Assembly: GCA_937931205.1 (NCBI GenBank) | Contig: CALHBF010000018.1 | Span: 1-64,000 of the forward strand | Direction of reading: 5' to 3' | Length of the DNA: 64,000 nucleotides | Source of the DNA: an uncultured Bacteriovoracaceae bacterium | Lineage (GTDB): Bacteria > Bdellovibrionota > Bacteriovoracia > Bacteriovoracales > Bacteriovoracaceae | Part shown: positions 1 through 64,000 of the stretch, piece after piece | How positions within the stretch are numbered: the stretch's first letter is position 1 | Layout: the number at the start of each line of letters is the position of its first letter | Notes under the pieces: generated by a model | Databases searched by the model: none | Seen by the model: the letters and a program-made list of their open reading frames with translations, nothing else | Told to the model about the DNA's origin: nothing | Program-made: the position numbers and the translations under genes

Positions 1-632
1 ACGTAATAAACAGTTTCTTGGCTTATGTTTAAAAGAGGAAGAATCGGGTGAAGATACTTCTCTAGTTCATAAGGAGGATTGAGGAGGAGATCACTTAAGG
101 CCGTTCCATAAAATGGTGACTGTAAAAAAGCAATTCCCGCAATATTACTGTGAAGTCTTGGATTAAGAACCAGCTCTTCAATAAGGGCAAGGCCTCCTAG
201 AGAATGAGAAAGCAGAATAACTTTGCGTCCCTGTTGGCGTGAAGCTTCGATGGCGTTGTTGATGGCCATTTGTGTTTCACGAACATTGTTGGAAGAAGTC
301 TTTAAGCGCTTGGCCGAAAGTTTATATTTCTTCGTGAGGACATCAACTGATTTTCCAAAATAGTCACGAGTAATCAGAGAGACATCAAGAATTGAGCGAT
401 CATCACCGGCAATAAGGCTTTCTGCCAAAATACCAGGGATTAAATAAATATCGAATTTTTTGAGTTTAGCGATCTCGCCAGGAGTGAAGGCCGCTTCTGC
501 ATTAATCATTGATTGAAACTTCGCACTTAAATCAGTGCGGGCCATGCTGTTGGCAGAAAACAAAAGGCCCATCGTCAGAATGAATAAGTTTAAAAGTCCC
601 ATGTGCAGGCTTCCCAGTGCTGATCTCTTCAT
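1..632 (-). CDS. Exported alpha/beta-hydrolase (lipase-like), 3' part outside window
   Basis: The reading frame runs from an ATG at 632 leftwards out of the window, giving about 210 residues with no stop. The first 30 or so residues look like a signal peptide ending near NSMA-R. Around residue 125 is SHSLGG, the nucleophile-elbow form (GxSxG-like, central Ser) of lipases and other alpha/beta hydrolases, preceded by the hydrophobic strand KVILL. Upstream, IYLIPGILAES fits the first strand and oxyanion region of a triacylglycerol-lipase-like or PGAP1-like fold. The catalytic Asp and His would lie outside the window. The likely role is an exported esterase or lipase; the substrate cannot be told. 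Confidence 0.75.
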   Translation of the reverse strand, partial: MKRSALGSLHMGLLNLFILTMGLLFSANSMARTDLSAKFQSMINAEAAFTPGEIAKLKKFDIYLIPGILAESLIAGDDRSILDVSLITRDYFGKSVDVLTKKYKLSAKRLKTSSNNVRETQMAINNAIEASRQQGRKVILLSHSLGGLALIEELVLNPRLHSNIAGIAFLQSPFYGTALSDLLLNPPYELEKYLHPILPLLNISQETVYY

Positions 633-772
633 TGAGATTATTTTACTCGTAATAGAGTAAATTCACTGAGTACTATTTGGCAAAGGGGGAACATTTACAA
701 ATGTTGTTTAAATTCTAGTCACTCGCAGTAATTTTGCTGCGTTAAGAGCGCGAATGTAAGAATTCGTTAGCA

Positions 773-1576
773 TTACTTCTGACAGCGAGAGCAGTAGTAA
801 GTCCCTCGACCTGCCAGGGTGATCTTGGTGACGGGGTTCTTGCCACAGAGCTGACAGGTTTTTTGATAGAAGACTACTAAGTGGGAGACTCCTAGGCCCT
901 TCTCACCTTTGCTGTCTCGATAGCCACCTTGGAAGGTTGTTCCACCGCTGGAGATGGCAGGATTCAAGACATCAGCGATCGCTTGATGAATTTTGGCGAA
1001 TTCATTTTTCTTTATATCAGCGCAGAGGCGTGTAGGCATGATGCCAGCGCGAGCGCAGATTTCGTTGGCGATGTAGTTGCCACTTCCTGCGAAGAGTTTT
1101 TGATCAAGGAGAGTGACCTTGAGGGCGCGGTCGGGGTAGCGCTTGATACTTTGAGTGACGTAGTCCAGAGTCAGATCCGGGGAGGCGATATCAACTCCCA
1201 ACTCATTGAGTTTTTCTTCTGCTTCAAGAGCTTCGTAGTGGTACATGTGACCGAAGCGGCGAGGGTCATCGTAGACGAGAGTTTTGTTTTTGGCATTTAA
1301 GATTAAGTGAGAGTGCTTTCCCGTTGAAACAGTTTCACCAATCAGCCAAGTTCCTGTCATGCCCAGATGAGAGAGGAGATGTGAGCCATCATCGAGAACG
1401 AAGTCGAGCATCTTTCCTTTGCGATTAATTTTAATAATTGTTCTGCCCACCAATTTGAGTTCGGTGTGGGCCACGTTCTGAAAAAGTTCAGGAGTAGTGG
1501 TTACCTTCTCGATTTTGAAGGGGAGGTATTCGGAGAGTTGGTTTTGGATGGTTTTTACTTCGGGGAGTTCGGGCAT
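773..1576 (-). CDS. mutM: Formamidopyrimidine-DNA glycosylase (Fpg/MutM)
   Basis: This is a base-excision repair enzyme of 267 residues, the usual Fpg length. It begins MPELPEV, with the family's N-terminal Pro nucleophile (Pro2) and Glu3. The helix-two-turn-helix region contains GSGNYIANEICARAGI. The C-terminus is a four-Cys zinc finger (CQLCG...YYCSRC) with the Arg of RGTYYC that contacts DNA in Fpg. It would remove oxidised purines such as 8-oxoguanine and cleave the AP site. The Fpg/Nei family includes endonuclease VIII; the PELPEV start and SSGGTTFQGGY region favour Fpg. No Shine-Dalgarno is visible: TATTAT lies 6 bases before the ATG, suggesting a leaderless transcript. Confidence 0.9.
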   Translation of the reverse strand: MPELPEVKTIQNQLSEYLPFKIEKVTTTPELFQNVAHTELKLVGRTIIKINRKGKMLDFVLDDGSHLLSHLGMTGTWLIGETVSTGKHSHLILNAKNKTLVYDDPRRFGHMYHYEALEAEEKLNELGVDIASPDLTLDYVTQSIKRYPDRALKVTLLDQKLFAGSGNYIANEICARAGIMPTRLCADIKKNEFAKIHQAIADVLNPAISSGGTTFQGGYRDSKGEKGLGVSHLVVFYQKTCQLCGKNPVTKITLAGRGTYYCSRCQK

Positions 1577-1706
1577 TTATTAATAATAGTTGGCAAATCT
1601 TAAGATTGAAATTCAAAAATATGGACTAAAATTTTTGATACAAGATTTTTCAACAGGGGGACTGCTATTGTCAGGATTGAGTTCTCGTACGAGGGAAAGG
1701 ACATTG

Positions 1707-2012
1707 ATGAACAGACTTCTAATCTTAATGCTATTCTTTGCTTTTGGATGCGCTTCTAAAAAACCAAGCGTTGAGATGATCAAAGCACCCGGTCCTTTAT
1801 GTTTTAAAGTCGCTACTTTAAGTGCCGATGGCTTTAGCATATTTCCTTATCTTGGTAGAAGCCTGGCAAAATCTATGCTTCAAAATAAAGCATCTGAATT
1901 TAAGGCCGATACAATCAGTATCACAAGTGAAGAGGGAATATTTCATCATACAGTGAAGGCTGATGGCTATAGATGTAAAATCGCGGAAGTAAAAAATAAG
2001 AAGAAAATATAG
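1707..2012 (+). CDS. Small lipoprotein of unknown function
   Basis: This 101-residue protein begins MNRLLILMLFFAFGC, a short hydrophobic leader with a lipobox-like FAFGC, so the mature protein should be lipidated at Cys16. The frame is open further upstream (from 1590). I chose the ATG at 1707 because it gives a clean lipoprotein signal and follows GAGGGAAAGG. The mature part has a Cys in the first third (LCFKV) and another near the C-terminus (GYRCK), perhaps a disulfide. No family is recognised. It ends just before the left repeat of the candidate island. Confidence 0.6.
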   Translation: MNRLLILMLFFAFGCASKKPSVEMIKAPGPLCFKVATLSADGFSIFPYLGRSLAKSMLQNKASEFKADTISITSEEGIFHHTVKADGYRCKIAEVKNKKKI

Positions 2013-2040
2013 ATAGGGATAGAAATATATTCTTGAGTAC

Positions 2041-2076
2041 TGATTAGTATGCAGTGTTTACGTAAAAGTGTGTTGG
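2041..2076 (+). repeat. Left copy of 36-bp direct repeat
   Basis: The 3' 19 bases (2058-2076, TTACGTAAAAGTGTGTTGG) are identical to 6101-6119. The 5' 17 bases match 11 of 17. In this copy the upstream palindrome arm seen at 6075-6095 has decayed. Confidence 0.7.
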
Positions 2077-2087
2077 AATCACACTTT
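2065..2087. terminator. Hairpin between convergent genes
   Basis: AAAGTGTG (2065-2072) and CACACTTT (2080-2087) form a perfect 8-bp stem with a 7-base loop. It lies between the lipoprotein gene ending at 2012 and the convergent protease gene ending at 2097, and overlaps the left direct repeat. There is no strong T-run, so terminator function is only plausible. Confidence 0.35.
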
Positions 2088-2096
2088 AGACTCCAT

Positions 2097-2978
2097 TCAA
2101 TTATTGGGGTTTGATTTTTTAATTGAGTCGAGAAAATTTTCCGCTATAGTTTTGTTGCTTCTTTTTCTCAGTTTCATTTTTTTACTTACTTCGGGCCTAT
2201 ACTTTAGAATAAGCTCTTTCTTTATATCCTTCAAATTCTTTTGAAGCTCGTTTTGAAAGTGTTCCTCCAAATAGAGAAATGATTTTGAATCATTGTTCAT
2301 AACAGCATCTTTAAGAAATTCAAGCTCTGTTGAGTTGATTCCAATATTTATATTTTGAGCATCTTTTAAGTAAGCTACAGTAATTCCTTGTATCTTTCCA
2401 TCGGCTGAGAAAATGGGAGATCCAGAGCTACCTTTTGAGATCGGAGTTGTCATTGTAAATGCATGAAACAATCCAGCTTGGCCATCTATTGTTTCTGTAT
2501 CCATCCAGTGAGTTTCAGAACTCGCAATCCCAGTGCTTATAACTGGCTTCGTTAGACCAACAGGATGGCCAATTACAATTAAATCCTCACCAGGTCTCAC
2601 TTTACGATTGCTCATTATTAGTTTGTTTTTGATTGGTAGTTTCTTTCTGAGTTTTATGATACATAAATCAGCTCGCTTGGAGCAGAACATACTTTCGTAT
2701 GAATCAATCGGCGGAGCGAGTTGTGTTGAAAAACGTTTCGGGTAATTGATTGTTTCTTGATCAATATCTACACCAAGAACAACGTGCCTATTTGTTATTA
2801 CAATATCTTCTTTTACTAAGAAACCCGTTCCAATATAATTAAAAGAATTTTCTATTTGAACAATATTTTCAACAAAACTTTCATAGGTTTTTGTTGATAT
2901 GTTTTGGATAGAGGTACTGTTTGCTGCTTGTGTTGTTAGTATTGTGAGTAATATAACAAGTGTTTTGTTTCTGCTCAT
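2097..2978 (-). CDS. Exported trypsin-like serine protease
   Basis: This 293-residue protein has a signal peptide (about residues 1-20). It is followed by an S1/HtrA-like protease core with all three catalytic residues in context: His in TNRHVV, Asp in RADLCIIKL and Ser in GSSGSP. No PDZ domain follows; the C-terminal 80 residues are Lys-rich and helical, ending near KKSNPNN. It should act in the periplasm or outside the cell. It lies on the opposite strand to the ATPase-HNH pair inside the same repeat-bounded segment, so it may be passenger cargo rather than part of that system. A second exported protease of this fold is at 56501-57364. Confidence 0.85.
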   Translation of the reverse strand: MSRNKTLVILLTILTTQAANSTSIQNISTKTYESFVENIVQIENSFNYIGTGFLVKEDIVITNRHVVLGVDIDQETINYPKRFSTQLAPPIDSYESMFCSKRADLCIIKLRKKLPIKNKLIMSNRKVRPGEDLIVIGHPVGLTKPVISTGIASSETHWMDTETIDGQAGLFHAFTMTTPISKGSSGSPIFSADGKIQGITVAYLKDAQNINIGINSTELEFLKDAVMNNDSKSFLYLEEHFQNELQKNLKDIKKELILKYRPEVSKKMKLRKRSNKTIAENFLDSIKKSNPNN

Positions 2979-3350
2979 ATAAGCCTCTTTTTCTTGCTAT
3001 ACAGGCATTATTGATGCCAAAAAAACTATTTTTTTTATTTATCTAGTTTCAGATGCTTGGGTCAGGGATCTTAATTGCAAGTATTAAAATTTTTTTCATT
3101 TGTAAAAAAGATCAACAGTGATTTTATTAGGTAATTCAATACCGTTAGCCCATACAAGACTCCATAATTTATTTTGAATATCTTAGGGATGTACGGTCTA
3201 ACCGGATTGTTATCCTTCGGGAATCTAAAACATAAAGAACCGTAGGAACGGCACAATTTTTATACACTCTATCCCTGGTAAATTAAGTTTTGTCCTCTCC
3301 AACTTCATATAAAATAAAACGATATTGATATTTCAACCCAAGGGGAATAT
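2979..3350. other. 372-bp divergent intergenic region
   Basis: This gap lies between the protease (minus) and the ATPase (plus), so it must hold both promoters. A very A+T-rich stretch lies at about 3010-3140. AAGGGGA at 3340-3346 is the Shine-Dalgarno of the ATPase gene. A 61-codon open frame on the minus strand (3071-3256) shows no recognisable protein and I do not call it. I see no tRNA-like or retron-like fold by eye. Confidence 0.5.
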
Positions 3351-5015
3351 ATGCAAGGTAATAAGTATTCAGTAAAGCTTATATCAAGCTCTCAGTTTAG
3401 TGAAGAACTCTTAAAAAGTGGTGATATCTATCTTATCAGTGATCAAGATGACTGGAATGATTTTGGATATAGATCTCGAGGCACATTTCAATTATTGAAA
3501 AACGACAGGGTCGTGAAAATTGAAGTTCTTGTTGGACTTATTTTACTTAAGCCACTTGAAGAAAATGAACTGTCCGGATTGGGGATCGGGAATTATTTCG
3601 AGGAGACATTAAAGAAATTTGAATCATTAAAAAAGATCCCAATCGAAAAATTTGAATATTTCACTATGTTTCCAAATATTAGTTCTTATCGAATTTTAAT
3701 TTCAGAATTTGGAATTAGTGATAGTGATGAAATTTTAAAATCTTTACATGATGTTGTTAGATTAAGAAAAAGGTCACGGCGAAGTAAAATTTATCAATAT
3801 TTCCTTAGTTCTTCTTTGTTTGGCCTTTCGTTCATGAGAGATTCAGAATCATTTTTTGCTTATCATAATGCTGGCAGTATATTAGATGGACTCCAATTTG
3901 AATCTCTCGCAGCTGTGTCTAATAGCTTAGATCTCGAATTTAAGTTAGAAAGCTTTCCAAATCAACATAGAGTACATTTTCGATTTAATCATAAAGGGCC
4001 TATCCCTAGAAGAGTGAACTTCCTAATCGGCAAAAATGGACTTGGAAAAAGCCAAACTTTAAATAAATTGGTTCTTGCTGCTTTGGGTAAAAAAAATGAG
4101 TTGCTTAGTTTTACAGATCCAACCAATGAGGATCAAAAATTTCCAATGATCAGTAGAATTCTCGCATTTGGTACGCCCGGCGAAACAACAAATACTTTTC
4201 CTTCAGATAAATCAAAGAAGAAAAAAATTTTTTATAAGAAACTTGATTTTGGAAGATCAGGAAGAGAAAAAACTTACGAAAATATTGGAAGTTTAATACT
4301 TCAACTTCTCAAACCAGGCGGAATGATTGGCGAATTCTCAAGGTATGAAATATTTTTAAACTCTCTTTCTGGAGTTTTACCTCTGGAGAAAATTGTACTT
4401 TTCTCCAATGATGTGCCTGGAAATGAAGTTTTTGCAAAGATATCTAACCTCGGAGTAGTTCTCAGTGAAGAAAAATACCTTAAGAAACATCATGGTATTA
4501 TGGTTTCTTCAAGTATTGGTATGCTTTCTGAGGATAAAATTTTACCACTAAGTAGCGGTCAGGTTGCCTTCTTCAATGCTGCATTGATGATGTGCTTATA
4601 TATAGAAAATGGTAGTCTTGTGTTGTTTGATGAGCCTGAGACACATTTACATCCAAATTTAATAAGCGATTTTTACGACCTTCTCAATAAACTTTTGTCA
4701 TATACGGGTTCGATTGCCATCGTTGCTACTCACTCTCCCTTTTTTATTCGTGAGGTTTTTAGCGATCAAGTTCTCGTATATCAACTTAATCGAAATGGAG
4801 GAATTGTAGTTGGACAGCCTAGGATCAAAACCTTTGGGGCTGAAGTAGGAGCTATTTCAAAATATGTTTTTGAAGATGATGTTCACTCACGTTTAGTTCA
4901 AAGACTTTTACTTAGTTTTCCAGATAGAAGAAAACTAATTAGTATGATTCAAGAAGATGCCGCAGATGAGATCATAATAAAATTGAACAGCAATATTTCA
5001 GAAGGACGATTATGA
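3351..5015 (+). CDS. AAA/ABC-type ATPase of a Septu-like defence pair
   Basis: This 554-residue ATPase belongs to the SMC/OLD-like AAA_21 class. Walker A is GKNGLGKS at 227-234, an ABC-type signature (LSSGQ) lies at about 400-404, Walker B plus catalytic acid is LFDEPET around Asp427-Glu428, and the switch His is in ATHSP shortly after. There is no C-terminal TOPRIM domain as in OLD proteins. The first 220 or so residues are an uncharacterised extension; PtuA-type ATPases, as I know them, have Walker A close to the N-terminus. The stop overlaps the start of the HNH gene (ATGA), so the two are translationally coupled. By analogy with PtuA it would sense infection and control the nuclease; this is inference. 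Confidence 0.8.
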   Translation: MQGNKYSVKLISSSQFSEELLKSGDIYLISDQDDWNDFGYRSRGTFQLLKNDRVVKIEVLVGLILLKPLEENELSGLGIGNYFEETLKKFESLKKIPIEKFEYFTMFPNISSYRILISEFGISDSDEILKSLHDVVRLRKRSRRSKIYQYFLSSSLFGLSFMRDSESFFAYHNAGSILDGLQFESLAAVSNSLDLEFKLESFPNQHRVHFRFNHKGPIPRRVNFLIGKNGLGKSQTLNKLVLAALGKKNELLSFTDPTNEDQKFPMISRILAFGTPGETTNTFPSDKSKKKKIFYKKLDFGRSGREKTYENIGSLILQLLKPGGMIGEFSRYEIFLNSLSGVLPLEKIVLFSNDVPGNEVFAKISNLGVVLSEEKYLKKHHGIMVSSSIGMLSEDKILPLSSGQVAFFNAALMMCLYIENGSLVLFDEPETHLHPNLISDFYDLLNKLLSYTGSIAIVATHSPFFIREVFSDQVLVYQLNRNGGIVVGQPRIKTFGAEVGAISKYVFEDDVHSRLVQRLLLSFPDRRKLISMIQEDAADEIIIKLNSNISEGRL

Positions 5016-5854
5016 AAAGTTTAGCACCTCCTTTGGTAAATGATCTGCAATTGCTGCACGGTATGGCAAGAAATACAAGACTTGGTCATTTTCAGATAAT
5101 TGGAAATTTTCTTAATCAGCTGACGGATCAATACCAACTATTCATTCGGCATAATGGGAGTCCAGCTCTGTGTATGGCTTTGCAGACCGGTACAAATTTA
5201 GAGGAAGCACTTCGATACTATTACGATAACCCGCCATTAGCTCTTCACCACATTCAGACTATTCGAGAATCTTCTCCGCGAGTTTGTCCAATGTGTGGAA
5301 GCCTAAAATCATGGAATATCGATCACTACCTTCCTCAAAGTACTCATCCAGACTGGAGCCTATTCTCCTTAAACCTGATCCCTTCGTGTGACTGTAATTT
5401 AAAGCGTGGTAATAGGCTTATTGGCCCAGGTAATGAAAGAATTTTACATCCATACTTTGACTTAATACTGAACCAGAGATTACTCTCATGGAACTCAGTA
5501 GGTATTTATCCTAATATAAATTTAACCTTGGTGAATTTAGTTAGAAATCCTGATGTGCAATTTCACATCGACGAAATAATCATGAATACAAATATTTTGG
5601 GTTGGTTAGCCGATAAGATTGGTTCATTCGTTAGATGCCCCAGTGACGAAATTATTACATTGAATCCAAATCAAACAATAACAGCTCGAGATTTGGAGAA
5701 TGCTATCAATGATCTTCGAATGAGGAAAGATCATTCATTGGGTTCGTTAAATAATTGGGAATCTGTATTTTGTACCGGACTATTGGGTGATGCTCAGCTT
5801 CTGAATATAGGTCTAGCTAGACATAATTTTATTCAAGCAAATGGTTACCCTTAA
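5012..5854 (+). CDS. HNH endonuclease partner (PtuB-like)
   Basis: This 280-residue protein has an HNH/zinc-ribbon core. CPMCG (Cys92, Cys95) is followed by IDHYLPQ with the Asp104-His105 pair, then NLIPSCDCNLKRGN, which supplies the Asn, second Cys pair and Lys of the fold. The region before residue 90 is helical and the last 150 residues are unassigned. The 4-bp overlap with the ATPase gene upstream and the ATPase-HNH order are the hallmark of Septu (ptuA-ptuB) and of the effector half of some retrons. Predicted activity is DNA or RNA cleavage upon infection. I see no reverse transcriptase or methylase next to it. Confidence 0.8.
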   Translation: MKSLAPPLVNDLQLLHGMARNTRLGHFQIIGNFLNQLTDQYQLFIRHNGSPALCMALQTGTNLEEALRYYYDNPPLALHHIQTIRESSPRVCPMCGSLKSWNIDHYLPQSTHPDWSLFSLNLIPSCDCNLKRGNRLIGPGNERILHPYFDLILNQRLLSWNSVGIYPNINLTLVNLVRNPDVQFHIDEIIMNTNILGWLADKIGSFVRCPSDEIITLNPNQTITARDLENAINDLRMRKDHSLGSLNNWESVFCTGLLGDAQLLNIGLARHNFIQANGYP

Positions 5855-6347
5855 AACTTTTTTTAGATTAATGCTTTTGAATAAAGTGAGTCAGTAGAGT
5901 AATGATCACGCCTACATATTATATGTTTTAATCACAAACAGCGGTATACTTCTCCATTGTTGACGTGATTAAACAAAGGTGGTTTTGGGCAAAATAAAGT
6001 TTGAAATTATAAATGAGTCGCTTGATTCATATGTCTACTGTTTTGTTTGAGAGTTTAACAAAGAGTGGTTGGTTCCAGCACACTTATCAGTAAGCACCGC
6101 TTACGTAAAAGTGTGTTGGCTGGCCTCTCGTTTCTAAAGTCTCTTTATACGTCTGAACGCCATCGGGTATTTCGGGCTTTTTTTTATATTTCCTTTATAA
6201 ATATTAATCAATTCTATCATTTTCTTCAATTCTAAGGAATATCTGTAATGAAACTTAATTTTTGTCATAACAATGAGTAAATAATTCAAAGATAGGGAGA
6301 GCTGAGACATTTCAGGTTATGAGTATAATAATTTCAAAGGACTCATT
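5855..6347. other. 493-bp intergenic region with right repeat
   Basis: No gene of useful length is seen on either strand. The region holds the right direct repeat inside a long hairpin (6075-6119) and, 45 bases further on, a TTTCGGGC followed by eight T (around 6168-6184) that resembles the end of a transcript but has no convincing stem. The Shine-Dalgarno for the next gene is AAAGGA just before 6348. Confidence 0.5.
6075..6119 (+). repeat. Right repeat copy within a 45-base imperfect hairpin
   Basis: CCAGCACACTT (6075-6085) pairs with AAGTGTGTTGG (6109-6119), 11 bp with one G-T. Then comes a symmetric 4+4 internal loop, then GTAAGC (6090-6095) pairs with GCTTAC (6099-6104) around an ACC loop. 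The right half (6101-6119) is the 19-bp sequence shared exactly with 2058-2076. It could be a recombination site, a REP-like element or a structured RNA end. Confidence 0.65.
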
Positions 6348-7253
6348 ATGAAAAAAATAACAGCAATCATTTCGCTAATGGTAAGTGTTTCGGCCTTTTC
6401 AGCTTCTTCGAGCAAGTGTCCTGGAGAAGACGGATATTTTTATACAAACTATCGAACGACCAATAATCCTCAAGAAGGTGGCTTTGTTTCATACACAGCT
6501 ACGATAGATGATAACCATGAAATTGTTATAGGGAAAATGGCTGCAGTATGTGAAAATGCGATTATCCTCGACCAAGCAAAAATTAATGGAAGTGCAATAA
6601 TTAGAGGCGATGCTCAGATTAGTGGAAAGGCCATAATTAGTGGAGATGTTATTATTGAAGGGGATGTCACTGTAAGCGGTTCTAGTGTTATTCGTGGAAA
6701 AGGTATACTGTCCAAAGGTGACTATCATGACATTAGGAAAACGGTTGATAATCAAAGTAGTCAACCCAGCAGTGTATCTGCAGAAGATCTTGCTGTTAAA
6801 GTACAGCAGTTTGTAAAAAGGTACAGTTCTCTTAAACCAGAGGATGGAAGCTTTTACGAAGGAAAGACTACTCTCTCTCAGTCTATTTCATTTAGTGGTG
6901 CGTGCAGTGTAACTATTAAGAAGAGTCGTACCAACCCTTTAAAGGATTCAAGCTTTTTAGGAGACTCTGAAGTAAGCTTCAATTTGAAGGACGTGAGTAA
7001 TTTTCTCATTGAATTTTATAGCCCTGGTTTGAGCACTGTTAACATTCAAATGGATAACAAGGAGTCAAAGGCTCATCGTAAATACAAGTACTCTAAAACG
7101 TCGGTCTGGGTAGAAGGTGGCAGATCTGTTTGGTATAATCAGCATGTCACATACAACCAGAGAACAGTAGAAAGTCTTGAGCTTAATACTAAGAAAGAAG
7201 CAGAGTCATTGATGGTCCTTCTTGATAATTTGAGAAAGGCCTGTTCAAAATAG
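6348..7253 (+). CDS. Exported protein with hexapeptide (beta-helix) repeats
   Basis: This 301-residue protein has a signal peptide ending near AFSA-S. Residues about 60-125 form a run of six-residue rungs of the type (I/V)-x-G-(D/S)-A/V (for example IIRGDA, AIISGD, VIIEGD, VTVSGS). This is typical of left-handed parallel beta-helices of the hexapeptide or bactofilin type. The C-terminal 150 residues are a separate domain rich in Ser, Lys and Tyr that I do not recognise. Because of the signal peptide it should be periplasmic or secreted, unlike cytosolic bactofilins. It stands alone, just right of the candidate island. Confidence 0.65.
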   Translation: MKKITAIISLMVSVSAFSASSSKCPGEDGYFYTNYRTTNNPQEGGFVSYTATIDDNHEIVIGKMAAVCENAIILDQAKINGSAIIRGDAQISGKAIISGDVIIEGDVTVSGSSVIRGKGILSKGDYHDIRKTVDNQSSQPSSVSAEDLAVKVQQFVKRYSSLKPEDGSFYEGKTTLSQSISFSGACSVTIKKSRTNPLKDSSFLGDSEVSFNLKDVSNFLIEFYSPGLSTVNIQMDNKESKAHRKYKYSKTSVWVEGGRSVWYNQHVTYNQRTVESLELNTKKEAESLMVLLDNLRKACSK

Positions 7254-7486
7254 TGCCAATTATTTTAGCATCCAGTAGGTAATTCTAATTTAGTTTTACC
7301 TCTGGATGGCAATCTGTTCAGAAATCCAATAAAAATAATTAGCCTTTTTCTCCTATCTCTAGAACATTACATACTGATGGTTAATATAAAGTTAATCTGC
7401 CACTTTTAGTTTGAGTTAAATAAATTGGTAAGAGGGAACAAATATTGCAGTAATTTTGAAGTCACCTATTAAAACAGGAGAACCTC

Positions 7487-8176
7487 ATGACTCAGTATTT
7501 GCTCTATTATTGGGATGTCCCATTTCGCGGAGTTTTCCCTCAACTTTTTCTTGAAGAAATTGGGGCCGATTACCAATGGCATGATGCCTCAGAAATCTAT
7601 CCTGATAAAAGTTTAAAAATTCACAATCCAGGAATGGCCCCGCCTTATCTCTTTGATGTTAAGACAGAGATATATTTGGCGCAAATGCCTGCGATCCTGA
7701 TGCATCTGGCCCGTGAATATGATTATCTTCCCAAACGCACTGAAACCTTGGATCTCGCTCTAAAGACTATTCTTGATTGTAATGATGTCTTAATGGAGGT
7801 CACCAATTATTTTGGGCAGCGTATGTGGAATAAAAAAGATTGGAATGAGTTTCGAACTGCGCGCCTGAGCAAATGGATGAAGATATTTGAACAAACCGGA
7901 TTGGATCATGGCCTTAAATCCGAAAATGGTTATCTGTTAGGTTCAAAGATCAGTGTGGCAGATATTGCTACCACGGCCCTTTTTGGAACTCTTGTTCATT
8001 CATTTCCTGAGCTTGAAGTTGATCTTCTCGATCACGCTCCACACGTATTAAAACTCTGTCAAAGAATCGAAGAAAGGCCTGCTCTTCGAGAATTTTTGAG
8101 AAAACAAAGAGAAAAGTTTGGACAGATATATTGTGGAGGGGAGATTGAAAAATCACTTCGTGAAATGATGTTCTAA
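7487..8176 (+). CDS. Glutathione S-transferase family protein
   Basis: This 229-residue protein has two-domain GST organisation. The N-terminal thioredoxin-like half contains YYWDVPFRG and the cis-Pro region (MAPPYL), followed by a helical C-terminal domain with GYLLGSKISVADIATTALFG, the conserved N-capping motif (SxxD) of GSTs. There is no Cys in the usual N-terminal active position; a Tyr or Ser near the start may serve. A clear Shine-Dalgarno (CAGGAGAA) precedes the ATG. It would conjugate or reduce electrophiles with glutathione; the substrate is unknown. Confidence 0.8.
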   Translation: MTQYLLYYWDVPFRGVFPQLFLEEIGADYQWHDASEIYPDKSLKIHNPGMAPPYLFDVKTEIYLAQMPAILMHLAREYDYLPKRTETLDLALKTILDCNDVLMEVTNYFGQRMWNKKDWNEFRTARLSKWMKIFEQTGLDHGLKSENGYLLGSKISVADIATTALFGTLVHSFPELEVDLLDHAPHVLKLCQRIEERPALREFLRKQREKFGQIYCGGEIEKSLREMMF

Positions 8177-8480
8177 GTTATCCTTCAGTTGCTTCAAAAT
8201 TTAAGAAAAATTGAGTCAGTATTTGTTTCATATCTAACGGATCTCTGCGGGGTAAAATCCCTGATTCTTTTAGGCATTTCTCCATAATGATCACCATTTA
8301 CATTTCTTAAATTGAAAAAAATGACGGCATTAAGTTTTTGAAATCCCAGTCAAATTTGAAGAAAAACCTTTACTCGACTGCCAGTGCGGGTTGCTTGTTA
8401 ATTTTGAATGTTGAAAGATAACTCATTAAGCAAAACGCAAGTTCACTAGGACTGTGAGCGAGTATTCCAGGAGGGAATTA
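8177..8480. other. 304-bp intergenic region
   Basis: No open frame of interest, strong hairpin or repeat is seen. AGGAGGG at 8469-8475 is the ribosome binding site of the next gene. Confidence 0.5.
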
Positions 8481-9227
8481 ATGAATAAGTTATCTATTTT
8501 GCTTACGACTACGATGTTGTTAAGTTTTATTTCATGCGGGAATTCCAAATCAAACAATAGTGATGAATCACATACCCCAGCTAATGGTTCGACTATTAAG
8601 GATTCGATATCTAGTTCAGAGATTAAAACTGAAGATGATGACTCTGTTAATGGAGCTGTTACGCCGGAAAATGATTTGCAGGAAGAGACTGCTACTACTA
8701 TTTCATCAACGTCGAAACTTCCGGCCTTGGCGCTCAGTTTTAAGACGAATATCACTATGATGAATCTAACAGCTGCCCAAAAAACGAAATACAATAAAGC
8801 AATTGCCATGGTTAAAAAAGTTGTTGCAACTGAGGCCTTTAGAAAAAAAGTTCTTGCCCATACCTATGCGGGTAAAACTCAGTTCGCCAATAATAATGGC
8901 AAGACAAATTCGCAGATTTATCAATCAATTCTTGATGCGGCCGAATCTTTAAAACCTCTCAAAAATAACACGATGGATTTAGGGGTGAAAATGTATTATG
9001 CGGCCAATAGTGTTGTTGGATACACTTCAACCTCTATCACTTACATCAATGTGAATACCAAGTTTTTTAATAGTTATGCTACAAACCAAGTCGCTGGTAA
9101 CTTGTTCCACGAATGGCTACATAAAATAGGCTATTCACACGACTCATATTCAACCACTAGAAGACCATACTCTGTTCCGTATGCTATCGGATATATGGTG
9201 AGAGATATTGGTAAGAGTTTTCTTTAA
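8481..9227 (+). CDS. Lipoprotein with metzincin-like zinc-protease motif
   Basis: This 248-residue protein starts MNKLSILLTTTML and has a lipobox-like FISCG, so it is probably lipidated. I placed the start at 8481 because AGGAGGG lies 6 bases upstream and the lipoprotein signal then begins correctly; an in-frame GTG at 8454 is less likely. After a Ser/Asp/Glu-rich linker (about 20-75) comes a helical domain. Near the C-terminus is HEWLHKIGYSHD, an HExxHxxGxxH zinc-binding pattern like that of metzincin peptidases. It could be a surface-attached protease. A 27-base gap separates it from the small Cys-rich exported gene downstream. Confidence 0.7.
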   Translation: MNKLSILLTTTMLLSFISCGNSKSNNSDESHTPANGSTIKDSISSSEIKTEDDDSVNGAVTPENDLQEETATTISSTSKLPALALSFKTNITMMNLTAAQKTKYNKAIAMVKKVVATEAFRKKVLAHTYAGKTQFANNNGKTNSQIYQSILDAAESLKPLKNNTMDLGVKMYYAANSVVGYTSTSITYINVNTKFFNSYATNQVAGNLFHEWLHKIGYSHDSYSTTRRPYSVPYAIGYMVRDIGKSFL

Positions 9228-9253
9228 CATTTGACGAGATTCCAGGGGGAGTT

Positions 9254-9523
9254 ATGAAACATTTATTACTTATGGCCAGTTTGTTTTTCATCTTTAATGT
9301 ATATGCTGAAACAGTTGATAACGAAGAAGGAAGAAAATATGTACCACCAACTGATAGTGAGATAAGCGCCAATCGATCTTGCTTTCAAGAACTGGAGCGA
9401 CAGGGATGCAGAAGCCTAGAGGAAGATCCTGAACAGTTTCGATCTTGTCTTAGTAATACCCATCTAGTTTTGGATGAACACTGTAAAAAAATGATGCTTG
9501 AGTTGTACGGAACGAAAGAATAG
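9254..9523 (+). CDS. Small exported Cys-containing protein
   Basis: This 89-residue protein has a signal peptide (MKHLLLMASLFFIFNVYA). The mature part has four cysteines in a C-x8-C-x14-C-x11-C-like arrangement, with helical charged segments between them, suggesting two disulfides. A strong Shine-Dalgarno (AGGGGGAG) lies 3-9 bases before the ATG. It probably forms an operon with the zinc-protease lipoprotein upstream and ends at a bidirectional terminator. Its function is unknown; partner or inhibitor of the neighbour is a guess. Confidence 0.6.
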   Translation: MKHLLLMASLFFIFNVYAETVDNEEGRKYVPPTDSEISANRSCFQELERQGCRSLEEDPEQFRSCLSNTHLVLDEHCKKMMLELYGTKE

Positions 9524-9526
9524 TTT

Positions 9527-9560
9527 TTAGGTGTAGAAGACAGGACTCTTCTACACCTAA
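9527..9560. terminator. Bidirectional terminator
   Basis: TTAGGTGTAGAAGA (9527-9540) and TCTTCTACACCTAA (9547-9560) form a perfect 14-bp stem around CAGGAC, between convergent genes ending at 9523 and 9565. Confidence 0.85.
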
Positions 9561-9564
9561 TGTC

Positions 9565-10137
9565 TTAATCCTGAATTCGTGCACTAAGAGTATAGGGCTG
9601 TCTCACCTCACTATAACAAAGCTCCACCGGTATAGTCGTATCTGCCCAAGTATGGACTAAGTACTCTTTCTCAGCTTCAAGTAAAATGCCCTTAAACTGT
9701 TTTCTGGCGAGTGTTAGAGACGGTGCTTTATGTCCTGCTGGTAACAGTTCAGGGAATAGAATGAGAGATTCTGCAATTTCATTTAAGGTTAGAGTTTGAG
9801 CTTGAGCAAGTCGAACTCTCAACTCTTCAGATTTTGCAATTTTTAGTTTGATCTTGGTAAGTCTCTCATTAAAAACATTATTTTTGCGATTGTTTGCTCT
9901 TGTCTTGGCGGCCTGTCTTTCCTTCGCCTCATACTCTTTTTGCTCACGCTTACCTTCTGGAGATTCGCAGTAGGCGATATATTCTGCTTTTTCTTCTTCA
10001 GAAAGACCTTCGAGGTAGGCTTCTAGCTTCTTAGGTGAATATCTATATCTTAAGTTTGCATAGATTGATTCAGTAGGAGTGAAGTCTAGGTTGCTGGCGG
10101 CAACGAGGTCGCTGAGGTTTCTTTTCTCTGTCTTCAT
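9565..10137 (-). CDS. Charged helical protein of unknown function
   Basis: This 190-residue protein has no signal peptide. Residues about 35-125 are dominated by Glu, Lys, Arg and Ala (KREQKEYEAKERQAAKTR) and are likely long helices or a coiled coil. The C-terminal 70 residues look globular (LVHTWADTTIPVELCYSEV). A good Shine-Dalgarno (AAAAGGAT) precedes the ATG. I do not recognise a family. It stands alone between two terminators. Confidence 0.6.
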   Translation of the reverse strand: MKTEKRNLSDLVAASNLDFTPTESIYANLRYRYSPKKLEAYLEGLSEEEKAEYIAYCESPEGKREQKEYEAKERQAAKTRANNRKNNVFNERLTKIKLKIAKSEELRVRLAQAQTLTLNEIAESLILFPELLPAGHKAPSLTLARKQFKGILLEAEKEYLVHTWADTTIPVELCYSEVRQPYTLSARIQD

Positions 10138-10248
10138 CGGGATCCTTTTTACAGGAATAATAATACAGGTATTAAGAATGAAAAGTCATAGATGAAATGG
10201 TTTTTTTGAGATTTTATTTAAAAATATGGCCATCAACTAGAAAAACTC

Positions 10249-10270
10249 AACGCGTGGATATCCACGCGTT
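10249..10270 (-). terminator. Terminator of the desaturase gene
   Basis: AACGCGTGGA-TA-TCCACGCGTT is a perfect 10-bp palindrome located 22 bases after the desaturase stop. On the minus strand it is followed by GAGTTTTT. Confidence 0.8.
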
Positions 10271-10292
10271 TTCAATAGGTCGCTGAAAAGTT

Positions 10293-11390
10293 CTAGAGAG
10301 TCGAAAAAGTTTCGTTAGTCTTGGGATGAATAAGCTCGTTTGAATTCTTATAAATTCTCGGTGTCTGATAAAGATATTTGAGCGCCTTCCACTTTGGCAT
10401 ATGCTTATATTTAGTCGGATAGTGCTCTTTTAAAAGTGCATGAATCTTTTTTGAATGAGCGCATGAGACTCTTGGAAAGAGATGGTGCTCAACATGATAA
10501 CCAAAATTTAAATGAAACATTTCTTGCAGAGGATTTGTTGTCACTGTCAGCGAGTTCTCAAGAGGGTCATTTATTTTTGTTAGAGGCGAAATATTGTGAT
10601 TCGTTGAGATGTAGCTCAAAATCGAATAGTTCTGTACTAAGAATGGAATAAGAACTAGCCAAAGAAAGTTCTGGGCCCCTACGAAATACACATAGCTTCC
10701 AAGTGCAGCAAGAATAAAGATAAATTCTTTTGTTACTCTGGAGTGATCCATCTTGTCCCACATCTTGCTCTTAAAACGCATGTAAACAGTGTTGATGATT
10801 GACTGAAATGAGAACCAGTAGAAGAAGTATAAATAGCTGATAGGGTTTTTAGATCCTGGAGATAGATCAAAAACAAAGCGCATGTACTTACTTCGCTTGT
10901 ATACAGATAAGGTCGGGAAAGCATCTGGATCTTTATAGATCAACTGAGTGTTTCCATGGTGTAGAGTATTGTGCCAAAAGCGCCAGTATGTTGGAGAAAC
11001 AAAAAATGGTGCCAAGGCAATCATTCCAATCATATCTTGTAAAAAACGAGATTTAACAATTGAGCCATGAAGAGTTTCGTGAGCAAAAAATCCAAGAGCA
11101 GTATTTAGCTGCCCAATGGCAAATGCTATAATGAGTTTCACATACCAAGCAGGGTCTAACGTCATCACAATGGCGATTAATGAAATATTGATCGTTAGAA
11201 ATGTGAAGAAATAGCCAAGTCGAGCTGGATTTCTAAGGAAGACTTCCTCGGGGAGAAATTTCTTAAGTTCTTGCTGATAAAAAGAAAGAGTTTTTAGGTT
11301 TGATTCAGGTTTATTTTCTGATTTTGTGACTTCTTGTTCTTCTAAATTGGGAACAAGATTTTTCGATTCAGATACAGTATCTAAGTTCAA
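10293..11390 (-). CDS. Membrane fatty acid desaturase
   Basis: This 365-residue integral membrane di-iron enzyme has the three His boxes of the family: HETLHG, HNTLHHG (HxxHH type) and HVEHHLFP. Hydrophobic segments lie between them, including a pair near residues 55-95 and several around 190-260. It introduces a double bond into acyl chains, probably membrane lipids, using reduced ferredoxin, flavodoxin or cytochrome b5-like donors. The N-terminal 35 residues are polar and Glu-rich. Regiospecificity cannot be read from sequence. A perfect palindrome (11499-11514) lies about 110 bases upstream and may be an operator. The gene ends at the hairpin at 10249-10270. Confidence 0.9.
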   Translation of the reverse strand: MNLDTVSESKNLVPNLEEQEVTKSENKPESNLKTLSFYQQELKKFLPEEVFLRNPARLGYFFTFLTINISLIAIVMTLDPAWYVKLIIAFAIGQLNTALGFFAHETLHGSIVKSRFLQDMIGMIALAPFFVSPTYWRFWHNTLHHGNTQLIYKDPDAFPTLSVYKRSKYMRFVFDLSPGSKNPISYLYFFYWFSFQSIINTVYMRFKSKMWDKMDHSRVTKEFIFILAALGSYVYFVGAQNFLWLVLIPFLVQNYSILSYISTNHNISPLTKINDPLENSLTVTTNPLQEMFHLNFGYHVEHHLFPRVSCAHSKKIHALLKEHYPTKYKHMPKWKALKYLYQTPRIYKNSNELIHPKTNETFSTL

Positions 11391-11498
11391 GTAGAATCCT
11401 CGTTAGAGTTGTTGCAGCGGGCCAGAAAGGCTTTTTTATTCTTTTTCTAGTCCAAGCTTCATATTTTGGGATTCTGCTCTTAAGGGATCAAAAAGGAT

Positions 11499-11514
11499 AG
11501 ACAAAATTTTGTCT
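11499..11514. promoter_or_regulatory. 16-bp perfect palindrome upstream of desaturase
   Basis: AGACAAAATTTTGTCT is self-complementary and lies in the divergent region between the desaturase (minus) and the cupin-like gene (plus). It is followed by a further half-site GTCTAA. It could be the operator of a fatty-acid-responsive regulator; no regulator gene is adjacent. Confidence 0.4.
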
Positions 11515-11621
11515 GTCTAAAAAAAATCAAAGTAGATTGTTGAAATGATTAAAACCGAGAATTACGGTTTTAAGATATGATTAACATGAAAGTAGTTATT
11601 TTCATCAAAATCTTGGAGTCT

Positions 11622-11634
11622 TATAATAGAGAGA
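11622..11634 (+). promoter_or_regulatory. Leaderless promoter -10 box
   Basis: A perfect TATAAT (11622-11627) sits 6 bases before the ATG at 11634, with TTTTCA about 17 bases further upstream as a weak -35. Transcription would start at or next to the start codon. Confidence 0.5.
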
Positions 11635-12467
11635 TGAACAAACTAATCGATCTCTCCTGTGACCTCGTCAAGCGTGGTGACGAATTCATATCTACCCACG
11701 GGCCATTGAAGTTCTTTAATACGGCTTCAGCTCTTTTAGCAGAGGCCAAACTCCATGAAGCCTTTCAACTAGAAGACTTAATCAAGGCCAGCTTCTCAGA
11801 CAATTTTAATCAAAATCAAAACTACGGCTCTTTCCAGTTTAGCGACTTGCCAGTGACCATTGCTATGGGGGAGCACTGTTTTCTTGATTTGTATTTTTGG
11901 CGTCGACGCCCCACCACTATTCATAATCATCACTTCACTGGTGCCTTTCAGTGTCTTGAAGGTATTAATGTCGATTTAGAGTTTGAATACGTTAAAGAAA
12001 AGAGTCTGGGTCTCTATCATGATCTAGGGCAATTGAGGCTTCGTCATTCTCGCACATTGGTTAAAGGGGATATTGCTCCAATTGATCTTCTAGATAAGTT
12101 TATTCACCAAAACCATCATCAAGCAGAACTCACGATCAATGCTTGTTTTAGAACCCCTGATATCGGAGAAATAAATCTTTCTAATTACACCTATTCGGGC
12201 CTTCGCAATGAACAGCATCCTTACGTTTTGGATCGAATCAGTCGTTTATTGAGTTTCATTAATGTCGGAGATTTTGATGTTAAGTCTTTAAATCTGACCT
12301 CGGATGATGCGATCAATTTTTTGATACGCACTTATAAGTTAGATTCTAAAAATAAGAAGATGTTGGAAGTTCGCAGTTATATGAAAAGCTTAGTTGAGCA
12401 GGATATTGATCACCTGCTCGATGCGCATGAACAGAAAATGCATGAGCTTGAGGAGCAGTATTATTAA
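11634..12467 (+). CDS. Cupin-like protein of unknown function
   Basis: This 277-residue soluble protein has no signal peptide. The middle carries a metal-cupin-like stretch (TTIHNHHFTGAFQCLEG) in a beta-rich region, and further His pairs occur at IHQNHHQAEL. The C-terminal third is helical and ends with a Glu/His-rich coil. The frame is open back to ATG codons at 11577 and 11586, but neither has a Shine-Dalgarno. I chose 11634 because a perfect -10 box lies 6 bases before it. Cysteine-dioxygenase-like or sensor functions are possible but unproven. Confidence 0.6.
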   Translation: MNKLIDLSCDLVKRGDEFISTHGPLKFFNTASALLAEAKLHEAFQLEDLIKASFSDNFNQNQNYGSFQFSDLPVTIAMGEHCFLDLYFWRRRPTTIHNHHFTGAFQCLEGINVDLEFEYVKEKSLGLYHDLGQLRLRHSRTLVKGDIAPIDLLDKFIHQNHHQAELTINACFRTPDIGEINLSNYTYSGLRNEQHPYVLDRISRLLSFINVGDFDVKSLNLTSDDAINFLIRTYKLDSKNKKMLEVRSYMKSLVEQDIDHLLDAHEQKMHELEEQYY

Positions 12468-12509
12468 GAAGGACGATAGCCATTACAGCTACCGCCTCAT
12501 TGAATTTGA

Positions 12510-12974
12510 TTATCTAACTTCACGACAATTAAGACTGAATCCTGAAACATTTCCTTCTTTCTTAGCGGCCTTCGTTGGAAGGTCTAAGGTAAAGTATGTT
12601 GAACGGCTGTTTTCAGCAGTCGTTGTCTGGAAACGAGTTTCATTGCCGTCTACCAGTGAAGTCATTTTTGCTGTTGTATATGAAGGGCTAACCCAAACTT
12701 CGATAACAACTTCTTTATTGTAAGCTCTTTTGTGGCCATAAAACTCAGGTCCATTAGAGTCTGTTTCAAAAGTCACTTCAAGAGATTTAGAACCAACAGG
12801 TCTTAACTCATAACCATAAACTTCTTCACGTCTACAGTTCTCAGCATGTCTTTCCACACAATGAGTAAGGGGAGTATTACGCAGAGTTTGTTTCGTTACT
12901 TCGCAGTGAAGTTGGGCTTGAGCAAAAGCAAAACTTGGTAAAAGTGCTAACATTGAAATAATTGTTTTTTTCAT
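12510..12974 (-). CDS. Exported protein of unknown function
   Basis: This 154-residue protein has a clear signal peptide (MKKTIISMLALLPSFAFAQA). The mature part is beta-rich with cysteines near the N-terminus (LHCEV, THCVER, ENCRRE) and one near the end (LNCREV), giving possible disulfides. A strong Shine-Dalgarno (CAGGAGGC) precedes the ATG. No family is recognised. The next exported gene (13056-13556) lies in the same orientation but 80 bases away, so they may or may not share a transcript. Confidence 0.6.
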   Translation of the reverse strand: MKKTIISMLALLPSFAFAQAQLHCEVTKQTLRNTPLTHCVERHAENCRREEVYGYELRPVGSKSLEVTFETDSNGPEFYGHKRAYNKEVVIEVWVSPSYTTAKMTSLVDGNETRFQTTTAENSRSTYFTLDLPTKAAKKEGNVSGFSLNCREVR

Positions 12975-13055
12975 ACTGCCTCCTGATTATTAATGGCACC
13001 TGTTTACTAAAATTAGGGGGCAGATGAAAGTTAAAGTTCTGTTAAGGAGAGTGGA

Positions 13056-13556
13056 TTATCTTCCGCTAAACCAAATCCATTTTATTCGAGAAGGGGTCTG
13101 AATCGTTTTGTTAATCACTAGGTTTCGGGCAATAGTGAAGCGGAAATTCCCTCTCACATAATTTCGACCTTTGCCGTATTGGTATTCAAGTCCACTCTTT
13201 GTTGAACTGATTACAGTAGCTTGATTGCCATCAACATAGAGACAGCGGTCTAAAGGATTATATCTCCAGATTTCATTTTCAAGTTCTTGGCATTGGTCAC
13301 CGGGATTTGGGCCACAAGAAACACCTGTAATCGTGATGACATTTCCTGATCTTCTGAATGTGTGCTCTCCACGAAGTGGCTCAACAACAGGAGAAGTGTC
13401 ACCGGTCATGGTAATTTCTACACGCCTTCCTGCAAAATCTCTTTCGGCCGCGAGACGATTGAAAAAGAAACGCAAGTTTGCTGAATTGTCAGGGCAAATT
13501 GCTAAGGCCGAGCTTGAAAAAAATGCTGCGAGTAAAAAACTAATAGTTAATTTCAT
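13056..13556 (-). CDS. Exported protein of unknown function
   Basis: This 166-residue protein has a signal peptide (MKLTISFLLAAFFSSSALA). The mature part is compact and beta-rich with Cys pairs (ICPDN, SCGPNPGDQC, DRCLY) that probably form disulfides. The pattern VVEPLRGEHTFRRSGNVITITG suggests small repeated strands. No family is recognised. It probably acts in the periplasm or outside the cell. Confidence 0.6.
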   Translation of the reverse strand: MKLTISFLLAAFFSSSALAICPDNSANLRFFFNRLAAERDFAGRRVEITMTGDTSPVVEPLRGEHTFRRSGNVITITGVSCGPNPGDQCQELENEIWRYNPLDRCLYVDGNQATVISSTKSGLEYQYGKGRNYVRGNFRFTIARNLVINKTIQTPSRIKWIWFSGR

Positions 13557-13667
13557 AAAGCCTCCGTTTGCTCGATCGTGATTTGTTAAAATGCTTTATT
13601 CAATGGGCATAGCATTTGACATAGGGCCTTACGCAGAAAGAAAATAGTTAAAAGAATTTTTGACGGG

Positions 13668-14204
13668 ATGAGCTTTAGAAAAATGACAAACTTGATGCCT
13701 AAGTACCTTTCAAATACTCTCTCCCTATATGATAAATGCGGACTAAAATACTCGAGCCTTGAAGCGGAATCAGAGAGTGCCGAATATGCCGCATATAACT
13801 TTGTATTAGATGGCCTGGCCGTAAAGTTTCGAGCCGCTAAGATCACTCCTACCAAGACAGGACAATTTGTCACTTTGTGGAAGAGAGATGGCAATGGACC
13901 TATCAGGCCTCTTGATTCTACTGACCCTATAGATCTCGTCGTCATATCTGTTAGTAAAGAAAATCATTTTGGACAATTTGTTTTTCCTAAATCAGTTCTT
14001 ATTAAACACAAAGTTTTTTCTCATCAAGGCACTGAAGGCAAGAGGGCCATACGTGTTTATCCGTCATGGGATGAGACAACGAGTTCACAGGCGAAGAAAA
14101 CTCAAAAATGGCAATTAGAGTTCTTCCTGGAGATTTCGGATGATGGTCAGTTTGATCGAGATCGTATGAAGAAACTTTATTCTGCTCGTCTAGGGAGTCA
14201 GTGA
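13668..14204 (+). CDS. MepB-family protein
   Basis: This 178-residue soluble protein matches the MepB family known from the Staphylococcus aureus mepRAB locus. Diagnostic stretches are YAAYNFVLDGLAVKFRAAKITPTK (split here over two strands), GQFVTLWKR, GQFVFPKSVL, GKRAIRVYP and TQKWQLEFF. The biochemical function of MepB is not established; the efflux pump MepA is not nearby. Starts at 13668, 13683 or 13695 are all in frame and none has a strong Shine-Dalgarno. The 3' end overlaps the convergent patatin gene by 15 bases. Confidence 0.85.
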   Translation: MSFRKMTNLMPKYLSNTLSLYDKCGLKYSSLEAESESAEYAAYNFVLDGLAVKFRAAKITPTKTGQFVTLWKRDGNGPIRPLDSTDPIDLVVISVSKENHFGQFVFPKSVLIKHKVFSHQGTEGKRAIRVYPSWDETTSSQAKKTQKWQLEFFLEISDDGQFDRDRMKKLYSARLGSQ

Positions 14205-15083
14205 CTTTGGAATTCTCTCTTTATCATCTCTCTTGAAAATTCTTTGAATCTTCTCGGGGATTTTAACGGGAGTAATTTCTTTAATCATCTTCCACATTTT
14301 CATAAAACGATTTTGAAAATAGAGGCTTGAGACAGTTGGTATTTTTTGAAGACTTGCTTTATGTCCCTCAAGAACCAAGCGATCAAAGTCTCGGCTAGAA
14401 GTCCGTGAAAACTCGGTAAGGTCAATCGAGATAGCGGCATCAGCTTCTTTGAGCTGTTTTTTAGTTCTTACATCAATCGCGATATCCATCGCATTGGATA
14501 CTACATCAAGAATGCCATTGGGTTTTGTATAAGCTGTGTTTCCATTTAAGTTGACACCGATCAGAAGATTGGCGCCATGAAACTTTAGGCCTGAAAGGGG
14601 AACATTTTCTGTGAGACCTCCATCGACAAGAATCATATTGTTCATTTCCAGAGGAAGATAAAAGCCTGGCACGCAGGAGCTTGCCATAACGGCCCCAATA
14701 ACATCTCCATGTGAGAGGAGAACCCCTTCACCGGTAATAAGATCTGTGGCCTTAATGGTTAGTGGAGTCAATGCATTTTCGATTTGTGCGTTTGGAGGAA
14801 GAAGACGCTTGAGCATCTCCATCATTTCAGTATTTTCAAAAAGACCAAGTTTCCCAATTTTGATTGAAGCAAAAGGAGTTGGGTTTACTTGCTTCAACTC
14901 TCGTTTCATCGTTTCAAAATCAACGCCGAAGGCATACATGGTAGCAATGATCGCACCTGCACTTGTGCCGGAGATACAATGAATATCGAGACCGATACTC
15001 GTTAAATGCTCCAGCACTCCAATATGGGCAGCACCTCTAGCACCACCCCCACCAAGGGCAATTCCGATTTTGCGTCTAAACAT
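14190..15083 (-). CDS. Patatin-like phospholipase (RssA/NTE type)
   Basis: This 297-residue Ser-Asp dyad acyl hydrolase has the Gly-rich oxyanion loop GGGGARGAAHIG at about residues 10-21, the nucleophile elbow GTSAGA and the catalytic Asp in DGGLTENVP. There is no signal peptide, so it is cytosolic or membrane-associated, like RssA or YjjU. It would cleave acyl chains from phospholipids or lysophospholipids. Start at 15083 is supported by AAGGTGAG upstream. The gap to the transporter gene upstream (15101-15970) is 17 bases, so the two are probably co-transcribed. Confidence 0.88.
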   Translation of the reverse strand: MFRRKIGIALGGGGARGAAHIGVLEHLTSIGLDIHCISGTSAGAIIATMYAFGVDFETMKRELKQVNPTPFASIKIGKLGLFENTEMMEMLKRLLPPNAQIENALTPLTIKATDLITGEGVLLSHGDVIGAVMASSCVPGFYLPLEMNNMILVDGGLTENVPLSGLKFHGANLLIGVNLNGNTAYTKPNGILDVVSNAMDIAIDVRTKKQLKEADAAISIDLTEFSRTSSRDFDRLVLEGHKASLQKIPTVSSLYFQNRFMKMWKMIKEITPVKIPEKIQRIFKRDDKERIPKSLTP

Positions 15084-15100
15084 TTAGCTCACCTTAAAAA

Positions 15101-15970
15101 TTACAAAAATTTGATCAATATCAAAGAGACTGCAATCGCAATAAACCAAAGTATAACAGCAAACAGAATAGATTTGGCGCCCACTTCTTTTAATTTTTGA
15201 TAATTAAAACTTGAACCAATCAGAAACAAGGCCAGCGAAAAACCGTTCTTGGCGACAGAGCCAAGCATGGGACGAACAGGTGCCAGCGACGGAATAAAAC
15301 TAAAGATGAGAGACATCGAGATAAATCCCACAATAAACCAAGGAATACTTTGTTTCTGCGATCTATCTTTTGAAAGCATGAGAAAGAAATAGGTGACTGG
15401 AATAATCCACAGTGCGCGAATGAGTTTTAAAGTTGTGGCGGTTGTTAGTGCCTCTTCTCCATAAATGGCGGCAGCGGCGACTACAGAACTGGTATCGTGA
15501 ATGGCCAAGGCCGCAAACTGTCCAAATTCAAGCTGACTTAACCCAAGATAGTGACCTAATGGAGGGAAGATAAAGACAGCAACCGTATTAAGAAGAAAAA
15601 CAACAGAAATGGCGATCGTAATGTTGTTGGCATTGGCCTTTATCGCACTTGAAAGGGCCCCAATGGCACTCCCTCCACAAATGGCCGTTCCGCTGGTAAT
15701 GAGTTGTCCCACCTCACGATCAAGTTTAAACAATTTCATTCCTAAAAGACCTGAAGCAATAATGGTACTGATACTTAAGGCCGTCATAAGAATGTTCTTC
15801 ATTCCTTGATTTAAAACATCCTGAAAAAGCAGGGAAGAACCAAGTATGACAACACTCAATTGCAGAATGTGAGAACTCCATTTCTTTATTTTTGCCTGAA
15901 TGGGTCTTTCTTTAATAAAAAGAGAAAGGATGAGACCTATAATAAGAGCGAGCTGAGGTGATACGATCAT
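15101..15970 (-). CDS. YeiH-family membrane protein (putative sulfur oxyanion exporter)
   Basis: This 289-residue protein has about nine or ten hydrophobic segments. It belongs to the YeiH/UPF0324 family (Cons_hypoth698), which shows the conserved TSGTAICGGSAIGA and AIHDTSSVVAAA motifs present here. The family is annotated as putative sulfate exporter; direct evidence is thin. The context supports a sulfur role: it is divergent from an ArsR-rhodanese regulator, and a perfect palindrome (16002-16029) lies 32-59 bases upstream of its start. The length is slightly short of E. coli YeiH. Confidence 0.85.
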   Translation of the reverse strand: MIVSPQLALIIGLILSLFIKERPIQAKIKKWSSHILQLSVVILGSSLLFQDVLNQGMKNILMTALSISTIIASGLLGMKLFKLDREVGQLITSGTAICGGSAIGALSSAIKANANNITIAISVVFLLNTVAVFIFPPLGHYLGLSQLEFGQFAALAIHDTSSVVAAAAIYGEEALTTATTLKLIRALWIIPVTYFFLMLSKDRSQKQSIPWFIVGFISMSLIFSFIPSLAPVRPMLGSVAKNGFSLALFLIGSSFNYQKLKEVGAKSILFAVILWFIAIAVSLILIKFL

Positions 15971-16001
15971 TTTTAACTCTTTGAAATATTGGTAGTATTA
16001 A

Positions 16002-16029
16002 ATCTATTCAAGTATCAGCTTGAATAGAT
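16002..16029. promoter_or_regulatory. Operator-like palindrome between yeiH-like gene and ArsR-rhodanese gene
   Basis: ATCTATTCAAG-TATCAG-CTTGAATAGAT is a perfect 11-bp inverted repeat. Its core ATTCAA-N8-TTGAAT is shared with the palindrome upstream of the second ArsR-rhodanese gene (21329-21356), so both are probably sites for these ArsR-type regulators. Confidence 0.7.
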
Positions 16030-16050
16030 GTTGAGTCAAGGTAGATTCTT

Positions 16051-16065
16051 TGATACAACAGTTTC
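16051..16065 (+). promoter_or_regulatory. Extended -10, leaderless promoter of ArsR-rhodanese gene 1
   Basis: TGA-TACAAC (16051-16059) sits 6 bases before the ATG at 16066, and there is no Shine-Dalgarno. The same TGA-TACAAY-N6-ATG arrangement precedes the paralogue at 21312. Confidence 0.5.
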
Positions 16066-16701
16066 ATGAATATAGAACAAACCCGTGAAATGTTTTTTGA
16101 AGATTATGCCAAAGTGTTCAAGGTCTTGAGTTCTCCCATCAGGCTAAAACTCTTCAATTTCCTCTCATTTTCTCCTCGAACAGTGGAAGATTGTGCTCAG
16201 AAATTTAATCAATCGATTCAAAATATCAGTTTGCACCTCATGACACTTAGGAATGCAGGAATTCTTGAAGTGGATCAGGTTAAGAATTTTCGGTTTTACT
16301 CTTTGGCCAGCTCCGAATTAACTAAGCAGATTAGTAAGATGCTCTCTGTAACTAACGATAGAATCACACCTGTTGATTGGGAAACAACTGTTGACTTTAA
16401 GCAAATTGCTTTTGCAACAAAGAAAGGAAAGGTGACGCTGCTGGATTTGCGAGACTTCAATGAAAGGTCTTACTTGCCCGTTCCTCATTCATTACATTTT
16501 GAGGGAAGTCTAAAAAATATCGACAATTACCTTGATGAAAATTCATTGGGTGATAAGGAAATTATTCTCTTTTGTAAGGGGAAGATGTGTGAGCGCCTTG
16601 CTCACTTTGCTAATTATCTTAAGCCTCACTATAACGTCAAAACGCTTAGTCTCTCTTCTTTTGAACTAAAAGAATTGATAGCGCAATTTAAGGGGAATTG
16701 A
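16066..16701 (+). CDS. ArsR-type HTH plus rhodanese fusion regulator
   Basis: This 211-residue protein has two parts. Residues about 10-95 are a winged-helix ArsR domain (KVLSSPIRLKLFNFL, then recognition region QSIQNISLHLMTLRNAG). Residues about 115-205 are a rhodanese domain with LLDLRDFNE and the active loop CKGKMCERL, whose first Cys should carry a persulfide. Fusion of a repressor to a sulfur-carrier domain suggests it senses sulfane sulfur. A paralogue is at 20653-21312. The stop overlaps the next start (TGATG), so it is coupled to the SoxB-like gene. The adjacent palindrome suggests autoregulation and control of the divergent transporter. Confidence 0.88.
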   Translation: MNIEQTREMFFEDYAKVFKVLSSPIRLKLFNFLSFSPRTVEDCAQKFNQSIQNISLHLMTLRNAGILEVDQVKNFRFYSLASSELTKQISKMLSVTNDRITPVDWETTVDFKQIAFATKKGKVTLLDLRDFNERSYLPVPHSLHFEGSLKNIDNYLDENSLGDKEIILFCKGKMCERLAHFANYLKPHYNVKTLSLSSFELKELIAQFKGN

Positions 16702-18269
16702 TGAAATCTCTAGTTATCTGGGCAGTGATTCTTATTTCTGTTCTTGCTTATTTAAACTTGAAAAATACACGTAAAGTGAGCCTTGTTTACTTTGCCGATC
16801 TTCATGGCCATTTCGAAGAACATCCAGAATTATTCTGGAGTGATAAAGATTCTTCAAAAACGGAACTAGAGGTGGCAGGAGGGGTGGCCCGTTTAAAGCA
16901 TGTTTTAAATGATCTGCGTCTTAATGAATCAGTACTGTTTATGGATGCAGGTGATACCATCCAAGGTTCTGCCGAAGTGGCCCTTACTTCAGGTGAAGTG
17001 GCCATTCCTATTTTAAATGCACTCAATATTGATCTTGCTATTCCCGGTAATTGGGAAGTTGTTTATGGAACAAAGAAATTTAAAGAAATAGCCTCGGCAG
17101 TAAATTTCCCTTTCATTGCCAGTAACATCAAAGAAGAATCAACAGGAGAACTTCTTTTTCCTCCATATATGATTAAAGAAGTAAATGGTATCAGGCTCGG
17201 AATTTTGGGGTTCACTGATCCTGATGTACCTGTAAGACAACCTCCTAGTTTTAGCTACGGTTTCAAGTATCTAGGGGATGAAGTTCTACAAGGGTATATC
17301 GATGAATTAAAAAAGATTAAGAAAGTGGATGTCGTGGTTCTTCTCACTCATATCGGTCTTCCTAAGGCAGTGCATTTGGCCGGAAAACTAAAAGATGTAG
17401 ATGTACTCTTATCATCAGATACCCATGAGCGAACCTATGAGCCGGTTATCATTAATAACACATGGGTGGTTGAGCCAGGTGCCTTTGGTTCATTTTTAGG
17501 AAAACTTGATTTAGAAATCAATCATTGGGGAGAGTTAAAAAAGAAATGGTCTCTGATTGAACTTAGGTCGTCTCTTTATCTTGAAGAGACGAAGATGAAA
17601 GAGCTAGTGGCAAAAGTAATCGCTCCATTAAAAGAAGCACTTGAAAAACCTATCGGGGAAACAGCTGTTGATCTTGTTCGCTATAACGTGATTGAGACAA
17701 GTCTAGATGCTGTCCTCGCCGATGCCCTAAAAGACGCAACAAAAACGGAGATTGCTCTTTCGAATGGTTTTCGTTTTGCTTACCCATTAGTTAAAGGGCA
17801 AATTATTGAAAAGGATCTGTGGAGTATCTATCCAATTAATACTCACATTAAAACAGGGCAGATTACAGGAAAGCAGCTTAAGGATTTCTATGAGAAAGAG
17901 ATTGAAAATGTATTCTCAGAGAATCCGGAGAAGCTTTTCGGGGGCTGGCTTCCAAGACCTTCAGGAATTTCATTTGATTTTAAAGTGAATAATCCACCAT
18001 TAAATCGAATTGTAAAAATGGAAATTAATGGCAAACCGATTCAGCTTGAAAAGCTCTATACCTTAACGACCTGTCAAAGAGAGGGAGATCCCGATTCTAC
18101 GATGTGTAGAATTCCCAATGCGATCAATACTAAGATTCTTGATTTTGATGCCCATGAGGCGGTTAGACGATATCTTAAAAAAAATTGGCCCTTGAAGAGC
18201 CCAGACCTTGAGCGTATTCGTGCTCTCGATTTACCAGATACAGTTCGCTCACAGTATTATAGGAAATAA
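16701..18269 (+). CDS. SoxB-like 5'-nucleotidase-family metallophosphoesterase, membrane-anchored
   Basis: This 522-residue protein has an N-terminal hydrophobic anchor (about 3-20) and the two-domain UshA-type fold. Metal-site motifs are FADLHGH, DAGDTIQG, GNWEVVYG, LLTHIG and SSDTHER. The GNWE variant, in place of the GNHE of 5'-nucleotidases, is typical of SoxB, the thiosulfohydrolase of sulfur oxidation. The second domain carries LSNGFRF. None of the other Sox genes (soxAX, soxYZ, soxCD) is seen in the window, so its substrate may differ. The ATG at 16701 follows AGGGG; a TTG one codon earlier is less likely. Confidence 0.8.
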   Translation: MKSLVIWAVILISVLAYLNLKNTRKVSLVYFADLHGHFEEHPELFWSDKDSSKTELEVAGGVARLKHVLNDLRLNESVLFMDAGDTIQGSAEVALTSGEVAIPILNALNIDLAIPGNWEVVYGTKKFKEIASAVNFPFIASNIKEESTGELLFPPYMIKEVNGIRLGILGFTDPDVPVRQPPSFSYGFKYLGDEVLQGYIDELKKIKKVDVVVLLTHIGLPKAVHLAGKLKDVDVLLSSDTHERTYEPVIINNTWVVEPGAFGSFLGKLDLEINHWGELKKKWSLIELRSSLYLEETKMKELVAKVIAPLKEALEKPIGETAVDLVRYNVIETSLDAVLADALKDATKTEIALSNGFRFAYPLVKGQIIEKDLWSIYPINTHIKTGQITGKQLKDFYEKEIENVFSENPEKLFGGWLPRPSGISFDFKVNNPPLNRIVKMEINGKPIQLEKLYTLTTCQREGDPDSTMCRIPNAINTKILDFDAHEAVRRYLKKNWPLKSPDLERIRALDLPDTVRSQYYRK

Positions 18270-18271
18270 TA

Positions 18272-18682
18272 ATGCATAAATTAATGGGTGTTTTGATTCT
18301 TCTTTTTACTTCTTTCTCTAGCTTTTCTGAGAGTCACTTCAAAGTTCTTTTTGATCTTTCCAGTGACTCACGCGAAAACTGGAATACTCTTTTGAATAAT
18401 GTCGAGAATGTCCGAGCTGAATTAGGTCCAAAGACAGAGCTGCGAGTTGTTCTTCATGGCGGAGGAATTCATCTTGTTGAGAAAAAGACCGCCTTTCAAG
18501 TGGATCGCATAAATCAGCTCATCTCTGATGGTGTGCAGTTTGTTGGTTGTGAGAATACCATGAAAAGAAAGAAGATACAGAAATCAGAGTTACTACCCAA
18601 CATCGGGACTGTGCCAGCAGGACTGGCCGAACTAATTCGTAAGCAGTCCCAAGGTTGGTCGTATTTAAAGATTGGCCATTAA
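18272..18682 (+). CDS. Exported DsrE-like protein
   Basis: This 136-residue protein starts 3 bases after the SoxB-like gene. A signal peptide (to about SFS-E) is followed by a DsrE/DsrF-like domain: FKVLFDLSSDS, the loop LRVVLHGGGIHLV, VQFVGCENTM with the conserved Cys, and a C-terminal VPAGLAELIRKQ. DsrE proteins carry sulfur as a Cys persulfide. Export to the periplasm would let it receive sulfur from the SoxB-like enzyme. Its last 4 bases overlap the convergent rhodanese gene. Confidence 0.8.
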   Translation: MHKLMGVLILLFTSFSSFSESHFKVLFDLSSDSRENWNTLLNNVENVRAELGPKTELRVVLHGGGIHLVEKKTAFQVDRINQLISDGVQFVGCENTMKRKKIQKSELLPNIGTVPAGLAELIRKQSQGWSYLKIGH

Positions 18683-19047
18683 GGCTTCATTGTTGGAAGT
18701 TTATTCTGAAGGTCTAGAAAACCGCCAATGTTTGTTGATTTGATACCATTCTTTTCAAGAATATCTTTTACTTTTCCTGAGCGAGCACCGCTACGGCAAT
18801 AAAGGTAGATATCTTTGTTTTGAACCAGTTTATTAAAATCACTTGCCCAGTTTTTGTCTTCTGATATTTTTGATAATGGAAACCATTTGGCCCCTTTAAC
18901 CATCCCATCCTTGATTTCATTTTCTTCCCTCACATCAATAATCATTACTTCATTATTTATTGCTCTTTGATGAATTTGATTTAAGTCAACATTAGCACTC
19001 GCACCGAAGGTGAATACAGAAGCGATGAGGCAGAATAGTTTTTTCAT
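18679..19047 (-). CDS. Exported single-domain rhodanese
   Basis: This 122-residue protein has a signal peptide (MKKLFCLIASVFTFGASA) and one rhodanese domain: MIIDVREENE and the active loop CRSGARS with the persulfide-forming Cys. I place the start at 19047 because AAAGGAAC lies just upstream; an in-frame ATG at 19062 would put extra residues before the signal peptide. It lies 14 bases downstream of the TauE/SafE gene and probably belongs to the same minus-strand operon that begins at 21312. Its likely role is handling periplasmic sulfane sulfur. Confidence 0.85.
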   Translation of the reverse strand: MKKLFCLIASVFTFGASANVDLNQIHQRAINNEVMIIDVREENEIKDGMVKGAKWFPLSKISEDKNWASDFNKLVQNKDIYLYCRSGARSGKVKDILEKNGIKSTNIGGFLDLQNKLPTMKP

Positions 19048-19061
19048 AAATGTTCCTTTCA

Positions 19062-19808
19062 TTAAATGACGTGCAAGATAATTTTAGTTACAGCACCGGC
19101 AGTTAATAATGTAAAAGTGGTTTTTCTTAATAGATTAATTTGAACTTCGTTGAGAGATTTCACAAGTTTTTCAAGTACAAAGAAAGCAATAATGGCCCCA
19201 ATTGAGAGCATCAGAATTTCTGTCGTTGTAATATTTTGCGATAGCGATTTTATTTGAAAGAGTAGTGAGCTTAGCGAAATAAAAAAAATACTAGCTAGGC
19301 TTAGCGGCATCGCTTGCTGATAGCTTTTACCATAAAAACTCATGAGTAGAGGCATTAAAAGAACTCCTCCACCTAGTCCTGTAAGAGTTGTTGTCAACCC
19401 GACAATAAGACCGATGAGAATTCCTTTAAGGAGTTCATGTCCCTTTTTTGATTCTTCTGGAATTGAACTCTTGTTTTTCCAAACATTGATGATGCTAAAG
19501 ATCCCAATTAATCCAAGCAAAACGGCGATAGTGATATCGGACGTAAAGGCCTTAATGGGAGTGGAGAGGTAGTTCGTTACCACCCCTGAAGCACTAATAA
19601 GCAGAGCTGTTGGCCAGTGAACTTTTTTTAATCCTTTAATAAGATTTGGAGCAGTTCCAACGAGCACCGCCACTAAAGAAAGCACTGTTGCTTCTTTGAG
19701 TGGCAGTAAGAGGAGAGTCGTAAAGAGTGGAATAGAGATCATTGCTCCACCGGCCCCTGTGAGACCCATAATAAGTCCGACAATGCTTCCGATGACAAGA
19801 AACTCCAT
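19062..19808 (-). CDS. TauE/SafE-family sulfite/sulfur anion permease
   Basis: This 248-residue membrane protein has about eight hydrophobic segments. It carries the duplicated Gly-rich motifs of the TauE/SafE family, GLTGAGGAMISIPL at the N-terminus and TLTGLGGGVLLMPLL in the middle. Family members move sulfite, sulfoacetate or related anions. The setting between a rhodanese and YeeE/YedE genes supports a sulfur substrate. The gap to the YeeE-type gene upstream is 13 bases. Confidence 0.88.
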   Translation of the reverse strand: MEFLVIGSIVGLIMGLTGAGGAMISIPLFTTLLLLPLKEATVLSLVAVLVGTAPNLIKGLKKVHWPTALLISASGVVTNYLSTPIKAFTSDITIAVLLGLIGIFSIINVWKNKSSIPEESKKGHELLKGILIGLIVGLTTTLTGLGGGVLLMPLLMSFYGKSYQQAMPLSLASIFFISLSSLLFQIKSLSQNITTTEILMLSIGAIIAFFVLEKLVKSLNEVQINLLRKTTFTLLTAGAVTKIILHVI

Positions 19809-19821
19809 ACAATAATTCCTT

Positions 19822-20232
19822 CTAGTTTTTCTTACACATTTTGAAGAAATACATTCCGGCCACCATTGAACCTACAAAAACAAAGATTTCCATTTTACCT
19901 GAGGCAAGAGAAACAATTCCTGGACCAGGACAAATTCCTGCCCAACCCCAACCAAGTCCGAAGATAGCGGCCCCAAGAAGAAGATTCTTATCAATATGGT
20001 TATTTGCTGGAAGATAAAATTTCTTATCGAAAAGAGGATGATCTTTCTTTTTAATAATCTGGTAAACAATGGCATTGATGGCAATGGCACCAATCATGAC
20101 TCCCATCAGACTAATATTCCATGACCCGAAGAAATCAAGAAACCCTTTCACCACATGAGTTTGAGTCATCCCGCTGATTCCAAGACCAAGAGCAAATAGT
20201 ACTCCTGAGATTAGGGCAATTAATTGTTTCAT
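19822..20232 (-). CDS. YeeE/YedE half-transporter, C-terminal type
   Basis: This 136-residue protein has four hydrophobic segments and the YeeE/YedE signature GWGWAGICPGPG, with a Cys proposed in this family to relay thiosulfate or sulfur. It overlaps the upstream half-protein gene by 4 bases (ATGA), so the two are translationally coupled and probably assemble into one channel equivalent to the full-length E. coli YeeE (TsuA) fold. Confidence 0.85.
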   Translation of the reverse strand: MKQLIALISGVLFALGLGISGMTQTHVVKGFLDFFGSWNISLMGVMIGAIAINAIVYQIIKKKDHPLFDKKFYLPANNHIDKNLLLGAAIFGLGWGWAGICPGPGIVSLASGKMEIFVFVGSMVAGMYFFKMCKKN

Positions 20233-20645
20233 ACTTCACCTCTCATGAGTTTAAAGATCACAACACTGATAACGCCAAAGAGAATAAAAGTCATGGTCGC
20301 TACCATTGAGCGCACTGAGAGACGTGAGTTACCACAGACTCCGTGTCCAGATGTGCAGCCATTACCGAGTAGTGTACCAAATCCAACAAGAAAACCTGCA
20401 ATAGCATAGTCAGCGATACCCATATTAAGAGATAAGGATTCGAAAGACTCTGGGCGTACTATTTTGAGGATGAAGCCACCGATCAAAAGTCCCAAAAGAA
20501 AAAGAGAACGCCAAAGAGTATCACCTTTAATTGGACGAAGTACTCCAGCAACGATGCCACTGATGCCGGTGACTCTTCCATTTAAAACCAACATTAAGCT
20601 GGCCGCGATACCAATGATGGCGCCACCAATAAGTGCGTAAGTCAT
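20229..20645 (-). CDS. YeeE/YedE half-transporter, N-terminal type
   Basis: This 138-residue protein has four hydrophobic segments and the signature NGCTSGHGVCG, the Cys-bearing motif of YeeE/YedE thiosulfate/sulfur transporters. It is paired with the next gene (4-bp overlap), a common split form of the family. It follows the ArsR-rhodanese gene by 7 bases, so it is in that regulator's operon. Confidence 0.86.
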   Translation of the reverse strand: MTYALIGGAIIGIAASLMLVLNGRVTGISGIVAGVLRPIKGDTLWRSLFLLGLLIGGFILKIVRPESFESLSLNMGIADYAIAGFLVGFGTLLGNGCTSGHGVCGNSRLSVRSMVATMTFILFGVISVVIFKLMRGEV

Positions 20646-20652
20646 AAGTCTC

Positions 20653-21312
20653 CTAAATATTATTTTTTAATGAATACCAAGATTCATTAAGTCGATAGGC
20701 CTTATAGCCATTTTTTCTTAGTTCACTTACCACATAGGCCGACAATGCACAGAGCCTTCCACGACAAAAAACAACAACCGGCTTCTTTTTGTTGAGGAGT
20801 GTAAGGTTCTCGTCAAGTTCACTCGAAGGAATATTAAGAACATGAACTTTTAGTAGTTCTTCACTCACTTCTTCTTTAGGACGAGCATCAAGGAGAGTGA
20901 TCTCTTTGTTTTTTGCGAGTTTGATGGTTGACGCAATATCTTGAGTCCAATCCATTTCTTCAAATACTTCTTCAACCCTAAGAGTTGCTCCAGCATCTAC
21001 ATCTTGAGCAAAATCCTGACATGCTTCCCAGAAAAGAAAGGCCGCAGGGTGCAGTGAATATAGTCGATGTTTACCGGCCGTTGATACGGTTACGATCTTA
21101 AGCGCGAGCATTTTACGCAAATGCATAGAAGTATTGGCAACAGTTTGATCAATCTTCTTCGCTAAAATCTCTACTGTAAGTGGTCCTTGAGAAAGAAAGT
21201 GAATAAGCTGGATTCGAGTTGGTGAAGAAATACCCCCTAAGATATCAGCAATGGCAGTGAAGACTTCATTTTGTTTTTCTCTTAATTTTTCAAGCTTCTT
21301 ATTTTCTTTCAT
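20653..21312 (-). CDS. ArsR-type HTH plus rhodanese fusion regulator (paralogue 2)
   Basis: This 219-residue protein has the same architecture as the one at 16066-16701. The winged helix has GGISSPTRIQLIHFLSQG and QTVANTSMHLRKML, and the rhodanese domain has LLDARPKEE and the loop CRGRLCALS. It heads a minus-strand operon with both YeeE/YedE halves, TauE/SafE and the exported rhodanese, and is divergent from the persulfide dioxygenase. Its start has TACAAT 6 bases upstream and no Shine-Dalgarno. A palindrome at 21329-21356 covers the promoter region on both sides, as expected of a persulfide-responsive repressor. Confidence 0.88.
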   Translation of the reverse strand: MKENKKLEKLREKQNEVFTAIADILGGISSPTRIQLIHFLSQGPLTVEILAKKIDQTVANTSMHLRKMLALKIVTVSTAGKHRLYSLHPAAFLFWEACQDFAQDVDAGATLRVEEVFEEMDWTQDIASTIKLAKNKEITLLDARPKEEVSEELLKVHVLNIPSSELDENLTLLNKKKPVVVFCRGRLCALSAYVVSELRKNGYKAYRLNESWYSLKNNI

Positions 21313-21327
21313 GATTTCATTGTATCA
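21313..21327 (-). promoter_or_regulatory. Extended -10, leaderless promoter of ArsR-rhodanese gene 2
   Basis: On the minus strand TGA-TACAAT is followed by 6 bases and the ATG at 21312. The operator palindrome begins 2 bases further upstream. Confidence 0.55.
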
Positions 21328-21328
21328 C

Positions 21329-21356
21329 AAACATTCAATTAATCAATTGAATGTTT
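21329..21356. promoter_or_regulatory. Operator palindrome between persulfide dioxygenase and ArsR-rhodanese 2
   Basis: AAACATTCAATT-AATC-AATTGAATGTTT is a perfect 12-bp inverted repeat sharing ATTCAA-N8-TTGAAT with 16002-16029. It includes TTGAAT (21347-21352), a possible -35 for the rightward gene with TATGGT 17 bases on. Confidence 0.75.
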
Positions 21357-21380
21357 TCTTAAAGTAAGATATGGTAGGGA

Positions 21381-21397
21381 TGAATACTTGATATTCA
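21381..21397. promoter_or_regulatory. Second, smaller dyad before the dioxygenase
   Basis: TGAATA-CTTGA-TATTCA is a perfect 6-bp inverted repeat at the predicted transcription start of the dioxygenase gene, just before its Shine-Dalgarno (AAGGAG). It may be an auxiliary operator. Confidence 0.45.
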
Positions 21398-21410
21398 AGG
21401 AGTTGGGCCA

Positions 21411-22271
21411 ATGGAAATTATTCATTTTTTTGACGAAGATACATTTACTCTGACATATCTGGTAATTGATCCAAGTACTTTGGATACAGTGATCATTGAT
21501 CCCGTTCTGGATTTTGATCCGCCATCTGGGTCTGTCAGCAAAAAAAGTCTGAGAAAGTTAGAGAGCTACATTCATGAGCGTAAGCTCAATGTGCAGGGGA
21601 TTCTGGAAACTCATGCACATGCTGATCACCTTTCCAGCTCTCAGCTCCTAAAAGAACTTTATCCTCAAGCGAAAATTGCGATAGGTGAGAAGATTAAAGT
21701 GGTGCAAGAGGTTTTTAAATCTCATTTTAATATCAATTATCTCAAAACAAATGGATCTCAGTTTGATCACCTTTTTACCGAGTTTGAAGAGGTAAGTTTT
21801 GGAAGTTTGAAGATGAAGGCGATACCGACTCCAGGGCATACTCCGGCATGTATGAGTTACCTTTTTGGAGATGCACTCTTTTCTGGTGACGCGCTTTTTA
21901 TGCCTGATTACGGAACTGGCCGCTGTGATTTCCCAAAAGGAAGCGCAAAAGACCTCTATCATTCTGTTAGTCACAATCTCTATTCACTTCCAGATGAGAC
22001 ACGTGTCTTTGTTGGACACGATTATCAACCTCATGGACGCGAACTCCAGTTCATGACAACGATTGGAATGAGTAAGAAGAACAATATTCAATTGAAGGGC
22101 ACGACAAGTGAGAAGGAATTCGTAGAGTTTCGAGAAAGTAGAGATAAGACCTTGAAGGCACCAAGACTTCTTTTACCAAGTATTCAAGTCAATATTGATG
22201 CTGGAAAATTACCACCGGCCGAAGATAATGGTGTTTCTTATTTGAAGCTTCCGTTAAGAGTGAGTAATTAA
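21411..22271 (+). CDS. Persulfide dioxygenase (ETHE1/Blh-type metallo-beta-lactamase fold)
   Basis: This 286-residue enzyme has the MBL metal motif THAHADHLSS, then PTPGHTPACMSYL, FSGDALF and VGHDY. The motifs GTGRCDFPKGSA and the Asp of SGDA are characteristic of ETHE1/Blh persulfide dioxygenases, which oxidise glutathione persulfide to sulfite with one iron. It is divergent from an ArsR-rhodanese regulator, the same arrangement as bigR-blh loci in other bacteria. Sulfite produced could leave through TauE/SafE. The 3' end overlaps the convergent Hsp70 gene by 18 bases. Confidence 0.9.
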   Translation: MEIIHFFDEDTFTLTYLVIDPSTLDTVIIDPVLDFDPPSGSVSKKSLRKLESYIHERKLNVQGILETHAHADHLSSSQLLKELYPQAKIAIGEKIKVVQEVFKSHFNINYLKTNGSQFDHLFTEFEEVSFGSLKMKAIPTPGHTPACMSYLFGDALFSGDALFMPDYGTGRCDFPKGSAKDLYHSVSHNLYSLPDETRVFVGHDYQPHGRELQFMTTIGMSKKNNIQLKGTTSEKEFVEFRESRDKTLKAPRLLLPSIQVNIDAGKLPPAEDNGVSYLKLPLRVSN

Positions 22272-23519
22272 CTGCTTCCCATAATTGGCCAATCCATTAA
22301 CCACAGACTCAAAAATATTATGTTCGGTGATCTTACTTTCACCGAACATTGTTTTTAATTCTTGGCGAATAGGTAAGAACTGTGAAGTTCCCCCTGTCAG
22401 ACACACTTGATCGACTTTATCTGGGGAGAGTCCGGATTGCTTAAAGACTTCAGACATTGTCTCCATTAGTTTTTCAACAGTTGGAGCAACACTTTGATTA
22501 TAATCTTGGGCGCTCACGTTCTGCTGAATATCCATATCAAGATAATGGAAGTTGAATTTTTCAATATCAGTTTTTCCTAAAGATACTTTGACTCGCTCAA
22601 TCTCTTGGAACAGTGGGAAACCTAACTGAGACTCTACCAGCGTGAAGAGATTATTCATTTGCTGTTCATCATCACTACTTAATGCAAACTTTTTAATATG
22701 CTGAAGAAATTCCCAAGTGTCTCGCTCCCTTAAATGGGTGATGTGAGCAGGAGAGCAGATCTTTTCTAAAAGCTGTCTCGGGAATTTGAGAACATTGCTG
22801 CCGCCAGGAATTTTATATTCGAAATTGGCCCCAAAATGAGGAGAGATGAAGTTTTTCATCATCACTCCATCAAGAGCATCACCTGCAATAAAAACACCTG
22901 AAAGACCTAAGATGTTCTTTTGTGAGTAGCCGTTTTGGTCAAATCTCATGAGTGTGAAATCGGAAGTACCTCCTCCATAATCGGCAACAAGGACGATACG
23001 TTCACTCTGAGAGTCATGCTGATAATCAAGGCCCGCGGCAATTGGTTCTGGACAGAAAATCACTTCTTTAAAACCCGCCTGTATAGCACCTTTTCTCATA
23101 CGATCTTCGGCCAATTCATCATTGGCCTTATCCAGTGAATAAAGAGCTGGACGGCCGAGAATAATGCGTTCGACATTTAGCCCGATATGCATGTCTGCGC
23201 GCTTTTTCATCTCTCCCAAGAAAACGGCCACAAGGTCAACAATCGATAAATTTCGGTTATGGACAATCGTTCCATTATAGCTTGGTTCAGGTAAAAACTT
23301 TTTTATTGATCGAAAAAATCTTCCGCTTCCCTCATTCTCAACATAATGTTTGATGGCATTTGAGCCAAAGTACCATTGATTTTTGTCTGGGGTATAGAAA
23401 AGGGAGCGTAGAACAAGTCCACCCACAGGGTCCAAAGGAATAGGAGTAATGACTCCTGAATCTGAGACAAAAGAGAGTAGGGAGTTACTTGTACCAAAAT
23501 CAACTGCGTAATAAGACAT
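22254..23519 (-). CDS. Hsp70-family protein (YegD-like)
   Basis: This 421-residue protein begins YAVDFGTSNS, the phosphate-1 loop of the Hsp70/actin ATPase fold. It also has VADYGGGTSDF (phosphate-2) and VCLTGGTSQFLPI (adenosine loop). It covers the nucleotide-binding domain only, without the canonical substrate-binding domain, as in E. coli YegD. A chaperone-like role is inferred. The -10 box TATAAT lies 6 bases before the ATG, with no Shine-Dalgarno. It is divergent from truA, only 34 bases apart. Confidence 0.85.
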   Translation of the reverse strand: MSYYAVDFGTSNSLLSFVSDSGVITPIPLDPVGGLVLRSLFYTPDKNQWYFGSNAIKHYVENEGSGRFFRSIKKFLPEPSYNGTIVHNRNLSIVDLVAVFLGEMKKRADMHIGLNVERIILGRPALYSLDKANDELAEDRMRKGAIQAGFKEVIFCPEPIAAGLDYQHDSQSERIVLVADYGGGTSDFTLMRFDQNGYSQKNILGLSGVFIAGDALDGVMMKNFISPHFGANFEYKIPGGSNVLKFPRQLLEKICSPAHITHLRERDTWEFLQHIKKFALSSDDEQQMNNLFTLVESQLGFPLFQEIERVKVSLGKTDIEKFNFHYLDMDIQQNVSAQDYNQSVAPTVEKLMETMSEVFKQSGLSPDKVDQVCLTGGTSQFLPIRQELKTMFGESKITEHNIFESVVNGLANYGKQLITHS

Positions 23520-23553
23520 GGCCTTATTATAACGATTTTTTATAATAATTAAT
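23520..23553. promoter_or_regulatory. Back-to-back leaderless promoters in a 34-bp gap
   Basis: Between the ATG at 23519 (minus) and the ATG at 23554 (plus) each strand carries a perfect TATAAT: minus at 23531-23526 (6 bases before its ATG) and plus at 23541-23546 (7 bases before its ATG). There is no room for leaders or ribosome binding sites. Confidence 0.6.
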
Positions 23554-24354
23554 ATGTATTACTATCAGGCAATCGTTCAATATGATGGAACAGGTTTTTG
23601 TGGCTTCCAGTGGCAGCAGGGAATTCCGACTATTCAGAACAGTTTTAATGAGGTCCTGAAAAGCTTGATTGGCGCTAAGGTCACTACCATGGGTGCATCT
23701 CGAACCGATAGTGGTGTTCATGCTCTCCAACAAGTCGTGAAAATTTCCTCGGAGATTGGCATTGAGTGCTCAGATTTTCCACAAAGAATGAACGTCATCC
23801 TGACTCCTCAGATCCGCTGTTTGAGTATTCGCCCTTGCACTGGAGACTTCAGACCTTCAAGTGATCATCTTTCCAAAGAATATCGTTATTTTTTTACCAA
23901 TCAGCGGCAAAGGCCTGCGAGCACTTTAAGGTTCATTCCCAATATTGCAAATCAGCTAGATATGAATGTCATGGATCAATGTGTGAAAAAATTGAAAGGA
24001 GTTCATGACTTTAGGAATTTCTATTCTCAGGGTAGTAATGTGAAGAGTACGGTGAGAGAGATTTACTCCTGTGAGCTGGTCACTATAAATCCCCATACTA
24101 TTTTCCCTACGGATAGTCTTTTTCAGATGCCTCAAGATCTAGAAATGTGTTTTCAACTTAAAATTATAGGCAATGGATTCCTCAAACAGATGATTCGTCA
24201 TATTGTCAGTGCTTTATGGATGGTCGGAAGCGGGAAATTAACCGTTGAGGAATTTTCAGAGCTCTTAGAGGGTAAAGCAGGGGAACTAAAAAAGAGAAAG
24301 GTAGCACCGCCGAATGGCCTTTTTCTTTTTGATATAAAATATCAATTGCCTTAA
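23554..24354 (+). CDS. truA: tRNA pseudouridine synthase A
   Basis: This 266-residue enzyme makes pseudouridine at positions 38-40 of the tRNA anticodon arm. It shows the TruA pattern: YDGTGFCGFQWQ at the N-terminus, the catalytic Asp in GASRTDSGVHALQQ, and the C-terminal GNGFLKQMIRHIVSALWMVG. The length is normal. The start lacks a Shine-Dalgarno and has TATAAT 7 bases upstream. Confidence 0.95.
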   Translation: MYYYQAIVQYDGTGFCGFQWQQGIPTIQNSFNEVLKSLIGAKVTTMGASRTDSGVHALQQVVKISSEIGIECSDFPQRMNVILTPQIRCLSIRPCTGDFRPSSDHLSKEYRYFFTNQRQRPASTLRFIPNIANQLDMNVMDQCVKKLKGVHDFRNFYSQGSNVKSTVREIYSCELVTINPHTIFPTDSLFQMPQDLEMCFQLKIIGNGFLKQMIRHIVSALWMVGSGKLTVEEFSELLEGKAGELKKRKVAPPNGLFLFDIKYQLP

Positions 24355-24373
24355 AAAGAACGAGTGCTATTCT
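24346..24373 (+). promoter_or_regulatory. Extended -10 leaderless promoter of His-rich gene
   Basis: TTGCCT (24346-24351), 16-base spacer, TGC-TATTCT with the hexamer at 24368-24373, then 6 bases to the ATG at 24380. It overlaps the 3' end of truA. Confidence 0.5.
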
Positions 24374-24379
24374 CTCTTT

Positions 24380-24712
24380 ATGGTCCGCCTCTTCTTTGTT
24401 CTATTTCTTCTTTTTTCTCTGCTTTCGAGTATTGTTTCGAACTCATTTCAGTATCTTTCAGTTCTGAATCATGTGGCCGTCCAGCATAGCGAGATTTCTC
24501 ACCATGAGCATTCACACCATGATGAATCAACTGAAGAGCATGATGTTGAACATAAGTTTGAGCTCTCGATGCTAATCCTGACCTTAAGTAATCAGCAAAA
24601 TAGAATATCTTTTTCAGCTCCGCTCATGCATTCCTATATTATTACAGATTCTCATTTATCGTTGGCCCTATCTCATTTCTATCACTCTTTATTCAGGCCA
24701 CCGATAGCATAG
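24380..24712 (+). CDS. Small His-rich exported or membrane protein
   Basis: This 110-residue protein has a hydrophobic N-terminus (about 3-20), a His/Glu/Asp-rich cluster around residues 36-58 (HHEHSHHDE) and a second weak hydrophobic stretch. The His/Asp cluster looks like a metal-binding loop. It lies 49 bases upstream of the ferroportin gene in the same direction, so a role in delivering or buffering iron or another divalent metal is plausible. No family is recognised. Confidence 0.6.
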   Translation: MVRLFFVLFLLFSLLSSIVSNSFQYLSVLNHVAVQHSEISHHEHSHHDESTEEHDVEHKFELSMLILTLSNQQNRISFSAPLMHSYIITDSHLSLALSHFYHSLFRPPIA

Positions 24713-24761
24713 AACTTTTCTTCTTCTAGATATGATTTGAAAACTGCTCTGTTGAGGTTCT

Positions 24762-26039
24762 ATGAATACTGAAAATAAAATATTGCTGAGTCGCTTTCTG
24801 ACTCGCTCGGGAGATCAAGCGTGGGATTTCGCTGTTCCATTGATACTAATCGCCTTGTTCCCAGAAAATTTAAAGTTAGCTTTTATTTATTTCTTTCTCC
24901 TAAGGTTGAGTTCAACCTTACTGATGCCCTATATCGGTCGCTTCATTGATGAGATGAAACGTATAAAGATTATTACCCTTGGTTTAACCATTCAGGGCCT
25001 GTCAGTTCTTTTTACAGGGGTTTTCCTCTGGTATAGAGAAGTCTTAGGATTTAACCTTTTTTATACTTTCCTTGTTGTATTTGGAATATTTTCTAATCTC
25101 GCGATTAACGTTATGGACATCGCAGTGGCCAATGATCTCGTTCCTTCTGTGATCAAAACAGAAAGGCTTGTTTATTTTAATAGTCGTCTAAGACAACTTG
25201 ATCTTCTCACTGAAGTATTTGCGCCGATCGCAGCAGGTTTTTTGTTATCTCTTTCTGCCGTCACAAATTCTTTGCTTGGGGTTGGGATTATTATTCTCTG
25301 GAATCTCCTTTCTTTTATTCCAGAACTATTTATTTTAAGAGGAATCGTTCAGGCCCATCCTCATCTTGATGAGTTAAAGGCAGCAGCACTCCCATCTCCA
25401 CAAGGTCTGCTGACTAAACTAACTCAAGGCTGGAGTACATTCGTTCAAAGCTCTGTCTTTTGGATCGTCATTGCGAATGCATGTCTTTGGTTAACAGTTT
25501 TAAGTCCACATGGTGTTTTATTAACAGCCTTTTTAAAAGCTGGATGGAACATTCCTGAATATATCATCGGTTTATTTCGGGCTTCGGGGGCCATCTTCGG
25601 CCTTATTGCCACTGTGGTCTATCCTTACTTCCACAAAAGGATGGGGCTTATTTTATCAGGGAAGTACTTCATTGCTTTCCAGGCCTTCTTTGTAGTGATG
25701 AGTTTTGTTTTAGCTTTTAGTGTTGAGCTAAGTTTTCAGTATCTATTCATGATCGCGGTACTAGTTTCTCGCATTGGGCTCTATGGTTTTGGTCTGGCCG
25801 AAACTGAGTTGAGACAAACCCTCATTCAGCCTCGTGAACGCGGTAAAGTGAACGGAGTATCAAACTCCCTCACTAGTTTTGCCACAGTGATTATTTATGG
25901 ATTAGGTGTCGTATTTTCTAAACCTGACCAGTTTATTGTTTTAGTAGGCGTTTCTGCACTTAGTGTTTTCTTAGGTGCACTGATACTAAACACAAAAGTA
26001 AGAGGCCCTGAACTTGCAACTACTTCCAACTCAAAATGA
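24762..26039 (+). CDS. Ferroportin-like metal exporter (BbFPN orthologue)
   Basis: This 425-residue MFS-fold transporter has about 12 membrane segments. The N-terminus FLTRSGDQAWDF corresponds to the ferroportin of Bdellovibrio bacteriovorus (BbFPN), whose crystal structures placed the N-lobe metal site at Thr20, Asp24, Asn196, Ser199 and Phe200. The equivalents here are Thr14, Asp18, Asn181, Ser184 and Phe185 (LWNLLSF). The C-lobe motif LSPHGVLL with its His is also kept. Predicted function is efflux of ferrous iron or other divalent metals across the inner membrane. It is followed by a ferritin-like DUF2383 gene with a 20-base gap. Family assignment rests on remembered sequence, not a search. 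Confidence 0.85.
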   Translation: MNTENKILLSRFLTRSGDQAWDFAVPLILIALFPENLKLAFIYFFLLRLSSTLLMPYIGRFIDEMKRIKIITLGLTIQGLSVLFTGVFLWYREVLGFNLFYTFLVVFGIFSNLAINVMDIAVANDLVPSVIKTERLVYFNSRLRQLDLLTEVFAPIAAGFLLSLSAVTNSLLGVGIIILWNLLSFIPELFILRGIVQAHPHLDELKAAALPSPQGLLTKLTQGWSTFVQSSVFWIVIANACLWLTVLSPHGVLLTAFLKAGWNIPEYIIGLFRASGAIFGLIATVVYPYFHKRMGLILSGKYFIAFQAFFVVMSFVLAFSVELSFQYLFMIAVLVSRIGLYGFGLAETELRQTLIQPRERGKVNGVSNSLTSFATVIIYGLGVVFSKPDQFIVLVGVSALSVFLGALILNTKVRGPELATTSNSK

Positions 26040-26059
26040 ACTTTTACAAGGAGTTTTGT

Positions 26060-26479
26060 ATGAAAGAAGTAAGTGAATTAATTCGTGGTGAAATGTCAGC
26101 GGTAAAAAGTTTTGATACCGTTATCGGCAAAATGAGAGAGTCGCAAGATAGAGAAACACTGAAATCTATTCGAGATGATCATGTTCGTGCTATTGATACT
26201 TTGAAAAAATACGCCGGCAGTGATGATAGTGTTGTCAGAGATGCAAGTTCTTCTGGCCCTTGGGGAAATTTCGCATCGGCGTTTGCAGGTGGAGCTTCTT
26301 TCTTTGGTGATAAGGTGGCCATTAAGGCCCTTAAACTAGGTGAAGAGCATGGTGTTAGTGAATATCGTGAATTGCTTAAGAATAGCAGCATCAGCAGTGA
26401 TGTACGTCGAGTGATCGAGACTGAATTACTTCCACAGCAAGAAAAGCATCTGTCTACAATTAGCAAGTATTTACAATAA
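26060..26479 (+). CDS. DUF2383 ferritin-like four-helix protein
   Basis: This 139-residue soluble helical protein of the PA2169/DUF2383 type has ELIRGEMSAVKSFDTVI at the start, DHVRAIDTLKKY, a Gly/Ala-rich middle (GNFASAFAGGASFFGDK), then EEHGVSEYRELL and ETELLPQQEKHL. Glu and His are placed as in ferritin-like bundles. I chose 26060 because AAGGAG lies 6 bases upstream; an in-frame ATG at 26036 has no such site. It follows the ferroportin gene directly and ends at a strong terminator, so the pair probably forms an iron-handling unit. Confidence 0.8.
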   Translation: MKEVSELIRGEMSAVKSFDTVIGKMRESQDRETLKSIRDDHVRAIDTLKKYAGSDDSVVRDASSSGPWGNFASAFAGGASFFGDKVAIKALKLGEEHGVSEYRELLKNSSISSDVRRVIETELLPQQEKHLSTISKYLQ

Positions 26480-26486
26480 ATGTTTG

Positions 26487-26507
26487 TGCGGGGAAAACTT
26501 CCCCGCA
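26487..26507 (+). terminator. Rho-independent terminator
   Basis: TGCGGGGAA-AAC-TTCCCCGCA, a perfect 9-bp stem, is followed by TATTTTCTTATCTTTTG. It closes the ferroportin/DUF2383 unit. Confidence 0.9.
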
Positions 26508-26550
26508 TATTTTCTTATCTTTTGCTTTTTTTTAGGCCAGTATAGCAATC

Positions 26551-27537
26551 ATGAAATTGCTAGTTCTGGCTTCTTTAATGATTGTTCTATCTTGCGGTAG
26601 TTCTGATTCAAGTGATCAAGTAGATCAAACTCAAACAAATATTCAGGATTTGGAAGGGGAGAAGGATAGTTTTAAGCCCTATTCTTACCATGATCGTGCG
26701 TTCCCTGATGATAATATTTGGAATCGTGATATTTCACATGATCCTATAGATCCTCAGTCAGATGTTTTTATCAATTCTTTAGGAAGAAGCGGGACACTTC
26801 ATGCTGACTTCGGAACTATCTGGGCAGGTCAAAAACTTGGTATGCCGGTGAATGTTGTCTATGGAAATCAGACAAAGGTTCCTATCACTCTTACCTACGC
26901 TTCACATAGCGACTCTGGGCCCTACCCGATTCCTCCGGAAGCTCTTGTTCAACATGGACAAAACTCTGATGGTGACAGGCATTTAATCGTGGTGGATGTA
27001 GATAACGGACTTCTCTATGAGATGTATCGAGCATTCCCAGATGGGCGTGGTGGATGGAAGGCCGACTCCGGTGCCATTTTTGATTTAAAGACAAATAAAC
27101 AGCGCCCAGATCATTTTACTTCTGCTGATGCTGCTGGACTTCCTATCTTCCCTGCTTTGGTGAGATATGATGAAGTTGTTGGAAAGGGTGAAATTCGCCA
27201 CGCACTTCGAGTAACGGCCAATAAAACAAGAAAGGCTTATGTCTTTCCTGCCACTCATCAAGCAAGCAATCTGACAAACCTATCTCTGCCTCCTATGGGA
27301 GCAAGACTTCGTCTAAAAAAGTCATTCGATATCTCAAAATATCCAGCCTCTGTTCAGGTGATTCTTCGAGCTTTGAAAAAATATGGAATGTTTATCGCCG
27401 ATAATGGTGTGAGTTGGCAGATTACCGGTGATCATAATATGAATTGGAATGATCAAGAATTGTCGGCACTCCGAAGTGTTCCAGGAAGTGCCTTCGAAGT
27501 GATTAAACTACCACCACTAAAATACACTCCTTGGTAA
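26551..27537 (+). CDS. Large lipoprotein of uncharacterised family
   Basis: This 328-residue protein begins MKLLVLASLMIVLSCGSS, a lipoprotein signal with lipid Cys at about 15. The mature part is one globular domain with FPDDNIWNRDISHDPID, a central VDVDNGLLYEMYRAFP and a C-terminal LPPMGARLRLKKSFDI...GMFIADNGVSWQITGD. I have seen this overall pattern in secreted hypothetical proteins of soil bacteria, but I cannot name a function. A carbohydrate-related role is a guess. TATAGC lies 4 bases before the ATG and no Shine-Dalgarno is present. Confidence 0.65.
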   Translation: MKLLVLASLMIVLSCGSSDSSDQVDQTQTNIQDLEGEKDSFKPYSYHDRAFPDDNIWNRDISHDPIDPQSDVFINSLGRSGTLHADFGTIWAGQKLGMPVNVVYGNQTKVPITLTYASHSDSGPYPIPPEALVQHGQNSDGDRHLIVVDVDNGLLYEMYRAFPDGRGGWKADSGAIFDLKTNKQRPDHFTSADAAGLPIFPALVRYDEVVGKGEIRHALRVTANKTRKAYVFPATHQASNLTNLSLPPMGARLRLKKSFDISKYPASVQVILRALKKYGMFIADNGVSWQITGDHNMNWNDQELSALRSVPGSAFEVIKLPPLKYTPW

Positions 27538-27538
27538 A

Positions 27539-27961
27539 TTAAAGCTCAATACCTTTCTTACTCATCGGATAGGTATTGAATGTTCCTTGTCCAATAGCAA
27601 TCATCTCATCACCTCTCTTAATCTCTGCTGTCGCAATGATTAAAGACTTTCTATGATACTGAACAGTACCAATTCCTGTGAGCTTATCACCTAGATGGGC
27701 AGGCTTAATATAGTTGATTTTAAATTCAACAGTTGAAGTGAGTTGCGAGCGAGGAACACTGATAGAAAGCGCACTTAACCCAAGGACACAGTCCATGAAA
27801 CCTGCAATGGCCGCCCCGTGTGAAGTGTGGGGTGAGCTTAAATGCTTCTCAGTAATCGTCATGTGATAGGTGATGTGGCCCGGTGAATGAACTTCAAAGG
27901 TCATTCCGTTTTCACGGTCAAAATGATTTACTTTTTTTAGTAGCTCGAAAAAATCTTCCAT
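27539..27961 (-). CDS. PaaI-type hotdog thioesterase
   Basis: This 140-residue single hotdog domain has HTSHGAAIAGFMDCVLGLSAL (the HG-A and Asp positions used by PaaI-like thioesterases) and STVEFKINYIKPAHLGDKLTGIG. It would hydrolyse acyl-CoA thioesters. It is convergent with the lipoprotein gene, 1 base apart. Its start shows TGT-TACTAT 6 bases upstream, a leaderless-type promoter. Confidence 0.85.
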   Translation of the reverse strand: MEDFFELLKKVNHFDRENGMTFEVHSPGHITYHMTITEKHLSSPHTSHGAAIAGFMDCVLGLSALSISVPRSQLTSTVEFKINYIKPAHLGDKLTGIGTVQYHRKSLIIATAEIKRGDEMIAIGQGTFNTYPMSKKGIEL

Positions 27962-28035
27962 AGGAAAATAGTAACATGAAAAATAGGTTCTGGGGTCTAG
28001 GACCTTAAAGAAGACTGAATTGGACAGGAGTATGT

Positions 28036-28548
28036 ATGAAATTAGAATTTAAAGCGATTAATATTACAGAACATCGTGATCTGGTTGTTAAGTTTCGGGC
28101 TGATTCTTTTTTCACTTCATTTGGACATGATCGAGACTTCTGGGGTGAGGATGGGCAAGGGGATAAAAGGTATTTGGACATTTTGGCCAAAAAACTTACT
28201 CCCGAGAATTTATTAGCATTCCATGTTTGGCAAAATAATCAAATCATTGGGCAGATGGAATTAGATTTTTATTTCGGAGATAAAAACATTGGGTACATTA
28301 ATCTTTTCTATCTAATACCTGAAGTAAGAGGAAGTGGGGTATCCCACCAGCTCGATCAATTTGCCACGGACTTCTTTAAAAAATTAAAAGTTCCTAAAAT
28401 GCTGCTTTCTGTTTCTCCAACTAATCCTCGCGCTATTGCCTACTATAAGAAGAATGGCTGGACTGATCTTGGCCCTCGATTCAGTCAAGAAGAGCTGGAA
28501 AAGAATAAGTTTCCGCAGGTGCATTTGATGGAGAAATTAATCTCTTAA
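28036..28548 (+). CDS. GNAT-family N-acetyltransferase
   Basis: This 170-residue protein has a GNAT core: GYINLFYLIPEVRGSGVSHQL (beta4 and the acetyl-CoA pyrophosphate loop, here R-G-S-G-V) and SVSPTNPRAIAYYKKNGW (beta5, Asn and Tyr positions). The Shine-Dalgarno ACAGGAG precedes the ATG. The acceptor is unknown. Confidence 0.88.
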   Translation: MKLEFKAINITEHRDLVVKFRADSFFTSFGHDRDFWGEDGQGDKRYLDILAKKLTPENLLAFHVWQNNQIIGQMELDFYFGDKNIGYINLFYLIPEVRGSGVSHQLDQFATDFFKKLKVPKMLLSVSPTNPRAIAYYKKNGWTDLGPRFSQEELEKNKFPQVHLMEKLIS

Positions 28549-28626
28549 CATTTATTGGGAAATCTTGAGTTTGGCCTGTTTTGATTCATAGTAAAATGTT
28601 TATTTAACTATGAAAAAGTAGGTTTC

Positions 28627-29487
28627 ATGAATGTGGTTGAGGTCAAAAACCTTTCCAAGTCATTTCAGAATGTAAAAGTTTTGAATGATATTAATTTCCA
28701 AATTCAAGAAGGTCGTTTTTTAGCACTTCTTGGAAAGAACGGATCAGGTAAATCCACTATCCTTAATATTCTTATTGGGAATGAAAAATTGGATCAAGGT
28801 GAAGTGTTTCTCTTTGGTAAAGACATAAAAAAAGATCCTTACGAGATTAAAAATCTCATTGGTTATGTATCAGAGAAAATCCAATTTAGTTATCCGATGG
28901 TTGTTGGCAAATTTCTTGAGAATTATGGCAAATTCTTTGATTCTTTTGATCTCGATTTCGTTGAAAAAGCGGCCCATGATTTAGGTATTTCTTTAAATAA
29001 ACAGTTTGATGGGTATTCGCGTGGACAAAAAATGCAGATTGTTTTGTTAGCAGCACTGGCACATAAGCCTAAGTTGTTACTTATTGATGAAATCACCTCC
29101 GTTTTAGACGCTTCATCTCGTAAGTATTTTATCTCGCTGTTAAAAGATTTTACTCTCAAAGGCGGAACAGTTCTTATTACTACCAATATTGTGAATGAAG
29201 TTCAGTACTTTTGTGACGAAGTTATTTTTATTGAGAACTCCAGTATTAAATTTCAAACGGCCTTGAAAGATATTCCAAATAATTTTATTAAAATTAGAGT
29301 CCACGATGCTGATCATCCCATTTTAAATGAACAAGGAGTTGTATGGGTTGGTATTAATAGTGATGGAACACAAAGCTATATCGCTCCTGAGGACTCATTT
29401 AAGATCTTTCCAGATATAGTTCGCGATTTAAGGGCCGTTACACTGGAAGATTTGTATATTTATCATTCTCAGCAAGGTCAAAAATGA
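28627..29487 (+). CDS. ABC transporter ATP-binding protein
   Basis: This 286-residue protein has Walker A GKNGSGKS at 36-43, Q-loop near YVSEKIQFSYP, signature YSRGQKMQ (a common variant in ABC-2 exporters) and Walker B LLLIDEIT with the catalytic Glu. The C-terminal 70 residues are a small accessory domain. It overlaps the permease-like gene by 4 bases and heads a three-gene operon (28627-31504). The substrate is not evident. Confidence 0.9.
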   Translation: MNVVEVKNLSKSFQNVKVLNDINFQIQEGRFLALLGKNGSGKSTILNILIGNEKLDQGEVFLFGKDIKKDPYEIKNLIGYVSEKIQFSYPMVVGKFLENYGKFFDSFDLDFVEKAAHDLGISLNKQFDGYSRGQKMQIVLLAALAHKPKLLLIDEITSVLDASSRKYFISLLKDFTLKGGTVLITTNIVNEVQYFCDEVIFIENSSIKFQTALKDIPNNFIKIRVHDADHPILNEQGVVWVGINSDGTQSYIAPEDSFKIFPDIVRDLRAVTLEDLYIYHSQQGQK

Positions 29488-30755
29488 AAAGAATATTATC
29501 TTTTTTTATTCCGCAGGTGATTCTAACAGTTTTAGCTTTTTTTATATCAATTCTTTTAATTTTCTTGTTAGTAATTGCATTAGGAGTTGATCTGGCATGG
29601 CAAGCACCTCTCGGTGGGGTTCTTATTTGGATTTTATTTCCCTTTGCTGCTTATTTTAATCGTCGAGTTTATTTACCAACACATCTTGAATGGATAGAGC
29701 TTGTTCCTGTGAAAAAGAGTTCTCTGATCTTATCAAATGTTATTATTAATATTCTAAAATTAATCTGCATCATATTAGCTAGTAATATTTTGTGGGCGCT
29801 CTTCTTTTCGACTGAGTCATTCCGTGAATATTTTTCTTTTTCATCTACAGACGCTTTACGGGATTCCGACTCTTTTCTCCCAGATGCATTACGGTTTTTC
29901 CTATTTACTTTAAGTATGACGATCTGTCTTGTTACTTGTTTTATCACAGGTAAAGAATGGCAACAGGCGGGGGAGCGCAGAGAAGTATTGGCACGTTTTC
30001 GAGAAAGGAAATTTATTCTAATCTTTTTGGCCCTGTGTACTCTTTTGGGATGTTTAATTTTTTATTATGAAAGCATTGTAACTTTTTTACCTCTGAGTCT
30101 TAAGATGGCATTCTTTTGCTCATTATTTATAACTGCTTTTGTCAGGACGGGATTTACTGCTAATAAAATTTATTACAATAAAATGACCTCATTGCTCATG
30201 TTTTCTGTCACATTTTTAATGTTCTCAGGAATACTCTTGTTTAATACGCATAAGTTTTTAACCTCAGACATAGAGAACACTGAAAAGAAGCTACAGGAGT
30301 TTACTAAGCTTGGTTTTATGACACGTTATTATCAAGATGATATCAAGAAAAATCTAATGTCATCTTCAATTAAAAACACGCAACTGACAGTCTCTGAACT
30401 GAAGAACATTTTTCAGTCAGGCGATTACAGTTCTCTTTATTTGGAAGTTTTCGCTAATTGGAATAAGCGCTGTGATGAAGGAGATGCCACGGCTTGTAGA
30501 CTTATATCAAATCTTATTTTTGCGAGAGAAGGATTTCGTCCTATTCAGAAATTAAGGATGGCATGTCCTCAAGATTTACGTGGATGTTATGATTTAATAA
30601 CTCATCATTCAGCGACGGAGAGAGATATCGCTTTAGGTGAAGATTCTTTGTTAAAAAGCTGTGGAGCATCTTCAAACCTGAAAAAGTCTGAAATAAATAA
30701 GGATACGTGCTGCAGCTGTTTTCATTCATATTGGAAGAACAAAAAAGCAAGATGA
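29484..30755 (+). CDS. ABC-2-like permease with Cys-rich C-terminal domain
   Basis: This 423-residue protein has about seven hydrophobic segments (10-270), in keeping with an ABC-2 type permease for the ATPase upstream (ATGA overlap). The last 130 residues are soluble and rich in Cys: RCDEGDATACRL resembles a Sel1/TPR-like repeat, then RMACPQDLRGCYD, and it ends with a CCSC cluster. Such a tail on a permease is unusual. It overlaps the next gene by 4 bases. Confidence 0.75.
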   Translation: MKRILSFFIPQVILTVLAFFISILLIFLLVIALGVDLAWQAPLGGVLIWILFPFAAYFNRRVYLPTHLEWIELVPVKKSSLILSNVIINILKLICIILASNILWALFFSTESFREYFSFSSTDALRDSDSFLPDALRFFLFTLSMTICLVTCFITGKEWQQAGERREVLARFRERKFILIFLALCTLLGCLIFYYESIVTFLPLSLKMAFFCSLFITAFVRTGFTANKIYYNKMTSLLMFSVTFLMFSGILLFNTHKFLTSDIENTEKKLQEFTKLGFMTRYYQDDIKKNLMSSSIKNTQLTVSELKNIFQSGDYSSLYLEVFANWNKRCDEGDATACRLISNLIFAREGFRPIQKLRMACPQDLRGCYDLITHHSATERDIALGEDSLLKSCGASSNLKKSEINKDTCCSCFHSYWKNKKAR

Positions 30756-31504
30756 AGCCAAAAAACAGAATAAAAATCAAACAATGGCTTAAAAAGAAAA
30801 TTTCATTTCGTTTTCACATGTCAGTGATTATGATGCTTACTTTTCTTTTGGGGTTTTATTGTAATTTGATTCTCCTTAATTCATTAAGCATTCCTCACCC
30901 AGCGATCAGGTATCCTGTTATCGTTTTGTTCTCTTATGGCACATTTTTGCTGCTGATCAGGCTGTATTTAAAACAGTTTTTTAAGAACGAGAGTTATATT
31001 GATGCTCCTGATATCATTGATCCCCCTTCAAATTTTCCGGCTCGCACGGAAGTAGAGGATAGGATTCCTTGGGAAGGAGGTGGCGGTCAGTTTAGTGGTG
31101 GTGGCGCAAGTGGTGAATGGGGAGAGGCAATACCTACTAGGGAGCCGGACTCATTTGAGATTGGTGACCTTGTTACAGACGATGGAGAAGCCTTTATATT
31201 TTTTGCAATAATCCTAGGGGGTATTTCGATTTTATTTGGCTCTAGTGTTTATTTAATTTGGCACTCACCTGAAATTATCTCAGAGATCTTTTTGCAAATT
31301 ATCTTAACTTCCGGAATGCAGAGAAAGTTTAAAAAAGTTCAAGTAAAGGATTGGGTTGGACATCTTTTTAAAATGAGTAAATATCCTTTACTGCTTGCTT
31401 TAGGACTAAGTATTTTATTCGGCTTAGGTCTTCGTAAATTTTGTCCAGAGGCCAATAGTTTAAAAGATTACAAAGCTCAGTGCTGGAGAGATTCTAAGTA
31501 TTAA
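30752..31504 (+). CDS. Membrane protein with Gly-rich loop, in ABC operon
   Basis: This 250-residue protein has two hydrophobic segments near the N-terminus (about 25-75) and two or three in the C-terminal half. A Gly-rich polar loop lies between them (EGGGGQFSGGGASGEWGE). The ATG overlaps the stop of the permease gene (ATGA), which decides the start; an in-frame codon at 30707 would lie within that gene. The Gly-rich stretch resembles those in TPM/YgcG-type membrane proteins. Function unknown, presumably linked to the ABC transporter. Confidence 0.65.
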   Translation: MKPKNRIKIKQWLKKKISFRFHMSVIMMLTFLLGFYCNLILLNSLSIPHPAIRYPVIVLFSYGTFLLLIRLYLKQFFKNESYIDAPDIIDPPSNFPARTEVEDRIPWEGGGGQFSGGGASGEWGEAIPTREPDSFEIGDLVTDDGEAFIFFAIILGGISILFGSSVYLIWHSPEIISEIFLQIILTSGMQRKFKKVQVKDWVGHLFKMSKYPLLLALGLSILFGLGLRKFCPEANSLKDYKAQCWRDSKY

Positions 31505-31935
31505 TTCGTCGCCACCATCTCGGCCTTCATCGTACAGGCAATGCGTCCATCTTTGAGTTTTATTACTGATTCGATTTGAATTTTGCCTTTGCCTTTGCGT
31601 GCAAAAGTCTGCAGAAAATTCTTTTTGAGCTCTTCATGGGGAGCAAAACCTATTGCTTGAATATCCTCTTCAACAGGGAGAATAAAATCCGTTTGTGAAG
31701 ATTTAATCAGCACATGTCCCTTGCCATCTATCAGGTAATAAAGCTGGCAGTAGGCCGCAAAAATCATCATCGTCGATAGCGAGCCTCCAAAGGCAGTTCC
31801 AAGATGATTATGGTTTGGTTTTAGCGGAGAGATGAGCGTAATTTCATTTGCACTGATTCGGTCAATGCTTACTTCCATAAATTGACTGATAGGGATTTGT
31901 GTTGTGAGTAAAGCTAACAAGTCGTTGCTGTTCAT
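31501..31935 (-). CDS. YiiD C-terminal-type thioesterase
   Basis: This 144-residue hotdog-fold protein resembles the thioesterase domain found at the C-terminus of E. coli YiiD (YiiD_C): IPISQFMEVSI, LKPNHNHLGTAFGGSLSTMMIFAAYC and the final CTMKAEMVA. It would hydrolyse acyl-CoA or acyl-ACP. It overlaps the ABC-operon gene by 4 bases tail to tail. Confidence 0.8.
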   Translation of the reverse strand: MNSNDLLALLTTQIPISQFMEVSIDRISANEITLISPLKPNHNHLGTAFGGSLSTMMIFAAYCQLYYLIDGKGHVLIKSSQTDFILPVEEDIQAIGFAPHEELKKNFLQTFARKGKGKIQIESVIKLKDGRIACTMKAEMVATN

Positions 31936-31968
31936 GTAAACAATTAGAAGGGCAAAATCCAGAGATGT

Positions 31969-32637
31969 CTAACTACTTTTCATGCAAAGTTGCAGGCCTT
32001 GGTTCTTGATGTGCTGTATTTCATAAGACCAACGCTCAAATTTTCCGCGTAAATTGGAGACGTGGGTATTAAGCGTGTTATCTTGAACTTTAAGACCTGG
32101 CCAGATTGCTTCAGTAATTTCTTTGCGTGTTAAATTCTTGGGGTGATTAATCAGGAGTTCTTTGAGGATTTTTAGTTCGGTAAGAGTTAATTCGACGACT
32201 GTTTCATTCTCATAGGCCTTTAATGATTTCATATCAATTTTTACTTCGGCCAATTTGAAAACACTCCGATTAGTTTTGAAGTATTCGATGAGATTACGAG
32301 TGCGATAAGCAATTTCTTGTTGCCCCATTGCGCGGCTTAAAAAATCTTGTCCTCCCTCGGCCAGAGTTTTGAGGAGAGTTTCATCGGAGGATGAAGCAGA
32401 GATAAATATAATGGGGCAACCGTTGTAATGATGATGTTTGATTATTTTTTGATAGAGCTCAGGGCCACTTAGCAAAGGCATGTTCACATCAAGTATGATC
32501 ATTTCGGGATTGAGATCGAGTGCTTTTTCAAAATCAAAAGGGTTCATGAACGTTATACATTCGTAGTCGGACAAGTAGCCTTTATAGAGATTCAGGTTCG
32601 CAATATCGTCATCAAATAGAATTACCTTATCTTTCAT
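31969..32637 (-). CDS. OmpR-type response regulator
   Basis: This 222-residue protein has a receiver domain with the acidic pair in FDDD, phospho-acceptor Asp50 in IILDVNMP and the switch Ser/Thr in FISASSSD. A winged-helix DNA-binding domain follows (LTLTELKILKELLINHP, TLNTHVSNLRGKF). It is probably the partner of the histidine kinase at 32929-34122 but is separated from it by slyX and a 98-base gap. The Shine-Dalgarno TAGGAGCG precedes the ATG. Confidence 0.9.
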   Translation of the reverse strand: MKDKVILFDDDIANLNLYKGYLSDYECITFMNPFDFEKALDLNPEMIILDVNMPLLSGPELYQKIIKHHHYNGCPIIFISASSSDETLLKTLAEGGQDFLSRAMGQQEIAYRTRNLIEYFKTNRSVFKLAEVKIDMKSLKAYENETVVELTLTELKILKELLINHPKNLTRKEITEAIWPGLKVQDNTLNTHVSNLRGKFERWSYEIQHIKNQGLQLCMKSS

Positions 32638-32735
32638 TCCGCTCCTAAAGCTAACATCGTATAATTACATTATAGCGAATGGCGTTGGGATTAGATGAAT
32701 CAAGATTTCTTGATGTTGCAGTAGCTTTAATTTGT

Positions 32736-32957
32736 TTAGTAATGAGGAGGAACATCGTCCTTAAGTGTTCGATTCCCTTGAACATCGCTCTTGGTGTAGA
32801 GCTCATTTAAGCTAATGATCTCACGGGCCATCTTTTCAATGATCAATTGCTGCTTGGCCACTATTTGATTCAGCTCCTGCAAGAGCTCATCTTGATGAGT
32901 GAACTTAATTTCTAAATCAATCAATCTTTTATCTAGTTCTTCCATTCTCAATTCCAT
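32736..32957 (-). CDS. slyX: SlyX-family coiled-coil protein
   Basis: This 73-residue protein has heptad-type helices (LDKRLIDLEIKFTHQDELLQELNQIVAKQQ) and the C-terminal PPHY that marks SlyX. The function of SlyX is not known. Its 5' end overlaps the 3' end of the histidine kinase gene by 29 bases (17 if the ATG at 32945, preceded by GGAATTGAG, is used). The position between kinase and response regulator is unusual. Confidence 0.85.
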   Translation of the reverse strand: MELRMEELDKRLIDLEIKFTHQDELLQELNQIVAKQQLIIEKMAREIISLNELYTKSDVQGNRTLKDDVPPHY

Positions 32958-34122
32958 TGTTTTCTGTTGGAAAGTTTATATCAAATTCTGTCTGACCATT
33001 CTGAGAGAAAATTTGAATTCTGCCATTATGAGCTGACACAATATCTTTAACGAGTGCTAGCCCAAGACCTCTAATACCACCTTCTTTCTTTGTTGTGAAA
33101 TTGTGTTTGAAGGCCTGTCGAATGGCCTGCGGTGACATATAGCTGTTAGAATTTGTGATCTGTATGTTTACCTCTTTGCTGTTGTTGAATCCTGTAAACT
33201 TGATCCAAGGCCGTGAATTACTTTGGTATCCTATGGCCTCAATCGCATTGAGTGTAATGTTTTTATAAAGGTGATAAACAAGGTTTTTTTCTCCATAGAA
33301 AATTGTTTCCTCACCCTCAAAGAGCAAAGTGATATTTAAGGATTGGGTGTAGTCCCAAAATTCTTCATGGATTTGATGGTATATCTCTTTAAGATTAAAA
33401 CTTGAAAATTTTCTGCTTAAGGAATCAGGTTTAAAAATAAGGATTTCGATACTTTCTATGAGGCCAAGAGATCGGGCCATATCGTGATGAATGCTGACTG
33501 TTGTTGGATTTTTTACATCAAGAGTTCGACTAAAAGAGCGCATGAGTGGAGCTTTTAATTCGTGAATAAGAAAAGAGCTTTGTTTACCAATAAGAGCATA
33601 TTTTTCATTTAATTCATTAATCGTATCGCGGTATCTGGTAACGAACAGGTAGATAAAGGCTGAAATAAATTGAAACATGAAGGCCAGAGAGGCAAAGACC
33701 AGTTTAAATGGATGCCCAGTGATGAGTACCTTAGGCTGCTGGGTCAGGTAGTGCCCTAACATACAAAGAATAAAACCAATTATCTGAATGATAAAATATC
33801 TCTTGATAGTCGTGCGTGAAACAATACTGACCACAATAAATGACTGCATAAAGGCAAAAGAGTAGGAAGGTCCGATAGAAATCATTCCATAGAAAGAATG
33901 GAGGAAGAGGGTAAGGGAGAGCAAGTCATAGAATATAGGACTGAAGCGCATATTCTTAAAAGCCTGATGACCCAAGTAGATTAAAATGAAGATAGTAATT
34001 GGCCTGAAGATGAAATAGTGCCAGGCTATTTGAAAATGCTGAATATAGAGATCAAAAATACATGCCAATGCAATGGCGGTGGCCAAGACATAGGTGGCAT
34101 TTCGATAGAGTCTGATTTCCAT
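32929..34122 (-). CDS. Membrane sensor histidine kinase
   Basis: This 397-residue protein has about six hydrophobic segments in residues 1-175 with short loops, so it probably senses through the membrane. The phospho-acceptor His187 is in LIHELKAPL. The ATPase domain has N-box NITLNAIEAIGY and G-box GGIRGLGLALVKDI. The start at 34122 is supported by AAGGGAATCC upstream; an in-frame codon at 34143 is less likely. The likely partner is the OmpR-type regulator at 31969-32637. Confidence 0.88.
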   Translation of the reverse strand: MEIRLYRNATYVLATAIALACIFDLYIQHFQIAWHYFIFRPITIFILIYLGHQAFKNMRFSPIFYDLLSLTLFLHSFYGMISIGPSYSFAFMQSFIVVSIVSRTTIKRYFIIQIIGFILCMLGHYLTQQPKVLITGHPFKLVFASLAFMFQFISAFIYLFVTRYRDTINELNEKYALIGKQSSFLIHELKAPLMRSFSRTLDVKNPTTVSIHHDMARSLGLIESIEILIFKPDSLSRKFSSFNLKEIYHQIHEEFWDYTQSLNITLLFEGEETIFYGEKNLVYHLYKNITLNAIEAIGYQSNSRPWIKFTGFNNSKEVNIQITNSNSYMSPQAIRQAFKHNFTTKKEGGIRGLGLALVKDIVSAHNGRIQIFSQNGQTEFDINFPTENNGIENGRTR

Positions 34123-34177
34123 GTGGATTCCCTTCAAAAGCATTTAAATAATCATATTTAAGTGTTATTGAATAATA

Positions 34178-35107
34178 ATGAAGGAAAAAAAGCATTTAAA
34201 AAATAAATCAGTCGTTCTCCCTAAAAAAGTAGCGATTGATCCAGATGAAACCCCGGCCTTTAACTGGTTCCCTGGCCACATGATGAAGGCCTTAAGGGAT
34301 ATTAAGGCCAAAGTGGGGATGGTGGATCTGGTGGTGGAGATTCGCGATGCGCGTGTTCCGCTGACTTCGGGAAATGCCACCTTGGATGCTGCTATCGGTG
34401 GGAAAAGCCGTCTCACTCTTCTTAATAAGGCCAATCTGGCCGATCCTGAGCTTAATGAACAATGGGCCAAGTGGTTTGAGGCCAGAGGTGAACATTTTCT
34501 CTTTATCAATTGCCTAGAGAGATCATCTTTAAAGCAAGTTCTCACCAAATCTAAAAGCATTATTGAGGCCAAGAGAAAACAAACTGGCGGAGCTGATCTT
34601 GCTGACAAAGAGAAATACCGCTTTATGGTGATAGGTTTACCAAATACTGGTAAATCAACATTCATTAACTCCGTTGCCAATAGAAATGCTGCTAAAGTGG
34701 CCAATAAGCCTGGACAGACTCAAGTGCAGCAATGGGTAAAAGTTGATGAGGAAATGGACTTATTGGATACTCCAGGAGTCATGCCCGCTCAACTGGAAAA
34801 AGAGGATTATAAGATTTGGCTTAGTATTGTGAATGCTATTCCTGACCATGTGGTGGGAGAAGAGATGCCGGCCTGTTATCTTATCAATGCCCTTTTGAAG
34901 AAAAAAGTTCCTGAGTTTGCCGAACGTTTTAAATTTGAGTCTTGGGATCACGATATCGAAAGTGCTATTGCTCAAATTGCCAAAGTGAGGGGCTGCATCA
35001 AGCAAAAAGGTCTCCCTGATTACGAGCGAGTCTTCAAACTTGTGCTGATGGATTTCAGAGAGGGGCTTCTTGGGCGTTTGACGCTGGAGAGTCCTCCAAA
35101 TATTTAA
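34178..35107 (+). CDS. rbgA: Ribosome biogenesis GTPase RbgA (YlqF)
   Basis: This 309-residue circularly permuted GTPase needed for late 50S assembly begins with NWFPGHMMKALRDI, typical of YlqF. The G4-type motif (about residues 83-86) comes before G1 (GLPNTGKST, from 153) and G3 (DTPGVM). The G4 motif reads NKAN where NKxD is expected, so the guanine-specifying Asp is Asn here. The C-terminal helical domain is present. TATTGA lies 6 bases before the ATG and no Shine-Dalgarno is obvious. Confidence 0.92.
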   Translation: MKEKKHLKNKSVVLPKKVAIDPDETPAFNWFPGHMMKALRDIKAKVGMVDLVVEIRDARVPLTSGNATLDAAIGGKSRLTLLNKANLADPELNEQWAKWFEARGEHFLFINCLERSSLKQVLTKSKSIIEAKRKQTGGADLADKEKYRFMVIGLPNTGKSTFINSVANRNAAKVANKPGQTQVQQWVKVDEEMDLLDTPGVMPAQLEKEDYKIWLSIVNAIPDHVVGEEMPACYLINALLKKKVPEFAERFKFESWDHDIESAIAQIAKVRGCIKQKGLPDYERVFKLVLMDFREGLLGRLTLESPPNI

Positions 35108-35180
35108 GCACACTGATCATTGACCTCAAGCATGGCTTTAGCGAAAATTAAAGCTCTTTAAATTTAGCTGGAGGTCAGTG

Positions 35181-36293
35181 ATGAAATTCCATAGTCTCTT
35201 CTTTATCCTCGCTCTAACACATTCAACTCATTCATTTGCTAAAGACAAAAATTATACCTCCGAAAATCAGAACTTCTTTCACGAGATTTTTGTGACTCGC
35301 TCAGATGTCATTTGGGGCTTTGATTTCCTGCCTGATAATCGAATCATTTTCACTGAGCGTGGTGGGAAAATGGCCATTTTTGATCCGGCCACCAAGAAGG
35401 TGACTGAGTTGTCTGGAGTTCCTAAGGTTCATGCTCATGGACAAGGAGGGCTACTGGATGTGCGAGTTCATCCTACCAATGGATTGATTTATTTTACGTA
35501 TTCAGAACCGATAAAAGGGGATGTTTCAACTACCGCCTGGGCAAGTGCCACTTTAACTGGTGATAAGCTCACCTCTGTAAAAAAACTTTTTTCTGCTCAT
35601 CAGCCTAATGACAATGAAATCCATTATGGTTCTCGTATTGAGTTTGATGGTAAGGGGCACATCTTTATCACAGTGGGTGACCGTAACGAGCGTCATCATG
35701 CTCAAGACTTAAAGTTCCATCAAGGTAAGGTTCTCCGTTTTAAAGAAGATGGTTCCGTTCCTAGTGATAATCCCTTTGTTGGAGTTAAAGATGCTAAGCC
35801 TGAAATCTGGAGCTATGGACATCGAAATCCGCAAGGACTTGTGATTCATTCAGAGTCAGGTGAGCTATGGGAAGCCGAATTTGGTCCACGCGGTGGTGAT
35901 GAAGTGAATTTCATTGTTCCTGGAAAAAATTATGGCTGGCCAGTTGTGACTTTTGGAAAAGAATACTGGGGACCTAAAATTGGAGAAGGAGTAAAGAAAG
36001 CGGGAATGGTAGATCCTATCGCTCATTGGGTTCCTTCAATTTCTCCTTCGGCGATGGCCTTTTATCAGGGTGAAACATTTCCTAAGTGGAAGGGAAATCT
36101 CTTTCTTGCCACTTTGAGTTCGACTCATATTCACCGAATTGTTCTTGATGGTAAAAAGGTTGTCAAAGAAGAAGAACTTCTTAAAGATCTAGATTATCGA
36201 TTTAGAAATATTCGCTCTAATAAAGATGGATTCCTTTATTATTCTACTGATGAAGGAAAATTAGGACGAATTGTTCCGGTGAAATCTCTTTAA
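35181..36293 (+). CDS. PQQ-dependent aldose sugar dehydrogenase (YliI-like), exported
   Basis: This 370-residue protein has a signal peptide (to about HSFA-K) and a six-bladed beta-propeller of the glucose/sorbosone dehydrogenase family. Recognisable blocks are HGQGGLLDVRVHP, HYGSRIEFDGKGHIFITVGDR, IWSYGHRNPQGL and ELWEAEFGPRGGDEVN, which include the catalytic His and PQQ/calcium-binding residues of the E. coli YliI (Asd) type. It would oxidise aldose sugars in the periplasm. The ATG at 35181 follows GGAGGTCA. It ends at a shared terminator. Confidence 0.9.
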   Translation: MKFHSLFFILALTHSTHSFAKDKNYTSENQNFFHEIFVTRSDVIWGFDFLPDNRIIFTERGGKMAIFDPATKKVTELSGVPKVHAHGQGGLLDVRVHPTNGLIYFTYSEPIKGDVSTTAWASATLTGDKLTSVKKLFSAHQPNDNEIHYGSRIEFDGKGHIFITVGDRNERHHAQDLKFHQGKVLRFKEDGSVPSDNPFVGVKDAKPEIWSYGHRNPQGLVIHSESGELWEAEFGPRGGDEVNFIVPGKNYGWPVVTFGKEYWGPKIGEGVKKAGMVDPIAHWVPSISPSAMAFYQGETFPKWKGNLFLATLSSTHIHRIVLDGKKVVKEEELLKDLDYRFRNIRSNKDGFLYYSTDEGKLGRIVPVKSL

Positions 36294-36300
36294 AATAAAA

Positions 36301-36321
36301 AAGGCCCCTTTAAGGGGCCTT
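36301..36321. terminator. Bidirectional terminator
   Basis: AAGGCCCCTT-T-AAGGGGCCTT is a perfect 10-bp stem preceded by an A-run, between convergent genes ending at 36293 and 36334. Confidence 0.88.
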
Positions 36322-36333
36322 CGCTTTGGAAAA

Positions 36334-37011
36334 TTACATAGCTTGAATAGTACCGTCACCACCAACGAAGATAGTGATGTTGTTTCTTTCTTCTTTAACC
36401 ATTGTTGAAACGATATAGCTAAGTTCAAGAGTTGCGCCAGCAACTGGCTCTTCATCGCTTCCTAGGTTCGTAAGGCCTACGAGTTTAACTTTCGCATCAA
36501 AATTATATCCCCAAGCAACACTAACTTTCTCTGGAACAATCTGAGTGTTGGCAAGATATGAGCCCTTGCCTTGGAATTGTCCGCCGTAACTTGTATTTAC
36601 GTTGTAGATGAAGTTCACCACTTCTGCGCCATAGCCGTTCTTATATGAGACCTGGAACTTAACTGATTTGGGGATTTTCCAGTTAGCAAGTTTTGTAGCT
36701 GTAATTCTGTCGCCAAACTCTGTTTCCAGAGGAAGAACAGAAATCGGTGCATACTGAGTGTTGATGACTGGTTTTCCGGCCTTAACGATCTCGTAAATAT
36801 CCTTACCAAAAGCGATGAGGTCTTTAATCACAGAAATAACTTCACCCACTTCTGTGCGAGTTGGAAATTCTATGTTTGTTTTCGTAGGGGCATCGCTCTC
36901 ATCAAGAACTTGAATAGAGACTTCAGAAATTTGGTAGTACGGGTCAATGCTTTGAGCTTTAACTGGTAGTGTAGTTATTGCGAAAGCAAATAATAGAGCT
37001 AATTTTCCCAT
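36334..37011 (-). CDS. Exported protein of unknown function
   Basis: This 225-residue protein has a signal peptide (MGKLALLFAFAITTLPVKA). The mature part is beta-rich without Cys; a segment around residues 55-75 (EVISVIKDLIAFGKDIYEIV) is an amphipathic helix. The ATG at 37011 follows AGGGAG; a TTG one codon earlier is not needed. Antigen- or adhesin-like, but no family recognised. Confidence 0.6.
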   Translation of the reverse strand: MGKLALLFAFAITTLPVKAQSIDPYYQISEVSIQVLDESDAPTKTNIEFPTRTEVGEVISVIKDLIAFGKDIYEIVKAGKPVINTQYAPISVLPLETEFGDRITATKLANWKIPKSVKFQVSYKNGYGAEVVNFIYNVNTSYGGQFQGKGSYLANTQIVPEKVSVAWGYNFDAKVKLVGLTNLGSDEEPVAGATLELSYIVSTMVKEERNNITIFVGGDGTIQAM

Positions 37012-37098
37012 CAAACACTCCCTGTTAATCGAGGAAATAAGTAATATTTTCTCTAAGGGCTTCCAGATGGGCCAGAAAAAAATATCCCAAATTGTCAG

Positions 37099-37995
37099 TT
37101 ATTCTTCTTCAATGGCATCTATGACATCACCGGCCTGCCAATAGGGTGCGTCTTGGATGAGTCCATTAAGCAGCAGTTCAAGTTTCTTCTCTGCTTCAAA
37201 ACGACGCTCAAAATCACTAACTCCATTGGCCGTTTCACGCCAATGAGGATCGGTATGCAGTCTTGAACGAAGTGCGCTCAAGAATAAATCGGTCCATGTC
37301 GGTGGGCTAAAGGTGAAGTTAAGGGCAAGAGCGTCACCCTCCGCTTCGGTCTGATGCCACACTCCCCTTGGGACAAAAAGCAGTGACCCAGGTTTCAATT
37401 CAAAAGAAACCGTTTCATCCGGCATTTCTGTGGGCATTTCGTCTTCAAGGTAGCCCATGAGTTCAGGATCGATGGGCTGGCCAATCGTGTGCCTTACTGT
37501 AGGGTTTATGACTGATCTATTAGGGGCCAGAGTCCATTTTTTCGTTCCGTGAATCTGGAGAACCAAGTTGATGTTTTGATCAAAGTGAGGCGCAGTCCCT
37601 TTTCCATCAGGAGTTGCATAAATAATGCTTCTGGCATGAGTTAAGCGAGAAAGGCCTAGTTCTTTTCTAAGAGCATCTACCCAGCTTTGGAGTTTGGGAG
37701 AGTGAAGATTGGCATTATTAAAAAGAAGACCCATACCATTCTTGAAAAGCTTTAGTGCATCCTTGGAGGTGGTTTCTACTGAGCTTATCTCATCACGAAC
37801 GTCTGGAAGATGTGCAGAAATAACCGCAGGCCAGGATTTTAAGAGAGAATCAAGGGATTCAAGCATTGGAAGATTTCTTAACTCCGAGAGCTCATCTGGC
37901 CCATGATGGATGACAAAGGGCTGATTGATTTCATAGAGAGAAAGAAATTCAGTGATATCTAAAGGATGAAGAATTTTTGTTAAATAATGACCCAT
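37099..37995 (-). CDS. JmjC/cupin 2-oxoglutarate dioxygenase (RoxA/YcfD-like)
   Basis: This 298-residue protein has a double-stranded beta-helix with the iron-binding triad of JmjC oxygenases: HFD in APHFDQNINLVLQIHG and the distal His in FVPRGVWHQTE. KKWTLAP provides the co-substrate Lys region. Bacterial members such as YcfD hydroxylate ribosomal protein Arg; this protein is somewhat shorter and the substrate is unknown. The start has TGT-TAAAAT 5 bases upstream and no Shine-Dalgarno. Confidence 0.82.
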   Translation of the reverse strand: MGHYLTKILHPLDITEFLSLYEINQPFVIHHGPDELSELRNLPMLESLDSLLKSWPAVISAHLPDVRDEISSVETTSKDALKLFKNGMGLLFNNANLHSPKLQSWVDALRKELGLSRLTHARSIIYATPDGKGTAPHFDQNINLVLQIHGTKKWTLAPNRSVINPTVRHTIGQPIDPELMGYLEDEMPTEMPDETVSFELKPGSLLFVPRGVWHQTEAEGDALALNFTFSPPTWTDLFLSALRSRLHTDPHWRETANGVSDFERRFEAEKKLELLLNGLIQDAPYWQAGDVIDAIEEE

Positions 37996-38081
37996 GGTCT
38001 ATTTTAACAATAAGTGCCCAAACTTGTCTAATTGAGAACTCATGCCCAAACTTTGAAGTTTGAGCATGAAGGCTTTCGCTA

Positions 38082-38366
38082 TTAACGAAATTTAGAAAAT
38101 CTGTTGTTCTCTTTCGGCTCCATTGGCTTCGCCTCATTAACCGTTAGAGTACGACCTTCGAATTCAGTGCCGTGCAAAGATGAAATGGCATCTTTCGCGT
38201 CTTGTGAAGAAGACATTTCAACAAAAGCAAAACCTTTGCTGCGACCAGTGTCGCGGTCTGTGATGATTTTGGCAGAGCTTACATCACCATATTTTTCAAA
38301 CTTGGCCTGAAGATCATTGTTAGTAACTGAGAAACTAAGGTTCCCTACATAAATTTTTTGGCTCAA
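38082..38366 (-). CDS. RRM-type RNA-binding protein
   Basis: This 94-residue single RNA-recognition motif has RNP2 KIYVGNLSF and RNP1 KGFAFVEM, with a short basic tail. Cyanobacterial Rbp proteins and their proteobacterial relatives have this layout and often respond to cold. The start is a TTG at 38366, placed by AGGAGG 8 bases upstream; no ATG or GTG is available in frame. The basic C-terminus (ENNRFSKFR) may help RNA contact. Confidence 0.9.
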   Translation of the reverse strand: MSQKIYVGNLSFSVTNNDLQAKFEKYGDVSSAKIITDRDTGRSKGFAFVEMSSSQDAKDAISSLHGTEFEGRTLTVNEAKPMEPKENNRFSKFR

Positions 38367-38629
38367 AAATAGCCTCCTAAAAAAGAATCACATTGATGTG
38401 ATTCTGGATAAATTATTTTTTTTTTAATCTGAAATGGTAACTAGCGGGCGGGGATAGCTAAGAACAGATAGTGCGACTATACAGTAAACTTTTATAAATG
38501 ATATAGTTAATTTGATTTTCTTTTTATCCATGTATAACTTCAGCAAGTTGCCTTCCATTTCGGTCTCAAGTTTGCACATTCACCTTACTCTCATAAATGG
38601 CATATGTTCATGAGGGACTAGGAGTGATT

Positions 38630-40126
38630 ATGACATCAAATTCAATCTGGATTGATAAAGAACCGGTGCCCCGCTTTCCTCAGCTTACTGAAGATAAAGA
38701 GTTTGATGTAGTCATTATAGGTGGAGGTATCACGGGTATAACTGCTGCTCAGCTTTTATCTGCTTACGGATTTAAAGTGGCCGTTTTAGAAGCAGGGCTC
38801 ATCGCTCAGAGCAATACAGGAAGAAGTACAGGTAACCTTTATGTCATGGTTGATTCCCTTCTTTCGGATTTGCTCAACAAATATTCTTATGATGAACTTC
38901 GAAAAGTTTTTGATTCGCGATTAAAGGCAAAAAATCTCATCGAAGAAAATATAAAAAAATTTGATATTCAATGTGATTATCGCGAGGTCGACTGGGTTCG
39001 TTTTTCCATGTCTGCTGAAATGGATCATTTGATCTATGATGAATTTGAAACTTTCAAAGAACTTGGGTTCTTCCCTGAGGTAATGCGAAGTACAGATGAG
39101 CGGATTTCAAGTCTAGGGGGAAGAGTTGGAGTTAAAGTTGCTGGGCAAGCACAATTTAATCCTTATCTATATGTTACTCAGTTAGCAGAAAAGATTTCTT
39201 CAAAATGTTCAATTTTTGAAAACAGTCGTGTGACTGATTTTCACAAAGAAGACAATCAGTGGATTGTTAAAACAAATCAGGCCAGAATTTATGCCAAACA
39301 TCTTATTGAAGGGACCCATACTCCGATTGGCTTTTCTCTCCTTCAAACCTTACTAGGTCCTTATCGTGAATATGCCTTTGCTTCATCCTATGAAGGGCAA
39401 TTTGATCCAGGGATATATTGGGGGCATTTAAAGAAAGATGAAGTCATTTCATTCAGAAATTATTTTAAGGATGATAAGCAGTTTGTTCTTTTTGTAGGCG
39501 GGGACTACAAAGTGGGACAAGGAGACGGCATTGATAGTCTTAAAAAAATTAAAGCATTGGCCAGTGAGTTGGATTTAAAGATCGATGAGCGCTATCAATG
39601 GGGAGGGCAGCACTATCGTTCTGCTGATCTGCTTCCTTATATCGGCCAAAAAGATGGGCAGGATACGTATGTTGCTACAGGCTTCTCTACCAACGGACTT
39701 ATTTATGGAACTTTGGCGGCCCAGATTATCAGTGATCAGATTGCTGGTATGGAAAATAAATTTTCTCAATTATTCTCGCCTAAAAGAATAACCCCCGTTA
39801 AGTCGATGAAGAGTTTTATCTCCGAGAATGTGAATGTGGTTAAGCAGTATGTGGTTGATTATCTCAGCAGTAGTCATGATGAGAATTTAAGGCCCGGTGA
39901 AGGAAAGATTATTGATATAAAAGGTCATAAAATTGCTGCCTGTAAAAACTCAAATGACGAACTATTTGTCTGCTCTGCTGTATGCCCTCATTTAGGCTGT
40001 GTTGTTCACTGGAATAAAGCGGAGAGTTCATGGGATTGCCCTTGCCATGGAAGCCGATTTAATTTCGAGGGCGAGGTTATAGAAGGGCCAAGTTTACATC
40101 CTTTGGACAGACTTGAAGGAGATTAG
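38630..40126 (+). CDS. FAD-dependent oxidoreductase with C-terminal Rieske domain
   Basis: This 498-residue protein has an N-terminal DAO-type FAD domain ([17 protein letters not shown]) and a C-terminal Rieske [2Fe-2S] domain with CPHLGC and CPCHGS. This domain pairing is known in Gram-positive and other bacteria as YhfW-like or DAO-Rieske proteins; the substrate is not established. The ATG at 38630 follows AGGAG; an in-frame ATG at 38597 has no ribosome site. The DUF421 gene starts 13 bases after its stop, so they form an operon. Confidence 0.85.
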
Positions 40127-40139
40127 GAGGAGGATCTTT

Positions 40140-40616
40140 ATGTGGGACTTAAAGCTTCCTTGGTATGAAGTAGTTTTCCGAGCATTTCTCATTTTTAGTT
40201 TTCTTTTTATTATTTTAAGAGTTCTAGGGAAGAAGCATTTTAGTGAAATGACTCCTTTCGATTTCATCGTCTTTTTATTCATCAGTGAAGCCGTTCAAAA
40301 TGCGATGATTGAGGATGACAAGGGAATTCCTGCTGCCCTTATTTCCGTATCAACCCTTGTGATTCTGAATGCCATGTTGAGCAAACTTAGTTTTCGTTCC
40401 AAGAAGGCAGAAAAAATGATTGAAGGTAATCCGAAGGAACTTATAAAAAATGGGAAAGTGAATAAATCAATACTTAAAGAAGAGGCCATTACAGATCGAG
40501 AACTTTATCAGGCCCTTCGTATGCAAGGGGTTTTGAGTGTGGAAGAAGTTAAGCTTGCGATGCTTGAGACTAATGGCTCCATATCAGTCATCAAGAAGGA
40601 TGAGAGCTTTCATTAG
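40140..40616 (+). CDS. DUF421 (YetF-like) membrane protein
   Basis: This 158-residue protein has three hydrophobic segments in the first 85 residues (including FRAFLIFSFLFIILRVLGKK) and a soluble C-terminal domain with NPKELIKNGKVN, RELYQALRMQGV and LETNGSISVIKK, the pattern of YetF/YkjA/YdfS-type DUF421 proteins. Function unclear; Bacillus homologues relate to spore or envelope properties. AGGAGGAGG precedes the ATG. The 3' end overlaps the convergent DUF1989 gene by 26 bases. Confidence 0.85.
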   Translation: MWDLKLPWYEVVFRAFLIFSFLFIILRVLGKKHFSEMTPFDFIVFLFISEAVQNAMIEDDKGIPAALISVSTLVILNAMLSKLSFRSKKAEKMIEGNPKELIKNGKVNKSILKEEAITDRELYQALRMQGVLSVEEVKLAMLETNGSISVIKKDESFH

Positions 40617-41193
40617 CAGTTACGATTTCATAACCGATGGGTTTGAACGATCCGTTATTAGATTGAAGTGCCGAGCAGGCCGTAAGCCCTACAAGCAAAT
40701 CACCCAATGCTTCTATAACAATATAGTCTCCTGCTCGGGATTTAGGTGGCGCAACAGTGAGATGTCCCTTTTGGTCAATAACAACATTCATAAAGATATT
40801 GAAGGTTGAAGGTAGAGCATTCAGTTCAATTCCTAAGTCTTTTAGATTCTGCAGAAGATTTCCTTCACAGCCATGATGAGGATTGTGATCTTGATAAATG
40901 ATTTTGAAAGTATCTTTTGAGCATGGAGTAAGAAGAAAATCATGACGCCCGACTTTATCTTCAATGATTTTTACCATTGGCCTGCTTTTGCTTGAGTAGA
41001 GAGTATCGCCATTCGCTACAAAGATCTTCGAAAGATAATCCAATGTTCTTCCACTGCTTAAATAGTCTTCAATATCGTCTTTAAAAAAACAAAAAAAGTC
41101 TGAAACTTGTTCTCCATGGATATCTGTAATTTTGAGGCGCTCACCTTTCTTTAATTCAAAACTTGCACCATGGCGAGGAGGAATGATTTTCAT
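40591..41193 (-). CDS. DUF1989 (urea carboxylase-associated type) protein
   Basis: This 200-residue soluble protein of the DUF1989 family is often encoded next to urea carboxylase or amino-acid modifying enzymes. Visible blocks are FELKKGERLKITDIHGEQVSDFF, HHGCEGNLLQNL and FNIFMNVVIDQKGHL, with His/Cys/Glu that could bind a metal. It is coupled (ATGA overlap) to the YqcI/YcgG gene upstream. The pair may carry out an N-oxygenation-linked step; this is inference. Confidence 0.78.
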   Translation of the reverse strand: MKIIPPRHGASFELKKGERLKITDIHGEQVSDFFCFFKDDIEDYLSSGRTLDYLSKIFVANGDTLYSSKSRPMVKIIEDKVGRHDFLLTPCSKDTFKIIYQDHNPHHGCEGNLLQNLKDLGIELNALPSTFNIFMNVVIDQKGHLTVAPPKSRAGDYIVIEALGDLLVGLTACSALQSNNGSFKPIGYEIVTANESSHPS

Positions 41194-41837
41194 AAGAACC
41201 TCTGTGAAAATAGGGGTAAATCTTCTGCAAAAGTATGTGCCCTTCCTGTGTATTGATATACTTCTGATTTATCGCCAAAGTCACTGAGCATAGGGTTAGT
41301 AAATCCCTGAAGCAATTGATCTTTCTTGCGAATAATGTCGCGAATCTTAATAAATAGACCATTGGTGCGAAGATTTTCAAACTGCTGATGAGGGTTAAAA
41401 ACAATGGCCGGAAATGAGAACTGCCTGCTCCAGCGAGGACTTCTTGGGTGAAGTGCAAGGATAAAGAAAGCTTCCTCCATTAGACTAAAACTAAAGTTGT
41501 CAGATTGTGGATCAGCATCGACTCGATCATCGTGAAGATGAAGAACCTTATCAAGGTGATTAATCGTTATCAGAAAGTTCCAGAATTTCTCTTCAAATCG
41601 CTCAAAGGAGTAATACTCAGCATTTTCAATAATAAGAACAAAACTGTGAAGAGTATCAGGACAAGAATGATAATGATCGATAAACTGATAAATGTTCTTT
41701 TGAAACTGAATGATATTTTTTTCGCTTTCTATATCCTGGAGAGTTAAGGTTTTCAGATAACCTATCCGTGATACTGTTTTGGCCATGATACAGGGAAAAT
41801 TTGTTTGATTGATAAATTTTATCAATTCAGACTTCAT
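41190..41837 (-). CDS. YqcI/YcgG-family protein (possible heme-dependent N-oxygenase)
   Basis: This 215-residue soluble protein has the family's blocks FPCIMAKT, HPRSPRWSRQFSFPAIVFNPHQQFE, IRKKDQLLQGFTNPMLSDFG and SEVYQYTGR. The family contains the heme-dependent guanidine N-oxygenases GntA (guanitoxin) and RohS (azomycin pathway). The stop overlaps the DUF1989 start, so they form one operon. Whether this member hydroxylates arginine or a derivative cannot be told from sequence. Confidence 0.82.
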   Translation of the reverse strand: MKSELIKFINQTNFPCIMAKTVSRIGYLKTLTLQDIESEKNIIQFQKNIYQFIDHYHSCPDTLHSFVLIIENAEYYSFERFEEKFWNFLITINHLDKVLHLHDDRVDADPQSDNFSFSLMEEAFFILALHPRSPRWSRQFSFPAIVFNPHQQFENLRTNGLFIKIRDIIRKKDQLLQGFTNPMLSDFGDKSEVYQYTGRAHTFAEDLPLFSQRFL

Positions 41838-41911
41838 CCTACCTCCCGTTTATGGAAAGTCCTTATAGATAGAACTTTACGAGGGTGGATCAGCTTCGTG
41901 GATTAAATTAA

Positions 41912-41949
41912 AACTGAAGATGAGAATGCACTTATTCTCATCTTCAGTT
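41912..41949 (-). terminator. Terminator of the M48 protease gene
   Basis: A perfect 16-bp stem (41912-41927 with 41934-41949, loop GCACTT) begins 3 bases after the M48 stop codon. On the minus strand it runs into TTTTAATTTAAT. Confidence 0.85.
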
Positions 41950-41951
41950 AT

Positions 41952-43376
41952 TTACTTTGGTTTTTTGCGTTCCATTGATGATTCGATGATCGGCTTCATA
42001 CGTTTAAGAATAACATTCGTATCATGATCTCTGAGTGTTTGAACAAATGACTGAGCAATCATCATGGATTGATTCTTATTTGAGCGAGGCAAATACCTTA
42101 AATCATCCAGTGCAAGCTGAAAGTCTCTTGTCTGCATCACATAATCTGAACGAATAGGATAGAGCAGAGAAGATTGAATATGATTGAGAGCAATCCTTGT
42201 ATCATGTTCCGGATGAGTCGAGAGAATTGATTCTAAGAAATTTCCCCCGCGTCCAGTTTCGGCCTTGAATACTTCAAAAATATCGCCAATACCTCTAGGA
42301 TGAAATCCCGCTCTAAGAGCATATTGAGAGCCCAGTCTGTCTGCCTCAAGTTCCTGCTCTCTGCCTCTGTGAAGGACATAAAGTTGAGCCCCTGCAAGTG
42401 CGCCATATCCAATAAGAGGAAGAATCATTTTTTTGACTGAATCATCAGTGACTTCAGACCACACTTGCAAAGCAATCATTGTTGCAACAGCAGCAGTGAT
42501 GGTGGTGATAGAACGAGACATTCCACGTGTTCCATGACGAGCAGTTACGTGTGCCCATTCATGCCCAAGGATACCCATAAGTGCTGCTTCATTGGGAGAC
42601 TTCTCCAAAAGACCGCGGAAAACAAAAATGAATCCACCTGGCAAGGCGAAGGCATTAAGTACATCCGCATTGATCACCCATACTTTGGGTTTAAGAAAAG
42701 GCATATCGGAATCTTCTGCAATTCTCTGCATCTGCTCCTGGAGGTAAACTGTCATAGGGTGATGTTCAGGAAGTATCTGGCTTCTATTATCACGAATAAA
42801 CTGCATAGCAGCTTCGCGGCCCATTTCAACATCATCGTTAAGACTAAAATAATTGATTCCTCCACTGCTCACATTTCGTGGAGAAGTAAAACTTGCTAAG
42901 TGAATTTCAAGATCCTTACCAACGCACGAACTCAAATTAGTGAAATTTGAAAAATCAAGAGTAAGGGTTGTGCCATTTAGTTGGTGAGATAAAAGATTTG
43001 GACAGTGAGCTTTTACGGTAAGGTCATTATGGATCTTAATTTTATCAAGTTTAAGTTGATTTTCCTTAAAGTTGAACTCACCTTTAAGACGAACGGTATG
43101 ACTGCTTTTGTCTTTAAGGTTAGCAGCACTAGTTAATGCTAAGTCAAAGTCGATTTTGCTCAGATCAACTGATTTAAAAGAAAGTGATTGGTTTCTTTGG
43201 TCGCTGGAGATAAGAGCGGAAGCTACTTTAGCACCAAAAAGACCTGCCTTTTTAATCTCAAGGCTACCTTGTAAAAGCATTTGGGGATAAGAATTCATCT
43301 TAATATGAACTTGATCTACTTTAGCTGCAAAGACTTGACTGCTAAGAAGAAAGACTAAAATGAAAAGCTTGTTCAT
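41952..43376 (-). CDS. Exported M48-family metalloprotease
   Basis: This 474-residue protein has a signal peptide (MNKLFILVFLLSSQVFAA), an N-terminal beta-rich region of about 140 residues that looks like a lipid- or ligand-binding domain, then an M48 peptidase domain. HEWAH (in GILGHEWAHVTARHG) is the HExxH zinc motif and the third ligand Glu is in ELEADRLG. BepA/LoiP-like M48 enzymes work on outer-membrane protein quality control. The start at 43376 gives the signal peptide directly; an in-frame codon at 43406 is unlikely. Confidence 0.85.
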   Translation of the reverse strand: MNKLFILVFLLSSQVFAAKVDQVHIKMNSYPQMLLQGSLEIKKAGLFGAKVASALISSDQRNQSLSFKSVDLSKIDFDLALTSAANLKDKSSHTVRLKGEFNFKENQLKLDKIKIHNDLTVKAHCPNLLSHQLNGTTLTLDFSNFTNLSSCVGKDLEIHLASFTSPRNVSSGGINYFSLNDDVEMGREAAMQFIRDNRSQILPEHHPMTVYLQEQMQRIAEDSDMPFLKPKVWVINADVLNAFALPGGFIFVFRGLLEKSPNEAALMGILGHEWAHVTARHGTRGMSRSITTITAAVATMIALQVWSEVTDDSVKKMILPLIGYGALAGAQLYVLHRGREQELEADRLGSQYALRAGFHPRGIGDIFEVFKAETGRGGNFLESILSTHPEHDTRIALNHIQSSLLYPIRSDYVMQTRDFQLALDDLRYLPRSNKNQSMMIAQSFVQTLRDHDTNVILKRMKPIIESSMERKKPK

Positions 43377-43397
43377 ACAATTCTCACCTGTCAAAAG

Positions 43398-43421
43398 ACT
43401 AGACACTTTCAGGTGTCTAGT
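43398..43421. promoter_or_regulatory. 9-bp palindrome in the M48-ldhA divergent region
   Basis: ACTAGACAC-TTTCAG-GTGTCTAGT is a perfect inverted repeat 22 bases upstream of the M48 start. It is possibly an operator. Confidence 0.4.
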
Positions 43422-43468
43422 TTGGGTATTTTAAGGCCTATAGGGAGTTATTGAGCAAAAGGGATGCC

Positions 43469-43488
43469 AATATGACGTAGGTCATATT
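43469..43488. promoter_or_regulatory. FNR-like dyad upstream of ldhA
   Basis: AATATGAC-GTAG-GTCATATT is a perfect 8-bp inverted repeat with the TGAN-N4-NTCA core of CRP/FNR-family sites. Its centre (43478.5) is about 41 bases before a plausible start near 43520, given TATTTT at 43510-43515, matching class II activator geometry. Confidence 0.6.
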
Positions 43489-43548
43489 CACAAAGATGTT
43501 TTTTTGCTTTATTTTGAGAATGATCAACATTTTAAATGGGGTATGGGC

Positions 43549-44547
43549 ATGAAGGTTTTAGTTTACGATTCTCATCACTACGAAAAGGACAATTTCCTTG
43601 CGTCCAATGCTAACTTTAATCATGAGCTATCTTTTTATGAAGGTAAGTTGAATGTTAGTTCGGCATCAATGGCAAAAGGCCATGAATGCATCTGTGCTTT
43701 TGTTAATGATAATCTCAAAGCGGATGTTCTTAAAGTGTTGTCTGAAATGGGAGTCAAACTAATTGCTTTACGATCGGCCGGGTTTAATCATGTCGATCTT
43801 GAAATGGCCAAAGAACTTAATCTCAAAGTAGTGCGAGTTCCTGAATATTCTCCGTACTCAGTGGCCGAGCATGCTTTTGCTCTTATTCTAACTTTAAATA
43901 GAAAGATTCATCGTGCCTATAATCGCGTCCGTGAAGGGAACTTCTCTTTAGATGGATTGGTTGGTTTTGATCTTCATGGAAAGACTATCGGTGTTCTTGG
44001 TACGGGAAAAATTGGCCGTGTATTTATTCAAATCGCAAAAGGATTTGGCTGCGAGGTTTTGGCCTTTGATGCAAATCCAGTGGCCGATTATGCAGTAAAA
44101 CTAGGCTTCAAATACGTAGAGCTTGATGAAGTTTTAACCAAGTCTGATGTGATTAGTCTGCACATTCCGCTGAATACTCAAACTCATCATCTCATTAACA
44201 AAGCTGCCATTGATAAAATGAAAGATGGCGTAATGTTAATTAACACTGGTCGAGGTGGCCTGGTTGATACGAAGGCCCTCATCGATGCCCTCAAAACAGG
44301 ACATATAGGGGCAGCGGGACTTGATGTTTATGAAGAGGAAGAAAAATACTTTTTTCAGGATCACTCAGGATCTGCTTTAAGTGATGATGTGCTTGCGCGC
44401 CTTATGACTTTTTCTAATGTGCTACTCACCGGCCATCAGGGCTTTCTTACAAAAGAAGCTTTAGGGAATATTGCCTGCACCACTCTGGAGAATATATCTG
44501 CTTTTGAAAAGGGGCGGAAACTTGTGAATGAAGTCACTATCAACTAA
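43549..44547 (+). CDS. ldhA: Fermentative D-lactate dehydrogenase
   Basis: This 332-residue NAD-dependent 2-hydroxyacid dehydrogenase closely follows E. coli LdhA. It has RSAGFNHVDL, the YSPYSVAEHAFALILTLNR region, RVREGNFSLDGL, the nucleotide loop GTGKIGRVF, the Arg in NTGRGGLVDT, the Glu in LDVYEEE and the catalytic His in TGHQGFLT. It reduces pyruvate to D-lactate, regenerating NAD+. The ATG at 43549 follows GGGGTATGGG; an in-frame upstream start at 43504 is unlikely. An FNR-like site upstream suggests induction at low oxygen. It ends at a shared terminator. Confidence 0.9.
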   Translation: MKVLVYDSHHYEKDNFLASNANFNHELSFYEGKLNVSSASMAKGHECICAFVNDNLKADVLKVLSEMGVKLIALRSAGFNHVDLEMAKELNLKVVRVPEYSPYSVAEHAFALILTLNRKIHRAYNRVREGNFSLDGLVGFDLHGKTIGVLGTGKIGRVFIQIAKGFGCEVLAFDANPVADYAVKLGFKYVELDEVLTKSDVISLHIPLNTQTHHLINKAAIDKMKDGVMLINTGRGGLVDTKALIDALKTGHIGAAGLDVYEEEEKYFFQDHSGSALSDDVLARLMTFSNVLLTGHQGFLTKEALGNIACTTLENISAFEKGRKLVNEVTIN

Positions 44548-44550
44548 GAA

Positions 44551-44575
44551 AAACGGGCCTTAATTAGGCCCGTTT
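44551..44575. terminator. Bidirectional terminator overlapping a stop codon
   Basis: AAACGGGCCT-TAATT-AGGCCCGTTT is a perfect 10-bp stem with A and T runs on both sides. The minus-strand AI-2E gene ends inside it (stop at 44560). Confidence 0.88.
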
Positions 44576-45621
44576 TCTTTCTTTAAATATTCATCAAACA
44601 TAATGGGAACAAGTCCAAAACTTACTGAAGCTACCAAGGGAGCTAAGAATAGTCCTGGAAGTCCAAAAATAATAACCCCACCGATAACTGTAATAAAGCC
44701 GATAAAGGGAGGAACTTCGACCTCTCCCAAAGAAGCAAGGAATGGACGGATAATGTTATCCGATACTCCTGCCACAGCGGCAACGACAAACATGACAATG
44801 GCCGCGTAGATGTTATTGATAGCTAATGAATAAACCGCTATCACAATGGCCACTGGCCCTGCTCCGATGATCGGAACAAATGAGAAGATGAACGTTGTAC
44901 AAAAAACGAGAAAGAAATCACCGACTCCAGCAATTAAACTACCGAAAGAGACAACGATCGATTGAATAGTCCCTGTCAGGATGTTGGAGAAGAAAACTTC
45001 TCTACATGATGATTTAAGAAGCTTAATGAAACGATTGCCGTTTTCCTCTTGGAAGAAAAAGTATTCATCAAACAGTTTTCTAATTCTTTCTTCATTACTG
45101 ATAAAAAAATAAAAAGAAAGCAGAGTGATAATACTAATAAGAATCAGATCAGGGATCTGGCTCAAAATGTCTCCGAAAGTAGACATGATGAAACTGGATA
45201 CTTTGCTGATAAGTTTATCGATTTGATTATGAAGCTTACTTTCTGGAATCCCATAAATTTTAGAAAACTTATCAATGAGTCCATCCAGCTTATGATTAAT
45301 GGCCTGAGCACTAAAGGGAGAGTTAACCATTGATGCCATTTCACTGATTACGCGTGCACCTCTAAAGAAAAAAGCTCCCGTCGGAATGATGCCAATAAAG
45401 AACATCAATAAACTGAGAATTCTTAAACTCGCAACTCTGGTAAATCCTCGTGCCATAATGATTTTTACAAATGGACTAAAGGCCATAGCAAGAATTCCAC
45501 CAAAAAGGATAGGAATACAAAAAGGCGTCAGAATATAAACAAACGAAATAAAGGCGGTTACTGCAAAGGAAACTTTTAAAAAGTTTTGCAGAAAGATTTG
45601 CTGAAGATTATAGCTTTTCAC
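44560..45621 (-). CDS. AI-2E family transporter (PerM-like)
   Basis: This 353-residue membrane protein has about eight hydrophobic segments with a helical cytoplasmic or periplasmic region in the middle (residues 100-150) and the family block SFVPIIGAGPVAIVIAVYSL. Family members are variously annotated as autoinducer-2 exporters or Na+/H+ antiporters. I chose the GTG at 45621, which has GAGGAAG 4 bases upstream and overlaps the previous gene by 14 bases; an ATG at 45666 lies deeper in that gene. It is last of a three-gene operon. Confidence 0.85.
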   Translation of the reverse strand: MKSYNLQQIFLQNFLKVSFAVTAFISFVYILTPFCIPILFGGILAMAFSPFVKIIMARGFTRVASLRILSLLMFFIGIIPTGAFFFRGARVISEMASMVNSPFSAQAINHKLDGLIDKFSKIYGIPESKLHNQIDKLISKVSSFIMSTFGDILSQIPDLILISIITLLSFYFFISNEERIRKLFDEYFFFQEENGNRFIKLLKSSCREVFFSNILTGTIQSIVVSFGSLIAGVGDFFLVFCTTFIFSFVPIIGAGPVAIVIAVYSLAINNIYAAIVMFVVAAVAGVSDNIIRPFLASLGEVEVPPFIGFITVIGGVIIFGLPGLFLAPLVASVSFGLVPIMFDEYLKKENGPN

Positions 45622-46042
45622 GCACTTCCTCGACTCGTTTTGATTCTCTTTCTTTAACAAAATCAAAAATAAGAGCAGCTACCGCTGACTCAATTGGAGA
45701 ACCAGAAGTTTTTACGCGTGTTTCTTCTTTCTGGTGAGTCTGGGGCTTCTCATTGATCTTTTGTAACGACCAAAAAATGAGGGCCAGATCAACAACAATC
45801 AGAACAATTAGAAGAATGATTGAATTTGAAAGGTGAAGATTTTGGTTATCAAGAAGATTTAGAGTTCTATCGATGAGATATCCTAAGAGAATGCATAATA
45901 GAACCGAGCAAATAAGAAGAATAATAAGAGATTGCAGAATCTTTTTTAATCCAATGAATAACTGATCCACAATGGCCTCAGGGGAAAAAGTAGATTTCTT
46001 TTTACCCATGAGAAGGCCTAAAACAACATCTAACAGAAACAT
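45608..46042 (-). CDS. Small two-helix membrane protein (holin-like)
   Basis: This 144-residue protein has two strong hydrophobic segments (about 35-60 and 72-92) and a charged C-terminal tail (KERESKRVEEVREKL). The topology resembles the phage_holin_3_6/YqjE-type proteins that often sit with ElaB/YqjD-like genes. It starts 3 bases after the 55-residue gene upstream and overlaps the AI-2E gene downstream. Confidence 0.65.
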   Translation of the reverse strand: MFLLDVVLGLLMGKKKSTFSPEAIVDQLFIGLKKILQSLIILLICSVLLCILLGYLIDRTLNLLDNQNLHLSNSIILLIVLIVVDLALIFWSLQKINEKPQTHQKEETRVKTSGSPIESAVAALIFDFVKERESKRVEEVREKL

Positions 46043-46045
46043 GAA

Positions 46046-46213
46046 TTAGTCCTTTGAGTTGAAAACTTTTGAAATAAGATAACCTAGAAAAAATGCCACC
46101 ACGACACTAGTGGTAGGATGTTCTGTGACCAGTTTCTCTAACTTCGTTTTACCTTCTTTAAGGCGTGCTTCGATATCTTTGAGATCTTTTTCGCTTAATT
46201 CGAACTTTTCCAT
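46046..46213 (-). CDS. ElaB/YqjD-like (DUF883-type) 55-residue membrane protein
   Basis: The ATG at 46213 is preceded by TAGGAG, and a TAA ends at 46046. The protein begins MEKFELSEKDLKDIEARL, continues with a charged amphipathic helix, then HPTTSVVVAFFLGYLISKVF, a single C-terminal membrane segment. This is the shape of ElaB/YqjD proteins, which are tail-anchored and in E. coli bind ribosomes in stationary phase. It is shorter than those (about 100 residues). It heads the operon with the holin-like and AI-2E genes. Confidence 0.75.
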   Translation of the reverse strand: MEKFELSEKDLKDIEARLKEGKTKLEKLVTEHPTTSVVVAFFLGYLISKVFNSKD

Positions 46214-46384
46214 AGATACTCCTAATAGTTGATCGGTTTATTGTAGAATTGGAGTGTTGATTCTGGATAGCAGGGAGTTAAAAAATAATTATTTACTGCG
46301 ACGAGTCTTTTACCCCAATTTCCGATAAAATTTGGGCATTATTTTCCATCATCTCGAAAGTTTGGCCTATTGCTATCATAAGAT

Positions 46385-46897
46385 ATGAGTTTTCTTTTCC
46401 ATAAAATCATTTTTCTTATTCTTATTACCCTGAACATCTCAAGTGCTGTTGCCCAAGATTGGCCAAAACAATTGGGAGAAGGCTGGATTAAAGGTGATGA
46501 GAGTAATGTGAGTGATCATTCCCTTTTTAATCATCAGAAGAATCAGTCTATCGTACTTAAAACTTCAAAAATACCGATGGGTGGAATTGTTTTAGCAGAC
46601 ATGGCAGATGAGTTGTTGCTTGAGCAGGCATTTAGAGGCAAAGAGTTTTCGGACAAGGTTTATGGGCATCATCAGATAGAGAAAGTTTCTGAACTCATCG
46701 AGCGCAGTTCTGGGGCGATTTATCTCAAGAGAAAAGAAAGTTTTAAAAATGACAAGAATATAGAATTTTTTCGAATCAACCGAGTCATTATTCAAAACGA
46801 TAATTATTATAATGTAGAGCTTATCTGGCCGAAAGATCAGAATGAGTTAGTTGAGAAATCTGCGATTGAGCAGTTTGAGAAACTAAATGTCTTATAA
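46385..46897 (+). CDS. Exported protein of unknown function
   Basis: This 170-residue protein has a signal peptide (MSFLFHKIIFLILITLNISSAVA). The mature part is alpha/beta with QLGEGWIKGDESNVSD at the start and VELIWPKDQNELVEKSAIEQFEKL at the end. No Cys and no known family. TGC-TATCAT lies 5 bases before the ATG without a Shine-Dalgarno. It overlaps the next exported gene by 11 bases, so the two are coupled and probably work together. Confidence 0.6.
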   Translation: MSFLFHKIIFLILITLNISSAVAQDWPKQLGEGWIKGDESNVSDHSLFNHQKNQSIVLKTSKIPMGGIVLADMADELLLEQAFRGKEFSDKVYGHHQIEKVSELIERSSGAIYLKRKESFKNDKNIEFFRINRVIIQNDNYYNVELIWPKDQNELVEKSAIEQFEKLNVL

Positions 46898-48500
46898 AGG
46901 ACTGGCCTTAGCTTTTTTTCTTTTCTTCCTGCAACTAACAGCAGTTTTTGGGAAGGAAGAGCAATGTAGTCCATATGATCTTCCTTATCAGTCATTTGCC
47001 CTTCCTTTAAAAAATGCTTCATTGTCTCTTGCTTGTTGTGGGAAAAGCAAAAATGAGCCAGGCTTTTATCTCAGTTCCCAAGACAAAAAATATTCATATG
47101 AATCATGCTTGGCCCGTTATAAAAATGGAATGCCTGCTTCGTCGAGTTCAAATAAATTCGGCTTCCTTGAATGTATAGGTGCTGGAATGACTCAAGCGTA
47201 TGAGTCTATTAAAGATAATATTACCAGCATTTGGGGAATGGTCACAGAACCGCTCGCTTTTTTATCTGACCTCTCTGAATTAGGGAAAATGCTCATTGAT
47301 AAAGAAGGTCGAACTAAGCTTTATCAATTCATAAAGAAGAGTGTTCAAGACAAAATGGGCAATGTTAAGCAATGTCTTAACAAGAGCGAGATTGAAGAAG
47401 AAAGCTGTAAAATCGCTGGTCAATTTATCGCTAATTTCGTTCCTCCTGTCATCATGGTTAAGGCCATCGTTAAGTCGGTTAAGTTAGGAAAAGCGACTAA
47501 AGAACTCTCTGCTGCTATTGATAACACCATAAAGAAGAAAAAAACGACTGTTGTTGTTCCCAAAAATACGGGGATTAGAGTTTTCAGTCAGGCCGAGATC
47601 AAAAAGAATGCACTTCTTGCTCCACGTGATCGGGTAAGCGCTTTTGAAAAATTGGCAGGAGTTAAGGCCGGCGCTTTTAGTGGAAATCGCGCAAAGTTTG
47701 ATGCCATCATTGCTGCTCATAATCTCGGTGGTACTGTAGGTAAGCTAACCTTCGGGCAAATTCGTGATCGCGTAAGGCTACTTCGCTCAAAAGGTTTTAC
47801 AGATAAAGAAATCAGACTTGGCCTTGATGCAGGAATATTTGGACATTTGGATGCCAATCCAATGGATAAGGGAATCGTCTTAGCAGCTCTACCCAAGCCA
47901 GATACAGCATTGCAGTCAGCGAAGGTCGTATCACGCATTCCAGATACTAAATATGGGTCTGGGCAGTCATTGTTTAAGGGTGACAATAATGACGGGATTG
48001 ATATCCTTTCAATTGGCAATCAAAAAGTTTTCTCTAAAACAAAATATGACCCAGCTGTGAGAAGGTTTTCTTCACAGCAAGTACGTATGGTGCAAGATAG
48101 TTTTGTTAATGAAAGTAAATTTGCCAAGAAGTTGAGTGATTTGGGTCTTGGGCCTAAATACTATGGTTCAAAAATTTCTTCTGATGGAAAATACTCTATC
48201 GCGACCGAATTTGTTGACGGGTTTGAAGTTCACTTAGGAGACACTGTTTCCAATATTAAGGAACTCAAACTTGGGACAATTCATGAAATGAAGCAGAAGG
48301 CCCTGAAGGCCGTTGAGCACGGAATTGATCCGTTTGATCTGCAGTTCAGAGTCGATAAAAACGGAACTCCTTTTATTGTGGACCCTGAGCACTTTTCAGT
48401 TCTTGATCCTAAAAGAAAAGGTGAAGTTCTTAAAGAGATTGAAAGTGATTTTGCTGATCTTCTCAATCAGAAGCGTTTGCAGAATGTTCCCAAACGCTAA
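46887..48500 (+). CDS. Exported protein with kinase-fold-like C-terminal domain
   Basis: This 537-residue protein has a signal peptide (to about VFG-K), Cys-containing N-terminal segments, a helical middle (about 100-230) and a region rich in Gly and basic residues (230-330). The last 160 residues resemble a protein-kinase or APH-like fold: Lys384 in VFSKTKY, Glu409 in VNESKFAKKLSDLGLGPKYYG, a hinge-like YSIATEFVDG, a catalytic-loop-like HGIDPFDLQF (His478, Asp481) and VDPEH (Asp499) where DFG would be. This is pattern recognition, not a firm assignment. An exported kinase-like protein in a presumed predator suggests an effector. It overlaps the LysR gene by 4 bases tail to tail. Confidence 0.6.
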   Translation: MSYKGLALAFFLFFLQLTAVFGKEEQCSPYDLPYQSFALPLKNASLSLACCGKSKNEPGFYLSSQDKKYSYESCLARYKNGMPASSSSNKFGFLECIGAGMTQAYESIKDNITSIWGMVTEPLAFLSDLSELGKMLIDKEGRTKLYQFIKKSVQDKMGNVKQCLNKSEIEEESCKIAGQFIANFVPPVIMVKAIVKSVKLGKATKELSAAIDNTIKKKKTTVVVPKNTGIRVFSQAEIKKNALLAPRDRVSAFEKLAGVKAGAFSGNRAKFDAIIAAHNLGGTVGKLTFGQIRDRVRLLRSKGFTDKEIRLGLDAGIFGHLDANPMDKGIVLAALPKPDTALQSAKVVSRIPDTKYGSGQSLFKGDNNDGIDILSIGNQKVFSKTKYDPAVRRFSSQQVRMVQDSFVNESKFAKKLSDLGLGPKYYGSKISSDGKYSIATEFVDGFEVHLGDTVSNIKELKLGTIHEMKQKALKAVEHGIDPFDLQFRVDKNGTPFIVDPEHFSVLDPKRKGEVLKEIESDFADLLNQKRLQNVPKR

Positions 48501-49312
48501 CTGATGAATGATTTTTTTAAGCATTCAAAGATAAGTTTGCCTTCCTTGGTTTTAATCATTTCCGGATAACACACTAGCGATAGATGGTCTTTAAAAGTTG
48601 GTGTGTTGCTGATCAGTTTTAGATCTAAGTTCTGTGCCTTTACGACCTGTGCCGGCAAAATACCAATCCCTGCACCGGAATCAGTAAGGTGAGCAATCAA
48701 TTCTAAATTAGGCACTTCAATGGTTTCTTTTGGGGCCAGTTTCCAGCGAGAAAGTATCGAGTGGGCCTGAAGCATCTGCGGATTAAAAATCAGTTTATCC
48801 TGATACCTTTTTTTCGATTCCCAAGCATGAACTGTATCTGTTCCAATTGTTTTGATAATGAGTCCTTGTAGTGAGAGCGGATTCATCACAATACCGAAGT
48901 CAATTTCACCACTGGCGACCATTTTGTTGATTTGTGCAGAAGTATTAGTCACTACTTCAAAATCGATCTTACTGTTTTCTTCAAACATTAATTTCAGAAA
49001 ACGTCCCAATACAAACATCCCAACTGAGGGATGGCAGCCAATTTTAAACTTCAGATTACTTCGGTGTCCCTTAATATACTCTAGCCTTTTAAGAGCTTCC
49101 TGAGCTTCTGGTAATAGGTCTTTACCTTGAGGTGTAAGTTTTATCCCTTCACGACTTCTTATAAACAGAGGGTATCCCAATTCTGTTTCTAATTTCTTTA
49201 TGCCTAAAGAAAGAGAAGGCTGGGCCATTCCTAATTTTTCAGATGCTTCAGAGAGAGTAAGGGATTCTGCCGTAACTAGAAAGTTTTCAAGATCTTTGAA
49301 GGTGATGCTCAT
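48497..49312 (-). CDS. LysR-type regulator of the isonitrile cluster
   Basis: This 271-residue protein has an N-terminal winged helix (LENFLVTAESLTLSEASEKLGMAQPSLSLGIKKLE) and a two-lobed effector domain (KIGCHPSVGMFVLGRFL, then LIAHLTDSGAGIGILPAQVV). It is slightly shorter than typical LysR proteins (about 300). It is divergent from the isonitrile synthase gene with a 90-bp gap that holds a T-N11-A LysR box, so it most likely controls that operon, as PvcR does in Pseudomonas. Confidence 0.88.
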   Translation of the reverse strand: MSITFKDLENFLVTAESLTLSEASEKLGMAQPSLSLGIKKLETELGYPLFIRSREGIKLTPQGKDLLPEAQEALKRLEYIKGHRSNLKFKIGCHPSVGMFVLGRFLKLMFEENSKIDFEVVTNTSAQINKMVASGEIDFGIVMNPLSLQGLIIKTIGTDTVHAWESKKRYQDKLIFNPQMLQAHSILSRWKLAPKETIEVPNLELIAHLTDSGAGIGILPAQVVKAQNLDLKLISNTPTFKDHLSLVCYPEMIKTKEGKLIFECLKKSFIS

Positions 49313-49344
49313 ATTGGTAATTACCTATGATTAGTATTGATACC

Positions 49345-49388
49345 ATTGTATTTCACAATAGATTTCTTTTGTCTATAACTTGATAGAC
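49345..49388. promoter_or_regulatory. LysR box and promoter of the isonitrile operon
   Basis: ATTGT-ATTTC-ACAAT (49345-49359) contains TTGT-N5-ACAA, a T-N11-A LysR motif. It overlaps a good promoter: TTCACA (49352-49357), 16 bases, TATAAC (49374-49379). GTCTAT-AACTTG-ATAGAC (49371-49388), a second perfect dyad, covers the -10 and start region. Confidence 0.6.
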
Positions 49389-49402
49389 CAAAGGGGCAAG
49401 AT

Positions 49403-50302
49403 ATGAACATTCAAGAGGTTACTAAGATACTTTCTCAAAGAGCGATCGAAAAAGATTTCACAGGATTTGATTCTTCGCCAGTTTTTAATGCTATTGCTAA
49501 GACAATGCTTGAGGGCGGCCCGCTTGTTTTTCTTCTTCCGGCCTTCCCTGCTAAAAGTCCGAGCCAGAAAAAGGCCTTTGGGAAAAATCCCGATTTGGGT
49601 GAAGTCCTGGCACTGCAGAATCTTCAAAAAATGTGTCAGGAGATTTCAGAAATCTATCCCGCGGGGGCTCAGGTCATGATTTGCTCGGATGGTAGAGTTT
49701 TTAGTGATGTGGTGGGTGTGAGTGATGAAGACATTGATCTTTACCAGAAGGGTGTTCATGCCATTATTCAAGATTATGAGCTGGACCATCTTAAACTCCT
49801 TTCTATGGACGATCTTTTCCCTGGAAATAATCCTGAAGAGCTGAGAAGTCTTTTGGAAGAAATCTATTGCGAGGATCTGGGAGTGATCAGACATAACGTC
49901 ATTAATGATGAAAAAACCAGTAACCTTTTTAATGGCCTTCATCGTTTTCTTAAAGAAGACCAGCGAGAGCTTTTTCATGATATGGGGCAAAATGCTTTCA
50001 ATCGTCTGATGAAAGAGCGCGCTTTCGAGCTTCTACGTCGCTCGGATGGTTGGTCAAAGCTTATTGAAGAGCATTTTAGAGATGGTATCAGGTTATCTAT
50101 TCATCCTCATCCGATTACCCATTCAAAACTTGGTATCCGCTTAGTGAATGCTAATTCGAAATGGGCAACTCCTTGGCATAACGTATTAGTGAAATTTCCT
50201 GACCGCATGGAGTTGATGCCCCATAAAGAGGCCCTTGATTTAGGAGCACAGATTAATTTTGAGCGAGGTCGTTATGCTTTTTTTGAAGCACCAAAATCTT
50301 AG
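49403..50302 (+). CDS. Isonitrile (isocyanide) synthase, PvcA/IsnA/Dit1 family
   Basis: This 299-residue enzyme matches the PvcA/DIT1 family: GGPLVFLLPAFPAKSPSQKKAFG, PDLGEVLALQNLQKMC, YPAGAQVMICSDGRVFSDVVG, RLSIHPHP and KLGIRLV...TPWHNVLVKF. Known members turn the amino group of tyrosine or tryptophan into an isonitrile using ribulose-5-phosphate as carbon donor. AGGGGCAAG precedes the ATG. It is the first gene of an operon with a TauD-type oxygenase (29-base overlap), a P450 and an MFS exporter. Whether the substrate is Tyr or Trp cannot be decided here. Confidence 0.9.
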   Translation: MNIQEVTKILSQRAIEKDFTGFDSSPVFNAIAKTMLEGGPLVFLLPAFPAKSPSQKKAFGKNPDLGEVLALQNLQKMCQEISEIYPAGAQVMICSDGRVFSDVVGVSDEDIDLYQKGVHAIIQDYELDHLKLLSMDDLFPGNNPEELRSLLEEIYCEDLGVIRHNVINDEKTSNLFNGLHRFLKEDQRELFHDMGQNAFNRLMKERAFELLRRSDGWSKLIEEHFRDGIRLSIHPHPITHSKLGIRLVNANSKWATPWHNVLVKFPDRMELMPHKEALDLGAQINFERGRYAFFEAPKS

Positions 50303-50942
50303 TGATCAGGATTTACTAAATTTGGCCCAAAAACTCTCAGATAAGGAAGGACCTCTTGAGGATAAAGTTCTTCATTGGGATTTTGGACCGATTATGAATA
50401 TGAAGTTTGATCCAGATGCTAAGAATTATCTGTTTTCAAGTCAGAGAGTTCCCCTTCATTGGGATGGAGCTTTTTATAAAACTCCTAAGAAACTGCTTTT
50501 CTATTGCACAGAAACTTCAGGAAGTGGCGGAGAGACTTTTTTTGTCGATACGACCTTAGTTTGGGAATCGCTCTCGGAGAGCGAGAAAGATATTTGTCGA
50601 AAAGTAAAACTTCGTTATGAGACTGAGAAGTTATCTCATTACGGAGGAGTCTTTGAAACAAATCTGGTTACGACTCATCCTGATACAGGGCAAACGATTC
50701 TTCGCTTGGCCGAAAGAGTGGAAACAGAACTGAATCCAGTAAAGCTGACCATCACAGGAGTAACAAATCCGTGGGGATTTTATGAGTGGTTAGTGAATAA
50801 GTTTTATTCGGCCCCATTTCTTTATGAGCACCACTGGCAAACAGGTGATGTACTAGTTATCGATAATTTTCGTTATCTGCATGGAAGACGGGAACTACTA
50901 ACAAATAAAAACAGATCTTTTAAGAGGATACAAATTTTATGA
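50274..50942 (+). CDS. TauD/PvcB-type Fe(II)/2-oxoglutarate dioxygenase
   Basis: This 222-residue protein has the iron triad His62-x-Asp64 in LHWDGAF and distal His203 in LHGRREL, in a TauD-type barrel with GSGGETFFVDTTLVW. PvcB-type enzymes act on the PvcA product to introduce the vinyl double bond or release CO2. This one is shorter than Pseudomonas PvcB (about 290), missing N-terminal material. The ATG at 50274 follows GCGAGG; a TTG at 50259 is also in frame. It overlaps the P450 gene (ATGA). Confidence 0.85.
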   Translation: MLFLKHQNLSDQDLLNLAQKLSDKEGPLEDKVLHWDFGPIMNMKFDPDAKNYLFSSQRVPLHWDGAFYKTPKKLLFYCTETSGSGGETFFVDTTLVWESLSESEKDICRKVKLRYETEKLSHYGGVFETNLVTTHPDTGQTILRLAERVETELNPVKLTITGVTNPWGFYEWLVNKFYSAPFLYEHHWQTGDVLVIDNFRYLHGRRELLTNKNRSFKRIQIL

Positions 50943-52207
50943 ATACAGACATGAGAATAACAAAATCAGGAGAGTCATTTCACGAGTTTAAAAAAAGAAG
51001 TGACGTCGGGCAATTTCCACAGGCCTTTAGTGATTATGTCAAAAGTCACGGGGATATTTATTTTTGGGAGAAGGGGAATTTTCATGTCATTACCAAAAGT
51101 GATCATGCCAAGGAAATTCTTTTATCAGATGCTTTTAGCGCTGATCGAGGGAGTTTTTTTATTTCTCGTATGCCAAATATGGATCTCTCCTTAATTCAGG
51201 ACTTTTTCTCAGTTGTTCGTAAAATGATGGTGATGAGCGATGATGAGGATCATCTGAAGAAAAGAAAACTGTCTTTAAAAGGATTTGATGATCAGGTACT
51301 TTTGCGTTTTAAAAGTGTTATGAGTAAAACGATTGATGATCTGGTATCTAGTATTAAAGATCAAGACACATTTGAATTTGTTTCGGCTATTTCAAGCAAG
51401 CTGCCTTCAACTGTTCTGGCCGATCTCTTTTGTATTCCTAATGAAGATCGTCATCTCTTCCTTGAACATTCAAACACCATGACCGGTTTCTTTGGTGGAG
51501 CAAGCAAGTATCAGAATGAGGATGGAGTTAAGGTAAATAACTCGGCCAGTTTTTTGAAAAAATACTTCGAACGATTAATTGATGAGAGAACAAAATCCCC
51601 CGGAGAAGACTATGTATCACAAGTTTTAGTGATGCAAAAAGAATTGGATCTCACTCGTGATGAAGTCATCTCTCAATTAATTATGATGTTAGTGGCCGGG
51701 ATGGCGACTACCACTGACCAGATTAATAATTGTCTTTTTTTGATGGTGAATCATCCTGAGGTTCAAGAAGAGGTAAGAGCGAAGAGAGGTCTTCTTATTC
51801 CGATGCTTGAAGAATTTAAAAGACTTGATCCCGCAGTGACTTTTATCTTTCGTGTGGCCCGTAAAGAAACAATGATTGGCCCTCAGAAGATACTACCAGG
51901 TGATGTGATCTTTATTTCAACTCATGCAATCAATAGAGATATGCCGGTTGAAGACGCTCCTAATGAAATCAGATTAAATCGAATACAAAACCATTTTGCT
52001 TACGGATTCGGTTCTCATTTCTGCATTGGTGCCAAACTTGCTCGTATGGAGATCAATACCTTATTCGAAAAATTATTGGACTTAGGAATAAGCTGGAAAC
52101 TCGATGAAGAGAAGCTTTCTCTGAGAGATCATTACTCACTTTCTTTTTCGGGTTTTTCAGAAATTCATCTCAAACAGAATAAATCTTGCCCTAGTCATTC
52201 GTCATAA
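50939..52207 (+). CDS. Cytochrome P450
   Basis: This 422-residue soluble bacterial-type P450 has the heme-thiolate loop YGFGSHFCIG with Cys362, ExxR in LEEFKRLDP and an I-helix around residues 250-262. The I-helix reads AGMATTT where most P450s have AGxE/DT, so the acidic residue of the proton relay is Ala256. It overlaps the TauD gene by 4 bases, so it belongs to the isonitrile pathway, where it could hydroxylate or couple the aromatic product. Redox partners are not encoded nearby. Confidence 0.9.
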   Translation: MNTDMRITKSGESFHEFKKRSDVGQFPQAFSDYVKSHGDIYFWEKGNFHVITKSDHAKEILLSDAFSADRGSFFISRMPNMDLSLIQDFFSVVRKMMVMSDDEDHLKKRKLSLKGFDDQVLLRFKSVMSKTIDDLVSSIKDQDTFEFVSAISSKLPSTVLADLFCIPNEDRHLFLEHSNTMTGFFGGASKYQNEDGVKVNNSASFLKKYFERLIDERTKSPGEDYVSQVLVMQKELDLTRDEVISQLIMMLVAGMATTTDQINNCLFLMVNHPEVQEEVRAKRGLLIPMLEEFKRLDPAVTFIFRVARKETMIGPQKILPGDVIFISTHAINRDMPVEDAPNEIRLNRIQNHFAYGFGSHFCIGAKLARMEINTLFEKLLDLGISWKLDEEKLSLRDHYSLSFSGFSEIHLKQNKSCPSHSS

Positions 52208-52248
52208 GTGGAGTTAAGATAGTCCGATTTGATACAAAGGAAATTATT

Positions 52249-53427
52249 GTGCAGAAAGGACTGTCTCGTTTTCAAGTGATTTTCATGATGCTCACCTGTG
52301 CTTTTGTGGTGGGGAATCTTTACTATAATCAACCGCTTCTCGGTATTCTTGCTCGTGATTTCGGTGTTTCAGAGAAAGAAATTTCGATTATTCCGGCATT
52401 CACTCTTATCGGTTATGCTCTGGGAATTCTTTTTTTAGTTCCTCTTGGTGATATGCTTGAACGCAAAAAGCTCTTACAGGTATCGATGTCGATTGCTGGT
52501 CTCCTGGCCATCGCTCTGACTTGGAGTCCAAGTGTTAGTGTCCTTGCTACTCTTAGTTTTTTGATGGGTTTTTGTAATATTTCAGGAACTGTGTTGATTC
52601 CTTTTTCTGCAAATCTTGCACACCCTTCTGAGCGAGGCAAAGTAGTAGGGGTTGTATTGTCTGGAATTTTACTTGGATCTTTAATGGCCAGAACAGTTGC
52701 AGGATTTATGGCCGATAATTTCGGCTGGAGATCAGTTTTTCTCTTAGCTGGAGCTGTGAATTTTATTTTGGCGATCATGACCCAATGGGCACTTCCTAGT
52801 TCGGAAGCTTCTTTTAAAGGAAGTTATAAAAATCTTCTCATCTCCTCATGGCATCTGGTGCGTGATTATGGAATTGTTCGTGAAGCGGCCATTATGGGAG
52901 CAATTCTTTTTGGTTCATTCTCAGCTTTCTGGACCACTTTAACTTTTCTACTAGAAGGTGAGCCTTTCCATTACTCAGCTCAAACCATTGGTCTTTTCGG
53001 AATTTTAGGAATGATTGGTGCTTTGGCCGCTCCTCTGGCCGGTCGTTACTCTGATAAAAAAGGAGCAGCGGCAACTATTCGTTTAGGGCTCTACTTTTCG
53101 ATGGGAGCTTTTGCGCTACTAGCAGCTTCTTCTCACCATATTTGGGGTGTCATTATCGGAGTGCTGTTACTTGATTTAGGAATTCAGGTAGCTCATATTT
53201 CCAATCAAGCTCGACTATTTTCTTTATCTGAGGATGCTCGCTCACGTTTGAGTTCTATTTATATTTTTGCTTATTTTGTAGGTGGAAGTTTAGGCTCAAT
53301 TATTGGCTCTCAATTATGGGCCTGGGGCAAATGGCCGGCAGTGAGTATGGGCGGCCTTGTTTTCTGTCTGATTTCAGCAGTCATCTTCTATCGTGGACAG
53401 AAAATCAGAAGACTTTTGCCAGCATAG
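52249..53427 (+). CDS. MFS transporter, probable exporter of the isonitrile product
   Basis: This 392-residue protein has about 12 hydrophobic segments. The loop-2/3 motif PLGDMLERKKLL and the drug/H+ antiporter pattern (VLSGILLGSLMARTVAGFMADNFG) place it in the DHA1 group of major facilitator exporters (YnfM/arabinose-efflux-like). It starts with GTG at 52249, with AAAGGA upstream, 41 bases after the P450 stop. A terminator follows, so it closes the operon. Export of, or resistance to, the isonitrile metabolite is the likely job. Confidence 0.88.
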   Translation: MQKGLSRFQVIFMMLTCAFVVGNLYYNQPLLGILARDFGVSEKEISIIPAFTLIGYALGILFLVPLGDMLERKKLLQVSMSIAGLLAIALTWSPSVSVLATLSFLMGFCNISGTVLIPFSANLAHPSERGKVVGVVLSGILLGSLMARTVAGFMADNFGWRSVFLLAGAVNFILAIMTQWALPSSEASFKGSYKNLLISSWHLVRDYGIVREAAIMGAILFGSFSAFWTTLTFLLEGEPFHYSAQTIGLFGILGMIGALAAPLAGRYSDKKGAAATIRLGLYFSMGAFALLAASSHHIWGVIIGVLLLDLGIQVAHISNQARLFSLSEDARSRLSSIYIFAYFVGGSLGSIIGSQLWAWGKWPAVSMGGLVFCLISAVIFYRGQKIRRLLPA

Positions 53428-53437
53428 TAAATCAAAG

Positions 53438-53478
53438 AAGTTAGGTAGCTTTTAGAAGCTATAAAAACTACCTAACTT
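53438..53478 (+). terminator. Terminator closing the isonitrile operon
   Basis: AAGTTAGGTAG (53438-53448) pairs perfectly with CTACCTAACTT (53468-53478). The intervening bases contain a smaller AGCTT-TTAG-AAGCT hairpin. Confidence 0.8.
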
Positions 53479-53512
53479 TTCACTTCCAGCTACCCACTCT
53501 TTGTTGTTTAGT

Positions 53513-53526
53513 GCTATAGAACTCCC
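53513..53526 (+). promoter_or_regulatory. Extended -10 leaderless promoter of OsmC-YcaO gene
   Basis: TGC-TATAGA with the hexamer at 53515-53520, 6 bases before the ATG at 53527. No Shine-Dalgarno. Confidence 0.5.
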
Positions 53527-55710
53527 ATGCAAATCAATGTCCGTTTTTTAGAAAATCTTCGCTTAGAAGCTAGTTTCGATGATTTTACTATCATCGCAGA
53601 TCAACCTATTCGCTATAAGGGAGATGGTACGGCCCCTGGCCCTTACGATTACTTTTTAGCGTCTTCGGCACTGTGTGCGGCCTATTTCGTAAAGGTCTAC
53701 TGCGTGGCCCGAGATATTCCGACGGAAGATATTCGTGTTACTCAAAATAACATTGTTGATCCTGACAATCGCTATAATCAAACTCTCAATATTGAGATTG
53801 AACTTCCTGAATCCATTTCTGAGCACGATCGCGAAGGCATTCTGAAGGCCATGGATCGCTGTACTGTTAAGCGAGTGATTCAGAATAACCCTGGCTTCAA
53901 AATCACCACCAAAGATGTTTTGGGCAGTGATAACTCTGTTTTTGAACAGTTCCTGGGAATTGAGACAAAAACTATGATTCCAGGTAAGGATGCAAGTCTT
54001 GAAGAGACCATTGCTAAGCTCACAGGACTCTTGGAGAAGTTAGGAATCAAGATTGAAATTGCCTCTTGGAGAAATCCTGTTCCTCATGTGTGGTCGGTAC
54101 ACATTCGAGATGCTGACTCTCCGATGTGTTTTACCAATGGTAAAGGGGCTACAAAAAATGCGGCCCTTTGTTCGGCCCTTGGCGAATATTTAGAGCGTAT
54201 CAGTACGAACTATTTCTATAGTGATTTCTTCTTAGGTGAAGAAATTGCGGCCGGTGATTTTGTTCATTACCCTAATGAGTCTTGGTTCAAAGCAGGCCCG
54301 AAAGATTCTCTTCCTAAAGAATTGATGGATGAGCATCTGCTTGATGTTTATGGTAATGATGGTGAGTTGAAATTCTCACACCTCATTGATACGAACTCTG
54401 GAAATGCTGCACGCGGTGTGTGTGCTGTTCCGTATGTTCGTCAGTCTGATAATAAAACGGTTTATATTCCGGTTAACCTGATTGCTAATATTTTTGTTAG
54501 TAATGGAATGAGTGCGGGAAATACTATTTATGAGGCCCGTGTACAGGCCCTTTCAGAAATCTTTGAGCGTGCTGTAAAAAATGAAATCATCGCCAATGAA
54601 CTGACTCTTCCAGATGTTCCTCGCGAAGTTTTAGAGCGATACCCACAAATTTTAGAAGGGATTGCTAAGCTGGAAGAACAAGGATTCCCAGTACTGGTAA
54701 AGGATGCTTCTCTTGGTGGGAAATTCCCTGTAATGAGTGTCACATTGATGAATCCACGAAACGGCGGAGTTTTTGCTTCTTTCGGTGCTCACCCTAATTT
54801 TGAAGTGGCGCTAGAGAGAACTTTAACTGAACTCCTTCAAGGAAGAAGCTTTGAAGGAATGAATGATATTGCTCCTCCAACGTTTAATGAATTTGCCGTG
54901 AAAGAACATAACAATATGGTGGATCACTTCATCGATTCAACAGGCGTGATCTCTTGGAAGTTCTTTAGTTCAACTCCTGATTTTGAATTCTGTGATTGGA
55001 ACTTCTCTGGCTCAACAGAGGAAGAATTTAATCATCTGATGGGTATATTAAAAGAAATGGAGAAAGAAGTTTACATTGCTGATTACCAGGAACTAGGGGC
55101 ATGTGCGACACGTATCATTGTGCCGAATTATTCAGAAATTTATCTTCCAGAAGAATTGATTTGGGATAACCACAACCGAGCGCTTAACTTTAGAGAAGAT
55201 ATCCTAAACCTTCATCAGCTTGATAATAAGAAGCTAACTAATCTTGTGAAGAAATTAGAGGAAAGCGAAATTGATAATTACACGACGATTGCTGAACTTA
55301 TCGGCATCGCCTTTGATGAAAACTCCATCTGGGGTCAATTGACCATTGGTGAAGTGAAGGCCTTGAGTTATCTGGCCCTTAAAAAATTCGAAGAGGCACG
55401 TGATGTGGTTGAGATGCTTTCAACATTCAGTAACTCACTTCCTGAACGTAAAAAATTCTATCAGGCCTTGAATGTGGCCCTCGAAATTACCATCAGAGAT
55501 GATCTTGATCTTGCAGACTACGTTTTCAATTTAAACCGCATGTATGGCGAGAAGCTGATGGACGCGGTTATCAAGAGTATTTCTGGTGAGATTCGTTTTT
55601 ATGGAGTTAATCCAACGAATATGAAGCTAGAAGGAATTGATAAACATTTGAAGTTTGTGGAGAGTTACCAGAAGCTACAGAGAGCAAAAAGAGAATTTCA
55701 CAAAAGATAG
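53527..55710 (+). CDS. OsmC-YcaO fusion protein
   Basis: This 727-residue protein has two domains. Residues about 1-145 are OsmC-like (PYDYFLASSALCAAYFVKVYC and the second Cys in MDRCTVKRV, a peroxidase-type Cys pair). Residues about 165-570 are a YcaO domain like that of E. coli YcaO, with NGKGATKNAALCSALGEYLERIS, GNAARGVCAVPY and TLTELLQGR contributing to the ATP/Mg site. The last 150 residues are helical repeats (TPR-like). E. coli YcaO assists RimO in methylthiolation of ribosomal protein S12. The fused form is known in other proteobacteria. It follows the isonitrile cluster but has its own promoter. Confidence 0.88.
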   Translation: MQINVRFLENLRLEASFDDFTIIADQPIRYKGDGTAPGPYDYFLASSALCAAYFVKVYCVARDIPTEDIRVTQNNIVDPDNRYNQTLNIEIELPESISEHDREGILKAMDRCTVKRVIQNNPGFKITTKDVLGSDNSVFEQFLGIETKTMIPGKDASLEETIAKLTGLLEKLGIKIEIASWRNPVPHVWSVHIRDADSPMCFTNGKGATKNAALCSALGEYLERISTNYFYSDFFLGEEIAAGDFVHYPNESWFKAGPKDSLPKELMDEHLLDVYGNDGELKFSHLIDTNSGNAARGVCAVPYVRQSDNKTVYIPVNLIANIFVSNGMSAGNTIYEARVQALSEIFERAVKNEIIANELTLPDVPREVLERYPQILEGIAKLEEQGFPVLVKDASLGGKFPVMSVTLMNPRNGGVFASFGAHPNFEVALERTLTELLQGRSFEGMNDIAPPTFNEFAVKEHNNMVDHFIDSTGVISWKFFSSTPDFEFCDWNFSGSTEEEFNHLMGILKEMEKEVYIADYQELGACATRIIVPNYSEIYLPEELIWDNHNRALNFREDILNLHQLDNKKLTNLVKKLEESEIDNYTTIAELIGIAFDENSIWGQLTIGEVKALSYLALKKFEEARDVVEMLSTFSNSLPERKKFYQALNVALEITIRDDLDLADYVFNLNRMYGEKLMDAVIKSISGEIRFYGVNPTNMKLEGIDKHLKFVESYQKLQRAKREFHKR

Positions 55711-55713
55711 AGA

Positions 55714-56379
55714 TTAGTTGAGCTCGTTTTCACACTCAAGTTGAGCGAGCTCACAAATTTCACCATAACTACTGATACTCGTCGCCTCAAATCCAGAAAT
55801 CAATTCAACAATCTTGGCCTCTTTACTGGCCGCAACCACATCACCAATAGAGTAATTGATTTTCTTTGTGATTTTTCCACCCGCACATTCTGCAATGTAA
55901 TTGGCCATAGAGCCGCAGTTATTCTTTAAGAAGTGATAATCAAAAATAGGGAGCCATTGGCGATCAATGGATTCCATTTTTGTATTAACTGCCAATTTAG
56001 TGGCGATACAATGAAGTCTTTTGGCAAATGATCTTTCAGTTTCAGTCACAGAGTGATGAGTCGGAAAACACTTTTCTCCTTCGGCGTGAAATTGTTCAAA
56101 GAACAAATCTTCTGTGTAGAGATAGGCATCTCCACCGAAGTAGCTGCCTTTGGCAGTAAAAGGGGTTCCAAAGGTTCTACCTTCTACTTTCAAGTACACA
56201 TGCTTGGTATTGAAAATCATGCGATTAATTTCAATATGACTCGTTACCGGCAAGGGGATGGTGCAAACTTCAACTTCTTGAGTGGGCAGATGCCCAATGA
56301 ACTCTACTTCTTGAGCGTTCGCTTTCCCGATCCCTATCAGTAAGGTCACAATCAGCGGCCAGATTTCTCTTAGTTTCAT
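55714..56379 (-). CDS. Exported protein, possible papain-like fold
   Basis: This 221-residue protein has a signal peptide (MKLREIWPLIVTLLIGIGKANA). A beta-rich N-terminal half includes KGSYFGGDAYLYTE. The C-terminal half contains YHFLKNNCGSMANYIAECAGG, which resembles the N-C motif of NlpC/P60-like or DUF4105-like Cys enzymes. A His partner is possible in HHSVTETE. The catalytic assignment is uncertain. It is convergent with the OsmC-YcaO gene, 3 bases apart. Start chosen at 56379, where the signal peptide begins. Confidence 0.6.
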   Translation of the reverse strand: MKLREIWPLIVTLLIGIGKANAQEVEFIGHLPTQEVEVCTIPLPVTSHIEINRMIFNTKHVYLKVEGRTFGTPFTAKGSYFGGDAYLYTEDLFFEQFHAEGEKCFPTHHSVTETERSFAKRLHCIATKLAVNTKMESIDRQWLPIFDYHFLKNNCGSMANYIAECAGGKITKKINYSIGDVVAASKEAKIVELISGFEATSISSYGEICELAQLECENELN

Positions 56380-56500
56380 AAAAAATCCCGTTCTTAGGCC
56401 CAATGTAAGACTTTTTCACTATCTAGAGGGTCTTTCTTTTTATTTAATAGTTTACCAAAAAAGAATGACATTAGTTTCATGGATGTGAAAAGGGGTCTTG

Positions 56501-57364
56501 ATGAAATTGTTCAAATTTATTGCCACGGTGGCCTTTCTAGTAAGTGCGGGGATGCTATACGCTTTTCCCGAAGCTCCGGTGCACAGTTTAAAATTTAGAC
56601 CAGATGTATATGCGTTTGATAACGGGTATGAGTTTGAAGGTATTGTTAAGCTTTCTAACTGTTCAGGTAGTCTTGTGATCCTTGAAGGCCAGAATATGAA
56701 CGCCAAAGGACTTGTACTTACTAACGGTCATTGCGTTCCTAAGGGGATTTTTGGCGGACTTATTGGGCCAAATGAGATCATTATCAACAAAAGTGTGAAG
56801 AGACAGTTTAAGCTTTTCAAAGATATTAAAACTCTTTTCACTATCAACTCGACTCGCATTGTTTATGCGGCCATGAATCAAACAGATATGGCCCTTTATG
56901 AGCTTGATGAGTCTTACCAGCAGATTCTTAATCGCACAGGTGTTTCTCCTATGATTCTTTCTTCGCAAAGACCAATGGAAGGGACTCAAATCGAAATCAT
57001 TTCTGGTTATTGGGAAAGAGGCTACTCTTGTCGAATTGATCAGTTTGTTTTCAGAATGCAGGAAGGGGACTACTTCTTTAAAGATTCAGTTCGCTACTTC
57101 CCAGGATGTAATACGATTGGTGGAACTTCAGGCTCCCCTGTAATTGATGCTCAGACTCGTCAAGTGATTGCTGTTAACAATACTGGAAATGAAGGCGGCA
57201 GAAAATGTTCAATGAATAATCCATGCGAGATTAACGAGAGCGGAGAAATCTTTGCTCAAAAAGGTCTCTCATATGGCCAGCAAACTTACCAAGTTTATAG
57301 CTGTCTTAATGAGGCCCGTGAATTTGTTTTCAATAAAAGAGGCTGTCAGTTAGCAGCTTACTAA
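56501..57364 (+). CDS. Exported trypsin-like serine protease
   Basis: This 287-residue protein has a signal peptide (MKLFKFIATVAFLVSAGMLYA) and an S1-type protease domain with His in LTNGHCVP, Asp in NQTDMALYEL and Ser in GGTSGSPV. Several Cys (NCSG, GHCV, YSCRID, PGCN) suggest disulfides. The Shine-Dalgarno AAAAGGGG precedes the ATG at 56501. It is different in sequence from the protease at 2097-2978. It could be a secreted digestive or envelope enzyme. Confidence 0.85.
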   Translation: MKLFKFIATVAFLVSAGMLYAFPEAPVHSLKFRPDVYAFDNGYEFEGIVKLSNCSGSLVILEGQNMNAKGLVLTNGHCVPKGIFGGLIGPNEIIINKSVKRQFKLFKDIKTLFTINSTRIVYAAMNQTDMALYELDESYQQILNRTGVSPMILSSQRPMEGTQIEIISGYWERGYSCRIDQFVFRMQEGDYFFKDSVRYFPGCNTIGGTSGSPVIDAQTRQVIAVNNTGNEGGRKCSMNNPCEINESGEIFAQKGLSYGQQTYQVYSCLNEAREFVFNKRGCQLAAY

Positions 57365-57370
57365 AAATAA

Positions 57371-57396
57371 AAAAGGGGAAGTAAACTTCCCCTTTT
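57371..57396. terminator. Bidirectional terminator
   Basis: AAAAGGGGAAGT-AA-ACTTCCCCTTTT, with a long T-run, lies between convergent genes ending at 57364 and 57409. Confidence 0.9.
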
Positions 57397-57408
57397 TTTT
57401 TGTCTTTT

Positions 57409-57918
57409 TTAATTACAAGCTTGGAAGACCATGAGGCGGGCCACTCTTCCTAAGAGAGCATCATTCTCATCAAAGGCCTCAATGAGTTGTGAGCCACCAA
57501 ACATATCATCGTTATTTTCTTGAAGGTCATAAACCTTCACTGAACGAACATCCTTAAGATTGAAGTTAATCCCAGTAGAAAAAGACATCGATTCTTCTCC
57601 CTCAATGTGAATTCCACTTTCTTGTGATGCGATTGCTAGAAGATAAAACTCTCCTTGATTGACTGGAATAGCCTCATCTTTATAAATATTAAGAGTGAGA
57701 TCTAAGTCAGATCGAATCTCATATGTGTTAGTACCAACGTTTTCATTAAGAACTTCTCCATTGAGTTTAGAGCGAATTCCTTTTGATCCTTCGGATAATT
57801 CCACTGTGATGGCCTCCATCCCTACGAGAGCATAATCAGCAACACAGCTTACCTTTGTCGTGTTAGCAAAAGCAGTGAATGAGCCAAGTAATACCATCGT
57901 TGAAATAAGAGATTTCAT
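57409..57918 (-). CDS. Exported protein of unknown function
   Basis: This 169-residue protein has a signal peptide (MKSLISTMVLLGSFTAFA). The mature part is beta-rich and acidic (EGEESMSFSTGINFNLKDV), with one Cys near the start (VSCVADY) and one at the penultimate position (ACN), likely a disulfide. It looks like a small lipocalin- or adhesin-like barrel but no family is recognised. Confidence 0.6.
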   Translation of the reverse strand: MKSLISTMVLLGSFTAFANTTKVSCVADYALVGMEAITVELSEGSKGIRSKLNGEVLNENVGTNTYEIRSDLDLTLNIYKDEAIPVNQGEFYLLAIASQESGIHIEGEESMSFSTGINFNLKDVRSVKVYDLQENNDDMFGGSQLIEAFDENDALLGRVARLMVFQACN

Positions 57919-58046
57919 AGAATTCCTTTTTTAGTTTTTTCGTATTAGACACGGATATGAGGGCAATAAATAGGGAGTGGGAAAAAAGAAGTGGGGGGTG
58001 TCTAATTTTAAGACAGTTTTCTTAAATTGATAGATTCATAAAAATT

Positions 58047-58080
58047 AAGCAAAATATGATGTAAATCATCTTTTTTGCTT
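58047..58080. promoter_or_regulatory. FNR-like dyad upstream of DoxX-like gene
   Basis: TGAT-GTAA-ATCA (58057-58068) is a perfect CRP/FNR-type core, set in a larger inverted repeat AAGCAAAA...TTTTTGCTT. Its centre is about 41 bases before a possible start near 58104 and 56 bases before the ATG. Confidence 0.6.
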
Positions 58081-58118
58081 ATGCTTTGAGCGAGAATGAC
58101 AAAAAACACGGAGTTTTT

Positions 58119-59516
58119 ATGAAATTTTTAACTTTTTTCCTGATGTTCTTGTTCTCCAAAGGGGCCAGTGCCCACGTTAAATGGTTTAGCGATTACAGCT
58201 TCCAACAACCACCACTTGATTTAAGTGCGCTCAATACCCCTTACTTCTGGGGTCTGCTACTTTTATCAGTCGTCTCACTTCCTCTTTTCACTTGGATTGA
58301 CCGTTGGGGTGAAAAGTCGGCCGTGTATCAGCGCTTTGATGGTTTCCTAGATCAGTACTCAGTTAATGGTCCTCTTATTATGAGAGTGGCAATGGGAGCT
58401 GTTCTTCTTATGAGCTGGCAGGGGGATTCTTACGTTGCTCCTGAAATCATGATTCCACACCCTTTTTGGGGATGGTTTCAGTTCTTGTTGGCCCTCTTCC
58501 TTCTTTTCCCAAAAACAACTCCCATCACTGGTGCAGGAGTTGTGTTCCTATGGATCTTAGGTGTTGCCAATAATGGCCTATTCCACATGCTTGACTACAT
58601 TGTGTATCCGGCAGTTGGTCTTTATATGATCTTCACTTATATGAAGAATCCAAGAATTAAGAACCTTGATCTTCCTGTTCTTTACTCAGGTCTAGGTTTC
58701 TCACTTTGTTGGGTTGCTTTCGAGAAAATGATTTATCCTTATTGGGGTCTTGAAGTTCTTGCCTCCGCTCCGGCCCTTACTATGGGACTGCCGCATGACT
58801 TCTTTTTGATCTCATGTGCTTTTATCGAGTTTACTCTGGGTTACCTTTTGATCATCTGTCTTCTACAAAGACCATTGGCAGCGATCATTACTCTGGTGTT
58901 CTTTATCACTACTTCGTTTTTCGGTAAGACTGAGGTGGTAGGACATACTATTCTTCACGGTGCACTGTTAGTGTTTATCGTAACTGGCCCTGGTCACCAC
59001 TATTTAGCACCAATCAGACTTCATAAAAGTCTTTGGATGAGAAATGCTTTTGCGATTATCAACTTCTTGATCCTTTTTGCAGTGATGATTTTCCCATACT
59101 CTAAAATGGCAAACAAAGTTCATGCAGAAGCGATGGCAAAACACTCACTTCATATGCATGAGAAATTCGAAGTTCCTCTTGAGAATCCAAGACCGGAAAT
59201 TGTTATTCACGCTATGGCAGATGAGAAAGGCGGTTACAACTTCCATCTGGCAGTGAAGAACTTTAAGTTCAAGCCCGAGGATGTGAATTCAACTGATGTT
59301 GCAGGTGAAGGACATGGGCATATTTACCTGAATGGTAAAAAGATTGGCCGAGTATACGGTGAATGGGTGCATTTAACTCTTCCTTCGGGAAAAAATGAAG
59401 TGAAAGTGTCTCTTAATACAAACACTCACAAGGATCTTTATTTTGATGGGAAACCAGTGGAAGCTGTGATTACTATTGAAGAAGGTCGTGATGTGGTAAT
59501 GAAGCACGCACACTAA
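58119..59516 (+). CDS. DoxX-like multi-spanning membrane protein
   Basis: This 465-residue protein begins with a signal-like segment (to about GASA-H), then has about ten hydrophobic segments with the family pattern VAMGAVLLMSWQGDSYVAP and PFWGWFQFLLALFLLFP. Conserved His occur in FHMLDYIVYP and GHTILHGALL. The C-terminal 120 residues form a soluble, His-rich beta domain (GEGHGHIYLNGKKIGRVYGEW) that could bind metal. The start at 58119 follows CGGAG. An FNR-like site upstream suggests oxygen-dependent expression. Function unknown; a respiratory or metal role is a guess. Confidence 0.7.
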   Translation: MKFLTFFLMFLFSKGASAHVKWFSDYSFQQPPLDLSALNTPYFWGLLLLSVVSLPLFTWIDRWGEKSAVYQRFDGFLDQYSVNGPLIMRVAMGAVLLMSWQGDSYVAPEIMIPHPFWGWFQFLLALFLLFPKTTPITGAGVVFLWILGVANNGLFHMLDYIVYPAVGLYMIFTYMKNPRIKNLDLPVLYSGLGFSLCWVAFEKMIYPYWGLEVLASAPALTMGLPHDFFLISCAFIEFTLGYLLIICLLQRPLAAIITLVFFITTSFFGKTEVVGHTILHGALLVFIVTGPGHHYLAPIRLHKSLWMRNAFAIINFLILFAVMIFPYSKMANKVHAEAMAKHSLHMHEKFEVPLENPRPEIVIHAMADEKGGYNFHLAVKNFKFKPEDVNSTDVAGEGHGHIYLNGKKIGRVYGEWVHLTLPSGKNEVKVSLNTNTHKDLYFDGKPVEAVITIEEGRDVVMKHAH

Positions 59517-59523
59517 AGATATA

Positions 59524-59550
59524 AAGAGGGCCTCGTATCGAGGCCCTCTT
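59524..59550. terminator. Bidirectional terminator
   Basis: AAGAGGGCCTCG-TAT-CGAGGCCCTCTT, a perfect 12-bp stem followed by CTTTTTACTT, lies between convergent genes ending at 59516 and 59555. Confidence 0.9.
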
Positions 59551-59554
59551 CTTT

Positions 59555-60118
59555 TTACTTAGAACATTTTTTTACAGCAACTGTCTCAACACTAATATTC
59601 ACGTCAGACCAAGTTTTACCTTCGTGAAGTGCTTTACATGCCTGGTGAAGGGCCGCAAGACTTGAGTTTAATCCTACTTCAACCATATCAATTGTTGCAC
59701 TAAGAGTAATTTTCCCATCTGCAATTGTATTATTCATCGTAACTTCTTTTTTTGTTCCATTGAAATCAAAAAGAACTTTTGTTTCTTTCTCATTAACAGA
59801 AACAACCTGACCAGCAAGAGTGATCGGCTTTTTGTTTAATTGGAAGAAAGAATTAAAAATAGTTTTATCACGACCTGGGTTTCCAGTGTTTACAGAAGTG
59901 GTATCAATCGTGAAAGTTGCACCTTTGATCAGGTCTAGTTCTGATTGAGCCGTTTTTGTATTGATTTGGAATTTTGTAAACTTCCCATCAACACCAACTT
60001 TTTTCGGAGTTTTGAATGCAGTCCATTTAACTTGTGACTGAGTGTTGTCAACAGAGTAGGTACAGTTTGCAAATGAATTAAGAGAGAACATCATCAGAGG
60101 AACAAGAAGCATTTTCAT
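59555..60118 (-). CDS. YceI-family periplasmic protein
   Basis: This 187-residue protein has a signal peptide (to about SFAN-C) and a YceI lipocalin-like domain: YSVDNTQSQVKWTAFKTPKKVGVDGKF, the TIDTTSVNTGNPGRDKTI block and LSATIDMVEVGLN. The family binds isoprenoids such as polyprenyl chains. The C-terminus has two Cys (HQACKAL, KKCSK). It lies 18 bases downstream of thioredoxin 2 in the same orientation, so they probably form an operon. Confidence 0.88.
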   Translation of the reverse strand: MKMLLVPLMMFSLNSFANCTYSVDNTQSQVKWTAFKTPKKVGVDGKFTKFQINTKTAQSELDLIKGATFTIDTTSVNTGNPGRDKTIFNSFFQLNKKPITLAGQVVSVNEKETKVLFDFNGTKKEVTMNNTIADGKITLSATIDMVEVGLNSSLAALHQACKALHEGKTWSDVNISVETVAVKKCSK

Positions 60119-60136
60119 ATTTCACCTTTAGGTTAA

Positions 60137-60568
60137 TTAACGGGAGTTAATAAAACTATTAACTTGTTCGGCACTCATCGCGCCACTTTGTCTTTTTATT
60201 TCTTTGGTATTTTGAAACAGAATCGTACAAGGAATTCCACGAATCCCTAACTGGGCAGAAAGCTGCTGTTCTGTTTCGGTATTAATTTTTAAGAATACAA
60301 CATCAGTGTTCTGCACAGATGCTTTTTGGAATTCTGGCCCATACATTTTGCAAGGACCGCACCAGCTTGCCCAGAAGTCGACAACAACAGGGCCATCATG
60401 GTTTCTGAGAACTTTATGGAAGTTTTCAGTTCCGACATCAGCAACTAGTCCATGCATCGGAATCTCGGCCGAGCATTTACCACAAACGGGTTTGCTCGTT
60501 TGGGCCTTTTCTGGATTGATTTTGTTGAGCGTTTTACACTGGAAGCACTCGGCAAAAGTTGATTTCAT
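60137..60568 (-). CDS. trxC: Thioredoxin 2
   Basis: This 143-residue protein has an N-terminal zinc ribbon with two CxxC pairs (CFQCK and CGKCS), then a thioredoxin fold with the active site WASWCGPCK and the cis-Pro in RGIPCTILF. This layout is TrxC, a cytosolic, often oxidative-stress-inducible thioredoxin. The Shine-Dalgarno AAGGAT lies inside a TGAT-CCTT-ATCA dyad just before the ATG. Confidence 0.92.
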   Translation of the reverse strand: MKSTFAECFQCKTLNKINPEKAQTSKPVCGKCSAEIPMHGLVADVGTENFHKVLRNHDGPVVVDFWASWCGPCKMYGPEFQKASVQNTDVVFLKINTETEQQLSAQLGIRGIPCTILFQNTKEIKRQSGAMSAEQVNSFINSR

Positions 60569-60764
60569 AGAATGATCCTTATCATCTCTTTTTATGACGA
60601 ATACTGGCCTATTATCACCGAGTTTTAGATAAAAATCAAAATTTATTACCCTCTATCGTTAGGATGTTGCTCTCCGTCGCGAATGAAATACTCTTGATTA
60701 TCGAAGTATTGTTACCTTTTTTCGTCCCTTCTAGACTGAAGCAACCTAAGAAGGAGGAATTCTT

Positions 60765-61070
60765 ATGAAATATCTATTAATCGCAGCTTTAACAGTATTT
60801 TCGGTAAATTCATTTGCTAACTGGTTCAGCAAAGATTCTGAGGAAAAGAAAGTTGAGCGCCAGGAAGAGCAAGTAAAAGACGATGCTAAATTTCAGGAAA
60901 AGAAATTAGAGCGTGATGAAAAACAAGCAGAAGACGATATGAAGCTTAAAAAACAAGAAATGGAAGATCGTTTTGATGCGAAAAAAGATTCTATCGAATC
61001 TCAAAAAGAAGAGAAGATGGATACGCTTAAAAACAGCGGTGAAAAAATGGAAGGTGAGAGAGTTGAGTAA
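60765..61070 (+). CDS. Small exported coiled-coil protein
   Basis: This 101-residue protein has a signal peptide (MKYLLIAALTVFSVNSFA). The mature part is almost entirely Glu, Lys, Asp and Gln in a repeating pattern (EEKKVERQEEQVKDDAKFQEKKLE split over repeats), so a single long helix or coiled coil is expected. AAGGAGG precedes the ATG. Function unknown; a periplasmic spacer or cell-wall-associated protein is a guess. Confidence 0.6.
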   Translation: MKYLLIAALTVFSVNSFANWFSKDSEEKKVERQEEQVKDDAKFQEKKLERDEKQAEDDMKLKKQEMEDRFDAKKDSIESQKEEKMDTLKNSGEKMEGERVE

Positions 61071-61105
61071 TTTCTCCCTTTAATTGAGAAGGATTCTCTA
61101 AGATG

Positions 61106-61945
61106 TTATTTGAGAGGGCCCTCGTGGCCCTCTTCACAAAATGTGAAGGTCAACATGGAAATCGCAGAATGCTCTACCTTGCGATAATTTAATTTAAGAA
61201 TATCCTCTTTTGAACTCGCTCCTAAAATATAAAGAAGCGGTAAGTAGTGATCCAGTGTTGGAACACTTAAGGCAGCGGCCGGATGCTTCTTCATTTCAAA
61301 GATAAGAGGAGAAAATTGTTTCTTATTTAAGTGCTCAACCACCCAGTTCTCAAATTCATTGGCCCAAGGATGAGGGTGCGCCTCTTCCTTCCAATCCATT
61401 TTTTCTAAATTATGAACAATATTTCCACTTCCAACGATGAGAACTCCTTGTTCGCGCAAGAATTTAAGGGCCTCACCCATCTTAAAATGAAATTCAGGTG
61501 ATTGATCAATATTGATACTCAGTTGCAGAATAGGAATATTGGCTTCAGGATACATATGTCTGAGAGGGATCCAGGCCCCATGATCAAGTCCCCAGTCCTG
61601 AGTAAGTCTTATGAGGATATTATTGAGTGCTAAATTTTCAGCTATTTTTAGGGCCAGTTCAGGTAGTCCTGGGGCCGGGTAATAGAGTTGATAGAGTTCT
61701 TCAGGGAATCCAAAAAAATCATGAATTGTTTTTGGAGATGCATGAGAAGTGATTTTCGTTTCAGTTGTTAGCCAATGAGCAGAAATGGCAAGAATAGCAC
61801 GAGGGCGAGGGATTGATTGCCCCATTTCCTCAAGTGCCATAGTAAAATCATTCTTAGACAATGCATTGAGGGGCGAACCATGTCCAATAAAAATAGCCGG
61901 CATTTTAAAATCAGTTTTTCCACCCATATTAATCAATTTTTCCAC
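61106..61945 (-). CDS. ygiD: YgiD/DODA-type extradiol ring-opening dioxygenase
   Basis: This 279-residue enzyme of the class III extradiol family (LigB-like) has IFIGHGSPLNAL with the metal-binding His, LAISAHWLT with the second His, GLDHGAWIPLRHMYPEA with the acid-base His, and IVGSGNIVHNL. E. coli YgiD opens the ring of L-DOPA at the 4,5 position. The natural substrate here is unknown. The hairpin at 61113-61133 lies inside the coding 3' end and may terminate transcription. Confidence 0.88.
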   Translation of the reverse strand: MEKLINMGGKTDFKMPAIFIGHGSPLNALSKNDFTMALEEMGQSIPRPRAILAISAHWLTTETKITSHASPKTIHDFFGFPEELYQLYYPAPGLPELALKIAENLALNNILIRLTQDWGLDHGAWIPLRHMYPEANIPILQLSINIDQSPEFHFKMGEALKFLREQGVLIVGSGNIVHNLEKMDWKEEAHPHPWANEFENWVVEHLNKKQFSPLIFEMKKHPAAALSVPTLDHYLPLLYILGASSKEDILKLNYRKVEHSAISMLTFTFCEEGHEGPLK

Positions 61946-61991
61946 AGATATTAGCAGTAGGCTAGCGACTTCAAGTTCAAGAATTATTTAG

Positions 61992-62003
61992 TGAGATAGA
62001 TCA
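61992..62003. promoter_or_regulatory. FNR-like dyad upstream of CBS gene
   Basis: TGAG-ATAG-ATCA is one mismatch from a perfect TGAT-N4-ATCA core, 74 bases before the CBS gene ATG. Weaker than the sites at 43469 and 58057. Confidence 0.4.
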
Positions 62004-62071
62004 TATTAATTTGATACCCTCTATGGAATTGTTAACAAGAGTCATACTTTTGTTAAGAAGGAGTTCTCAAG

Positions 62072-62476
62072 ATGGATATCACCGAATTAAAAGTAGAAGA
62101 ATTCACAAGTCCTTACGTTATTTCAATTTCGTCCGAAGATACCCTCGATACCGCATTAAATTTAATGCAGGAAAATGGAATCAGGCATCTTCCAGTTATT
62201 AAGGACGGCGATGTCCTTGGTATGGTTTCTGAACGGGATGTCCTCACCCATATGGGAAAGGTTTGGGACAAAGTAATGCATGTCGAAGACATCATGAACT
62301 CGGATATCCTCTCGGTTAATGCCAATGATAATCTGGGGGATGTTGCCTTTGCTCTTTCTAGTCAGAAAAAAGGCTCAGCAGTGGTCTTAGACGATGAGGG
62401 CAAAGTATATGGTATTTTTACGACCACTGATGCCCTCAACGCCCTTGTTGAAATTTTTCTTCCGCAGGAACTTTAA
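62072..62476 (+). CDS. Two-CBS-domain protein
   Basis: This 134-residue stand-alone Bateman module has two CBS motifs. The first is DTALNLMQENGIRHLPVIKDGDVLGMVSERDVL (split over strand and helix), and the second is DILSVNANDNLGDVAFALSSQKKGSAVVLDDEGKVYGIFTTTDAL. It probably binds an adenine nucleotide and signals energy state. AAGGAG lies 8 bases before the ATG. It overlaps the convergent beta-CASP gene by 4 bases. Confidence 0.88.
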   Translation: MDITELKVEEFTSPYVISISSEDTLDTALNLMQENGIRHLPVIKDGDVLGMVSERDVLTHMGKVWDKVMHVEDIMNSDILSVNANDNLGDVAFALSSQKKGSAVVLDDEGKVYGIFTTTDALNALVEIFLPQEL

Positions 62477-63768
62477 ATCGTAACGATTTCACCTCTGGCA
62501 GGGATATGAACTTTAACAGTTCCTGTCTCTTCCAGCTTCTTTTTCAAAGTGCTCTTTGCCAATGGCTCACCATGAAGAAGAAAAATCTTCTGAGCATGAG
62601 CATTTTGCGCCCAAGTAAGTAGCTCACCCTGATCTGCGTGGGATGAGAATGCATCAGAATGCCATACTTCACCTTCCCAACGGAAAAACTCCTCATCCGG
62701 TCCTCTTAGTTCTCGATGTCCTTCCAGGAGAGCTCGTCCGGGAGTTCCTGCCCCTTGATAGCCTGCTAAGAAAAGAATGGCCTTAGGATCATTGTGCCAG
62801 TTAAGAAGATGACGGCCGATACGTCCTCCAGTGAGCATGCCACTTGAGGCGACGATGACCAGTGGACCTTCTTTCTTGCGAAGTGAATCCCATTCTTTTT
62901 GATATTCGATAGCGTCAATATCATCAAGGGCCTCAAATACATCTTCACTATGAAGAGTCAGGTCTTTATATTTTTTGTAAACATGGTTGGCCGCCTTCAT
63001 CATCGGGCTATCCATAACGAGTCTGACTTTAAACTCAGGATGCTCTTCATAGAACTGATGAATAAGAGTGAGAAGGGTCTGTCCGCGGGCAACAGCGAAG
63101 CTTGCGATAATGCCAATACGACCTTCCTTCGCCACCTTCTTTAAAAAATTGGCCAGATCTTCTTGGATGGAGGCCAGTCTTTGTTTGTTTCCGTAAGTTG
63201 ATTCCATGATCACGACATCGGCCAGAGGGCAAAGAGGATGAGGGGGAAGAATGGGATCTTCGAATCGTCCTAGGTCGCCTGAGAAGACAATTGTTTTATC
63301 TTCATTTTTGATGACTAGTGATGAAGCGCCTAAAATATGCCCTGCAGGGATAAAATGACATTTAACTCCTGCAACTTCAAAATCTTGATTCCACTCGATC
63401 ATCTGAATGAGTGGGAGCGTGAGTGAGACATCTTTTTCTTCATATAACTGGGAATCTGTATTTAATTTTGCACTATCCATCAGAATAATCTGCATCAGCT
63501 TTGAGGTCGCAGGTGTGCAATAGATTTTTCCTTTAAATCCTTTTTTAACGAGACGAGGAATAAAACCAGTGTGATCAAGGTGGGCATGGGTGATAATGAT
63601 GGCGGATATCTCTTTGGGATTTGTCGGAGGCATTAATTCGTTAATTTCTTCTGCCTGATTTGTTCCTTGGGCCATACCACAATCCACAGCAAAGATACCT
63701 TCCTTTGCATGGACAAAAGTCATTGATCCTGTCACATCATCTGTTGAACCCCAAAATTGAATCTTCAT
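62473..63768 (-). CDS. Beta-CASP metallo-hydrolase (RNA nuclease type)
   Basis: This 431-residue protein has the metallo-beta-lactamase motif THAHLDHTGFIPRLV, a second region FIPAGHILGASSLVI and FSGDLGRFEDPILP. The beta-CASP insert follows, with VASSGMLTGGRIG and the C-terminal SSHADQGELLTW and LLHGEP. This is the YsfC/CPSF-like group of bacterial beta-CASP proteins, probable RNases without the KH domains of archaeal members. The start overlaps the stop of the upstream gene (ATGA). Confidence 0.9.
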   Translation of the reverse strand: MKIQFWGSTDDVTGSMTFVHAKEGIFAVDCGMAQGTNQAEEINELMPPTNPKEISAIIITHAHLDHTGFIPRLVKKGFKGKIYCTPATSKLMQIILMDSAKLNTDSQLYEEKDVSLTLPLIQMIEWNQDFEVAGVKCHFIPAGHILGASSLVIKNEDKTIVFSGDLGRFEDPILPPHPLCPLADVVIMESTYGNKQRLASIQEDLANFLKKVAKEGRIGIIASFAVARGQTLLTLIHQFYEEHPEFKVRLVMDSPMMKAANHVYKKYKDLTLHSEDVFEALDDIDAIEYQKEWDSLRKKEGPLVIVASSGMLTGGRIGRHLLNWHNDPKAILFLAGYQGAGTPGRALLEGHRELRGPDEEFFRWEGEVWHSDAFSSHADQGELLTWAQNAHAQKIFLLHGEPLAKSTLKKKLEETGTVKVHIPARGEIVTI

Positions 63769-64000
63769 ACAATCTTCCTCGTTAATATTTCAATTTCCAT
63801 TACCACCGCTTCAATTTCTTTCTCACTCATCCCAAATTTTTCAAGAAGAGGAATTTCACCAATAACTTCTTCAGCAAGAATAATATCTTTGCTTAAGAGA
63901 TACATCTTAAGATGTTTAGGTAGTCGCTTGAGACTTGTTATTGGATAAAGATGAAGATCTTTAATTTCTTCAATAAACGGCTTTTGAGCAGGGGCATTAA
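63765..64000 (-). CDS. Unidentified protein, C-terminal end only
   Basis: An open frame enters from the right edge and ends with TGA at 63767-63765, overlapping the ATG of the beta-CASP gene. About 77 residues are visible, including PITSLKRLPKHLKMYLLSKD, helical and Lys/Glu/Leu-rich, ending IEILTRKIV. No family can be named from this piece. Translational coupling suggests a functional link to the nuclease. Confidence 0.65.
   Translation of the reverse strand, partial: NAPAQKPFIEEIKDLHLYPITSLKRLPKHLKMYLLSKDIILAEEVIGEIPLLEKFGMSEKEIEAVVMEIEILTRKIV

Follow-up and report, generated by a model that had tools for sequence, protein, structure and literature searches.

The window (the whole 64,000-nucleotide stretch of Bacteriovoracaceae DNA analyzed here) contains five adjacent intact genes, encoding a LysR-type regulator, an isonitrile synthase, an Fe(II)/2-oxoglutarate (Fe/2OG) oxygenase, a cytochrome P450 and an MFS transporter (Table 1). 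The gene calls agree with the original prediction of a tight operon with a divergent LysR gene. The oxygenase ATG at 50274 gives a 29-base overlap with the PvcA gene, the P450 gene overlaps the oxygenase gene by 4 bases, and the MFS gene starts with GTG (52249), 41 bases past the P450 gene. The predicted protein identities are likewise borne out by Pfam scores and catalytic residues. The synthase matched DIT1_PvcA (PF05141) with 237.9 bits (cut-off 26.4), the oxygenase TauD with 98.8 bits, the P450 p450 with 80.1 bits, the MFS protein MFS_1 with 136.7 bits, and the regulator HTH_1 and LysR_substrate with 61.1 and 57.7 bits; these family scores rule out chance ORFs. The operon was also predicted to end in a terminator. 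A 17-pair hairpin is indeed present, but a consensus terminator scan accepts it on the minus strand only, its plus-strand T run is short, and the region's four terminator-like sites are no excess over the mean of 3.7 in shuffled sequences.

Table 1 Features of the isonitrile locus in the window.
Feature	Coordinates	Strand	Evidence and remarks
LysR-type regulator, 271 aa	48497-49312	-	Pfam HTH_1 and LysR_substrate; divergent from operon
LysR-pvcA intergenic region	49313-49402	.	Holds inverted repeat ATTGTATTTCACAAT and TTACCTAT motif
PvcA/IsnA-type isonitrile synthase, 299 aa	49403-50302	+	DIT1_PvcA, 3e59, conserved motifs
PvcB/IsnB-type Fe(II)/2-oxoglutarate oxygenase, 222 aa, short N-terminus	50274-50942	+	TauD, 7tcl, 3eat
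Cytochrome P450, 422 aa	50939-52207	+	p450 Pfam match; invariant heme Cys, ExxR and Thr
MFS transporter, 392 aa; pathway membership unsure	52249-53427	+	MFS_1
17-pair hairpin, terminator-like, between MFS gene and OsmC-YcaO gene	53438-53478	.	Terminator scan

Orthologues of the LysR gene (63-74% identical, at least 330 bits) occur in 8 of the 25 other genomes of the genus, and in six of these eight the gene is divergent from pvcA. When nine intergenic regions were compared for a putative LysR box, no repeat common to all of them was found. The inverted repeat ATTGTATTTCACAAT (49345-49359) has a counterpart at the same offset in genome G104 and is absent from the other regions compared. A TTACCTAT motif lies beside the LysR start codon in eight of the nine regions (the exception is G101), where it could be no more than the ribosome-binding site of the LysR gene. 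The divergent LysR protein would control the operon by analogy with PtxR, the LysR-type regulator adjacent to P. aeruginosa pvcABCD in the available text of its description (PMC3639982).

By sequence, the nearest solved structure to the synthase is P. aeruginosa PvcA (3e59; 4e-53, 183.5 bits), and the conserved motifs of the family are present in the alignment. The best solved relatives of the oxygenase are 7tcl (1e-29) and PvcB (3eat; 6e-21). In PIsnB, an Arg/Trp pair holds the substrate carboxylate, according to the accessible part of the report (PMC9467999). The window's oxygenase has this pair (W35, R218) together with the HxD...H iron triad (H62, D64, H203), and these residues are invariant in both oxygenase alignments. 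By a published selectivity rule, K/R107 with N/H188 leads to a vinyl isonitrile and L107 with C188 to an isocyanoacrylate. The window's oxygenase has Y68 and A146 at these positions and so matches neither the PIsnB-type nor the PvcB-type combination. However, the rule may hold for part of the family only, because the wel-type oxygenase of L102 likewise lacks the rule residues (HWDGAFA, RFAE), although Westiella WelI1 and WelI3 together yielded indole vinyl isonitriles (PMC4236562); L102 and L112 were identified as wel loci by their gene order and the names of their strains. In its pocket residues, the window's oxygenase looks more like the WelI3 group (HWDGAF) than like PIsnB or PvcB.

Compared with PIsnB/PvcB, the oxygenase is truncated by about 39-50 residues at the N-terminus. 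It has 222 residues, whereas its other P450-linked relatives have 233-270 (from mechanically called ORFs) and the solved proteins 281-293. Such a short enzyme could be inactive, in a cluster that has decayed or been repurposed. This is highly improbable, since five other genomes (G081, G087, G088, G089 and G024) have an oxygenase of the same 222-residue form with all catalytic residues kept, and the oxygenase dN/dS is 0.09-0.13 in two Bdellovibrionota pairs. For the three enzymes, dN/dS is 0.06-0.14 in the pairs measured.

The P450 is the only one detected in this 86%-complete genome, which also encodes a Fer2 protein on contig 10. Its heme Cys362, E292-x-x-R295 and T258 are invariant in 21 P450 rows including that of the window; we take the heme Cys, ExxR and I-helix Thr to be diagnostic P450 motifs. 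Among the best 60 of its 429 solved relatives, the recognisable named proteins are bacterial P450s. A tblastn search of 72,556 plasmid records (E <= 1e-40) returned one distant P450, 28.5% identical. In L115, a Kangiellaceae MAG, a TauD domain and a P450 form a single fusion protein, and the oxygenase and P450 steps are therefore tied together. The fused oxygenase sits outside the P450-linked clade (SH-aLRT 99, quick tree), whose 27 rows include 25 of the 26 oxygenases that accompany this P450.

PvcA was detected in 43 of 368 Bdellovibrionota genomes. Sixteen of these fall in the P450 part of the synthase tree, and every one of them carries this P450; it was found in none of the other 27 (E <= 1e-60). 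It is contiguous with PvcA and the oxygenase in 13 of the 16, split by contig ends in two and about 590 kb away in one. A flavin monooxygenase homologue lies 676-874 bases past PvcA in 25 of the 27 P450-less genomes (type A), while of the remaining two, one runs into the end of its contig and one is a fragmentary gene; no flavin monooxygenase was detected in 19 P450-type (type B) stretches from the 16 genomes. In this phylum, the third slot after PvcA and the oxygenase is a P450 or a flavin monooxygenase, one or the other. Types were assigned from gene neighbourhoods and the synthase tree, those of G027, G101 and G104 resting on the tree, where the P450-rich part has only 81% SH-aLRT; the tree covers 26 of the 27 non-P450 genomes (the missing one, G188, is a fragment). 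The P450 label takes six changes on this tree. The synthases of L105, L108, L119, L148 (P450 of another kind) and also L115 lie beside a P450 yet outside the P450-rich part, and that of L104 lies inside it with no adjoining P450. Within the genus, a type-B synthase is present in 7 of 26 genomes including the window's, one of the seven having its P450 elsewhere. A recent foreign insertion is not supported by this distribution, nor by the GC and GC3 of the cluster, which are like those of neighbouring genes.

The PvcA-oxygenase-P450 trio is also found in Parachitinimonas, Legionella and gammaproteobacterial MAGs, although counts outside the phylum are partial, covering 80 of the 121 relatives from an alignment scan. 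A single-protein scan of named genomes gave no matches. Many named loci are the same contigs as phylum genomes, and 12 duplicates were excluded both from the trees and from the 28 loci counted below. Named carriers that are not pathogens include Bdellovibrio bacteriovorus kdesi and Parachitinimonas caeni DQS-5; the named taxa outside Bdellovibrionota belong to Pseudomonadota, placing the P450 family in two phyla. Over 23 loci, the evolutionary distances of the three enzymes correlate (r 0.80-0.83, 0 of 2000 permutations), in part through shared descent. The predicted functional unit of synthase, PvcB-type oxygenase and P450 under a LysR regulator is supported by the family matches, by the conservation of key residues, by the joint occurrence and divergence of the enzymes, and by purifying selection.

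The gene following the P450 is variable. A homologue of this MFS gene comes next in only one of 28 loci with this P450, namely the window's own, and the 25 other genus genomes gave one match to it (E <= 1e-40), 30% identical and elsewhere, in G104. The MFS protein is thus rejected as a core pathway part, although it may export the product in the window's lineage only. An acetyltransferase-like gene (eight cases) or a glycosyltransferase (two) is commoner at these clusters. The strong matches of the acetyltransferase-like profile are the very eight proteins used to build it, one of which (G049) comes from a genome with no detected PvcA; its ninth match, in G004, is weak (39 bits) and located elsewhere. 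In the Bdellovibrio-type loci L092 and L082, a glycosyltransferase-type gene follows the P450. These varying fourth enzymes could cap the P450 product in the relatives.

The starting amino acid was assessed from family signatures. The synthase carries FNG, as in WelI-type enzymes, where Pseudomonas-type PvcA has YRA, and its score for NF045653, the NCBIfam equivalog of L-Tyr isonitrile synthases, is 185.2 bits, far below the cut-off of 600. The Trp/Tyr signature switches once on the PvcA tree (one independent pair); as read from sequence, it is a marker of ancestry and no independent proof of substrate. At 44 PvcA columns that separate WelI from Pseudomonas-type PvcA, the window is WelI-like in 13, PvcA-like in 6, neither in 23 and gapped in 2. 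This count says little, because most type-A control rows (five of eight) also lean to WelI, the eight rows having 12-17 WelI-like versus 7-14 PvcA-like columns. Tyr as the sole default was dropped, since the synthase and oxygenase signatures both place the cluster with the WelI enzymes, although this placement reflects a single ancestral split. On ancestry, L-Trp would be a slightly better guess than L-Tyr. A start from L-Tyr is nonetheless a possibility of some weight, if a minority one: the P450 would hydroxylate the ring to a catechol in place of the type-A flavin enzyme, giving a coumarin- or catechol-type metal binder. The alternation of P450 and flavin monooxygenase in the third slot within one phylum fits such a role, as does paerucumarin, itself a hydroxylated isonitrile coumarin. 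However, the signatures place both enzymes in the WelI (Trp) half rather than with Pseudomonas PvcA, although the amino acid used need not follow ancestry.

We consider it likely that the operon encodes a three-step isonitrile pathway of PvcA, Fe/2OG oxygenase and P450; formation of an isonitrile and its subsequent oxidation are very probable functions of the cluster. The formation of isonitriles from an amino nitrogen and a ribulose-5-phosphate carbon is established PvcA-family chemistry. Here, PvcA would combine an aromatic amino acid, through its amino nitrogen, with a ribulose-5-phosphate carbon to give an isonitrile acid. The oxygenase, with its WelI3-like pocket, would desaturate this acid to a vinyl isonitrile in a step that probably releases CO2; the Westiella member of the WelI3 group was assayed with Trp (PMC4236562). 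The P450 would then oxidise the vinyl isonitrile, most likely by hydroxylating the ring or side chain. A new isonitrile product, as originally predicted, is plausible, and a literature search found no product for the isnAB-P450 arrangement. Isonitriles are reactive, metal-binding small molecules, and the isonitrile group readily binds iron. Bdellovibrionota are described as predators in the available text of one account (PMC8067016). We tentatively propose, as a speculation rather than an expectation, that a bacterial isonitrile pathway with a dedicated P450 family, which horizontal transfer has helped to spread across predatory Bdellovibrionota, Legionella and other Pseudomonadota, produces a new class of oxidised vinyl isonitriles. 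These would be either indolyl compounds bearing a hydroxyl and a cap or dimers resembling xanthocillin, and their targets would be copper or heme enzymes in the cells of prey or hosts. A distinct P450 family accompanies synthase and oxygenase in two phyla, once as a fusion, and replaces the flavin monooxygenase in its slot. Since named strains (B. bacteriovorus kdesi and P. caeni DQS-5) carry the trio, a direct search for the product is feasible. The product would reveal how a P450 acts on an iron-binding isonitrile group, and whether predatory bacteria turn isonitriles on prey.

Among fungal systems, the xan (xanthocillin) cluster of Aspergillus fumigatus also combines a synthase, a PF02668 oxygenase and a P450, although its synthase and oxygenase are fused and its P450 is fungal; the likeness is one of gene families. 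In a bacterial counterpart of xan, the P450 would couple two vinyl-isonitrile units into a xanthocillin-like di-isonitrile. The enzyme logic matches XanB (synthase-dioxygenase) and XanG (P450), for which the accessible part of the xan report proposes dimerisation, and the O-methyltransferase that L115 also encodes recalls the methyltransferase XanE (PMC5974471). Such coupling is unlikely here, given that the named proteins recognised among the best 60 solved P450 relatives are bacterial, that the flavin monooxygenase otherwise in the third slot in this phylum (25 of 27) suggests oxygenation, and that phenol coupling would be inapplicable to a Trp-derived substrate.

The original prediction drew a parallel with yeast DIT1/DIT2/DTR1, which proves weak. 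Synthase family and P450 are shared, but published accounts of the spore-wall dityrosine pathway, as available, include no dioxygenase, the yeast P450 is fungal where the nearest solved relatives of the window's are bacterial, and the MFS homologue is confined to one of 28 loci. By analogy, xan, with its synthase-dioxygenase and P450, is the closer fungal parallel. A synthase that gives an N-formyl amino acid, with the P450 cross-linking the product as in yeast, is very unlikely. Dit1 belongs to the same Pfam family and its product is argued, in the available text, to be formyl tyrosine (PMC7345447), and N-formyl tyrosine is accepted by PIsnB and PvcB in the accessible part of that report (PMC9467999). 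However, the window's synthase closely matches bacterial PvcA (183.5 bits to 3e59) and adjoins an isonitrile-type oxygenase, and another group, in the available text, reports isonitrile production by a fungus that has a Dit1-like enzyme (PMC13005658).

The three-step isonitrile pathway preferred here can also be set beside bacterial systems. To our knowledge, bacterial PvcA-family pathways with known products (paerucumarin, hapalindole types, rhabduscin) are tailored by flavin enzymes, prenyltransferases or glycosyltransferases and not by a P450. P. aeruginosa pvcABCD (paerucumarin) has the PvcA and PvcB families in common with the window, with PvcC and PvcD being flavin enzymes where the window has a P450; its PvcA is of the YRA type and the window's synthase falls below the Tyr equivalog cut-off. 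The rhabduscin cluster of Xenorhabdus shares IsnA and IsnB, and it includes a glycosyltransferase and no P450, unlike the window's cluster, which has no glycosyltransferase. WelI1/WelI2/WelI3 of the welwitindolinone/hapalindole pathways share the FNG synthase and HWDGAF oxygenase signatures and thus the window's half of the family (PMC4236562). Unlike the window, the wel system has two synthases and a prenyltransferase pathway, and no P450-profile match adjoins the genes in the wel loci examined. In six Legionella loci, synthase, PvcB-type oxygenase and P450 occur in the window's order, and the window has the same contiguous set with a homologous P450 (44-48% identical). A LysR-type gene was detected upstream of PvcA in five of the six (none in L. 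gresilensis), although most of these regulators are of a LysR subfamily other than the window's, four of them scoring 19-30 bits against its regulator and the one in L. worsleiensis 135 bits; the next gene is no homologue of the window's MFS gene, and the oxygenase is longer. A 2016 account of Legionella had already pointed out the isnAB-P450-regulator arrangement, with no product given in the available text (PMC5126622), so the window's cluster represents a new branch of a cluster type with few descriptions to date.

The five-gene cluster is real and conserved, and very probably encodes a working isonitrile pathway with a P450 step. The original prediction had placed a PvcA-type synthase, a TauD-type oxygenase, a P450, an MFS exporter and a LysR regulator here, and all five genes were found intact, at the predicted positions and with the predicted overlaps, on contig 18 (1–64000) of a draft genome of 3.08 Mb that is 86% complete. 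On the LysR side the cluster is flanked by a gene for a 537-aa protein, whose end overlaps the end of LysR by 4 bases, and on the other side it is adjoined by a gene of an ordinary family.

Cluster and flanking features in the window
Feature	Position	Strand	Remarks
537-aa protein gene	46887–48500		signal-like start; no Pfam match; C-terminal part kinase-like by eye
LysR	48497–49312	-	
LysR-pvcA intergenic region	49313–49402		
PvcA synthase	49403–50302	+	
Oxygenase	50274–50942	+	
P450	50939–52207	+	
MFS	52249–53427	+	
OsmC-YcaO fusion gene	53527–55710		TIGR03549, 1195 bits

Within Bdellovibrionota, a phylum that takes in B. bacteriovorus kdesi, PF05141 matches were found in 43 of 368 genomes. 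The P450 profile matched 18 of the 368 at E <= 1e-60. The score exceeds 590 bits in 17, of which 16 have PvcA; the exception, G049 (78% complete), has its P450 close to a contig start, and PvcA was not detected there. Type B, the kind found in the window, has the order PvcA-oxygenase-P450. When the type-B set is defined as the 16 genomes with a synthase in the P450 part of the synthase tree, this P450 occurs in 16/16 of them and in 0/27 of the other PvcA genomes (type A). Synthase, oxygenase and P450 are contiguous in 13 of the 16; contig ends split two (G101 and G027), and in G104 the P450 sits with its next gene, an acetyltransferase-like one (the pair at L164, 6752–8571), ~590 kb away from both pvcA and oxygenase genes. 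In 25 of the 27 type-A genomes, a flavin monooxygenase homologue is located 676–874 bases after PvcA (377–1092 bits, the query itself counted), the other two showing one contig end and one gene fragment; the one protein tested matched FAD_binding_3. Since this enzyme was found in none of 19 type-B stretches from the 16 genomes, the third slot is occupied by one oxidase or the other, P450 or flavin monooxygenase.

The P450 type is not confined to the phylum. Among 80 named loci kept of 121 relatives, it adjoins or is fused with the oxygenase in at least 21, and at least 10 of those 21 are by title outside Bdellovibrionota: Parachitinimonas caeni, six Legionella, two gammaproteobacterial MAGs and one Kangiellaceae MAG. 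In the last, a 697-aa fusion protein carries TauD at 20–255 and p450 at 311–678. The same locus (L115, 537–7260) holds, in a row, a cNMP-binding/PvcA/DUF924 fusion, an O-methyltransferase, a second, divergent PvcA and the TauD-P450 fusion. In the P450 tree Parachitinimonas falls inside Bacteriovoracaceae, grouped with G004 at 96/89, and its LysR matches that of the window at 344 bits, which together point to transfer.

Heme Cys362, E292-R295 and T258, and the stretches MTxFFGG and DPxVxFxFR, are invariant in 21 P450 rows including the window, which suggests that these P450s share one substrate. A second P450 was not found in the 86%-complete window genome. The oxygenases linked to this P450 fall, in 25 of 26 cases, in one 27-row clade (SH-aLRT 99, quick tree); its two unlinked rows are G104, where the P450 has moved, and a MAG locus (L104), and the fused oxygenase of the Kangiellaceae MAG lies outside. 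Six changes of the P450 label are required on the synthase tree. Over 23 loci, distances in the three enzymes are correlated with each other (r 0.80 to 0.83), partly via shared descent; dN/dS of these enzymes is 0.06–0.14 in the pairs tested. PvcA genes in Tsukamurella (L148, 6289–10063) and Streptomyces (L138, 6122–8774) are adjoined by other P450s, apparently separate recruitments. Seven Bacteroidota-type loci (L122, L126, L129 and L133–L136, ~8001–10780; five Hymenobacter, a Taibaiella and a Flavobacteriales MAG) have an enlarged PvcA of 539–652 aa and a likewise enlarged TauD of 581–598 aa, with a 370–437-aa gene next in six.

The window synthase is a clear DIT1_PvcA member, with P. aeruginosa PvcA as its nearest solved structure. 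Against the L-Tyr isonitrile synthase equivalog it scores 185 bits, far below the cut-off of 600, so that this family name does not tell which amino acid is used. The oxygenase can be aligned to PvcB (3eat) and to 7tcl, which we infer from residue numbers to be PIsnB. H62, D64 and H203 are the iron ligands; R218 and W35 correspond to PIsnB Arg265 and Trp74, the residues that PMC9467999 describes as holding or supporting the carboxylate of the substrate. By the rule of that paper, the window oxygenase belongs to neither the PIsnB nor the PvcB type. R and N, which fit the PIsnB type, are found in most type-A oxygenases and R and C in three; the pattern gave no reading for two.

The oxygenase motifs HWDGAFY and RLAE resemble HWDGAFA and RFAE of Fischerella muscicola (L102). 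PMC4236562 reports wel clusters in that strain and in Fischerella sp. PCC 9431 (L112), and conversion of L-Trp to indole vinyl isonitriles by Westiella WelI1 and WelI3. The synthase signature is FNG in the window and in the second synthases of both Fischerella loci, whereas P. aeruginosa PvcA has YRA. Across 92 synthase rows, [F/Y/V][N/D] at 176–177 pairs with oxygenase HxDGA in 49 and the alternative state with HxDGM in 39; HxDGA occurs without [F/Y/V][N/D] in four. Because this split happens once on the tree (one independent pair), it places the cluster in one half of the family and by itself does not fix the amino acid. At 44 columns parting WelI from Pseudomonas-type PvcA, the window is WelI-like at 13, PvcA-like at 6 and neither at 23, with 2 gaps; this count adds little, since 5/8 type-A control rows also lean towards WelI. 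On these sequence signatures, Trp appears slightly ahead of Tyr as the starting amino acid.

The fourth slot varies. The gene after the P450 is acetyltransferase-like in 8 of 28 loci (profile A5) and UDP-glycosyltransferase-type in two (Pfam run on one). When four A5 members and L067 were compared with Pfam, L067 and L164 matched Acetyltransf_1 and L061, L165 and L167 did not. A homologue of the window's MFS follows the P450 in the window alone, and the remaining loci have other, opposite or unclear genes. Strong A5 matches among the 368 genomes occur only beside this P450, the profile having been built from those same proteins; it matched nothing in the genome of the window. The acetyltransferase-like gene has a dN/dS of 0.16 (one pair). 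If the P450 adds a hydroxyl, acetyltransferase- or glycosyltransferase-type enzymes in the fourth slot would have a group to cap.

The LysR is more conserved within the genus (63–74% identity vs 47–61% for the enzymes), with a dN/dS of 0.02 (one pair). It is not strictly tied to the type-B cluster, because orthologues in G093 and G084 lack an adjacent one. The motif TTACCTAT lies near the LysR start in eight of nine LysR-pvcA intergenic regions compared, Parachitinimonas among them. An adjacent LysR gene is a familiar arrangement, shared with P. aeruginosa pvc, where PtxR activates pvc (PMC3639982).

Open-literature searches on isonitrile or isocyanide in Bdellovibrio or Bdellovibrionota found neither this cluster nor its product described, and those on bacterial synthase-P450 clusters found no product and no Bdellovibrionota cluster. 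Two Bdellovibrio papers that also mention antiSMASH do not use the word isocyanide in their main text. Within the reach of these searches, the P450 family, its spread, the fusion, the flavin-for-P450 exchange and the variable fourth gene are undescribed. The cluster type itself is already known from one sentence: isnAB of Legionella is always accompanied by an HTH protein and a P450, with no product given in the available text (PMC5126622). The cluster in the window adds a new branch to this type, which has received little notice.
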